Shown: piece by piece, positions 1-32,505 of the stretch
How positions within the stretch are numbered: the stretch's first letter is position 1
How the letters are laid out: every line of letters begins with the position of its first letter
Assembly (NCBI GenBank): GCA_031267575.1
Contig: JAIRYN010000053.1
Coordinates: 1-32,505, forward strand
Length of the DNA stretch: 32,505 nt
Direction: 5' to 3'
Origin: Synergistaceae bacterium
GTDB taxonomy: Bacteria > Synergistota > Synergistia > Synergistales > Aminobacteriaceae
Position numbers and translations under genes: made by a program
The notes under the pieces: model-generated
The model's input: the letters and a program-made list of their open reading frames with translations, nothing else
What the model was told of the DNA's origin: nothing
The model's database searches: none

Positions 1-1
1 G

Positions 2-271
2 AGAGCCTTCAATATGGCGTTGCTGAAATTGCAAAGCGAAGGCTTCGTTGATGGGCTTCAAACTTTCCCGTCCGGAACTCTAATGCTGCCGAAGGCTGTA
101 ATTTTGGATTCCGTTTTGCCTACACGTTTCGGTGTTGAATATGTCGAGACGAAATTGAGCATTGAAAAATCGAAATCCGGTCCTGAGAAGCTCAAATTTC
201 TTATTGCGCAGTGCGGAAAGTTTGGTTGGGATGTCCTTCATGCCCTGGTGTTAAAGATTCTGTCGGGTTGA
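2..271 (+). CDS. 3' end of an unidentified protein (runs off the left edge)
   Basis: The reading frame is open from the first bases of the window and ends at a TGA at 269-271. The first internal ATG is at 14, but nothing before it looks like a ribosome-binding site, so this is most likely the C-terminal ~90 residues of a longer gene. The visible part is soluble and mixed in composition, with no clear motif. The stretch from 'RAFNMALLKLQ' onwards vaguely resembles the middle of family 2 glycosyltransferases, but I cannot support that assignment. An intrinsic terminator lies about 90 bp downstream on the same strand, which supports a real plus-strand transcript ending here. Confidence 0.5.
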   Translation, partial: RAFNMALLKLQSEGFVDGLQTFPSGTLMLPKAVILDSVLPTRFGVEYVETKLSIEKSKSGPEKLKFLIAQCGKFGWDVLHALVLKILSG

Positions 272-361
272 CACGGAATAAACCAAGCTAGCCCAATCCT
301 GACGCATAGGGAGACGGGGCGTGGTGGCGCGTGCCTTGTGTCCCATTGCCAAATAGATGGG

Positions 362-389
362 GGCCTCAGAGCAATCTGGGGTCTTTTTT
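362..389 (+). terminator. Intrinsic terminator after the partial first gene
   Basis: An 8-bp stem (GGCCTCAG at 362-369 with CTGGGGTC at 376-383, two G-U wobbles) encloses a 6-nt loop and is followed directly by six T residues at 384-389. It would end the transcript of the partial plus-strand gene. Confidence 0.65.
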
Positions 390-549
390 GTTGCCTTGTG
401 GTGATGTGGAAAAGGAAGCTCCGGTCGTCGTAAGATGGTTAGGTATGACGGAACAGCGCGATCTGTAGTCCTCTCTGCTATCAACTTTTTCAAGGAGATT
501 TAAATCCCAAATCCGCAGTTTGTGGGACCGAGGTTTGCGCGACAATCAA

Positions 550-586
550 ATCGCCTCGGGGAACTTTCTCCTTCCCCCGAGGCGAT
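550..586. other. Perfect 12-bp inverted repeat outside the left end of mobile element copy A
   Basis: ATCGCCTCGGGG at 550-561 pairs perfectly with CCCCGAGGCGAT at 575-586 around a 13-nt loop. There is no T-tract on the plus strand and only a weak one on the minus strand, so it is not a typical terminator. The rest of 390-604 holds no gene that I can support. A second, imperfect fold sits at about 505-528. Confidence 0.5.
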
Positions 587-608
587 CACAAAAATAAAAA
601 CGTTTTAC

Positions 609-915
609 GATAAAGCGATTCTCATCCAACGGCTGAAGCCGTTGGATGAGAATCGCAACACCGCCAACGGTGGCGTTTGTTTTGTATTTGATTTCTTGCC
701 ATATGTCTACTTTTTTTATGTTCCACTCCTTTTATGGCTCATCAACGCGAGATGCGGGGAGGAACACGACGGGGATATTAATGCGGCTGTAAATATTCTC
801 AGAGTGAGGGCATCCACTCTTAAAGGAGAAGACAGGAGAAGACATAAGATCGGTTTCAGTCGGCTGTCTTTGTCGATATTAGACTTCCACAACTTTAGTC
901 GTAGGAGTATGTCAA
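609..915 (+). mobile_element. Non-autonomous IS200/IS605-type element, copy A
   Basis: A 307-bp element with the hallmarks of the IS200/IS605 family. The left flank is TTAC (605-608) and the right end is TCAA (912-915), the same tetranucleotides used as left and right cleavage sites by IS608. The left end carries a 20-bp perfect hairpin (615-634/637-656) and the right end a degenerate hairpin just before GGAGTATGTCAA. The centre, read on the plus strand, still encodes the end of a TnpB protein: a CG pair, then GDINAAVNIL, the zinc-ribbon to RuvC-III region. There is no transposase gene, so it can only move with TnpA supplied in trans. A tandem GGAGAAGACA duplication near the right end distinguishes this copy. 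The right end lies 7 bp from the panB stop codon. Confidence 0.8.
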
Positions 916-922
916 GCCTTTT

Positions 923-1786
923 TTAACTCTTTTTCTCGTATTCCTTTAACATCGCGGAGTACTCCGCCTCGCATCCTTTCCGAATATGGTAGACGTGTTC
1001 TTCGCCAGGGAAACGTTTATTGCGCACATCGTCCACGTATTCTTTAAAGGCATTCGTCACGACCTCCGCCACATTCGCGTACTTTTTCACAAACTTCGGC
1101 GTAAATGCCTGAAACTGCCCCAGCATATCCCCGCAAATGATCAATTGCCCGTCGCAGGGAAGACCACCGCCGATGGAGTACACGGGAATGGTGAGGCGCT
1201 TCGTGATGAATTCCGTCAGCTCAGGAGGAATACCTTCCACTAGAAGGGCATAAGCTCCCGCCTCTTCCACGGCGATAGCGTCTTCGATGACATAGCGGGC
1301 GGACTCTGGTGTCACGCCCTGAGCTTTGAATCCACCCATCGGACCAGAACTTTGGGGCGTCAGTCCAATGTGTCCGCAAACGAGAACACCGCTGTCAGCA
1401 ATGGCCTTGATGCGGCTCTTGACTCTTACTCCACCTTCGAGTTTTACCGCGTCCATTTCGGCTTCTTTGAAAAAGCGGACGGCGTTCTCGACCGCTTGAG
1501 TATCGGAAACCTGGTAGGCCCCAAAAGGCATATCGCCCATCACGAACGTATTGGGCGCGCCCCGCCGCACGGCTTTACAATGGGAAATGCAGTCTTCCAT
1601 CGTGACGGGGATTGTGCCGGCATATCCCAAAACAACCATCCCAAGAGAATCGCCCACCAGAATCATGTCCATTCCGCTAGCTTCCGCGAACATGGCCGTG
1701 GGATAATCATATGCCGTGATCCAGGCGACTTTCTCCCCGTTTTTCTTCATATCCAAAAATTCGAGACGTCCTTTTTTCTTAGCCAA
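923..1786 (-). CDS. panB: 3-methyl-2-oxobutanoate hydroxymethyltransferase
   Basis: Ketopantoate hydroxymethyltransferase transfers a hydroxymethyl group from methylene-tetrahydrofolate to 2-oxoisovalerate, the first committed step of pantothenate and CoA synthesis. The family signatures are all present: LTAYDYP-like ITAYDYP near the start, VGDSLGMVVLGY, GDMPFGAY, VKLEGG, GHIGLTPQS and the EGIPPELTEFIT helix. I start the gene at a TTG (1786-1784) because GGAGGG lies 7 nt upstream and gives 287 residues, normal for PanB. A longer frame reaches an ATG at 1825, but its first residues would come from the mobile element next door. No panC or panD is visible. Copies A and B of the IS605-type element abut the gene on both sides with their right ends facing it, so any promoter must lie inside copy B. 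Confidence 0.93.
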   Translation of the reverse strand: MAKKKGRLEFLDMKKNGEKVAWITAYDYPTAMFAEASGMDMILVGDSLGMVVLGYAGTIPVTMEDCISHCKAVRRGAPNTFVMGDMPFGAYQVSDTQAVENAVRFFKEAEMDAVKLEGGVRVKSRIKAIADSGVLVCGHIGLTPQSSGPMGGFKAQGVTPESARYVIEDAIAVEEAGAYALLVEGIPPELTEFITKRLTIPVYSIGGGLPCDGQLIICGDMLGQFQAFTPKFVKKYANVAEVVTNAFKEYVDDVRNKRFPGEEHVYHIRKGCEAEYSAMLKEYEKKS

Positions 1787-1808
1787 AGCAAATCCCTCCT
1801 TAATCAAT

Positions 1809-2151
1809 TTGGCATACTCCCACAACTAAAGTTGTGGGATTCTAAGATCGACAAAGACAGCCGACTGAAACCGGTCTTACGTCTTCTCCTTTAAGAGTTT
1901 TCCTTTAAGAGTGGATGCCCCCACTCTGAGAATATTTACAGCCGCCTTGATATCTCGATTGATATCTCGATTGATACCCCGGTCGTGTTCCGCCCCGCAT
2001 CTCGCGTTGATAAGCCATAAAAGGAGTTTAACATGAAAGTAGACATATGGCAAGAAACCAAATACAAAACAAACGCCGCCAACGGTGGCGTTGCGATTCT
2101 CATCCAATCTCATCCAACGGCTGAAGCCGTTGGCTTTCTCATCGCTTTATC
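1809..2151 (-). mobile_element. Non-autonomous IS200/IS605-type element, copy B
   Basis: A homologue of copy A in the opposite orientation, 343 bp. Its cleavage sites are altered: left flank TTAT (2152-2155) instead of TTAC, and right end CCAA instead of TCAA (1809-1812), so it may be immobile. The right-end hairpin is perfect (10-bp stem, 1818-1827/1830-1839). The TnpB-like C-terminal segment (CGAEHDR, then KAAVNILRVGASTL) is present on the minus strand. Three internal tandem duplications make this copy longer: CTCATCCAAT-type at the left hairpin, a 12-bp GATATCTCGATT unit in the middle, and an ACTCTTAAAGGA-type unit near the right end. The right end is 22 bp from the panB start codon. Confidence 0.8.
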
Positions 2152-2510
2152 ATAAGTTATACGACCACGCTCTAACGAAACAAGCTCCCGAAAACTTAAA
2201 GAGCCATAGCACGTTACTTGTTTTTAGCTATTTGTATCATACCAAGAATAGAGGATTCCCTACAATCGCCGCTCTTTGGGGATTTTTAACCTGGAATTGA
2301 GGCGGGCTCGTGGCGCGCCGTCAAAATTCCTCTGTACCCCATTGAGTGAATGTGTAAAATATTGTGGGCAAGAAAGATTACCCCAGCGTAAAAATAACGG
2401 AAACGGATTCCTCCGTTTCGGCGCGAAGCTCATAAAAGTCGTCGCTTATATGTTTTATGGCCTCACGCAAAGATTTCGACATTGTTAGGAGTAAGTTAGG
2501 AGTAAGGTTG
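2152..2510. other. Non-coding spacer between element copy B and the hydrolase gene
   Basis: I see no supportable gene here. The spacer contains one clean hairpin (GAAACGGA at 2400-2407 with TCCGTTTC at 2412-2419) and, at its right end, the duplicated ribosome-binding site described separately. No convincing promoter was recognised. Confidence 0.4.
2485..2506 (+). repeat. Tandem duplication of the hydrolase Shine-Dalgarno segment
   Basis: TTAGGAGTAAG occurs twice, perfectly, at 2485-2495 and 2496-2506. The second copy puts GGAG 8 nt before the ATG at 2511, so this copy decides the start. The first is a spare ribosome-binding site. Confidence 0.85.
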
Positions 2511-3386
2511 ATGAAAAACGCTTTTGGTGTCCACCGCTCGATCGAGTTCATAGAGGCGCACGGCGGCGTGACTTTTCCCATGACCATCCTGTATCCCGTG
2601 TCGCCGCGCGACGATAACGAAGAAAATAAATGTTCTTCAACAAACCCGATGCGTCTGGTGCTGATTTCCCACGGCAGCGGAGGGTCCCCCGCGCTTTATC
2701 AGACTTTGGCCAGTCGCTTGGCCGGCGGCGGCTTCCTCGTGGGAGTGCCCGAACACCCTTTCAATAACCGAAGCGACAATTCTCAGGCAGGGACGTTGGC
2801 AAACTTAATCAACAGGCCAAAGCACATTCGCGCAGCCGCGGATTGGTTCTTCAAGAATCAAGCTCTCTCCCCCTTCCTGAAGCCCGATTCCTTCGCCCTT
2901 ATCGGCCATTCCATGGGGGGATGCACGGCGCTGATCATGGCTGGCGGTATACCCGCCTGTCCGTCTGGAGATACATTGGGCAGAGATGCCTTTCAGATCG
3001 ACACGGAACCTGACCGCCGAGTCAAAAGCTTGGTCCTGTTGGCGCCCGCGACAACTTGCTTCTGGAGCAAGGGGGCCTTGGACAGGGTCAATGTCCCGAT
3101 TTTGCTTCTGGTCGGCGAAAAAGACAAACACACATCTTATGACCGGCACGCCAAATGGGTGCTGGAAGGTGTACCCGATAGGTCGAAAATTCAGTACGGC
3201 ATCATCGAAAACGCCGGGCACTACTCCTTCTTAGATCCGTTTCCGAAACACTTGGTCAAAGAGTCCTTCCCGCCCTCCCAGGATCCGCCGGGATTTGATC
3301 GGACGGTTTTTCACGACGACCTGGGCTTCGTAGTTCTGGACTTTCTCCGACGCACGCTGACCGAGACAGAAGAGCGCCGCTCCTAA
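2511..3386 (+). CDS. Alpha/beta hydrolase, dienelactone-hydrolase-like
   Basis: A 291-residue serine hydrolase of the predicted dienelactone hydrolase type. The fold markers are in order: oxyanion-region LISHGSGG near residue 60, the nucleophile elbow GHSMGG with Ser134, an acidic residue in LVGEKDKH (Asp205), and the catalytic His in ENAGHY (His237). No signal peptide is evident, so it is probably cytoplasmic. The substrate cannot be read from sequence; small esters are typical of the family. The ATG at 2511 is preferred over an in-frame ATG at 2457 because GGAG stands 8 nt before it. The gene stands alone and converges on the minus-strand exported protein gene that follows. Confidence 0.85.
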   Translation: MKNAFGVHRSIEFIEAHGGVTFPMTILYPVSPRDDNEENKCSSTNPMRLVLISHGSGGSPALYQTLASRLAGGGFLVGVPEHPFNNRSDNSQAGTLANLINRPKHIRAAADWFFKNQALSPFLKPDSFALIGHSMGGCTALIMAGGIPACPSGDTLGRDAFQIDTEPDRRVKSLVLLAPATTCFWSKGALDRVNVPILLLVGEKDKHTSYDRHAKWVLEGVPDRSKIQYGIIENAGHYSFLDPFPKHLVKESFPPSQDPPGFDRTVFHDDLGFVVLDFLRRTLTETEERRS

Positions 3387-3388
3387 TG

Positions 3389-3412
3389 CGATTAACGCCG
3401 AGCGGCGTAATC
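3389..3412. terminator. Hairpin between convergent genes
   Basis: GATTA and CGCC (with a bulged A) pair with GGCG and TAATC around GAGC, between the stop codons of two convergent genes. There is no T-tract on either strand, so a terminator role is only inferred from position. Confidence 0.3.
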
Positions 3413-3425
3413 CAAGAGACAGGTG

Positions 3426-4646
3426 TCAATAGTCGTAATAGGGAAGCCCCTCCACGTCGAGAGTGTCCAATACAGTAAAGTTTCTGTCGCGCACCTCCAA
3501 AATGTAGACCTTCCGCTGGCTGGGTCGATGCGTTTTCCCGTCGATCTCCAAAACCTGAGCGCCGAAGGGAATGCCCTTGACGTTTTCCAGCTCGGAGAGC
3601 AGCTCCCTCTGGCTGGGTCTTTCCACGTTCTCGATGTTTTGCCTCGGTATGGCCTCCAATGCCTGAATTAACCAGATCACCAGCGCGTTGGCCCGGCCCG
3701 CCGCGGCTTTATCCGAAACGGCCATGGTTTGCGACATCCAGAGGTCTCGCTTCAATTGCTCGAAACCGCCCAGTTCTTCGAGGTACATGTTCTGATCGGC
3801 GAAAATCATCCCCTTAAATGATCGAAAGGACGCGTCCGGTGCGCCGCCGTACCAGAGGCGATAGGGCGACATGAGCCCCATGACGCCGCGCCAAATTTCT
3901 TTACTTGCCATGCCCCCCAGGTAGCTTATTAATACGCCATCGCTGGCGTTCTTGATTTCCTGCTCCACCAGACTGAAGGTGTCCGTCACGGAGGCGTCCA
4001 ACCAATAGGGCATGGGCATGAAGCCCGCCTTCAGCAAGAAATCAAAACAGATCTTGGCCTCTCGCTCTTCGTTGAGAGTAAAACGGGCCCCCATAATGCC
4101 TAGACGGGAATTTTTCTCCAGCCTTTTCGAGGCGTAATCCGCGAAAGCGCGACATCGGTAGTCTCGAAACAGGTCCAGAGCGAAAACGAAGGGATGCAGA
4201 CGCCCTGCCTCATAAAAAGAAACGTTCTCACCTCCGGCCAATAGCAGGGGCATTCCGCTCCTCGCCGCCTGCCTGATTAACTCCCTGTCCACAGGGTAGG
4301 AGGCGAAGCTCAAAACCGCCACGGTATGGGACGTTATGGGCAAGGCGAAGTCCGCTATCGCGTCCTCGGTAGCGGGTGGCAGCAAAACGAAGTTGAGGTC
4401 ATGACCATGTATCCCGTTGCCGCTCTCCGAAACCTGGGTTTGATGCCAGGCGAGAGTCCGCTGAATGGCTTTCCCCTTTTCGTTTTCCCAACCTTCGTCA
4501 GGAGGCACCACCAACACATCCCACGTCCAAACGGACTCGTCCACGGCGGCAAAAGCGACTTCCAGGAAGAAACCCTCCCGCCGAAAAAGAAAACACACTG
4601 CCATGACAACAACAAAAAAAACGATATTTCTCCTTATCGATACCAT
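3426..4646 (-). CDS. Exported solute-binding-like protein of unknown ligand
   Basis: A 406-residue protein that begins with a signal peptide or membrane anchor (about residues 6-33: basic VSIRRN, then a long hydrophobic run ending in AFAA). The mature part shows alternating strands and helices like type I periplasmic binding proteins of the branched-chain amino acid class: HTVAVLSFAS, GMPLLLAGGEN, SRLGIMGARF, GVLISYLGG. I infer a periplasmic ligand-binding fold, possibly a sensor or an ABC-transporter partner, but no permease genes are nearby. The ATG at 4646 has AAGGAG 9 nt upstream. An alternative ATG at 4676 overlaps the upstream HD-domain gene as ATGA but has only a weak ribosome-binding site. 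It is probably cotranscribed with that gene. Confidence 0.75.
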   Translation of the reverse strand: MVSIRRNIVFFVVVMAVCFLFRREGFFLEVAFAAVDESVWTWDVLVVPPDEGWENEKGKAIQRTLAWHQTQVSESGNGIHGHDLNFVLLPPATEDAIADFALPITSHTVAVLSFASYPVDRELIRQAARSGMPLLLAGGENVSFYEAGRLHPFVFALDLFRDYRCRAFADYASKRLEKNSRLGIMGARFTLNEEREAKICFDFLLKAGFMPMPYWLDASVTDTFSLVEQEIKNASDGVLISYLGGMASKEIWRGVMGLMSPYRLWYGGAPDASFRSFKGMIFADQNMYLEELGGFEQLKRDLWMSQTMAVSDKAAAGRANALVIWLIQALEAIPRQNIENVERPSQRELLSELENVKGIPFGAQVLEIDGKTHRPSQRKVYILEVRDRNFTVLDTLDVEGLPYYDY

Positions 4647-4672
4647 AATATCGATCTCCTTCCACCTCATAT

Positions 4673-5266
4673 TCATCCTATCTTAAAAGCAGGTCCACAA
4701 TACTCTCCGGTGATTTTTTCTACCAGTCTCTCGATTTCAAAAGCCATCTTTATCCTGCGTAGGGCGTTTTCTAGGGCTTTTCCTCCGGATGGGAAACTTT
4801 GACGGACCAATTCTTCCCTTTCCCGTAGGGAAACGATCTCCATGCCGTTGACGTATTTATCCGCCAGATAGAGGATCTTCGTCTCCATTGACGCCTGGGA
4901 GGGAAGATCCATGTGTCCTTCCACGACCTTCGCTACATCGGGAAAACCGTTTCGCGTCAAAAAAGCGGCGCCCTTTCTGGCGTGGTCGGGTTGTGTCCTC
5001 AATATGTCGTGCAGTTGCGCTGCGGCAACCAGAAGTTCCAAATCGACGGGAATGTGCCACGTGCAAAGTTCCCCTATTTTCAAAACCACCTCCGCCACAC
5101 GGCGCTGATGGAGAATAACCTGAAAGGGCGTCTCCGCCGCCATTAGCAATGACTCGATCACGGTCTTCCCAGGAACTTGACGAGATTTGGCGCAAAAAGA
5201 AGGCTTCTCCAGAACTCGGAAGGTACCCATCTTCATGGCTACTTCCATCGTTACCTGCATCGTCAT
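4673..5266 (-). CDS. HD-domain phosphohydrolase-like protein
   Basis: About 197 residues with a compact HD domain: LHQRRVAEVV, then AAQLHDILR (the HD pair), PDHARKGAAFL, VEGHMDLP and ILYLADKYV. This spacing of H, HD, H and D metal ligands is that of small HD/HDIG proteins, including those found fused to or beside MobA-like nucleotidyltransferases. No such partner is seen here. The substrate is unknown; phosphate esters or nucleotides are likely. The start is uncertain: I use the ATG at 5266, which has AAAGGGG 8 nt upstream; a GTG at 5275 is also in frame. The gene lies just upstream of the exported binding-protein-like gene on the same strand. Confidence 0.75.
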   Translation of the reverse strand: MTMQVTMEVAMKMGTFRVLEKPSFCAKSRQVPGKTVIESLLMAAETPFQVILHQRRVAEVVLKIGELCTWHIPVDLELLVAAAQLHDILRTQPDHARKGAAFLTRNGFPDVAKVVEGHMDLPSQASMETKILYLADKYVNGMEIVSLREREELVRQSFPSGGKALENALRRIKMAFEIERLVEKITGEYCGPAFKIG

Positions 5267-5311
5267 GAAGTTCACCCCTTTCGCTTCCTTGTGTATAATA
5301 AAATTAAGAAA

Positions 5312-5317
5312 ATTATA
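5312..5317 (-). promoter_or_regulatory. Possible -10 box for the HD-domain gene
   Basis: The minus strand reads TATAAT at 5317-5312, about 45 bp before the HD-gene start codon. A weak TTCTTG lies 17 bp further upstream as a possible -35 box. The surrounding DNA is AT-rich and sits between divergent genes, which fits a promoter. Confidence 0.3.
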
Positions 5318-5398
5318 CGCTACGGCGACGCTTCCAAGAAGGCAAATAAATCGACATTATTTGTGGGCGCGCGCTCTGGGCGGAGGAGGCAATGAAAC

Positions 5399-5692
5399 GT
5401 GCATTACATCAACACCGGCATCTTTATGGGGTTATCCGTCTGGATTCTGGGGTTCGCGTTGATGGTGGCGGGATGGCTAGTCGAGGTGGTATTTGAGAGT
5501 TACGGAACCATCCCCGCAAAGATACTCTACAAAACGGGCGCGATTATCGTGGCGGTTCCCGTTGTTTATCTGCTGTGGAAAAGTTCCCGCTGGCTCTCTT
5601 CGAATCGTCTCGACATCGTCCTTTTTTTGCGGAGCATGATCAGCGCCGTCCAGAGCCTCTTGAATGAGGTTCTTTTCATCGCATCTTCATGA
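5399..5692 (+). CDS. Small two-helix membrane protein
   Basis: A 97-residue protein with a GTG start. GGAGG lies 9 nt upstream, and this decides the start over an ATG at 5392-5394 in another frame that reads only 35 codons. Two membrane segments are evident, at about residues 6-30 (FMGLSVWILGFALMVAGWLV) and 45-62. The C-terminal third is amphipathic. No family is recognised. Its last codons overlap the start of the CPBP protease as ATGA, so the two are translationally coupled, and the small protein may be a partner or regulator of the protease. Confidence 0.7.
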   Translation: MHYINTGIFMGLSVWILGFALMVAGWLVEVVFESYGTIPAKILYKTGAIIVAVPVVYLLWKSSRWLSSNRLDIVLFLRSMISAVQSLLNEVLFIASS

Positions 5693-6243
5693 AATCCATC
5701 GTTGTCGATCTTCTTGGTGTAGCGGTAGGTTTTGCCGTGGCCGTTTTTATGCTCTATTTTCCCTATACCTGGTGCAAACGGCGCGGCGAATCCGAGGAAG
5801 CCTATGGGCTTCGTTGGGTTATGGGGCAAAAAGCATGGCGCGACACGATCTTCGCAACTCTTCTGACGCTTCTTCCCTTGACTTTTATATCTTTTTACTG
5901 GCCTTCAGATTGGGGTAGGGGTGGCCCTTTTCATCCCGACCTTTGGCTAACTCTAGATATGTTGGGTGGGGGCCTGGCGGCGGCTTTCATCGAGGAGACG
6001 TTTTACAGAGGCTGGCTTCAAACCTTGTTTACCCGCAGATGGGGTCCTTGGGTCGCCATACCCTTGGTGTCGCTTCTTTTCGCGCTCTCCCATTTATTTG
6101 TGGCCCCCAGTTGGTTGAGGATCGCGACGTTTTTTCCGGGACTGGTTATGGGAGCCTTACGACATCGCAATGGTTCCATCTTGCCTGCCATCATTTATCA
6201 CGCGGTCTGTAACATCTGGGCCGTCTGGTGGGCGCCCCGTTAA
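5689..6243 (+). CDS. CPBP-family intramembrane glutamic protease
   Basis: A 184-residue polytopic membrane protein of the CPBP (CAAX protease and bacteriocin-processing) family. The three conserved motifs are present: EETFYRG with Glu102, Glu103 and Arg107; FALSH with His135; and YHAVCN with His171. Catalysis is by the glutamate/histidine centre within the membrane. Family members process prenylated proteins, bacteriocins or C-terminal sorting signals; which applies here is unknown. The gene is coupled to the upstream small membrane protein (ATGA overlap) and is followed by an exported protein and an M23 endopeptidase, so an envelope role is likely. Confidence 0.85.
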   Translation: MKSIVVDLLGVAVGFAVAVFMLYFPYTWCKRRGESEEAYGLRWVMGQKAWRDTIFATLLTLLPLTFISFYWPSDWGRGGPFHPDLWLTLDMLGGGLAAAFIEETFYRGWLQTLFTRRWGPWVAIPLVSLLFALSHLFVAPSWLRIATFFPGLVMGALRHRNGSILPAIIYHAVCNIWAVWWAPR

Positions 6244-6301
6244 ACACGGGCGCCGAAGTTGAAGTTTTGTAATCGTTCGAGATCTGGTGAATAGGTGAAT
6301 T

Positions 6302-7417
6302 ATGAGTAAAATAAAAAAAAGTTTTCTGATTTTGGCGTTTTTTTGGATGTTCTCGCAGGAGGCGACGATCGCTTGGGGAGAGACTTTCCTTTTGCGCATT
6401 CCCTTCAAAAAAGGCGCGATGGCCACGGCAACCCTACCGGACGGAACTGTAACCAATCTGGGCACGGTGCGGGCCCTACCCGTCAAAACAAATTGGCCGG
6501 CCTATACTGCCAGCAAATGGGGTGTACCTCAAACCGTGTGCGCAACGGCGGTGAACGCTGTTCACATTCTTTTAGACGTGGAGAAGAACAGGGGACGCAT
6601 TTTCAGCGTTATCCCCGCGGTTACTGTGGCTCCCGCCGCTCCTAATGGCGCTTACTTCTCCATCGACTCGCCAGCCGGCACAGGGATGTTCGGCGGATTC
6701 GCGCCCCTAACGGGGTCCGCCGTCTTTGTCGAAAGCCCCGACGGCGCGAGACGATCCTTGTTCGGTAAAATCGGCGAAAACGTGGAAAAAATTTTCCCCC
6801 TGGACGAAGACGAGTCCCTTGTGATTGAGTCGTCCTTGGCTGAGGAGACCGGCGCTTGGATGGTAGACGTGGAAAACCGTCCTGGAGGCCGGGTCATTGC
6901 CTGGACGGGAAAAGGACCTGAGGTTGTGGCTCGGGTGGTGCGCCCCGTGGGCGGCGTCGGACGTTTCGGGGGAACGGAGTTTCAGGGCTTGGGGAGGATT
7001 CGAGCAAACCATACGGGCGTGATCGACATTTCGACCTCCTTGCGGGGACAGGTGGGGGGCATCCAGATCATGCCCTTGGTCCATGCTCTCACTTCCTCGG
7101 AAATGGCTAACGCCTGGAAGCTGACGCAGTGGATGATTCTGGTGCCTTTGCCAGGCAAAAAACCGCTAGAGGGAACGCCGCCCCTGTTCAAAGGCGCTCT
7201 TTTACCCGGAACCCAACTGAATGACAAACTGCCGGATATTTGGAGCACTTACGGTCGAAAACCCCTCGTTTTAGCTCGTTTGAACGGAGGTCCATGGGGC
7301 TCGCTCCCCTCGGTTTCCGGCAAGGTGGACGATGCCCTGCGCGCCATGACGCATCTGCGTATCTATTATCCTTTTTGGCACGAACCTCTTTGGCGCGAAC
7401 CTCAAGGACCGGAATAA
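6302..7417 (+). CDS. Exported protein of unknown function
   Basis: 371 residues with a clear signal peptide: SKIKKS, a hydrophobic run, and a likely cleavage near AWG-ET at about residue 26. The mature part is rich in Gly, Pro and beta-type segments (LPDGTVTNLGTV, GGRVIAWTGKGPEVVARVV), and looks like a periplasmic beta-rich protein. I do not recognise a family. AGGTGA lies a few bases before the ATG. It sits 58 bp after the CPBP protease and 5 bp before the M23 peptidase gene, so the two downstream genes are one transcript and probably act together on the cell wall or envelope. Confidence 0.75.
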   Translation: MSKIKKSFLILAFFWMFSQEATIAWGETFLLRIPFKKGAMATATLPDGTVTNLGTVRALPVKTNWPAYTASKWGVPQTVCATAVNAVHILLDVEKNRGRIFSVIPAVTVAPAAPNGAYFSIDSPAGTGMFGGFAPLTGSAVFVESPDGARRSLFGKIGENVEKIFPLDEDESLVIESSLAEETGAWMVDVENRPGGRVIAWTGKGPEVVARVVRPVGGVGRFGGTEFQGLGRIRANHTGVIDISTSLRGQVGGIQIMPLVHALTSSEMANAWKLTQWMILVPLPGKKPLEGTPPLFKGALLPGTQLNDKLPDIWSTYGRKPLVLARLNGGPWGSLPSVSGKVDDALRAMTHLRIYYPFWHEPLWREPQGPE

Positions 7418-7422
7418 GACAA

Positions 7423-8181
7423 ATGGTAAAACAAATGCGTCGAAAAATTCACATTGCGGCGTTGATTTTTGCGTTCTGGATTTACCCATGCCCGTCTCAC
7501 GCGGCCGCCCTACCCGACGTCGCCAATAGTGAAAAATCCTTGCAAGCTGACGAAAGGTCCATGCTTCCCAAAGATAAACCTGATGAGCCTGAGCCTCTGA
7601 TCATGATCAAGCTGCATGGAGTGCCTTTGTTCATGCGTGACTCTCAACCCAAGGACACTATTGCTCCCCAAGAACCCCTGGAGAACGAAAAAAACGCGCT
7701 GCCGCCTCTTTTTCTGCCGCCGCCGGTCAAACCGCGCCCTCAACCTCCCACACCTCCCACAAAAACAGAAAGCGCGGTTTTCACGCCCTCAGATAAAATG
7801 CAATGGCCTCTGGAGGGCAAGATCACCTCTGGCTTCGGGACGCGCGGAAAACGCAACTTTCATATGGGAATCGATATCCCCATGCCCAAGGGTACTTCCA
7901 TTCACGCCGCTCAGGGGGGAGTTGTTCTGGACATCAGCAACACAAAAGACAAGCGATACCGCGGATACGGCAATATCGTTTTGCTCGGCCACGGTAACGG
8001 GCTCGTCACAATGTACGCCCATTGTCAGAGCGTCTCTGTCAAGAAAGGGCAATCAGTCAAACAGGGAGACGTAATCGGAACCGTGGGGGATACTGGACGC
8101 ACAACCACCAATCACCTTCACTTCGAGGTCCGCGAAAACGGCAAGCCCGTAAATCCCTGCGACTATTTACCGGCTCGCTGA
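7423..8181 (+). CDS. M23-family murein endopeptidase, exported
   Basis: A 252-residue LytM/M23 peptidase. It has a signal peptide (RRKIHIAALIFAFWIYP, cleavage near SHAAA), a proline-rich linker of about 100 residues, then the zinc peptidase domain. Ligands and catalytic residues are intact: His147 and Asp151 in HMGID, and the HLHFEV motif with His231 and His233, with the MYAHC strand between. It is therefore predicted to cut peptidoglycan cross-links or to be a true enzyme rather than an EnvC/NlpD-type activator. I start at the ATG at 7423, 5 bp after the upstream stop. The frame extends further upstream, but that part overlaps the preceding gene. An ATG at 7435 is the alternative. Confidence 0.9.
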   Translation: MVKQMRRKIHIAALIFAFWIYPCPSHAAALPDVANSEKSLQADERSMLPKDKPDEPEPLIMIKLHGVPLFMRDSQPKDTIAPQEPLENEKNALPPLFLPPPVKPRPQPPTPPTKTESAVFTPSDKMQWPLEGKITSGFGTRGKRNFHMGIDIPMPKGTSIHAAQGGVVLDISNTKDKRYRGYGNIVLLGHGNGLVTMYAHCQSVSVKKGQSVKQGDVIGTVGDTGRTTTNHLHFEVRENGKPVNPCDYLPAR

Positions 8182-8265
8182 TAGGTTGAGAGGTAGAGGG
8201 ATATATGAGGGCCATCATATAGTGTAGATATTAGAATCGGATATAGGATAGAGTGGACGGCGTTC

Positions 8266-9909
8266 CTACACGTCCAGGCAGCTTCCTCCTATAAACTCGC
8301 GAATGACCGAGTTATTCGGGATCCCCTCGGACTGGATCGACGGAACGAACTTCAGAATGGTGAGCAAGCGTTGAGCCTCTCCGAAAACCGGTGAAGCCTC
8401 GTGAACTGTGTGGAGGATAGGTTCCACATAACCCTTGAGCACGCCCAGTTCGTAGGGCAGCGAGGAGTTAAAAACGACGTTGGCTCGGTTTTGAAAGGGA
8501 AAAATGTAACGTATAGCTCCCCACATCACTTTGGGGTACATCTTTAACGTGACCTCCGCGGACTTTCCCCGGGTGCGGTAATCGCGGACGATACGACGCA
8601 ACAAACGGTTGTCGCTCGTACTGGTCCGGTTGTGGGGGTCGATACAGATGCCCGTCAAGGGCGAGACGAAGACGGTGAAGCGGTTGTTCTCCGGAAGCAT
8701 GGCTAGAATGCGTTCGTTGAGGCCGTGGATCCCCTCCATGATGAGAATGTCCTCGGACCCCAGTTTGATGACTTTTCCGGGCTCTTTCCGTCCCTTGAGA
8801 AAATCGTAGCGGGGCGTGACGATCTCTTCGCCCTGAAGGATGGCCGTCAAGTCGTTCTTCAGAAGATCCAGGTCCAGAGCCTCCAGGATCTCATGATCAA
8901 AATCACCCTTTTCGTCTCTGGGAGCGTCCCGCAAATCTCGAAAATAATTATCCATAGGCAAGGTTACGGGCTTTTTCCCGCAAACGATCAGTTGAATCTT
9001 GAGCCTTTCCGAGAAGGTGGTCTTACCTGATGCCGATGGGCCGGCAAGGGTCACAACTTTCACTTCGGGCCTCGAAGCGATCTCCTCGGCGATGCGGGAG
9101 ATGCGCTGAGAGTGAAATGCCTCGGAAATAAGAATGAGTTCCTGGGATCTTCCGTTCGTGACGTGACGATGTAGGCTGCTGAGGTAGTTCAGATCCAGAA
9201 CCTTCAGCCAGTGAGCGTAATCGAAAAACACGTCGCTCAGGGATTTGTCTCCTCGAAAGGGTAGAATGCTGTCAGGCGAAGACAGAGTGGGAAACTGCAA
9301 AACCATCCCACGCGAGAATGGCACGACGTCAAAGGTCTTGAGCACCCCGGTAGACGGCGCCATTGTACCGCAGAAATACCCATACTGAACACCGCAGCGA
9401 TAAACTTCCACGGGGTCCAAGTTTGCTTTCGCGAAGAGTTCCGCTATCTCCAGCTCTCCCTGTTTCTCGAAAATGCGCTTGGCTTTGTCGATGGGAAGGA
9501 CTCTTCGGATGATCGGAATGTCCTGCCTCACCATCTCGCTCATGGCGGCGTGGAGTTTGTACGCGTCGGACTGGGTCGCCGGGCCTTCCTCAAACTCCCA
9601 ATAGTGCCCCTCGTCGATGGAGTGTCGCACGGTGGCCTTACGGTTCAGCGCCTTTTGGCAGGCGATAATGAAGAGGAAATCGAGGGATCGGCGGTAGACC
9701 TGCAACCCTTCGCTGGAGGTGGTGGCGATGAACTCCGCCGTGGAATCCTCCTCGACCACCCATTCCAGAGGGCGCATGTAGTTGTTTACGCGCCAGGCGA
9801 CGATGCCGCTGTCGACGGTTATGCTCAACTCCGCCATAGCACTGCGACCAGAGATCGGCGACTCGCTGGTCATATATTTTCCGTCTTTAAATTTGATGGT
9901 AAAAGCCAT
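8266..9909 (-). CDS. Uridine-kinase-like nucleoside kinase with N-terminal TGS-type extension
   Basis: 547 residues, much longer than classical uridine kinase (~210). The C-terminal half is a phosphoribulokinase/uridine-kinase P-loop domain: Walker A GPSASGKTT at 290-298, the PMDNYFRDL and YDFLKGRKEP substrate segments, ILIMEGIHGLN and the RLLRRIVRDYRTRG lid. The N-terminal ~230 residues resemble the TGS plus threonyl-tRNA-synthetase second-domain arrangement seen in large bacterial nucleoside kinases (for example GHYWEFEEG, then FEKQGELEIAELF). Likely role: phosphorylation of uridine or another nucleoside in salvage. GGGAG lies 8 nt before the ATG, within a duplicated segment. The gene is monocistronic, converging on the M23 peptidase gene. 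Confidence 0.85.
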   Translation of the reverse strand: MAFTIKFKDGKYMTSESPISGRSAMAELSITVDSGIVAWRVNNYMRPLEWVVEEDSTAEFIATTSSEGLQVYRRSLDFLFIIACQKALNRKATVRHSIDEGHYWEFEEGPATQSDAYKLHAAMSEMVRQDIPIIRRVLPIDKAKRIFEKQGELEIAELFAKANLDPVEVYRCGVQYGYFCGTMAPSTGVLKTFDVVPFSRGMVLQFPTLSSPDSILPFRGDKSLSDVFFDYAHWLKVLDLNYLSSLHRHVTNGRSQELILISEAFHSQRISRIAEEIASRPEVKVVTLAGPSASGKTTFSERLKIQLIVCGKKPVTLPMDNYFRDLRDAPRDEKGDFDHEILEALDLDLLKNDLTAILQGEEIVTPRYDFLKGRKEPGKVIKLGSEDILIMEGIHGLNERILAMLPENNRFTVFVSPLTGICIDPHNRTSTSDNRLLRRIVRDYRTRGKSAEVTLKMYPKVMWGAIRYIFPFQNRANVVFNSSLPYELGVLKGYVEPILHTVHEASPVFGEAQRLLTILKFVPSIQSEGIPNNSVIREFIGGSCLDV

Positions 9910-9912
9910 AAA

Positions 9913-9940
9913 TGAAACTCCCTTCCTGAAACTCCCTTCC
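9913..9940 (-). repeat. Tandem duplication of the nucleoside-kinase Shine-Dalgarno segment
   Basis: On the minus strand GGAAGGGAGTTTCA occurs twice, perfectly (9940-9927 and 9926-9913). The inner copy serves as ribosome-binding site of the nucleoside kinase; the outer is redundant. This is the same pattern as at 2485-2506. Confidence 0.85.
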
Positions 9941-10045
9941 TCGTTCGCTGGTACTCATTTATTGTAGCGCTAAACGGGAAATATAGGAAAAGGGCGAATA
10001 CACCGTTTCGATTTGATATACGTTCCGCGAAGGTTTGGCATTGAA

Positions 10046-10081
10046 ACTAAGACTAAGATTAAGACTAAAACTAAAACTGAG
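10046..10081. repeat. Hexamer tandem repeat, six copies
   Basis: Six successive variants of ACTAAG/ACTAAA (ACTAAG, ACTAAG, ATTAAG, ACTAAA, ACTAAA, ACTGAG) lie between the nucleoside-kinase leader and the left end of mobile element copy C. A simple-sequence tract of this kind may vary in length. Confidence 0.8.
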
Positions 10082-10095
10082 AATGAATCTGTTAC

Positions 10096-10406
10096 GATAA
10101 AGTGATGAGAAAGCCAACGGCTGAAGTCGTTAGATGAGATTGGATGAGAATCGCAACGCCGCCAACGGTGGCGTTTGTTTTGTATTTGATTTCTTGCCAT
10201 ATGTCTACTTTTATGTTAAATTTTTTTTATGGCTTATCAACGCGAGATGCGGGGTGGAACACGACCGGTATATTAATATGGTTGTAAATATTCTCAGAGT
10301 AGGGGACATCCACTCTTATCTTAAAAGAGAAGACGTAAGACCGGTTTCAATCAGCTGTCTTTGTCGAACTTAGAATTCCATGACTTTAGTCGTGGGAGTA
10401 TGTCAA
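10096..10406 (+). mobile_element. Non-autonomous IS200/IS605-type element, copy C
   Basis: A 311-bp homologue of copies A and B, flanked by TTAC (10092-10095) and ending in TCAA (10403-10406), the intact IS608-like cleavage signals. The left hairpin is partly decayed (AAGCCAACGGCT against AGTCGTTAGAT). The right hairpin (TCCATGACT with AGTCGTGGGA) is imperfect. The TnpB C-terminal remnant is more degenerate (DRYINMVVNIL). Its right end lies 30 bp from the stop codon of the convergent heptose-kinase gene. As with copy A, the base following the element begins GCCT. Confidence 0.78.
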
Positions 10407-10436
10407 GCCTAAATTACTTTTAAGCGATAGGTAAAG

Positions 10437-11417
10437 TCATGAAAAAACCACTTTCGTTCCTTCGAAATCAAAACGAAAACGAACTTCTTCCAAACCGGCG
10501 CTCTTCATCGCGTGCCGCAAACGTGAACTATCCTCCGCTAGAAACATAAGAAAACCGCCGCCGCCTGCTCCCACGAGTTTCCCACCTATAGCACCATTGC
10601 TCATCGCAAGCTCGTACCACGCGTCGATTTGTGGGTTGCTCATTTCTTGTGATCCTGTCTTTTTATGTTGCCAATGCTCATGCATCAATTTCCCAAACCC
10701 TTGCAAATTTCCCTGTTCGAGAGCCTCTTTGCTGCGATAACCCAAGTTTTTGACATAGTGCAGGTTATCCAACATCTCAGTGTCATTATGTTGTGAACGT
10801 TCATTTTGGTCCTTCAAAATTTTCCTGCTGCTATGAGTAAACCCCGTAAAAAACAAAAACAACCTATCCTCGAGATCAAAAATCGTTTCAATCGAGATTT
10901 TTAAAGGCTCCACTGTCACCGTGCCATCTCGATGGAATGTAAACACGGTGAGACCGCCGTAAGCCGCTATATATTGATCTTGTTTTCCTCTAGGCTCGCC
11001 GAGACGATCAAGTTCAATGTGACAAGCCATCTCGGCTAATTCCTGCGCAAGTACATGTTTTCTTCGGTGCGCAAAAAGCGCTCGCAAAAGTCCTGTAGTG
11101 AAAGCTCCAGAGGAACCCAGTCCTGTGCCTGCAGGAATGTCTGCCACGGTTGTAATCTCGATTTGAGGAATTTTTAATTCTTGCATCAATAAGGCTTCAC
11201 GTATAATAGGATGTTGAATATCCTCTACTTTTTGAAGTTGTTCTATCTGAGTATATTTAAGATAGATTCCCTCTACAAAAGGACGTATAACAGAGACATA
11301 TACATATTTATCAATGGCTCCAGCCAGAAGAAATCCCTCGTGTTTCCGGTAGTACGAAGGAAGATCCGTTCCCTCTCCGCCTAATGATATTCGTAATGGG
11401 GATCGCGTCAGAATCAT
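10437..11417 (-). CDS. hddA: GHMP kinase, D-glycero-D-manno-heptose 7-phosphate kinase type
   Basis: 326 residues of the GHMP kinase fold: RSPLRISLGGEGTDLPSYY at the N-terminus, the ATP-binding PAGTGLGSSGAFTTG loop, and the C-terminal KLVGAGGGGFLMF loop. This combination is typical of HddA-like sugar kinases, which phosphorylate heptose 7-phosphate on the path to GDP-heptose for surface polysaccharides or S-layer glycans; fucose kinase-type alternatives are less likely. The ATG at 11417 is chosen (GGAG 7 nt upstream) over one at 11450. It shares one base with the stop of an upstream coding remnant (TAATG), so it was once second in an operon. No other GDP-heptose genes are visible. Confidence 0.82.
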   Translation of the reverse strand: MILTRSPLRISLGGEGTDLPSYYRKHEGFLLAGAIDKYVYVSVIRPFVEGIYLKYTQIEQLQKVEDIQHPIIREALLMQELKIPQIEITTVADIPAGTGLGSSGAFTTGLLRALFAHRRKHVLAQELAEMACHIELDRLGEPRGKQDQYIAAYGGLTVFTFHRDGTVTVEPLKISIETIFDLEDRLFLFFTGFTHSSRKILKDQNERSQHNDTEMLDNLHYVKNLGYRSKEALEQGNLQGFGKLMHEHWQHKKTGSQEMSNPQIDAWYELAMSNGAIGGKLVGAGGGGFLMFLAEDSSRLRHAMKSAGLEEVRFRFDFEGTKVVFS

Positions 11418-11575
11418 TACTTGTCTCCAAGAAACATAGGGGCTCCCCATTTCATCTCATTGATCTTGAGTTTGGGATGGGTATCCAGAAGATACCACAC
11501 CACGCCTTGTAAAGCCTTGGTGCGCGGATTAATCGTTTGCTTAGCTTGTTGTATGTACCGTTTTGTATAGGACAA
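11417..11575 (-). pseudogene. C-terminal stub of the gene once upstream of hddA
   Basis: The minus-strand frame directly upstream of hddA reads 52 codons without a stop and ends in a TAATG overlap with hddA, the signature of coupled genes. It contains RTKALQGVVWYLLDTHPKL and ends INEMKWGAPMFLGDK, which reads like a real protein C-terminus. There is an in-frame TAA at 11578-11576 and no start codon with a ribosome-binding site. I infer that the 5' part was deleted or replaced. The family is not recognised. Confidence 0.5.
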
Positions 11576-11705
11576 TTATTTCACCGCTCCCCGCGTTTCA
11601 GCTCACCTTGAAAAAGAAACCTTCGCTCTTTCTGGTCCTTTGAGTAAAGCGCCATCATATTCGCTCACCTAAACCTTTATCGTCTGTGAACTTGCCCAAT
11701 CATAA

Positions 11706-11858
11706 CTATCAAAAGGTGTACTTTTTGATAAAATCCCAAATTTAAATTGAAACTTGAAATTAGGAGATAATTGTGATGTAATACCTACTCAATATATAGT
11801 GGTTTTGCTGTTGCTTGCCAGTGATAGGGTGACTATCAAAAAGTACGCTTTTTGATAG
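11706..11858 (+). repeat. 153-bp palindrome-ended repeat (MITE-like), copy 1
   Basis: Each end is a hairpin built from TATCAAAA and TTTTGATA. The right one is an 11-bp perfect stem (11833-11843/11848-11858) around TACG, and the left an 8-bp stem. The interior aligns along its length, with about two thirds identity, to the reverse complement of 32363-32505. It has no coding potential. The right hairpin is followed by CTGTTTTTTT, so it can act as a plus-strand terminator. The interior has a weak extended -10 (TGATGTAAT, 11774-11782) pointing toward glyQ. Confidence 0.75.
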
Positions 11859-12124
11859 CTGTTTTTTTAGTTTTTCGACAATTGAAGTTTCCTTAAGCGT
11901 CTATAGAACATCCTTCAGCGAATACAACCAGCGAATACAGCTATAACGTCAGTGAGCCCTCCCCTACTGAGACCGCGTCGTTCGAGTTTTTCATGGCAAA
12001 ACTCGCCTCTTTACAAAGCCTCTTTACAAAATGAATGGCAGTTCTGTGATTCAGCATCGCGAATTTAGCGACTTTCCATTAAAATACAAAACTGATGAAC
12101 TCAGTTTTGCGGGAGGCGGTTTTT
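11859..12124. other. Spacer in front of glyQ with hairpins and tandem duplications
   Basis: I see no gene here. It holds a 13-bp-period duplication of CAGCGAATACA (11916-11939), an 8-bp hairpin CGAGTTTT/AAAACTCG (11983-11990/11998-12005), an exact 13-bp tandem duplication GCCTCTTTACAAA (12005-12030), and a 9-bp hairpin CAAAACTGA/TCAGTTTTG (12087-12095/12101-12109) that ends two bases before the glyQ Shine-Dalgarno sequence. I looked for the T-box antiterminator bulge sequence and did not find it. Confidence 0.5.
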
Positions 12125-13066
12125 TTGAATTTCCAAGATATCTATTTCCAGCTCGAACATTTTTGGGCGCGTCAGGGCTGTGTGGTGCAGCAACCCTACG
12201 ACATTGAGGTGGGCGCCGGCACGATGAACCCGGCGACCGCGTTGCGAGCCCTAGGGCCGGAACCCTGGCGCGTGGCGTATGTGGAGCCCTCCAGACGTCC
12301 ATCGGACGGACGTTATGGAGAAAATCCCAATCGCCTGCAACATTACTACCAGTACCAAGTGTTGATAAAACCCGCCCCCTCCAACATTCTGGACCTTTAT
12401 ATCCAAAGCCTGGTTGTTCTGGGCATCGACCCATCGGAACACGATATCCGCTTCGTGGAGGACGACTGGGAAAACCCCTCCATCGGCGCCTGGGGGTTAG
12501 GATGGGAGGTCTGGCTCGACGGTATGGAGGTGACGCAGTTTACTTACTTCCAACAAGTGGGAGGAGTGGACATGGAACTAGTACCGGCAGAAATCACCTA
12601 CGGTATCGAACGCCTCGCCATGTACGTCCAAAAGGCGGAGAACGTCTACGACTTGAAATGGGTAGGAAAAGTCACTTACGGCGACGTGCATCTGAAAAGC
12701 GAGGTCGAGTATTCTCATTACAATTTCGAGATCGCGGACATTTCCATGCTCTTGCAGCTCTTTAACCTCTATGAGGCTGAAGCCGGACGAATCTTGGAGA
12801 AGGGTTTTGTTCAGCCGGCCTATGATTACGTCCTGAAATGTTCCCATACTTTCAACTTGCTGGACGCGCGGGGCGCTATTAGCGTAACGGAGCGCACCGG
12901 CTACATCGGGCGGATCCGTGCCCTGGCCAGCCGTTGCTGTCAGACCTATGTGAACGCGCGCCAAAAAATGGGACATCCCCTAATAGCGAAGTTCGAGGAT
13001 AACCCCAGCAGGCGTTGCCCGATGAAAGGAAACGACGCGCTATTGAAAGGAAGCGACGCGCTATGA
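12125..13066 (+). CDS. glyQ: Glycine--tRNA ligase alpha subunit
   Basis: The catalytic subunit of the alpha2beta2 glycyl-tRNA synthetase, which activates glycine for transfer to tRNA-Gly. It shows the family's N-terminal [13 protein letters not shown] and GAGTMNPAT segments, [22 protein letters not shown] and the YFQQVGG and [12 protein letters not shown] motifs. I place the start at TTG 12125, because GGGAGG lies 8 nt upstream and the protein then begins at NFQD like its homologues; an upstream ATG at 12095 lies inside a hairpin. Length is 313 residues. The last 14 codons contain a 21-bp tandem duplication. The gene overlaps glyS by ATGA. Confidence 0.95.
13023..13064 (+). repeat. 21-bp in-frame tandem duplication at the glyQ-glyS junction
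   Basis: TGAAAGGAAACGACGCGCTAT at 13023-13043 is repeated at 13044-13064 with one change (A to G). The duplication adds seven residues to the GlyQ C-terminus (KGNDALL then KGSDAL) and doubles the Shine-Dalgarno segment AAAGGAA of glyS. Confidence 0.85.
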
Positions 13067-15162
13067 ACCCCAAAGAAATAGTTTCCTCTAATCTGAAAGC
13101 CGACGCGTGTGATGTGGTCTTAGAAATCGGAACGGAGGAGATCCCGTCCCGGTTCACTCCTCCCATACTCGAAACCTTGAAAATCCTGGCCACGGAGGAC
13201 CTGAAACAATTACGCGTTGCCTGCAAAGACGTGCGCGTCTACGCAACTCCCCGTCGATTGGTGCTTTTCCTCCATGGTCTGGCCGAACGGCAAGAAGACC
13301 TGGTCGCCACTTATAAAGGACCTCTTTGGGCTTCGGCCTTCGACTCCTCCGGCAACGCCACGCGTGCGGCGGAGGGTTTCGCCAAGAGCAAGGGCGTGAC
13401 GATCAATAACTTGAAAAAGGTCGATGTGGACGGCGCGGTTTATGTCATGACCGAAGTGCGAGAGGTGGGCAATCTCACGAGATCTCTTCTGCCGGGTTTC
13501 CTGTCAGGGCTTGTCGGCAAGCTGGTTTTCCCCAAGAACATGTACTGGGGGGATCCAGCAATCCGTTTTGCCCGCCCCATCCGCTGGATCGTGGCCTTGG
13601 CCGGCGAAGAGGTCGTCTCTTTCACTTACGGAGACGTGCAAAGCGGGCGGACATCCTCCGGGCACCGTTTCATGGGCGATAAACAAATCAAGATCAAGAG
13701 CACGGACGAGTTTTTGGGCAAACTTTACGACAATTACGTCATCCTGGACCAGGAGAAGCGAAAGCAGAAACTACTGGCGGGAATCGCCTCACTAGAGCGA
13801 GAGCATGAGGGCGTCGTGGAGCTGGATCCCGATCTGCTAGAGGAGAACCTCTACTTGGTGGAGTACCCCGTGCCTTTCATGGGCTCTTTTGATGAACGGT
13901 TCCTCAAAATCCCTCAAGAGGTATTGATCACCTCTATGAAGAAAAATCAAAAATACTTTGCTGTTCGGACCAAAGAGGGTAAACTGACGAATTTTTTCGT
14001 GGGAATCGCCAACAACCGAGTAGTAGATATGAATATCATCCGAGAGGGCAACGAGCGGGTATTACGAGCTCGTCTCGAAGACGCTGCCTTTTTCTGGGTG
14101 GAAGACCGCAAGCACTCCCTGGGCGAAAATGTGGCGCGCCTTAAAAATGTAGTTTATCAGGAAAAACTGGGTTCCGTTTACGACAAGGTCATGGCGACGC
14201 AAAAGCTGGCGATTTGGCTCTGCGGGGAATTGAACGCGCCGGAACTCTCAAAGCTTGTGGAGCGCGCCGCCTTTCTCTCCAAAGCGGATTTGGTCACCCA
14301 CATGGTTTATGAATTTCCTGAGTTACAGGGAGTTATGGGACGTGAGTACGCCCGCGCCAACGGAGAGGACCCGCGAGTGGCTTTAGCCCTTTACGAACAA
14401 TACCTTCCAAAGTCGGCCACGGACGAAGTGCCCTCCGACGGTGTTGGGGCGATTTTAGGTCTTGCGGAGCGCGTTCATGTTATCGTAAGCTGCCACAAGG
14501 TCGGACTGGGACCCACGGGTTCTCAGGATCCCTATGCCCTGCGCCGTGCCGCGCGCTGTATCAACGAGATTATATGGGCGCGGAAACTGGACGTGGATGT
14601 CAAAGAGGCAGTGCGAACTTCTGCCCTGGCGAACCTGGCAGACATGGATGTTGTGGACGAGGTTTTTTCTTTCCTCAACCAACGACTCCTCATGCAGCTC
14701 AAAGAAAAAGGCTATGAGCATGACCTGGCGAAGCTGGCCATTTCCGTCGCGGGACATCGCCCGCTTCAAACGTTGCGCTTGTTGGAAACGTTGAGCAAGG
14801 TCAAGAACGAGCCGTGGTTCGCGGAACTCGTGACGTCGGCGGTCCGAGTACGAAACATTTTGCAGAAGGCGGGAGAGGTTTCCAACGTTATCAACCTCGT
14901 CCTGGCGCTCGAACCGGCTGAGAAAAATCTCTACGAGGAAATTGTGAAAATGGAACCGCTTGTGGTGGTGGCACTTCGAGATAACGACTGGGAGGGGTTG
15001 GCCACGTCTTTGTCGGAACTGTCGCCTGTGGTTTCGGGTTTTTTCGACGACGTGATGGTTATGGACCCCGACGAACACATCCGCGCCAATCGTCTGGCCA
15101 TTTTGAAGCGCTGCAACATCCTCTTCAAAGAGGTTGGTGACCTGGGAGTCCTGAAGTCGTAA
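13063..15162 (+). CDS. glyS: Glycine--tRNA ligase beta subunit
   Basis: 699 residues, the usual length for the beta subunit, which binds tRNA-Gly and contains the anticodon-binding and HD-like domains. Signatures: [12 protein letters not shown] at the start, [53 protein letters not shown] and the C-terminal [16 protein letters not shown]. The ATG at 13063 overlaps the glyQ stop (ATGA), with AAGGAA 10 nt upstream inside the duplicated segment. The frame is open further upstream but lies inside glyQ. Cotranscribed with glyQ. Confidence 0.95.
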
Positions 15163-15333
15163 CGAGTTGGGCATCTATGAATTATCTACGAATCGTCTAC
15201 TACGAGTCATCTACGAATGTTGAACATTTATTTAAAGTATTGAGCATCTATTTAAAGTATTGAGCATCTATTTAAAATGTTGAGCATTTATTTAAAATGT
15301 TGGGCATCTATTTAAAAAGGAGGAATATAGATT
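15163..15333 (+). other. Repeat-filled leader between glyS and ppdK
   Basis: The first part (about 15170-15220) carries loose repeats of ATCTACGA, the second the five 20-bp units listed separately. There is no hairpin plus T-tract, so ppdK may be read through from glyQS. AAAGGAGG stands 10-12 nt before the ppdK ATG. Confidence 0.55.
15221..15316 (+). repeat. Five tandem 20-bp repeats before ppdK
   Basis: Units of TGAGCATCTATTTAAAGTAT and close variants start at 15221, 15241, 15261, 15281 and 15301; the last is cut after 16 bases and runs into the ppdK ribosome-binding site. Each unit contains ATTTAAA and a GCATCTAT-like core. The period is about two helical turns. It is not CRISPR-like because there are no spacers. 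Confidence 0.9.
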
Positions 15334-17979
15334 ATGAGTGAGAAGTACATCTACGATTTAAACGAGGGCAATGCCGAAATGAAAGCCATCTTGGGCGGCA
15401 AAGGGGCCAATCTGGCTGAAATGGTACGCAGTGGGCTGCCGGTACCGCCGGGTTTCATCATCACCACGGAGGTCTGCCTCAAGTACTTGAAGGATCCAAA
15501 GATCATGGACACGATCTGGGACGGGGTTAAATCTTCCGTCTCGAAATTGGAAAAAGAGACGGGCAAGAGGTTCAACGATAAAAGCAACCCTCTTCTGGTG
15601 TCCGTGCGGTCGGGAGCGCCCATTTCCATGCCCGGCATGATGGAGACCATTCTCAACCTGGGCCTCAATGACAACACGGTGGAGGGTCTGGCGACGGCCT
15701 CCGGTAATCGGCGTTTCGCCTTCGACAGCTATCGGCGTTTTATCCAAATGTTTGGCAGCGTGGTGGACGAGGTGGACTCCGGTAAGTTCGAGCACGTCCT
15801 GGCGGAGTGCAAGAAAAAACTAAGCGTTTCCTTCGACAATGAAATCCCCGCCCAAGAGCTAGAGAAGATCGTGGCGGAGTTCAAAAAAATCTATAAGGAC
15901 TCCACCGGCTCGGATTTTCCGACGGACCCCTGGGATCAGCTCCGTAAGGCCATAGAGGCCGTCTTTAAAAGCTGGAATATTCCTAGAGCCATCACTTACC
16001 GCAAGATCAACAAAATCTCCGACGATTTGGGGACGGCGGTCAACGTTATCTCCATGATCTTCGGCAACCTGGGCGACGACTGCGGAACAGGTGTCTGCTT
16101 CACTCGCAGCCCCTCCGACGGCACCAATAAACTTTACGGCGAGTTTCTGATCAACGCTCAGGGCGAGGACGTGGTGGCCGGTATTCGCACGCCAATCCAC
16201 ATCGATGAGCTGGAGAAAGTCATGCCGGACATTTATAGAGAGCTTCTGAAACTCACCAGCCAGCTTGAAAAATCCTATAAGGAAATGCAGGACATCGAGT
16301 TCACCATTGAGCGCGGCAAACTGTACCTGCTCCAGACCCGCACGGGCAAGCGCACGGCCGCGGCGGCCGTCAAAGTCGCCACGGATATGGTGAACGAGGG
16401 TTTGATCGACAAAAAGACGGCGGTGAGTCGGGTGACTCCCGAACAGGTGGAGCAGCTTCTGCACCGTCAGGTCGACAAAAACGCGAAAAAAGACGTAATT
16501 GCCGTAGGGCTTCCCGCATCGCCGGGGGCGGGTGTGGGGGCTTTGGTCTTCGAGGCCGACGAGGCGGAGACCTGGGGCAAACAGGGTAAAAAAGTCATTC
16601 TCGCCCGGCCCGAGACCTGCCCGGACGACATTCATGGTCTCTTTGCCGCCGACGCCGTCGTCACCAGCCGCGGAGGCATGACCAGTCACGCGGCGGTGGT
16701 GGCCCGAGGCATGGGCAAACCCGCTGTCTGCGGCTGCGAGGAAATGACCATTGACTTGGCTGCCGAGACCTTGAGCGCTCGTGGACGCACGTTTAAAAAG
16801 GGAGACGTGGTCACCGTCGACGGCACCACGGGCTCCATTTTGGCGGGGGAAGTTCCCCTAGTGGAGGCCACTTTTGACGAGAACTTCGAGAAAATCTTGA
16901 TTTGGTCGGACGAGATCGCCAGGCAGCAGGTTTGGGCCAATGCCGACACCCCGGAAGACGCCCGTCGTGCCAGGGAGTTCGGAGCCAAGGGCGTTGGGCT
17001 CTGCCGCACTGAGCACATGTTTATGGCCACCGACCGGCTGCCTGTGGTGCAGGAACTCATCGTCGCCGACACCTTAGATGAGCGCTTGGTGGCTTTGAGC
17101 AGGCTCAAGGTGATGCAGAAGGGTGATTTCGTGGAGATCTTCAAAGCGATGGACGGATTCCCTGTCATCGTGCGCTTGTTGGATCCGCCTCTGCACGAGT
17201 TCATGCCGAAGGAACCTACCATCCTCGAAGGTCTCTCTGAACTTGAAAAGAAGGGACAGGCCAACTCTTCGGAGGCTCTGCGTCTCCAGAAGACTTTGGC
17301 GAAGGTCCGTCAGCTCCACGAGTCGAACCCGATGCTGGGCTTCCGAGGCTGTCGATTGGGCATGGTATACCCTGAGATCTACGAGATGCAGATCGAAGCA
17401 ATTTTCGAGGCCGTGACCGACCTGGTCTCTAAGGGCGTTGCCGTCCATCCCGAGGTCATGATTCCCTTGGTGGGGACGAAGGTTGAGATGAAGTTTTTCC
17501 GCGAAATGGCCGACCGGTTGGCCTCCGAAGTGGCCCGTAAAACAGGAGTCAAGTTTGACTATTTAGTAGGAACCATGATCGAGCTTCCTCGGGCGGCGTT
17601 GGTGGCGGACCAGTTGGCGGAGTACGCGCAATTCTTCAGCTTTGGAACCAACGACCTGACCCAGACGACCCTGGGCTACTCCCGTGACGACGCAGAGGGT
17701 AAGTTCTTGTTCCAGTACGTGGAGAAGGGAGTCTTCAAGGAAAACCCCTTCAGCGAATTGGACCGGGACGGCGTGGGTGCGTTAATGAAAATTGGCGTGG
17801 AAAAAGGCCGCGGCGTGAATAAGAACCTCTCGGCGGGCATTTGCGGAGAGCACGGAGGCAACCCGGCTTCCATCGCTTTCTGTTGCTCTCTCGACATGAA
17901 CTACGTGAGTTGCTCTCCTTTCCGCGTTCCCGTCGCTCGTGTGGCCGCGGCTCACGCGGCGTTGGGCGTCTTGAAGTAA
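15334..17979 (+). CDS. ppdK: Pyruvate, phosphate dikinase
   Basis: 881 residues, full length. It interconverts pyruvate, ATP and phosphate with PEP, AMP and pyrophosphate; in anaerobes it often runs in the glycolytic direction. Domain order: N-terminal ATP-grasp (GGKGANLAEM, SVRSGAPISMPGMMETILNL), the swivelling phosphohistidine domain with GGMTSHAAVVARGMGKPAV (catalytic His452), and the C-terminal PEP/pyruvate barrel with FGTNDLTQ and AGICGEHGG (catalytic Cys837). All key residues are intact. No PPDK regulatory protein gene is adjacent. It sits after glyQS on the same strand and ends at a hairpin shared with the convergent histidine kinase gene. Confidence 0.97.
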   Translation: MSEKYIYDLNEGNAEMKAILGGKGANLAEMVRSGLPVPPGFIITTEVCLKYLKDPKIMDTIWDGVKSSVSKLEKETGKRFNDKSNPLLVSVRSGAPISMPGMMETILNLGLNDNTVEGLATASGNRRFAFDSYRRFIQMFGSVVDEVDSGKFEHVLAECKKKLSVSFDNEIPAQELEKIVAEFKKIYKDSTGSDFPTDPWDQLRKAIEAVFKSWNIPRAITYRKINKISDDLGTAVNVISMIFGNLGDDCGTGVCFTRSPSDGTNKLYGEFLINAQGEDVVAGIRTPIHIDELEKVMPDIYRELLKLTSQLEKSYKEMQDIEFTIERGKLYLLQTRTGKRTAAAAVKVATDMVNEGLIDKKTAVSRVTPEQVEQLLHRQVDKNAKKDVIAVGLPASPGAGVGALVFEADEAETWGKQGKKVILARPETCPDDIHGLFAADAVVTSRGGMTSHAAVVARGMGKPAVCGCEEMTIDLAAETLSARGRTFKKGDVVTVDGTTGSILAGEVPLVEATFDENFEKILIWSDEIARQQVWANADTPEDARRAREFGAKGVGLCRTEHMFMATDRLPVVQELIVADTLDERLVALSRLKVMQKGDFVEIFKAMDGFPVIVRLLDPPLHEFMPKEPTILEGLSELEKKGQANSSEALRLQKTLAKVRQLHESNPMLGFRGCRLGMVYPEIYEMQIEAIFEAVTDLVSKGVAVHPEVMIPLVGTKVEMKFFREMADRLASEVARKTGVKFDYLVGTMIELPRAALVADQLAEYAQFFSFGTNDLTQTTLGYSRDDAEGKFLFQYVEKGVFKENPFSELDRDGVGALMKIGVEKGRGVNKNLSAGICGEHGGNPASIAFCCSLDMNYVSCSPFRVPVARVAAAHAALGVLK

Positions 17980-18002
17980 AAAATTAACGCGCCCGTTTCT
18001 AC

Positions 18003-18040
18003 CCCAAAAGACCGCCCACAGTGATGAGCGGCCTTTTGGG
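18003..18040. terminator. Probable bidirectional terminator between ppdK and the histidine kinase
   Basis: CCAAAAG-A-CCGC (18004-18015) pairs with GCGG-C-CTTTTGG (18028-18039), one mismatch, between convergent genes. The A and T runs are inside the stem, so each strand ends in GCGGNCTTTT, as in bidirectional terminators. A further GCGCCC/GGGCGC pairing can extend the stem outward. Confidence 0.55.
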
Positions 18041-18061
18041 CGCGCTTCGTAATCTTCATAA

Positions 18062-18106
18062 TCAAATTTACAAAAGTCAAATTCACAAAAGTCAAATTTA
18101 CAAAGG
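18062..18106. repeat. Three tandem 15-bp repeats
   Basis: TCAAATTTACAAAAG, TCAAATTCACAAAAG and TCAAATTTACAAAGG lie head to tail just beyond the stop codon of the histidine kinase gene. Confidence 0.85.
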
Positions 18107-18116
18107 ATACAATACA

Positions 18117-20867
18117 TTACATTAAAAGGCGCTCGATGACCGTGACAGCTTTCCCAAACTCGGATACGAAAGCGTAGTTGGAGATATCGGACAGGAACTT
18201 TTTCGCGTTCTCGTTCAGCGGCGTTTTCGCAAGATCTTCCAGCAGAGAGTCTATCATGCCGATATTTTCCTCTTCTAGGGCTTTTTTCAGCGGGAGCCAC
18301 ACCGAAGGATCCATCGTCGTCAGCGCGTCCTCCGCGGATCCTTTGCCTTCAGACGGAACTTCAGACGGAATAGGTTGGGACAAGGGCGAAACGGCGCGGA
18401 TGCGTTCCTTTATCGTTGAGAGATTATCCAAAAAGCTAGGGAGCCGTCGCTCGATCTCCGTCACGTCACCGGCGCGTCCTAGGGTCTCCAGTTCTGCGGC
18501 TTCCTGAGATAAGGCTTGCGCCCCGATGCTGGCGGAAGCGCTTTTCAACGCGTGTACTTGGATGACGAACAGAGAAAGCCCCTTTTCGAGAGAGTCGGGG
18601 ACGAGGTATTCTCGTAACACCGTCCATCGCTCTTTCACGTCGCGACGGTAAATGTCGAGCACTTCCCGATAGCCGGCCTCGCTACCTCCCGTCATGAGAA
18701 TACCTTTTGCAACGTCGAGCCCTTCTATTTTTAGTGTCTCCACTTTCACCTCCTGCCGAAGAACGTTTTGGAGGTTCTGTCTCTTTCCCCTGGGTATCCA
18801 TCGTTCCATGAGTTTCTTCAACACGTTAGTGTCGATGGGCTTGGAGAGGTAATCGTTGAAGCCATTCTTCAAAAACATCTCGCGCATTCCGGCTATGGCG
18901 TTGGCCGTCAAAGCCACGACGGGAAGGTCACGAAAACGATCTCCTTCCATCGCCCGAATGGCCGCCGTGGCGTCAATTCCGCTCATACCGGGCATCATGT
19001 GGTCCATGAAAACCAGGTCGTAGGCGTTGGACTTCACCAGCTCTACAGCTTCTTTGCCGCTCTCGCAGAGATCAACTTGCACTCCGTAAGGCGAAAGGAG
19101 GCCCTGGGTGATTTTGAGATTGGTGGCGATGTCATCCACTACCAGCACTCGCGCGCTAGGGGCCGTAAAGCGTACCGTTGATCTCGTATCCTGGCAGGTA
19201 GGTTCTACACTGACCGCCGCGCTGTTGAGCACGTTGGCGATGGATACCGAATAGGCCGGCATGACGACGATGGAAATATCTCGAAAGGAGGAAATCTCAC
19301 CCAGATCCGCCAACAGCACGAGCTTCGTCTCCAAACTCAAACGCGCGATAATCTCTGAAGCTCTTTTCGCGAGAGACGTGGACACGAAAGCGAACTGGAA
19401 GCGCCCGCTTTTAAGTCTTATAAAAAACTCATTGGGTTCTGAGGTCATTGAGACGGGTACCCGGAGGTTCCTCAAGGTGGCGGCGATGGATTTTCTGTAA
19501 AGGGGCCGCTCGTCGCAGAAAAGCACTCGCTTTTGGGAAGCGTTCTCCACGGAGGCCAGTTTCGCACCGTTCGTGAAAGATTGAGTGAGGGTGGCCGTAA
19601 ACGTCGAGCCTCTTCCGTATACGCTCGTCACCGTGATGTCGCCACCCATGGCGCGGCATAAATTCTTGCTGATCGTCAACCCCAGGCCAGCACCCTTGAT
19701 TTTTTTGTTGAGTTCGGAACCGACCCGAACGAAATCCTCGAAAATATTCTCCAGTTCCTCCTCTTTAATGCCAGCGCCGCTGTCGGTAATGGAAAATGAA
19801 AACAAGATCTCGCCCTCGTCCATCGAGGCGCCCGTCACATTGAGGTGGATGAAACCCTCCGAGGTGTACTTCGCGGCGTTGGCGAGGATGTTAAGCAGAA
19901 CCTGGCGAACACGTATTTCGTCCCCGATCAGGTTGTTGGGTAACTCTGAATCCACGTTGACCGCGAAGAGGATGTTTTTTTCGGCGATTTGCGCTCGTGT
20001 GATGTTGATGACGTCGCTGAGCAAAGAAGCGAAGGTGTAGGGAGTGGAGTTGATCGACATATTGCCGGACGCGACCTTTGAAAAATCCAAGATGTTGTTG
20101 ATGATGGACAGGAGGTTGGAACCCGCTTCCCGGATGCCCGCGATGTATTCCTCGGTGGCGGGGGAGTTTTTCTCACGTAGGGCTAACTCGCTCATACCGA
20201 TGATGACGTTCATCGGTGTTCGGATTTCGTGGCTCATACTGGCCAAGAAGGCAGACTTGACCTCACTCGCCCGCTCCGCTGCCTCCTTAGCGCGCAGAAG
20301 CTCCGTAATATCGTAAAACAGTAGGAGCGCGCCGCCGATGGACCCATCCTCGTCCGACATAGGCGTCACATATACCGTGTAATGACGCTGAGGAGTGATC
20401 CCGATAGATATCGTTTTGTTGGCAACGTCAGCGTGGCGGCTCCGTAAAGCCTTTTCCAACATTAACTGAATGTCTTCGACCACGTCGAGGGACACCGTAT
20501 CCCGAAAGACATCCAGGAACTCCCGATCACCGACCAAACCAAAGCTGGAGATTCCAGCCATACGCAAAAAATAATCGGAACAATAAACAAGTCGCAATTT
20601 TTCGTCGAGCAAAAGGATGACGCTCTGGGCGTTGTTTAACAATAAATTGAAATACTTTGTCTGATTCGATTTTTCGGCGATGATGGTTTTCAGCAGCTTA
20701 TCCTTCATGAGGTTGTAGTCTTTCGCGAGGTCGATTTCCCCTCGGGCTATCTGCAACCTGCGTCCAGTCACGCGGTTTTCATGTTCTAGTCGCTTGTTTT
20801 CCTTTTCCAATGCCTCTATTCTAGCTGTCAATGCCGTTGTCTCGACCCATGCCTCTTGAACATCCAT
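18117..20867 (-). CDS. Hybrid sensor histidine kinase with receiver and Hpt domains
   Basis: 916 residues. In order: an N-terminal coiled coil (about 1-55, [14 protein letters not shown]), a PAS-like domain (about 65-190) ending in [14 protein letters not shown], a HisKA dimerisation domain with [12 protein letters not shown] (phosphoacceptor His213), a HATPase domain ([25 protein letters not shown]), a degenerate receiver-like segment, a true receiver with VVDDIATN and [11 protein letters not shown] (Asp622), and an Hpt domain with [11 protein letters not shown] (His772). No membrane segment, so it is a cytoplasmic sensor. The ATG at 20867 has AAGGAG 8 nt upstream and follows the FIST gene by 13 bp, so the pair is one operon. 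FIST is a candidate sensory partner; the nearby HD-GYP regulator is a candidate phosphate acceptor. Confidence 0.92.
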
Positions 20868-20880
20868 CAAAAAATCTCCT

Positions 20881-22059
20881 TCACAATAGGCACCCAATGA
20901 CGACAAAATTGTGAAAGCGATTGATCTCTTTGCCGCTTTTGGGATCGTTCCAAGGACAGAACTCGCCGCCTGAGTAGGTGAATAGGTAGGATACTCCAGA
21001 CCCCTCCAACTCTCGTCGAATCAGATTCATCTCGGCCCTCGAATCGTAAAGCACTGTTCTTCGGCTGGCGCAGGAGAAAATCAGCAACGTTTTACGGTCC
21101 GGATTTTCTTTTTGGGTTTCTTTGACCGAATCCACCAGCTTTTTCGCGGTCGCGAGCACGTCGTCAGAGGCGTGAGCCCCCACCATCAGCGTTCCACTGG
21201 ACGGCAGCGTGCCGCTCATAATCAAAATCCCATCCGGCGCGATGTCGGAGGAGATGAAGGTCTGAGGCTCCAAGCCGTTGTGGCTGTCTATCAAAAATGG
21301 AACCGCGTGATACAAAGTGGCATCTATTCCGCTGAAGCCGATTTTTTTTACATACTCCACCGCGGGCATATTGTTGATGGAGAGCAACCTGTTGCCCTCC
21401 GCTCCGGTTATTGCCGCTTTTTGTGTGAAGTTCTTCTTTTCCATGATCGTTCCGAGGAAAAATCGGGGTGAAACGGGACCGGAAAGCAAAAGGACCACTA
21501 CTCTATCACCGTAAGATTCGCCGTTGTGAACCGTCTTCGAGAAACGGAACTCGTTGCCAACCAGGTGGAGGCCGATGGATCCGAACAGCGGCACTCCTTC
21601 CGAGGCGCGGTTCAGGGCGTCAGCGATAACATCACCTCCAATGCCCTCGTGATCCAGCATGGGTTGCAGGGCAATAGCCAGAGAGGGTTTTCCGGTCAGA
21701 GGAGCGGTAGCCTGCCGATACATGTTGCGAACAGAGGTTTCCACCTGCCCGAGAAGAGGCTCGGAGGCTCCGGTGGAGAACTCTACGTCGTCGCTGGTCA
21801 GCACGAGCAGGCTCAATATAAGTTCGTCCATTTCCCCTCGCACGAGGGCTCCGGAGGTGGAACAACCGATGACATCGAAAGGTAGGCGATCGCTCAGAGC
21901 TTTGACGACTCCTGACCCGATAAAATCGATATAGCAGAACAACAACCCCACCGCGTTTTTCAGCAGATTTTTCCTCAGATCCAACTGCTCCAAAATTTCA
22001 CTGACCGCGGCGTCTACATCGTCCATCTCAAATGTATAAGCTGTCAATGCGTTAATCAT
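20881..22059 (-). CDS. FIST domain sensory protein
   Basis: 392 residues matching the FIST N plus FIST C arrangement, a proposed small-ligand (possibly amino acid) sensor found with kinases and c-di-GMP proteins. Features: [15 protein letters not shown] near residue 65, SLAIALQPM, the [10 protein letters not shown] and [10 protein letters not shown] segment, [12 protein letters not shown], and in the C-terminal part [10 protein letters not shown] and [11 protein letters not shown]. No signal peptide or membrane helix. The ATG at 22059 is preceded by GGGGGG at 7 nt. It is followed after 13 bp by the hybrid histidine kinase, so it probably feeds a signal to that kinase. Confidence 0.88.
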
Positions 22060-22088
22060 CAATATTCCCCCCAAAAAATCATGGGTCG

Positions 22089-22181
22089 GAAAGAGTCTCG
22101 AAAGAGTCTCAGAAAGTTCCGCCTTTCAAATAGTAATAAATAGTAATAAATAATAACAAAGTTCCGCCTTTCAAATAATAA
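22089..22181. repeat. Nested short repeats between the FIST gene and the HD-GYP gene
   Basis: Three layers are visible: an 11-bp duplication GAAAGAGTCTC (22089-22110); a 10-bp unit AAATAGTAAT in three copies (22128-22157, the last varied); and a 24-bp near-perfect direct repeat beginning AAAGTTCCGCCTTTC at 22113 and 22158, which encloses the 10-bp units. GTGACTTTATA/GTGACTTTGTA follows at about 22197. No coding potential. Confidence 0.8.
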
Positions 22182-22223
22182 CGCCAATTTCGTACCGTGA
22201 CTTTATAGTGACTTTGTAGCGGG

Positions 22224-23297
22224 TCACATACCCGATATAAGTTTGAATTGCGCTTGCGCCTTGGAAAATATGTCGACCAGAGCCGGGTCGAAATGGTTTC
22301 CTCTCCCTTCTTTAATGATGGCGACGGCCGTCTCGTGAGGGAAGGGTTTTTTATAGGGGCGTTCCGACGTGAGGGCGTCGTAAACGTCAGCGATAGCCAT
22401 TAGACGCCCCAGTAGCGGTATGCCTTCTTTTAATAACCCTAAAGGATACCCTGTACCGTCCCATTTTTCGTGGTGAGACGCGGCGAAAACCTTGGCATAA
22501 TTAAAAAAATCGGTGTCCGTATCTCCATCCTCTATTCTTTCGATGATCTTGACGCCGAGCATGGCATGTTTTTTCATCTCATCGAATTCCTCCGGGGTGA
22601 GTCGTCCTGGTTTCTGGAGAATGTTATCGCGAATCGCGATTTTACCCACATCGTGCAATTGTGAGGACTGTAGCAACAGTTCCAGGTCCCAACTTTTCCC
22701 AATTTCCACGTAAAGCCCCTCCTCCAGCATAGTGGAAACCAAAATGCCCAAACAGCGTTGCGTTCGATCAATGTGGCTACCTGTTATATTGTCTCTACAT
22801 TCCACCAAGTCGGCCATGGTTCTCAAAATTTTGTTTTGTAGCTTGACCACGGTTTTTGTTTTCTCCGCCACCATTTTCTGAAGGTTGTCGTTGTAGTTTT
22901 TAAGCTCCTGCTTCTGAGATTCCACCAACAGGTGAACCTCAATGCGTTTGCGCAGAAGCAGAGGTGAAAAAGGCTTCGCGATGTAGTCGATAGCCCCCAG
23001 GTTCAGTCCTTCTAGCTCACTTTCGTTATCGCTCCGAGCCGTTAGAAAGATAACCGGGATATATCGAGTTTTCTCTTTTTTCTTGAGGATTTTTATCGCC
23101 TCATAACCGTTCATTTCCGGCATATTGACATCGAGCAATATCATATCAGGCGTATTGCGCTCCAGCAAATCCAGCATCTTCTCGGCCGAAAGGACAGTGA
23201 ACACGTCATACTTATCCGATAGAGCGTTTTTGCCGATTTTGAGATTCGCGATATTGTCGTCAACCAACATGATCACTTTACGCTGTTCTTCCGCCAT
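22224..23297 (-). CDS. Response regulator with HD-GYP c-di-GMP phosphodiesterase domain
   Basis: 357 residues. The N-terminal receiver has MLVDDNIANLK, the phosphoacceptor Asp56 in LLDVNMPEMNG, the FLTAR strand and the YIAKPF lysine. A coiled-coil linker (about 130-170) leads to an HD-GYP domain: GSHIDRTQR, SSQLHDVGKIAI (HD pair), HAMLGVKI, ASHHEKWDGTGYP (GYP motif) and ADVYDALTSERPYKK. The metal and substrate residues look complete, so it should hydrolyse c-di-GMP under control of phosphorylation. The ATG at 23297 is preceded by GGGAG at 11 nt. The likely kinase is the hybrid histidine kinase three genes downstream. Confidence 0.93.
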   Translation of the reverse strand: MAEEQRKVIMLVDDNIANLKIGKNALSDKYDVFTVLSAEKMLDLLERNTPDMILLDVNMPEMNGYEAIKILKKKEKTRYIPVIFLTARSDNESELEGLNLGAIDYIAKPFSPLLLRKRIEVHLLVESQKQELKNYNDNLQKMVAEKTKTVVKLQNKILRTMADLVECRDNITGSHIDRTQRCLGILVSTMLEEGLYVEIGKSWDLELLLQSSQLHDVGKIAIRDNILQKPGRLTPEEFDEMKKHAMLGVKIIERIEDGDTDTDFFNYAKVFAASHHEKWDGTGYPLGLLKEGIPLLGRLMAIADVYDALTSERPYKKPFPHETAVAIIKEGRGNHFDPALVDIFSKAQAQFKLISGM

Positions 23298-23442
23298 GAT
23301 AAAAGCAACTCCCGATCTTTGCGTCTCTTTGGGCTCTAGTTCTCTAAGCGTTTGGCAAACCAAGCCGTTGAAATTTTAGATGAGCCTTGGAATCCTGTAA
23401 AGTATAAAAGACGGGTCATTGATTGACTTGGCCATATCTCGT

Positions 23443-23673
23443 TCATAAATACGGGTTATATGATGGCAGAAACATCACTGCTAGCAGATACATTAGAAGG
23501 GAGGTTGTTTTTCCCGTCTGACGAGGCGCGCGCAAAACACAATACCACTTTTGGCGGATCAGTTTTTGGCGGATTAGTAACGGGTCTAGCATGTAGTGAT
23601 CTTCTAAAGCGTCTGGCCCAGCTGTGTTGAAAAACTTTCCCATTGCTTGTGGTTTCACTACGTTTTTGTCCAT
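23443..23673 (-). pseudogene. Truncated AAA-type ATPase (N-terminal fragment)
   Basis: 76 codons whose middle, KFFNTAGP then DHYMLDPL and VLRAPRQTGKTTSLL, matches the N-terminus and Walker A motif (PRQTGKTT) of the AAA-ATPase-like proteins that are widespread in anaerobes. After the Walker motif the homology stops and the frame ends, so Walker B and the nuclease or DUF part are missing. A 15-bp tandem duplication gives LLIRQKLIRQK, where intact proteins have a longer segment. It begins 3 bp after the stop codon of the FMN-binding-like gene. Confidence 0.65.
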
Positions 23674-23676
23674 CTC

Positions 23677-24156
23677 TCAAAACTCGACAGTTTTCGTCTC
23701 ACCTGTGAACGAATAAAATTTGGCTGTGGCGTCTTTGAGATACCAGACCTGTGTATTGCCGTCATCCGCCGAATACCTGTCTTTCAGTATGGGGTAGGCA
23801 TCGAGCAAAAACTGTTTTGCTTCTCTCCGATCATCCTCCACGACGACGGCCTGCACTCGAACCCATTGCCCTTTATTATCGTCGGCGCAGATTTCGATTT
23901 TGGGGTTGGCGGATAGTTGCTTCGAGATGTTTTTGATCTTGCCGGTTTGAATATAAATCCGACCCTCGAAAATCTCGAAAGTTCCAAAAGGGCGGACTCT
24001 CGGCCGATCTCCTTCGACGGTGGCAAGATAATAGGTGCCACATTTCTTTACGAAATCGCGGACTTCTTTCAACGCGGCTTCTTCTTTCAATATAGCTTCT
24101 TCTTTCAATATGGCTTCTTCTTTCAACATGGCTTCCTTGTCAAGGACTGTTTTCAT
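23677..24156 (-). CDS. Pyridoxamine 5'-phosphate oxidase-like split-barrel protein
   Basis: 159 residues. From residue 30 it is a small FMN-binding split-barrel protein: FVKKCGTYYLATVEGDRPRV, PFGTFEIFEGRIYIQTGK, NPKIEICADD and WVRVQAVVVED. Such proteins bind flavin or heme and are usually of unknown substrate; the name does not prove PNPO activity. The odd part is the N-terminus: residues 9-31 are an expanded six-residue repeat (A-x-L-K-E-E) coded by 18-bp DNA repeats. Family members normally begin near LKEVRDFV. The repeat would form an acidic/basic helix. The first ATG is kept as start; no strong Shine-Dalgarno sequence is evident besides a purine-rich GAGAGG. Confidence 0.82.
   Translation of the reverse strand: MKTVLDKEAMLKEEAILKEEAILKEEAALKEVRDFVKKCGTYYLATVEGDRPRVRPFGTFEIFEGRIYIQTGKIKNISKQLSANPKIEICADDNKGQWVRVQAVVVEDDRREAKQFLLDAYPILKDRYSADDGNTQVWYLKDATAKFYSFTGETKTVEF
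24064..24132 (-). repeat. 18-bp coding repeats in the split-barrel gene
   Basis: On the minus strand the 18-bp unit GCCATATTGAAAGAAGAA and close variants occur three times, with a fourth partial unit. The unit length is a multiple of three, so copy-number changes would lengthen or shorten the N-terminal helix without frameshift. Confidence 0.85.
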
Positions 24157-24220
24157 TTCAAATCACCTCTCTTTAGATATTTTGGAACACCTGCCAGAAA
24201 CAATGAATATCTTATCATTT

Positions 24221-24244
24221 GATGTCCATACTGATGTCCATACT
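24221..24244. repeat. 12-bp tandem duplication
   Basis: GATGTCCATACT is repeated exactly (24221-24232, 24233-24244) in the spacer between the GGDEF/EAL gene and the split-barrel gene. No other feature was recognised in this 131-bp spacer. Confidence 0.8.
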
Positions 24245-24287
24245 AGGGAGGGGAATGTATTTTCGCCGGACAGTTTAAACAGTTTAA

Positions 24288-27002
24288 TCAGAGTAGCCCT
24301 TCGAAAAATTTGGCGTCGGCCAGGATATTTTCTGCTTCCGTTAGGGAAATAGGTTGGGAGAAAAAATATCCTTGTCCCTTCGGTACGTTGTTTTCTATCA
24401 ACCAGTGAAGCTGATTTTCATTTTCTATGCCCTCGGCTACGATGTCGAAATTCAGGTCTCGGGCCATGCTGATGATGGAGCGGACCATGAGCGAGTTCTT
24501 TTCGGAAAAAAAGAGCTGGTCGATGAAAGACTTGTCGATTTTGAGGTAGTTGATGGGCAGTTGACTCACATACTGAAGGGAAGAGTATCCCGTTCCAAAA
24601 TCGTCCAGGGCGATCTTTACCCCGAAATTCCTCAGTTGGTTCAATTTTTCCTTGGCACTCTCCAAGCTATCGATGAAAATCCCCTCCGTTACTTCCAGCG
24701 CGAAGTAACGAGGATCCAAGGATTCTTCTTGGATTCGCTCGCAGACGAAAGGCATAAAACCAGGGTCTTTGAACGACGCTCCAGAGGCATTGGCGCTCAG
24801 GAGAAAGTCTGTGTCAGGGAAGGTTTTCGACCATTCTTTCGCGGCTTGGATCGCCTGGCTGATAATTTGCTTGTCAATTTTCGTGATGAGTCCCGTCTCC
24901 TCTGCTTGAGGAATAAAGGCACCCGGCGAAAGAAGCCCGTGTTCGGGGTGATTCCAGCGTGCTAAAGCCTCAAAACCGGCGAGGCGCTGAGGAGACAAGT
25001 GGTAGATAGGCTGGAAATAAGCGACGAATTCCGACGACGAAAGAGCTTTTTGCATGTCCGCCCGAAGGGTGAGCAGGTTGTGTTGAAGGTTGTGGTTGAT
25101 CTTCTGGACTCCTTCTTCGGCGGCCAGAAACGTGATGGTGCCAATACCGTGCTTTTTACCGCGAATCAAAGCGTCCGATCCCAGCGCCAAAATCTGGTTG
25201 GTGGTGTTCGTGGCCTGAATACCCAGCACCACTCCGAAACTGGCGCTGGGAAAAACGGTCTTTCCCTCAACGTAGACGGGGGTGTTGAGGAGGCGCTGAA
25301 TGCGCAGAAGCAGGGATTTGACGTAATCCTTCGAGGTTGTGCCGCGTATGATGATGCCAAATTCGTCTCCGCTCAGACGAAAGGAGGCGGCGAAACCGGC
25401 GATGATGTTCGTAATTCTCTTGGCGGCCTCGATGATCACCAGATCTGCGTTGCGCGGCCCCACTTGTTCGTTAACCAGCTTGAACTTGTCCATGTTGATA
25501 AAAACAACGCAAAAAGTGTAGTTGGGGAGTGTTTTGATGTTTCGAAGCTCTTTTTCCAGCTCGTCCCAAAAATAATGCCTGTTGGGCAGACCTGTTTGTG
25601 AATCGTAGAAAGCCATTTTGACGAGGCGATCCTCGATGATTTTGCGTTCCGTGAGATCGTGGGCGATTGAAAGAGTAAGGGTATCTCTGCCGAAGGTCAA
25701 CGTTTCCTGGTGAATTTCGGCGGGGATTAGGCCGCCGTCGGCATGACGAATATTGACCTCGAACACGTTGCCCTCGCTTTTCAGGAACTCGTCGACTGGT
25801 CCCGTGTTTTTTCCCTTTTCGAGAAGAATGGACCTCAGAGAAAGCCCTAACAGTGCTCGTTCTTCTCGATAACCCAGCAAATCTCGCGCGGCGGCGTTGA
25901 CCAAAAGGATCGTTCCGTCGGGGTCGCTCAATATCAACGGGTCGGGGACTCTGGAGATCAACATGTCCAGCGCGTCGAGCATGGCATTGAACGACATGCA
26001 AAGGCGCGTGATTTCGTCGTTGCCCTCCAAGGGAATCCGAAGATTCACCTGCCATTTGCTTGATATGTCGTCCGCTATTTTTTGTAGTTTCTGCAGCCGG
26101 TACAGGATCAGTTTGTCGAAAATGAACAGGACCAACGCCAATGTCAGGACACCAGACAAAAAGACCCAGGCGTATCGATTCGCGAGAGTTTTAAGTCCTA
26201 CCTCATTGATTTGTCTTTCTTTGTCGTTGCTGATGAGAATTTTGTTGTCCTGTCCTATCATGTCCATATTCGCCAGAGTATAGTAAACGACGGCTTTCGT
26301 GTCGGAGGTAAACTCCACATAGACGCCATGAGGGTCGTTTTCTTTTTGGATACGTTCTTGAACACGTTTTTGAATCGAAAGGGCAGAAGTGTCTTGCGTG
26401 GACAGCAGTTGGAAATTTTCTCCCAAAACTCGTGATGCGAAGAGGAGAAAGGTCTCCAGTTCGTAGCCCACAACCGCCACTCGATTGCCCCTTTCCAGGA
26501 TTGACGCTACGGCGACAACGTAACGCTTCTGGCCTATCTCCAAAATCCCGCTCGTTAACGAAAACCGCGGAAGACGTGAATTTTCGCCCTCTACGTCTTT
26601 ATAAAGCCGGTGTATGGCTTCCGTCAAATTCCGGGAAAAGAGCGGGGAAAGAGGAATCGCGCGATGCTCCGCGTTGGAGACGTAGCCTTTTGCCTCTTGA
26701 GTGGCACAATCTACCATAGCCACAAAACCGTCCGATACATGGCTCTTCTCGCGAATGAGCAGTTGGTCGATCGGTTCACGAGCATTGTAAAGCTGTAAGG
26801 CAATATCATTTACTTCGCGGAGCAAATTCTCTTTTTCCGCTTGTAGAAGTTTTTCGAGATGAAGCATATTCCATTTGAAAAAGCGTTTTTCAAAAGTTTC
26901 AAAAATGAAAAGTAGCGTATGGCCGCTACTAAGGCTCATCAAACTTGTCAACAAGACCAGCAGAGTCAAAACGGAGTAAAGAAACTTATTGCGTAAGGAC
27001 AT
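24288..27002 (-). CDS. Membrane GGDEF/EAL protein, probable c-di-GMP phosphodiesterase
   Basis: 904 residues. A first membrane segment (about 8-28) and a second (about 280-300, AWVFLSGVLTLALVLFIFD) enclose a ~250-residue periplasmic sensor region; then a HAMP domain, a PAS domain (PDPLILSDPDGTILLVNAAA), a GGDEF domain and an EAL domain. The GGDEF motif is SGDEF (544-548) and the nucleotide-binding positions are altered (NE instead of ND, GP and AD in place of GH and GD), so cyclase activity is doubtful. The EAL domain has FEALARW (Glu678), SANASG, LEVTEG, DDFGTGYSS, LKIDKSFI and AEGIEN, all that catalysis needs. The ATG at 27002 has GGAG 6 nt upstream. Confidence 0.93.
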   Translation of the reverse strand: MSLRNKFLYSVLTLLVLLTSLMSLSSGHTLLFIFETFEKRFFKWNMLHLEKLLQAEKENLLREVNDIALQLYNAREPIDQLLIREKSHVSDGFVAMVDCATQEAKGYVSNAEHRAIPLSPLFSRNLTEAIHRLYKDVEGENSRLPRFSLTSGILEIGQKRYVVAVASILERGNRVAVVGYELETFLLFASRVLGENFQLLSTQDTSALSIQKRVQERIQKENDPHGVYVEFTSDTKAVVYYTLANMDMIGQDNKILISNDKERQINEVGLKTLANRYAWVFLSGVLTLALVLFIFDKLILYRLQKLQKIADDISSKWQVNLRIPLEGNDEITRLCMSFNAMLDALDMLISRVPDPLILSDPDGTILLVNAAARDLLGYREERALLGLSLRSILLEKGKNTGPVDEFLKSEGNVFEVNIRHADGGLIPAEIHQETLTFGRDTLTLSIAHDLTERKIIEDRLVKMAFYDSQTGLPNRHYFWDELEKELRNIKTLPNYTFCVVFINMDKFKLVNEQVGPRNADLVIIEAAKRITNIIAGFAASFRLSGDEFGIIIRGTTSKDYVKSLLLRIQRLLNTPVYVEGKTVFPSASFGVVLGIQATNTTNQILALGSDALIRGKKHGIGTITFLAAEEGVQKINHNLQHNLLTLRADMQKALSSSEFVAYFQPIYHLSPQRLAGFEALARWNHPEHGLLSPGAFIPQAEETGLITKIDKQIISQAIQAAKEWSKTFPDTDFLLSANASGASFKDPGFMPFVCERIQEESLDPRYFALEVTEGIFIDSLESAKEKLNQLRNFGVKIALDDFGTGYSSLQYVSQLPINYLKIDKSFIDQLFFSEKNSLMVRSIISMARDLNFDIVAEGIENENQLHWLIENNVPKGQGYFFSQPISLTEAENILADAKFFEGLL

Positions 27003-27101
27003 CGATATCTCCTCGCATGTCTTCAAATTTGTACGAAGTATATTATACAAACCGTCGGCCATCGAGGCGCAAAAATGTTGCCTCCGACCCGGACTCGGTC
27101 G

Positions 27102-27123
27102 TGAATGCTCAAATGAGCATTCA
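27102..27123. other. 10-bp hairpin overlapping a stop codon
   Basis: TGAATGCTCA (27102-27111) pairs perfectly with TGAGCATTCA (27114-27123) around a 2-nt loop. It includes the stop codon of the upstream minus-strand gene. It has no T-tract, so it may be a 3'-end stabilising fold or a protein site rather than a terminator. Confidence 0.5.
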
Positions 27124-28452
27124 CTCGATGAATTTTCTCAGATTGGAAGCGACGAAGTGCACGAGAATCTTAAGGGCGGCGAGCTTTGTGTCTCTGTCGT
27201 TGATGAACGCGTTTTGCGAAGCCAGAGCGACGAAACCATCCAAGCGCCCCTCGTTCCAAAAGGGGAAAACGTAACGCATACGGGCCATCTCAGGCCAAGG
27301 GCACGTAAGCAGACTGGAAAAGTTCGTCGTTTGCGTGTCGAAACAAGCGTGTTCATTACCCGTTAGGGGAGGGGAAAGGAGAAGAATAGGTTCGAAGAGA
27401 GAAGGGATTCCCTCTTTGCGGTATTCTACCGCGAGATAACCTTGACGCTCCTTGTTCCAGATGACCAAGAAGCACTCGCTTTTCGAGATGAGTTCCGAGA
27501 AAATATCCGCCGTCAGGGAGAGAAAGCTGGAAATGTCCTTTGGGTGCTTCAACGCGTTCATAGCCTTTTCTAATGAGAGTATTGTGTAATCGTTGGAAGA
27601 TATGATGTTTTTTCTAGCTGAGTTTTGGGTTCTCAAATTGTTGATAGACAGGGAGCGCGACGCCAAGTTACCCACTAGTTCCAAAAAGTTCAGGGTCTCT
27701 TCCGTGGGCAGCTTGTCCCACTGGGAGACGCAGAATAGCCGGTAAGGTTCGATGATAGGCAATACGACCTCATAGGGAGCATGGCCTCGCGTGACGACAA
27801 TAGGCGCGGGGGGCAACATCGTTTGCTCATAGAACCCCTTTCTTTGGGGTGCGGGGCGTTCGTCTCCCTCAAGGAAGTTGAGGTTTTTGCCATCGTCCTG
27901 AAAAATAGAAAGTGTACGCGGAAAAAGGCTTTCGCGCAATACGTCCGCCAGAAAAGCCGCGTAGTAGTCAAGGGGCATGGGCTCGAAGATGGAAGCCAGG
28001 GTGTTTTTGGTGGCCAAAATCATGTAGGAGAGCCGCGCGAGAGATTCTTCTGTCACATTGACTTGCTGAAAGGCCTGCCACCAGGAAAGCAGCCCCGCGA
28101 AGGGGTGAAGTTCCGGGAGCAGCGCATCAGGAGACTGTCGGAGAAGAATGTAGAGGGACCAGTGCATACCGTAAACGCGCACGGCCCACGGCCATTCACC
28201 TTCGATCGCCGCTTTGTCTATGGAGAATTTTCCAGCTAAAACCCGCTCAGGAAAGGCGGAGATTAGTCGCGCGGCCTGCCCTCGCAAAAATAAACCTTCC
28301 GTCCGCACTCCTAGCGCGTCTATGATTTCAAGGTCTGTGTCTTTAGGAGTTACGACCAAAGCGGCCTCGACTTTGGGTCTGAGGAAATCGACCAGCAATT
28401 TTAACGCTCCTCCAGACAAAACAAAGTCTATTTGTTCGTAAAGCTTCTCCAA
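27121..28452 (-). CDS. Unrecognised regulatory protein with two possible GAF folds
   Basis: 443 residues, no signal peptide or membrane helix. I recognise no named family. The pattern of the last ~150 residues (helix LEKAMNALKHP, strand ECFLVIWNKERQGYLAVEY, strand MRYVFPFWNEGRLDGFVAL, helix DTKLAALKILVHFVASNL) reads like a GAF domain. A similar pattern at about 140-270 (FLADVLRESLFPRTLSIF, YRLFCVSQWD, FLELVGNLASRSL) may be a second. Start is TTG with GGAGG 9 nt upstream. It lies 118 bp upstream of the GGDEF/EAL gene on the same strand, so it may sense a ligand for the c-di-GMP system. Confidence 0.7.
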   Translation of the reverse strand: MEKLYEQIDFVLSGGALKLLVDFLRPKVEAALVVTPKDTDLEIIDALGVRTEGLFLRGQAARLISAFPERVLAGKFSIDKAAIEGEWPWAVRVYGMHWSLYILLRQSPDALLPELHPFAGLLSWWQAFQQVNVTEESLARLSYMILATKNTLASIFEPMPLDYYAAFLADVLRESLFPRTLSIFQDDGKNLNFLEGDERPAPQRKGFYEQTMLPPAPIVVTRGHAPYEVVLPIIEPYRLFCVSQWDKLPTEETLNFLELVGNLASRSLSINNLRTQNSARKNIISSNDYTILSLEKAMNALKHPKDISSFLSLTADIFSELISKSECFLVIWNKERQGYLAVEYRKEGIPSLFEPILLLSPPLTGNEHACFDTQTTNFSSLLTCPWPEMARMRYVFPFWNEGRLDGFVALASQNAFINDRDTKLAALKILVHFVASNLRKFIE

Positions 28453-28581
28453 AATTCTGCACCTCCAGCCAAATTTTGAAACTTGTATTCAAAACTCATT
28501 ATGGAGGATCTTATTCTATTATCGAGATACTGTCTATGAGCCTTCTCTATGATTTTCGATCATTTCACCATAATCCGAATA

Positions 28582-28609
28582 ATTCGATGCCAAGGATTCG
28601 ATGCCAAGG
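28582..28609. repeat. 14-bp tandem duplication
   Basis: ATTCGATGCCAAGG occurs twice in tandem in the spacer downstream of cysE. The rest of the 28453-28634 spacer is AT-rich without a recognised gene or terminator. Confidence 0.8.
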
Positions 28610-28634
28610 ATTATCTTCTGTTAGGTCACACAGT

Positions 28635-29597
28635 CTAGATCACATAGTCCCAAAATTCTTCTTGGGCAAAGTCCACATTGCAGATAACGGCGTCTTCTTT
28701 AAATTGAAGCTCAGGGCTTCTGACGCTCACGCGCGTTTTTTCGGGCACGCTCTTCGTGATGAAGGCGTTGGATCCTATCACGACGCCCTCTCCGATGATT
28801 GTATCCCCTCCGAAGATGGAGGTTCCTGAGTAGATCGTAACGTGGTCCTTGATAGTAGGGTGGCGTTTCAAGCCCTTCAGCGTCTGTCCCCCTCGTGTGG
28901 AGAGGGCTCCCAGAGTCACACCCTGGTAGATTTTCACGTAATTGCCGATAATGGTCGTCTCCCCAATGACAATGCCTGTGCCATGATCGACGAAAAAGTG
29001 GTGTCCGATGGTAGCGCCTGGGTGGATATCGATTCCCGTGCGATTATGAGCGTACTCGGTCATCATACGAGGAATCAATGGTACTCCAAGCAAGTGTAGT
29101 TCATGGGCTAATCGGCTCACCATGATGGTGTAAATACCGGGATAGGACAAAATAATCTCGTCCGTGTTATAAGCGGCCGGGTCTCCGTCGTAAAAGGCTT
29201 CCACGTCCGTAGACAGTACGCGGCGTATGCGTGGGATCCGCTCCAAAAAAGCGTAGGTGATATAACCGGCCTCCTCTTCAATGCTCGTGTTTTCACCTTC
29301 TTCATCTTCATCTTCATTGTTTCTGGCGTTGCGTAACGCGCGCGCGATCTGTTTTTGAAGGTGGTAGGTCAAAGATCCCAGTAATTCACCTACGTAATAC
29401 TCGACCGAGTCGCCTGTCAAACGTTTTTTGCTGAAGAAACCCGCGAAAATCAAATCTCGTAGTTTTTCAATCAGTTCGGCCACGATGGTTTCGTTGATCT
29501 GGTTTTTCGCCCCGATCTTGATGATGTTTTCTTCCTCTCGGTAGCTTACCAAAATGGTGTCCGTCAGTTTACGAATGTTTAATTCTTGAATGTTCAT
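28635..29597 (-). CDS. cysE: Serine O-acetyltransferase
   Basis: 320 residues. It makes O-acetylserine from serine and acetyl-CoA, the committed step of cysteine synthesis. The C-terminal left-handed beta helix is clear: GIDIHPGATIGHHFFVDH, GTGIVIGETTIIG, YQGVTLGALS, KRHPTIKDHVTIYSGTSIFGG. The N-terminal ~150 residues are longer than in E. coli CysE and similar to the EpsC/SrpH-type enzymes of anaerobes. A negatively charged insert (EDEDEEGE) interrupts the N-terminal part. The ATG at 29597 has GAGAAAGGA 6 nt upstream; the frame extends to an ATG at 29678 that lies in repeats. No cysK is adjacent. A leader ORF and a terminator lie upstream. Confidence 0.92.
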   Translation of the reverse strand: MNIQELNIRKLTDTILVSYREEENIIKIGAKNQINETIVAELIEKLRDLIFAGFFSKKRLTGDSVEYYVGELLGSLTYHLQKQIARALRNARNNEDEDEEGENTSIEEEAGYITYAFLERIPRIRRVLSTDVEAFYDGDPAAYNTDEIILSYPGIYTIMVSRLAHELHLLGVPLIPRMMTEYAHNRTGIDIHPGATIGHHFFVDHGTGIVIGETTIIGNYVKIYQGVTLGALSTRGGQTLKGLKRHPTIKDHVTIYSGTSIFGGDTIIGEGVVIGSNAFITKSVPEKTRVSVRSPELQFKEDAVICNVDFAQEEFWDYVI

Positions 29598-29636
29598 AGT
29601 GTGTCCTTTCTCAATGTGTAAAAAACATAGATAAAT

Positions 29637-29682
29637 AAGAAACATAAATAAGAAACATGGATAAACATGGGTAAACATGGAT
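29637..29682. repeat. Short tandem repeats in the cysE leader
   Basis: Plus-strand AAGAAACATAAAT and AAGAAACATGGAT (13-bp units, 29637-29662) are followed by AAACATGGGT and AAACATGGAT (10-bp units). They lie between the terminator and the cysE ribosome-binding site. Confidence 0.75.
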
Positions 29683-29712
29683 AAAAAAAGGATCCCCTCG
29701 AAACAGGGATCC
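29683..29712 (-). terminator. Intrinsic terminator between leader ORF and cysE
   Basis: On the minus strand GGATCCC (29712-29706) pairs with GGGATCC (29696-29690) around a 9-nt loop and is followed by seven T residues (29689-29683). It starts 5 nt after the stop codon of the 41-codon ORF and lies 86 bp before the cysE start, so it either ends a small gene or attenuates cysE. Confidence 0.75.
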
Positions 29713-29717
29713 CCGCG

Positions 29718-29843
29718 TTATCCGAATAGGCGTCGTCTACAGCCGACCATATCGGGCGGAGATCCACTGTGAGCGCACGCCATTCTACACGCCGTTATAA
29801 CAAGCGTCGTCAACTTCTCGATCACAAAAAAATGATAAAACAT
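29718..29843 (-). CDS. 41-residue cysteine-containing leader ORF upstream of cysE
   Basis: Not a known family. The ATG at 29843 has an unusually good Shine-Dalgarno sequence, AAAGGAGG, 7 nt upstream. The peptide starts MFYHFFVIEK and contains three cysteines at positions 19, 23 and 35 (TACRMACAH, MVGCRRR), then stops 5 nt before an intrinsic terminator. An 8-nt segment within codons 27-29 (GGATCTCC, minus strand 29765-29758) can pair with the 5' arm region GGGGATCC of the terminator (29714-29707), with one G-U pair. That is the layout of a leader-peptide attenuator responding to cysteinyl-tRNA. A real small protein is the alternative. Confidence 0.45.
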   Translation of the reverse strand: MFYHFFVIEKLTTLVITACRMACAHSGSPPDMVGCRRRLFG

Positions 29844-29881
29844 CCGCGCTCCTCCTTTCTTGAATCTTTTTTAGGATGTCA

Positions 29882-29918
29882 ATAAATTTACTAGCAAGAG
29901 CTATCTTATAAGATCTAT
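29882..29918. repeat. 37-bp direct repeat, copy 1
   Basis: 37 bases beginning ATAAATTTACTAGCAAGAGC are identical at 29882-29918 and 30078-30114. The unit contains the perfect palindrome ATCTTATAAGAT (29903-29914 here). This copy lies just upstream of the leader ORF before cysE. Confidence 0.9.
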
Positions 29919-29960
29919 CTTATTCTCTCGACCATGAACTGTCAACAGTTTCGCTTCCGC

Positions 29961-30254
29961 TCAAAACCGCAGGTTGGATTTGTGATCGTCATTTTTGTTG
30001 ACTTCGACAGTCTCGTTTGGGTTGACTCCGTTAAGCTTGTATGCGGCAAATTTGCCCACAGCGGCGGGTGTCGTTCTATAAATTTACTAGCAAGAGCTAT
30101 CTTATAAGATCTATGAAGCTCAAAACGGAAATTCTCAGAGACCACAAAAACATTAGCGAGCGGGCCGTCCGTAAGGACCGTAGCGTTAGTCAGTGGTATC
30201 CGCAAGCGGCACTCTGTCGAACGCGCCCGCAATGGGTTTGATGTGTGACGGCAT
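29961..30254 (-). pseudogene. Broken small gene downstream of the FkbM gene
   Basis: An ATG at 30254 with AAAGGAG 9 nt upstream starts MPSHIKPIAGAFDRVPL and stops after 22 codons. In the next frame the text goes on sensibly (NATVLTDGPLANVFVVSEN), is interrupted by the second 37-bp repeat (30078-30114), and resumes as AVGKFAAYKLNGVNPNETV to a TGA at 29961-29963. I infer one ~85-residue gene broken by a frameshift and the repeat insertion. The family is not recognised. Confidence 0.5.
30078..30114. repeat. 37-bp direct repeat, copy 2 (inside a broken gene)
   Basis: Identical over 37 bases to 29882-29918, including the ATCTTATAAGAT palindrome, 196 bp apart. It splits a former coding sequence, which suggests that it was inserted there. 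Confidence 0.85.
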
Positions 30255-30268
30255 TTTTCTTTGCTCCT

Positions 30269-31330
30269 TTATATTACACAGTAAAGTATCGTTTCAGCAG
30301 CCAAATAATAGTAATGACGGATATACGCTTTATACTCGGGTACGAGTGATTTTATATACTCGGCAATCTCGTAGTAGTCGTTCGGCTTATGGTAAATGCA
30401 AATGGCCAACTTCGGCTTGTCGCGCTTGATAGTTTTCGCCGCGCCTTTCAAACCTTCCAATTCTGCACCCTCTATGTCGAACTTGATAAATGTCACTTTA
30501 TCTTCGGCTGCGGCAACGCTGTCAACAGACCGTGCTTTGATTTCAACACTGCCTTCATCGCCGAGACGCGAACGCGCTTTATTGAGTTGCTGCTCATTTG
30601 TGATAAATTTAAGCGTTGTGTCCGATGACCAAATCGCCGCTTCTTGTATGTCAACGCAGTTGCATCCATATTTCAGAACATTCTGCTTTATACAGTCAAT
30701 CGAGCTTTTTTCCGGCTCAAAAGCATAAATCTTCTTAACAGACGGCGCTTTTTTAAGCAATATTTCGCTGGTTTCGAAATCAAGACACCCGCCGTCTATG
30801 AACACTTCGTCACTTACCAGTCGCGGAATAATTATCTTTTCGTCAAAGTACATATCCATTTCCGGACGAAGCCAAAACACTTTGCTTTTTATGTTATCCG
30901 GCAGTACGCCCAACATTTCGTCAAAGTGCTTTTGCAAAGTCGGCGTAACAATTATAATGTCGCACTGCAAAATCTCCGAGTGCGTACATATATTCTCTCT
31001 CTGTTGTGGTGGAGATATGACTGTCTTGCCGAACAATGTTTTGCCTTGCGCGAAATTATCCCATACGCCGACACAGTTCTCTGCAAGCCCCAGTTTCTGG
31101 ACATATTTCCCAAGGTGTTTTCCGGCATTCCCCACACCGTAGATGATATATTTGTTGTTCCGTAACATATTGGCTACTTTGCGGCTCTGCGCCGTACCGT
31201 CAACAACATCATAAATGCTGTCAAGTCCCTGTTCCGTATGACGTTTGCGTAACAGAAACAACTTGCGGGATTCGTCGTCACAAAGCCAGTCGTAAACCGC
31301 TTTCTCACGGTCAGTCAGTGTGTTTGTCAC
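30269..31330 (-). CDS. FkbM-family methyltransferase with N-terminal Rossmann-like domain
   Basis: 353 residues. The N-terminal half has a nucleotide-binding-like segment, NKYIIYGVGNAGKHLGKYV, followed by CDIIIVTPT, as in sugar-modifying fusion proteins. The C-terminal half is a FkbM-type SAM-dependent O-methyltransferase: DEVFIDGGCLDFETSEIL (SAM motif), KIYAFEPEKSS, VDIQEAAIWSSD, VTFIKFDIEGAELEGLKG and LAICIYHKPNDYYEI. Such enzymes methylate sugars of surface polysaccharides or glycoproteins. The GTG at 31330 is chosen because GGAGG lies 9 nt upstream; the frame is open to 31447. It overlaps the end of the SPASM pseudogene and is the only intact gene in the island. Base composition is clearly more AT-rich than the centre of the window. 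Confidence 0.88.
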   Translation of the reverse strand: MTNTLTDREKAVYDWLCDDESRKLFLLRKRHTEQGLDSIYDVVDGTAQSRKVANMLRNNKYIIYGVGNAGKHLGKYVQKLGLAENCVGVWDNFAQGKTLFGKTVISPPQQRENICTHSEILQCDIIIVTPTLQKHFDEMLGVLPDNIKSKVFWLRPEMDMYFDEKIIIPRLVSDEVFIDGGCLDFETSEILLKKAPSVKKIYAFEPEKSSIDCIKQNVLKYGCNCVDIQEAAIWSSDTTLKFITNEQQLNKARSRLGDEGSVEIKARSVDSVAAAEDKVTFIKFDIEGAELEGLKGAAKTIKRDKPKLAICIYHKPNDYYEIAEYIKSLVPEYKAYIRHYYYLAAETILYCVI

Positions 31331-31730
31331 AGTGTTTTTCCTCCGAATAAAGTATTTTCCCTCCAAATAAATCGATGAGTTTATCGCTGTATTGATCCAA
31401 ATAGTCGGCGTCGTGTGTACCGTAATCCGGCGAGTTGCAGGTGGCACAGTACTTGTTTTGTCGCCTACCGCTAATTTGCAGTCGCAGGAATTCGCGGCGC
31501 GTGCCGCCGTTCCAAATCTCGCTGAAACTCTCGCGCAGGATATTGCCGAAGATCACGGGAGCTTCGAGCGCACAGCATCGCCGACATTGCCGTCAGGCAT
31601 AATCACCGCCACATAGAACGGCATGGCGCAAATGTTGACGCTCATCGCTTTTTGGCCCGTGTCTTTACGAGCGTCAAGTCCCCGCCGAGCGTGCCGTGGT
31701 CAATCAGTCGCATGACAGGCGCATGACAGG
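31311..31730 (-). pseudogene. Frameshifted SPASM/radical-SAM-type protein remnant
   Basis: Three reading-frame pieces on the minus strand read as one protein end. MRLIDHGTLGGDLTLV ends at TGA near 31642. MSVNICAMPFYVAVIMPDG starts at ATG 31645 and stops near 31559. GNILRESFSEIWNGG continues through NKYCATCNSPDYG to the stop at 31311. The PF-x-pdG and 'GNI..es..eIWNg...C..C' pattern is that of the SPASM iron-sulfur domain of radical SAM proteins. The frameshift near 31559 removes continuity, and expected cysteines after 'DGNV' are missing. The radical SAM core is not present. It sits between the glycosyltransferase pseudogene and FkbM on the same strand. Confidence 0.65.
31709..31730. repeat. 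11-bp tandem duplication in the island
   Basis: CGCATGACAGG is duplicated exactly (31709-31719, 31720-31730), at the junction between the glycosyltransferase and SPASM remnants. Confidence 0.8.
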
Positions 31731-31731
31731 A

Positions 31732-32247
31732 CTAAGGACTACATCCGCGATACACATCATCTACCCAGCCTCTAAACGTTACGTTCGGGTGAACAATCTT
31801 CCAATCGGATTCCCCGACCATAACGAACCATGCGTTCGGGATCAACTTGACGACCGCACCGACATAATCGAGAAAATCGTATGGTAACTTCTTATACGTT
31901 GGGGATCCTGCATATCCAACTACAAATTCGCCGCTGCGCAAGGAATAACCTGTCTTCGGCTCGATCTCTGTCGGGTCAAAGTCGCCGAAGCCATAAACAA
32001 GCGTTGACTTGCCACGAAATTCCGGCAACTTCAACGTTGCGGGCGTGGTCACCATAATATAATCCGCGCGGCCAAGTACGGGAACACCCGCCGCTTTACA
32101 CCGCTCGATATGATGAAACTTGTGCGGTTCATCAAGCAATAAAATGCTGTGATTATCACCCGCCTGCTACCCAAGACGTGCAATTCCCGAAATCGCCTTG
32201 CCCATGCCGCCACCCATATGCGGGGTTAGTTATATGCACACATTCAT
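31732..32247 (-). pseudogene. Glycosyltransferase remnant with in-frame stops
   Basis: Read from ATG 32247, the frame gives MNVCI, a TAA at 32232-32230, LTPHMGGGMGKAISGIARLG, a TAG at 32169-32167, then continues in the same frame for 143 codons (ILLLDEPHKFHHIERCKAAG, FVVGYAGSPTYKKLP, NAWFVMVGESDW, NVTFRGWVDDVYRG) to a stop at 31732. The TPHMGGG start and the GYAGS / FVMVGE / VTFRGWV pattern are typical of family 4 glycosyltransferases. The C-terminal part, with the donor-sugar EXE region, is missing. Two stops and truncation make it a pseudogene, unless an internal start supports a shorter product. Confidence 0.7.
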
Positions 32248-32362
32248 ACGCCGTTCAGTCCTTTTGCTATGTTCTTAAGCTTTTGTTCAAATCCAATGTT
32301 CAAATCCAATTGTTGGCACAAAGCCGGTTTCAAGTGTCATCTGTTAAATTGTCCAATAACTG
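32248..32362. other. AT-rich spacer between the glycosyltransferase remnant and the palindromic repeat
   Basis: No gene was recognised. A short CAAATCCAAT-type duplication (TTCAAATCCAATGTTCAAATCCAATTG, seen as two adjacent TTCAAATCCAAT units near 32287-32313) is present. Confidence 0.4.
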
Positions 32363-32505
32363 GTATCAAAAGGTATACTTTTTGACAGCCACTTTGGCAC
32401 TAACCAGCAACAGCAAAATAGCTAAACTTTTGTTAGGTATTATACCATAATTATCCCAAAATTTCGAGTTCAAATTTCAATTCTAGGGCTTTATCAAAAA
32501 GTATA
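32363..32505 (-). repeat. Palindrome-ended repeat (MITE-like), copy 2, cut by the window end
   Basis: Reverse-complement homologue of 11706-11858. It runs from a hairpin TATCAAAAGGTATACTTTTT (32364-32383, then GACAG) to a second TATCAAAAAGTATA that is cut by the window edge at 32505. Shared interior blocks on the minus strand include TTTTGCTGTTGCT and TAATACCTA. No coding potential. Confidence 0.75.
32439..32447 (-). promoter_or_regulatory. Extended -10 promoter inside the repeat
   Basis: The minus strand reads TGGTATAAT (32447-32439), a perfect extended -10 element, directed to the sugar island whose first start codon is at 32247. No good -35 box is visible, which extended -10 promoters can tolerate. 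In copy 1 the equivalent sequence is TGATGTAAT. Confidence 0.4.

Follow-up and report, generated by a model that had tools for sequence, protein, structure and literature searches.

Gene-less IS200/IS605-group elements in a Synergistaceae draft genome form a large PATE-type family with a predicted omega-RNA scaffold

Results

Three miniature elements in the window

The window, the whole stretch of 32,505 nucleotides analysed here, is contig C53 of a 2.76-Mb draft genome of a Synergistaceae bacterium (76 contigs, 97% complete). It holds three IS605-type miniature copies, at positions 609-915 (+ strand), 1809-2151 (- strand) and 10096-10406 (+ strand); the positions, strands and ends given for them in a preliminary description proved exact, as did its reading of the cleavage signals as intact TTAC/TCAA in two copies, here copies 1 and 3, and as TTAT/CCAA in the third, here copy 2. 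Copy 1 ends in TCAA and lies behind the TTAC target, or left cleavage site, which is outside the element (605-608, +). Its left-end hairpin of 19 pairs, preceded by AAAG, occupies 615-656 (+), its tnpA start codons lie at 734-747 (+) and are fused to the tnpB tail at 747/748, and its predicted omega-RNA scaffold spans 788-915 (+; 84.6 bits, E = 6.6e-20). Copy 2 stands behind TTAT (2155-2152) and ends in CCAA, with a promoter-like TTGCCA-17-TAAACT at 2025-2053 (-; TG before the second hexamer, a consensus match only), tnpA start codons at 2005-2018 (-) fused to the tnpB tail at 2005/2004, and a predicted scaffold at 1809-1940 (-; 103.8 bits, E = 6.8e-25). Copy 3, which again ends in TCAA, follows a TTAC at 10092-10095 (+) and carries TTGCCA-17-TAAATT at 10194-10222 (+; likewise a consensus match only), tnpA start codons at 10229-10242 (+) with the fusion at 10242/10243, and a predicted scaffold at 10283-10406 (+; 91.5 bits, E = 1.1e-21).

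The layout is the same in all three: TTAC or TTAT outside, a left-end hairpin whose foot has AAAG at it or close by, a further, GC-rich hairpin and a T run, a promoter-like region, the tnpA start, the tnpB tail, the right-end hairpin, and TCAA or CCAA. The promoter-like site upstream of the tnpA start codon was scored in copies 2 and 3; in copy 1 the second hexamer is altered. In each copy tnpA codons 1-5, ATGGCTTATCAACG (with CTC in place of CTT in copy 1), are joined to tnpB at CGAGATGCGGGG, its last CxxC. The preliminary description had reported neither tnpA nor a full tnpB, and it is correct that no gene is present; tnpA codons 1-5 and the promoter-like site have to be added to it. Pairwise, the copies differ by 11-12% at aligned sites, and their flanks are unrelated. 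Within the window, Rfam at gathering scores gave no match. A ketopantoate hydroxymethyltransferase gene sits between copies 1 and 2, which are inverted to each other.

A homogeneous family with one internal junction

Counts of family members and scaffolds are lower bounds; repeats in the draft are broken at contig ends. The 30-nt junction occurs 55 times in the genome at ≤3 mismatches and its reversed control 0 times, which excludes chance. We extracted 58 copies, all with one architecture and exact boundaries and with flanks that have nothing in common. The left end is complete in 46 copies, 42 of which are preceded by TTAC; among the 58 copies the right end reads TCAA in 42 and TTAA in 11. 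AAAG and GAAT are conserved across the family, the latter as the majority form. The first promoter-like hexamer is TTGCCA or TTGTCA in 51 of 55 copies and the second is TAAACT in 49 of 55, and insertions of ≥3 nt are frequent between the helices described below. Divergence from the consensus is 2-12% for most copies and greater for three, and the closest pair is 3% apart, so the family is not young. Since one junction recurs amid many different flanks, we conclude that a single founder deletion moved, rather than that random decay produced the copies.

No copy contains a transposase gene; the palindromes are near-terminal, with neither terminal inverted repeats nor target duplication; the ends are common to tnpA-bearing IS200/IS605 elements at C54 and other loci of the same genome; and a homogeneous unit has multiplied (58 copies, one junction, random flanks). 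Judged by these sequence features, the window copies are members of a homogeneous non-autonomous IS200/IS605 family of the PATE type. Searched for exactly, the junction gave no match either in the named genome collection or among viral contigs; a DNA search across 60 relatives recovered only parts of the element and did not turn up the family.

Related elements with tnpA and tnpB

The preliminary description proposed searching for a parental element with the same ends and a matching TnpB C-terminus, and such elements exist. In the same genome, the same left and right ends enclose tnpA at several loci, C54 among them. The frame at C54, the sole complete tnpA frame found, encodes 132 aa with the motifs HIH and YIEEQ; Pfam classes its product as Y1_Tnp, and the solved relatives of that product include ISHp608 TnpA. 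Downstream, tnpB overlaps tnpA by ATGA. Many different deletion derivatives of this tnpA/tnpB element are present. An intact tnpB of the matching subfamily was not found in the draft, every copy seen there being deleted or frameshifted, and the parental TnpB matched no stretch of the genome at E ≤ 1e-60; an intact tnpB could lie hidden in the draft assembly. The relative G013 carries an element with the left end, a tnpA interrupted near codon 111, an uninterrupted TnpB frame of 379 aa and the right end. By reading, this TnpB has the RuvC motifs GLDFG, VVEDLN and HDRDIN, and it matches solved TnpBs at 9e-45.

A 413-aa TnpB encoded at C30 was considered as a partner and rejected: it is 32% identical to the parental TnpB over 225 aa, and its locus shows none of the family's ends. 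Nor do the contig ends that fall inside tnpA appear to represent recent identical copies, the divergence among the ones compared being about 5% or higher.

The right segment matches an omega-RNA scaffold

We aligned the right ends of 17 elements from relatives, mostly adjoining tnpB (alignment A2), and propose four helices, namely hp1, outer P2, inner P2 and hp3, the last being the right-end hairpin. Both sides have changed in 18 of 25 pairs, and 92.3% of cells pair, a figure favoured by the structure having been drawn from the same sequences, whereas the double changes and the slid controls are clear. The covariation score is 0.558, against 0.200 ± 0.020 for shuffled and at most 0.130 for slid alignments. 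As hp1 and P2 lie outside the terminal DNA hairpin, this covariation points to RNA structure. A covariance model (R2) built from relatives' sequences only, with none from the genome itself, matched the window copies at 84.6-103.8 bits and at least 116 places in the genome (150 of 778 candidates scored). The processed AmaTnpB scaffold is 106 nt long, has four stem-loops and ends at the right end (PMC10278001); in our consensus, counting back 106 nt from the end of TCAA leads to the foot of hp1, and about 54 nt more are kept in the copies. By comparison of sequences, then, the retained right segment is identified as an omega-RNA scaffold that overlaps the tnpB tail and ends at TCAA. The earlier proposal that the kept segment is the one predicted to yield omega RNA is thus borne out by covariation in relatives and by the R2 matches of 85-104 bits.

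Other short families and copies without a left end

The main family is accompanied by others. A second short family has at least six copies and one hybrid, with the junction TTTCATGATT|GCGATATCAATG, and its hp1 and P2 differ from those of the main family by paired changes. A third has at least two copies with the junction CATAT|GCGGGGCG, and there are single forms besides. In the relative G024, from another genus, one PATE was found, and its junction differs from all of these. These short forms and the G024 element keep hp1, P2 and hp3; copies that lack hp1 and/or P2 also exist, each seen once. Right-end probes favour scaffold-bearing copies; a scan from the left end found a scaffold nearby for 64 of 77 left ends and none for 13; of these 13, several reach a contig end or contain tnpA. 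Taken together, retention of the scaffold in the spreading families is suggestive.

In at least seven right-end copies the left end is missing, and a genomic TTAC is followed immediately by the sequence from the consensus point TTAA|TGCGGCTG; many other copies read TCAA in place of TTAA there. Further left-end-less copies comprise one seemingly further-deleted form, one starting from TCAA|CGCGAG and one from TAAA|TATTC. In the scaffold tree the left-end-less copies do not form one clade, and a mobile left-end-less family finds no support there. On the simplest reading, TnpA would have cut at the normal left site and at an internal TCAA- or TTAA-type site and sealed the donor; this would leave TTAC joined to the omega-RNA part, resembling an excision scar. 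Alternatively, a left-end-less unit may have been inserted.

RNA stems decay as if neutral

Among 55 aligned copies, with the majority consensus taken as the ancestor, the right part has 74 private substitutions, 19 of them at paired sites (23.1 ± 4.0 expected) and 15 pair-breaking (17.3 ± 3.4 expected, p = 0.31). Private changes occur at a rate of 0.0091 in the omega core, compared with 0.0075 in the left-end spacer. These 55 copies thus give no signal of purifying selection on the RNA stems, with a simulated power of 0.79 if 50% of pair-breaking changes are purged and 0.28 if 25% are. It is therefore unlikely that most copies are under strong selection; selection that is weak, or confined to a few copies, is possible. 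The copies decay as if neutral, and the family now looks like a decaying relic.

Discussion

We propose, with a probability of roughly 85%, that the copies belong to a PATE/MITE-type non-autonomous family of the IS605 group, a TnpA-mobilised relic whose copies may at one time have drawn on TnpB in trans. In the ancestor, the left end would have been followed by a promoter, tnpA, a tnpB overlapping it and the right end. One internal deletion would have placed tnpA codon 5 directly before the last ~45 codons of tnpB, giving a product of ~300 nt that retained the ends recognised by TnpA, that is, TTAC, AAAG and a hairpin on the left and GAAT, a hairpin and TCAA on the right. TnpA would then have multiplied this product in trans as single-stranded DNA. 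Right end, tnpB tail and scaffold overlap, and the promoter is located within the left end; each copy would therefore amount to a promoter/omega-RNA cassette that, if it was transcribed, would have the downstream flank as its guide. For as long as there was a matching TnpB, the copies could have used it in trans for retention at their sites.

The preliminary description went further and suggested that selection or mechanism had kept exactly the guide-yielding segment, so that the copies could be stand-alone guide-RNA loci. Under that account they are maintained by selection as omega-RNA guides by which a TnpB supplied in trans finds the empty site or other targets. A scaffold complete by the covariance model at no fewer than 116 places, a promoter-like site conserved in 49-51 of 55 copies, and the retention of hp1-P2-hp3 by several short families with differing junctions would all fit. 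However, one deletion explains all copies of the family, pair-breaking changes are about as frequent as expected, the private-change rate is not lower in the omega core, insertions of ≥3 nt between helices are common, copies without hp1 or P2 persist, and the draft yielded no intact matching tnpB. Moreover, TnpA needs both ends in any case, and the last hairpin of the omega RNA is the right-end hairpin. We therefore regard selected guide loci as distinctly improbable. The counterpoint is that several separately joined short families, and one in another genus, all keep the full scaffold, which an account based purely on the ends does not require. In a broader version, which we rate as unlikely though a shade less so, the short elements form a trans-acting omega-RNA population that used TnpB from elsewhere to hold gene-less copies in place, or still uses it if the draft lacks an intact gene, with scaffold-keeping families having arisen and spread repeatedly. 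This population would comprise the more than 100 scaffolds; many of them would have a promoter of their own, and the genomic guide would differ from one to the next.

Two other explanations bear on the copies as DNA. They might be retained as local regulatory sequences, as terminators or promoters for neighbouring genes, given that copies 1 and 2, inverted to each other, stand on either side of the ketopantoate hydroxymethyltransferase gene and that the hairpins score as terminator-like more often than shuffled sequences; but recognition by TnpA already explains the hairpins, the copies showed no recurrent placement beside genes and the decay looks neutral, making this very unlikely. That the three copies decayed independently from different full-length elements and happen to have kept similar remains might be thought plausible in a genome so rich in tnpA/tnpB deletion derivatives, yet the occurrence of one and the same junction at no fewer than 55 places, with exact boundaries and unrelated flanks, refutes it. 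Random decay was among the grounds on which the preliminary description was to be abandoned, along with a lack of related tnpA or tnpB and a lack of a fold; the related genes exist and the fold is conserved, so none of the three holds.

The family offers a natural test bed for asking whether TnpB guide RNAs help gene-less transposon copies to persist. Its assets are at least 116 scaffolds, several separately joined families, one complete transposase frame and a draft in which no intact nuclease was found.

Elements of the PATE kind are already known; this case stands out for the size of its family, for a promoter/scaffold cassette that is complete, and for the missing nuclease. The idea that elements or loci without genes can carry guide RNAs also appears in the recent TnpB/IscB literature, which reportedly includes Geobacillus PATEs and stand-alone IscB omega RNAs in Ktedonobacter. 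The copies described here keep the length and the four helices of the AmaTnpB omega RNA, but that RNA is cut from tnpB mRNA by TnpB (PMC10278001), whereas our element has no tnpB and an intact matching one was not found. Their tetranucleotides are identical to the cleavage/guide pairs TTAC/AAAG and GAAT/TCAA of Helicobacter pylori IS608 (PMC5934647), which is autonomous with tnpA and tnpB, while the copies have neither gene. The PATEs of Haloquadratum walsbyi are transposase-free, have IS605-type near-terminal palindromes and a core deletion, and in some cases form amplified homogeneous families (PMC3119063). Compared with the elements of that 2011 paper, the present family differs in being bacterial and in having tnpA start codons, a promoter-like site and a complete, covarying omega-RNA scaffold. 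Very similar in design is a PATE-like element of 271 nt in Halanaerobium hydrogeniformans, made up of the left-end hairpin, the last 58 nt of tnpB and the entire right end (PMC7290912). The two are built almost identically, but that element is a single copy without tnpA sequence, whereas the Synergistaceae genome has at least 58 copies, with tnpA codons 1-5.

Perfect tandem duplications with units of 8-30 nt occur 17 times in the window (positions 1-32505; 0.52 per kb), compared with 0.4 times per window in the shuffled-window control; examples lie at 1947-1976, 9913-9941, 15216-15317, 24063-24135 and 28582-28612. The density was 1.1 per kb at the loci examined in the organism's own genome, which are rich in elements of the PATE family, and 0.066 per kb at relatives' loci (9 duplications in 136 kb). 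This genome seems prone to short tandem duplications, and these also account for differences in length among the element copies. When all 58 copies from the same genome are taken together, the per-site rate of C-to-T substitution on the top strand of the element is 0.106, roughly double the 0.055 for G-to-A; this excess was not seen among the changes private to a single copy, which are few in number.

Several scaffold copies in this genome lack the left end (loci L271, L280, L281, L287, L299, L302, L319, L326, L329 and L315). In these, a genomic TTAC directly abuts a start at an internal point of the TTAA/TCAA type, and they may be scars of TnpA excision. The genome also carries a second short family (L295, L303, L305, L306, L311 and L314) with a junction of its own, distinct from that of the main family, and an omega RNA that differs from the main family's by paired changes. 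A further locus, L316, is a hybrid, with its left part from the second short family and its right part from the main family.

Within the window, a ketopantoate hydroxymethyltransferase gene (about 923-1800, minus strand; PF02548) is flanked across 605-2155 by copy 1 (609-915, plus strand) and copy 2 (1809-2151, minus strand), which are in inverted orientation with their right ends facing the gene. A second dispersed repeat, unrelated to the PATE family, is found at 11680-11866 and 32337-32482, with a direct match of 49 nt at 80% and an inverted one of 128 nt at 73%.
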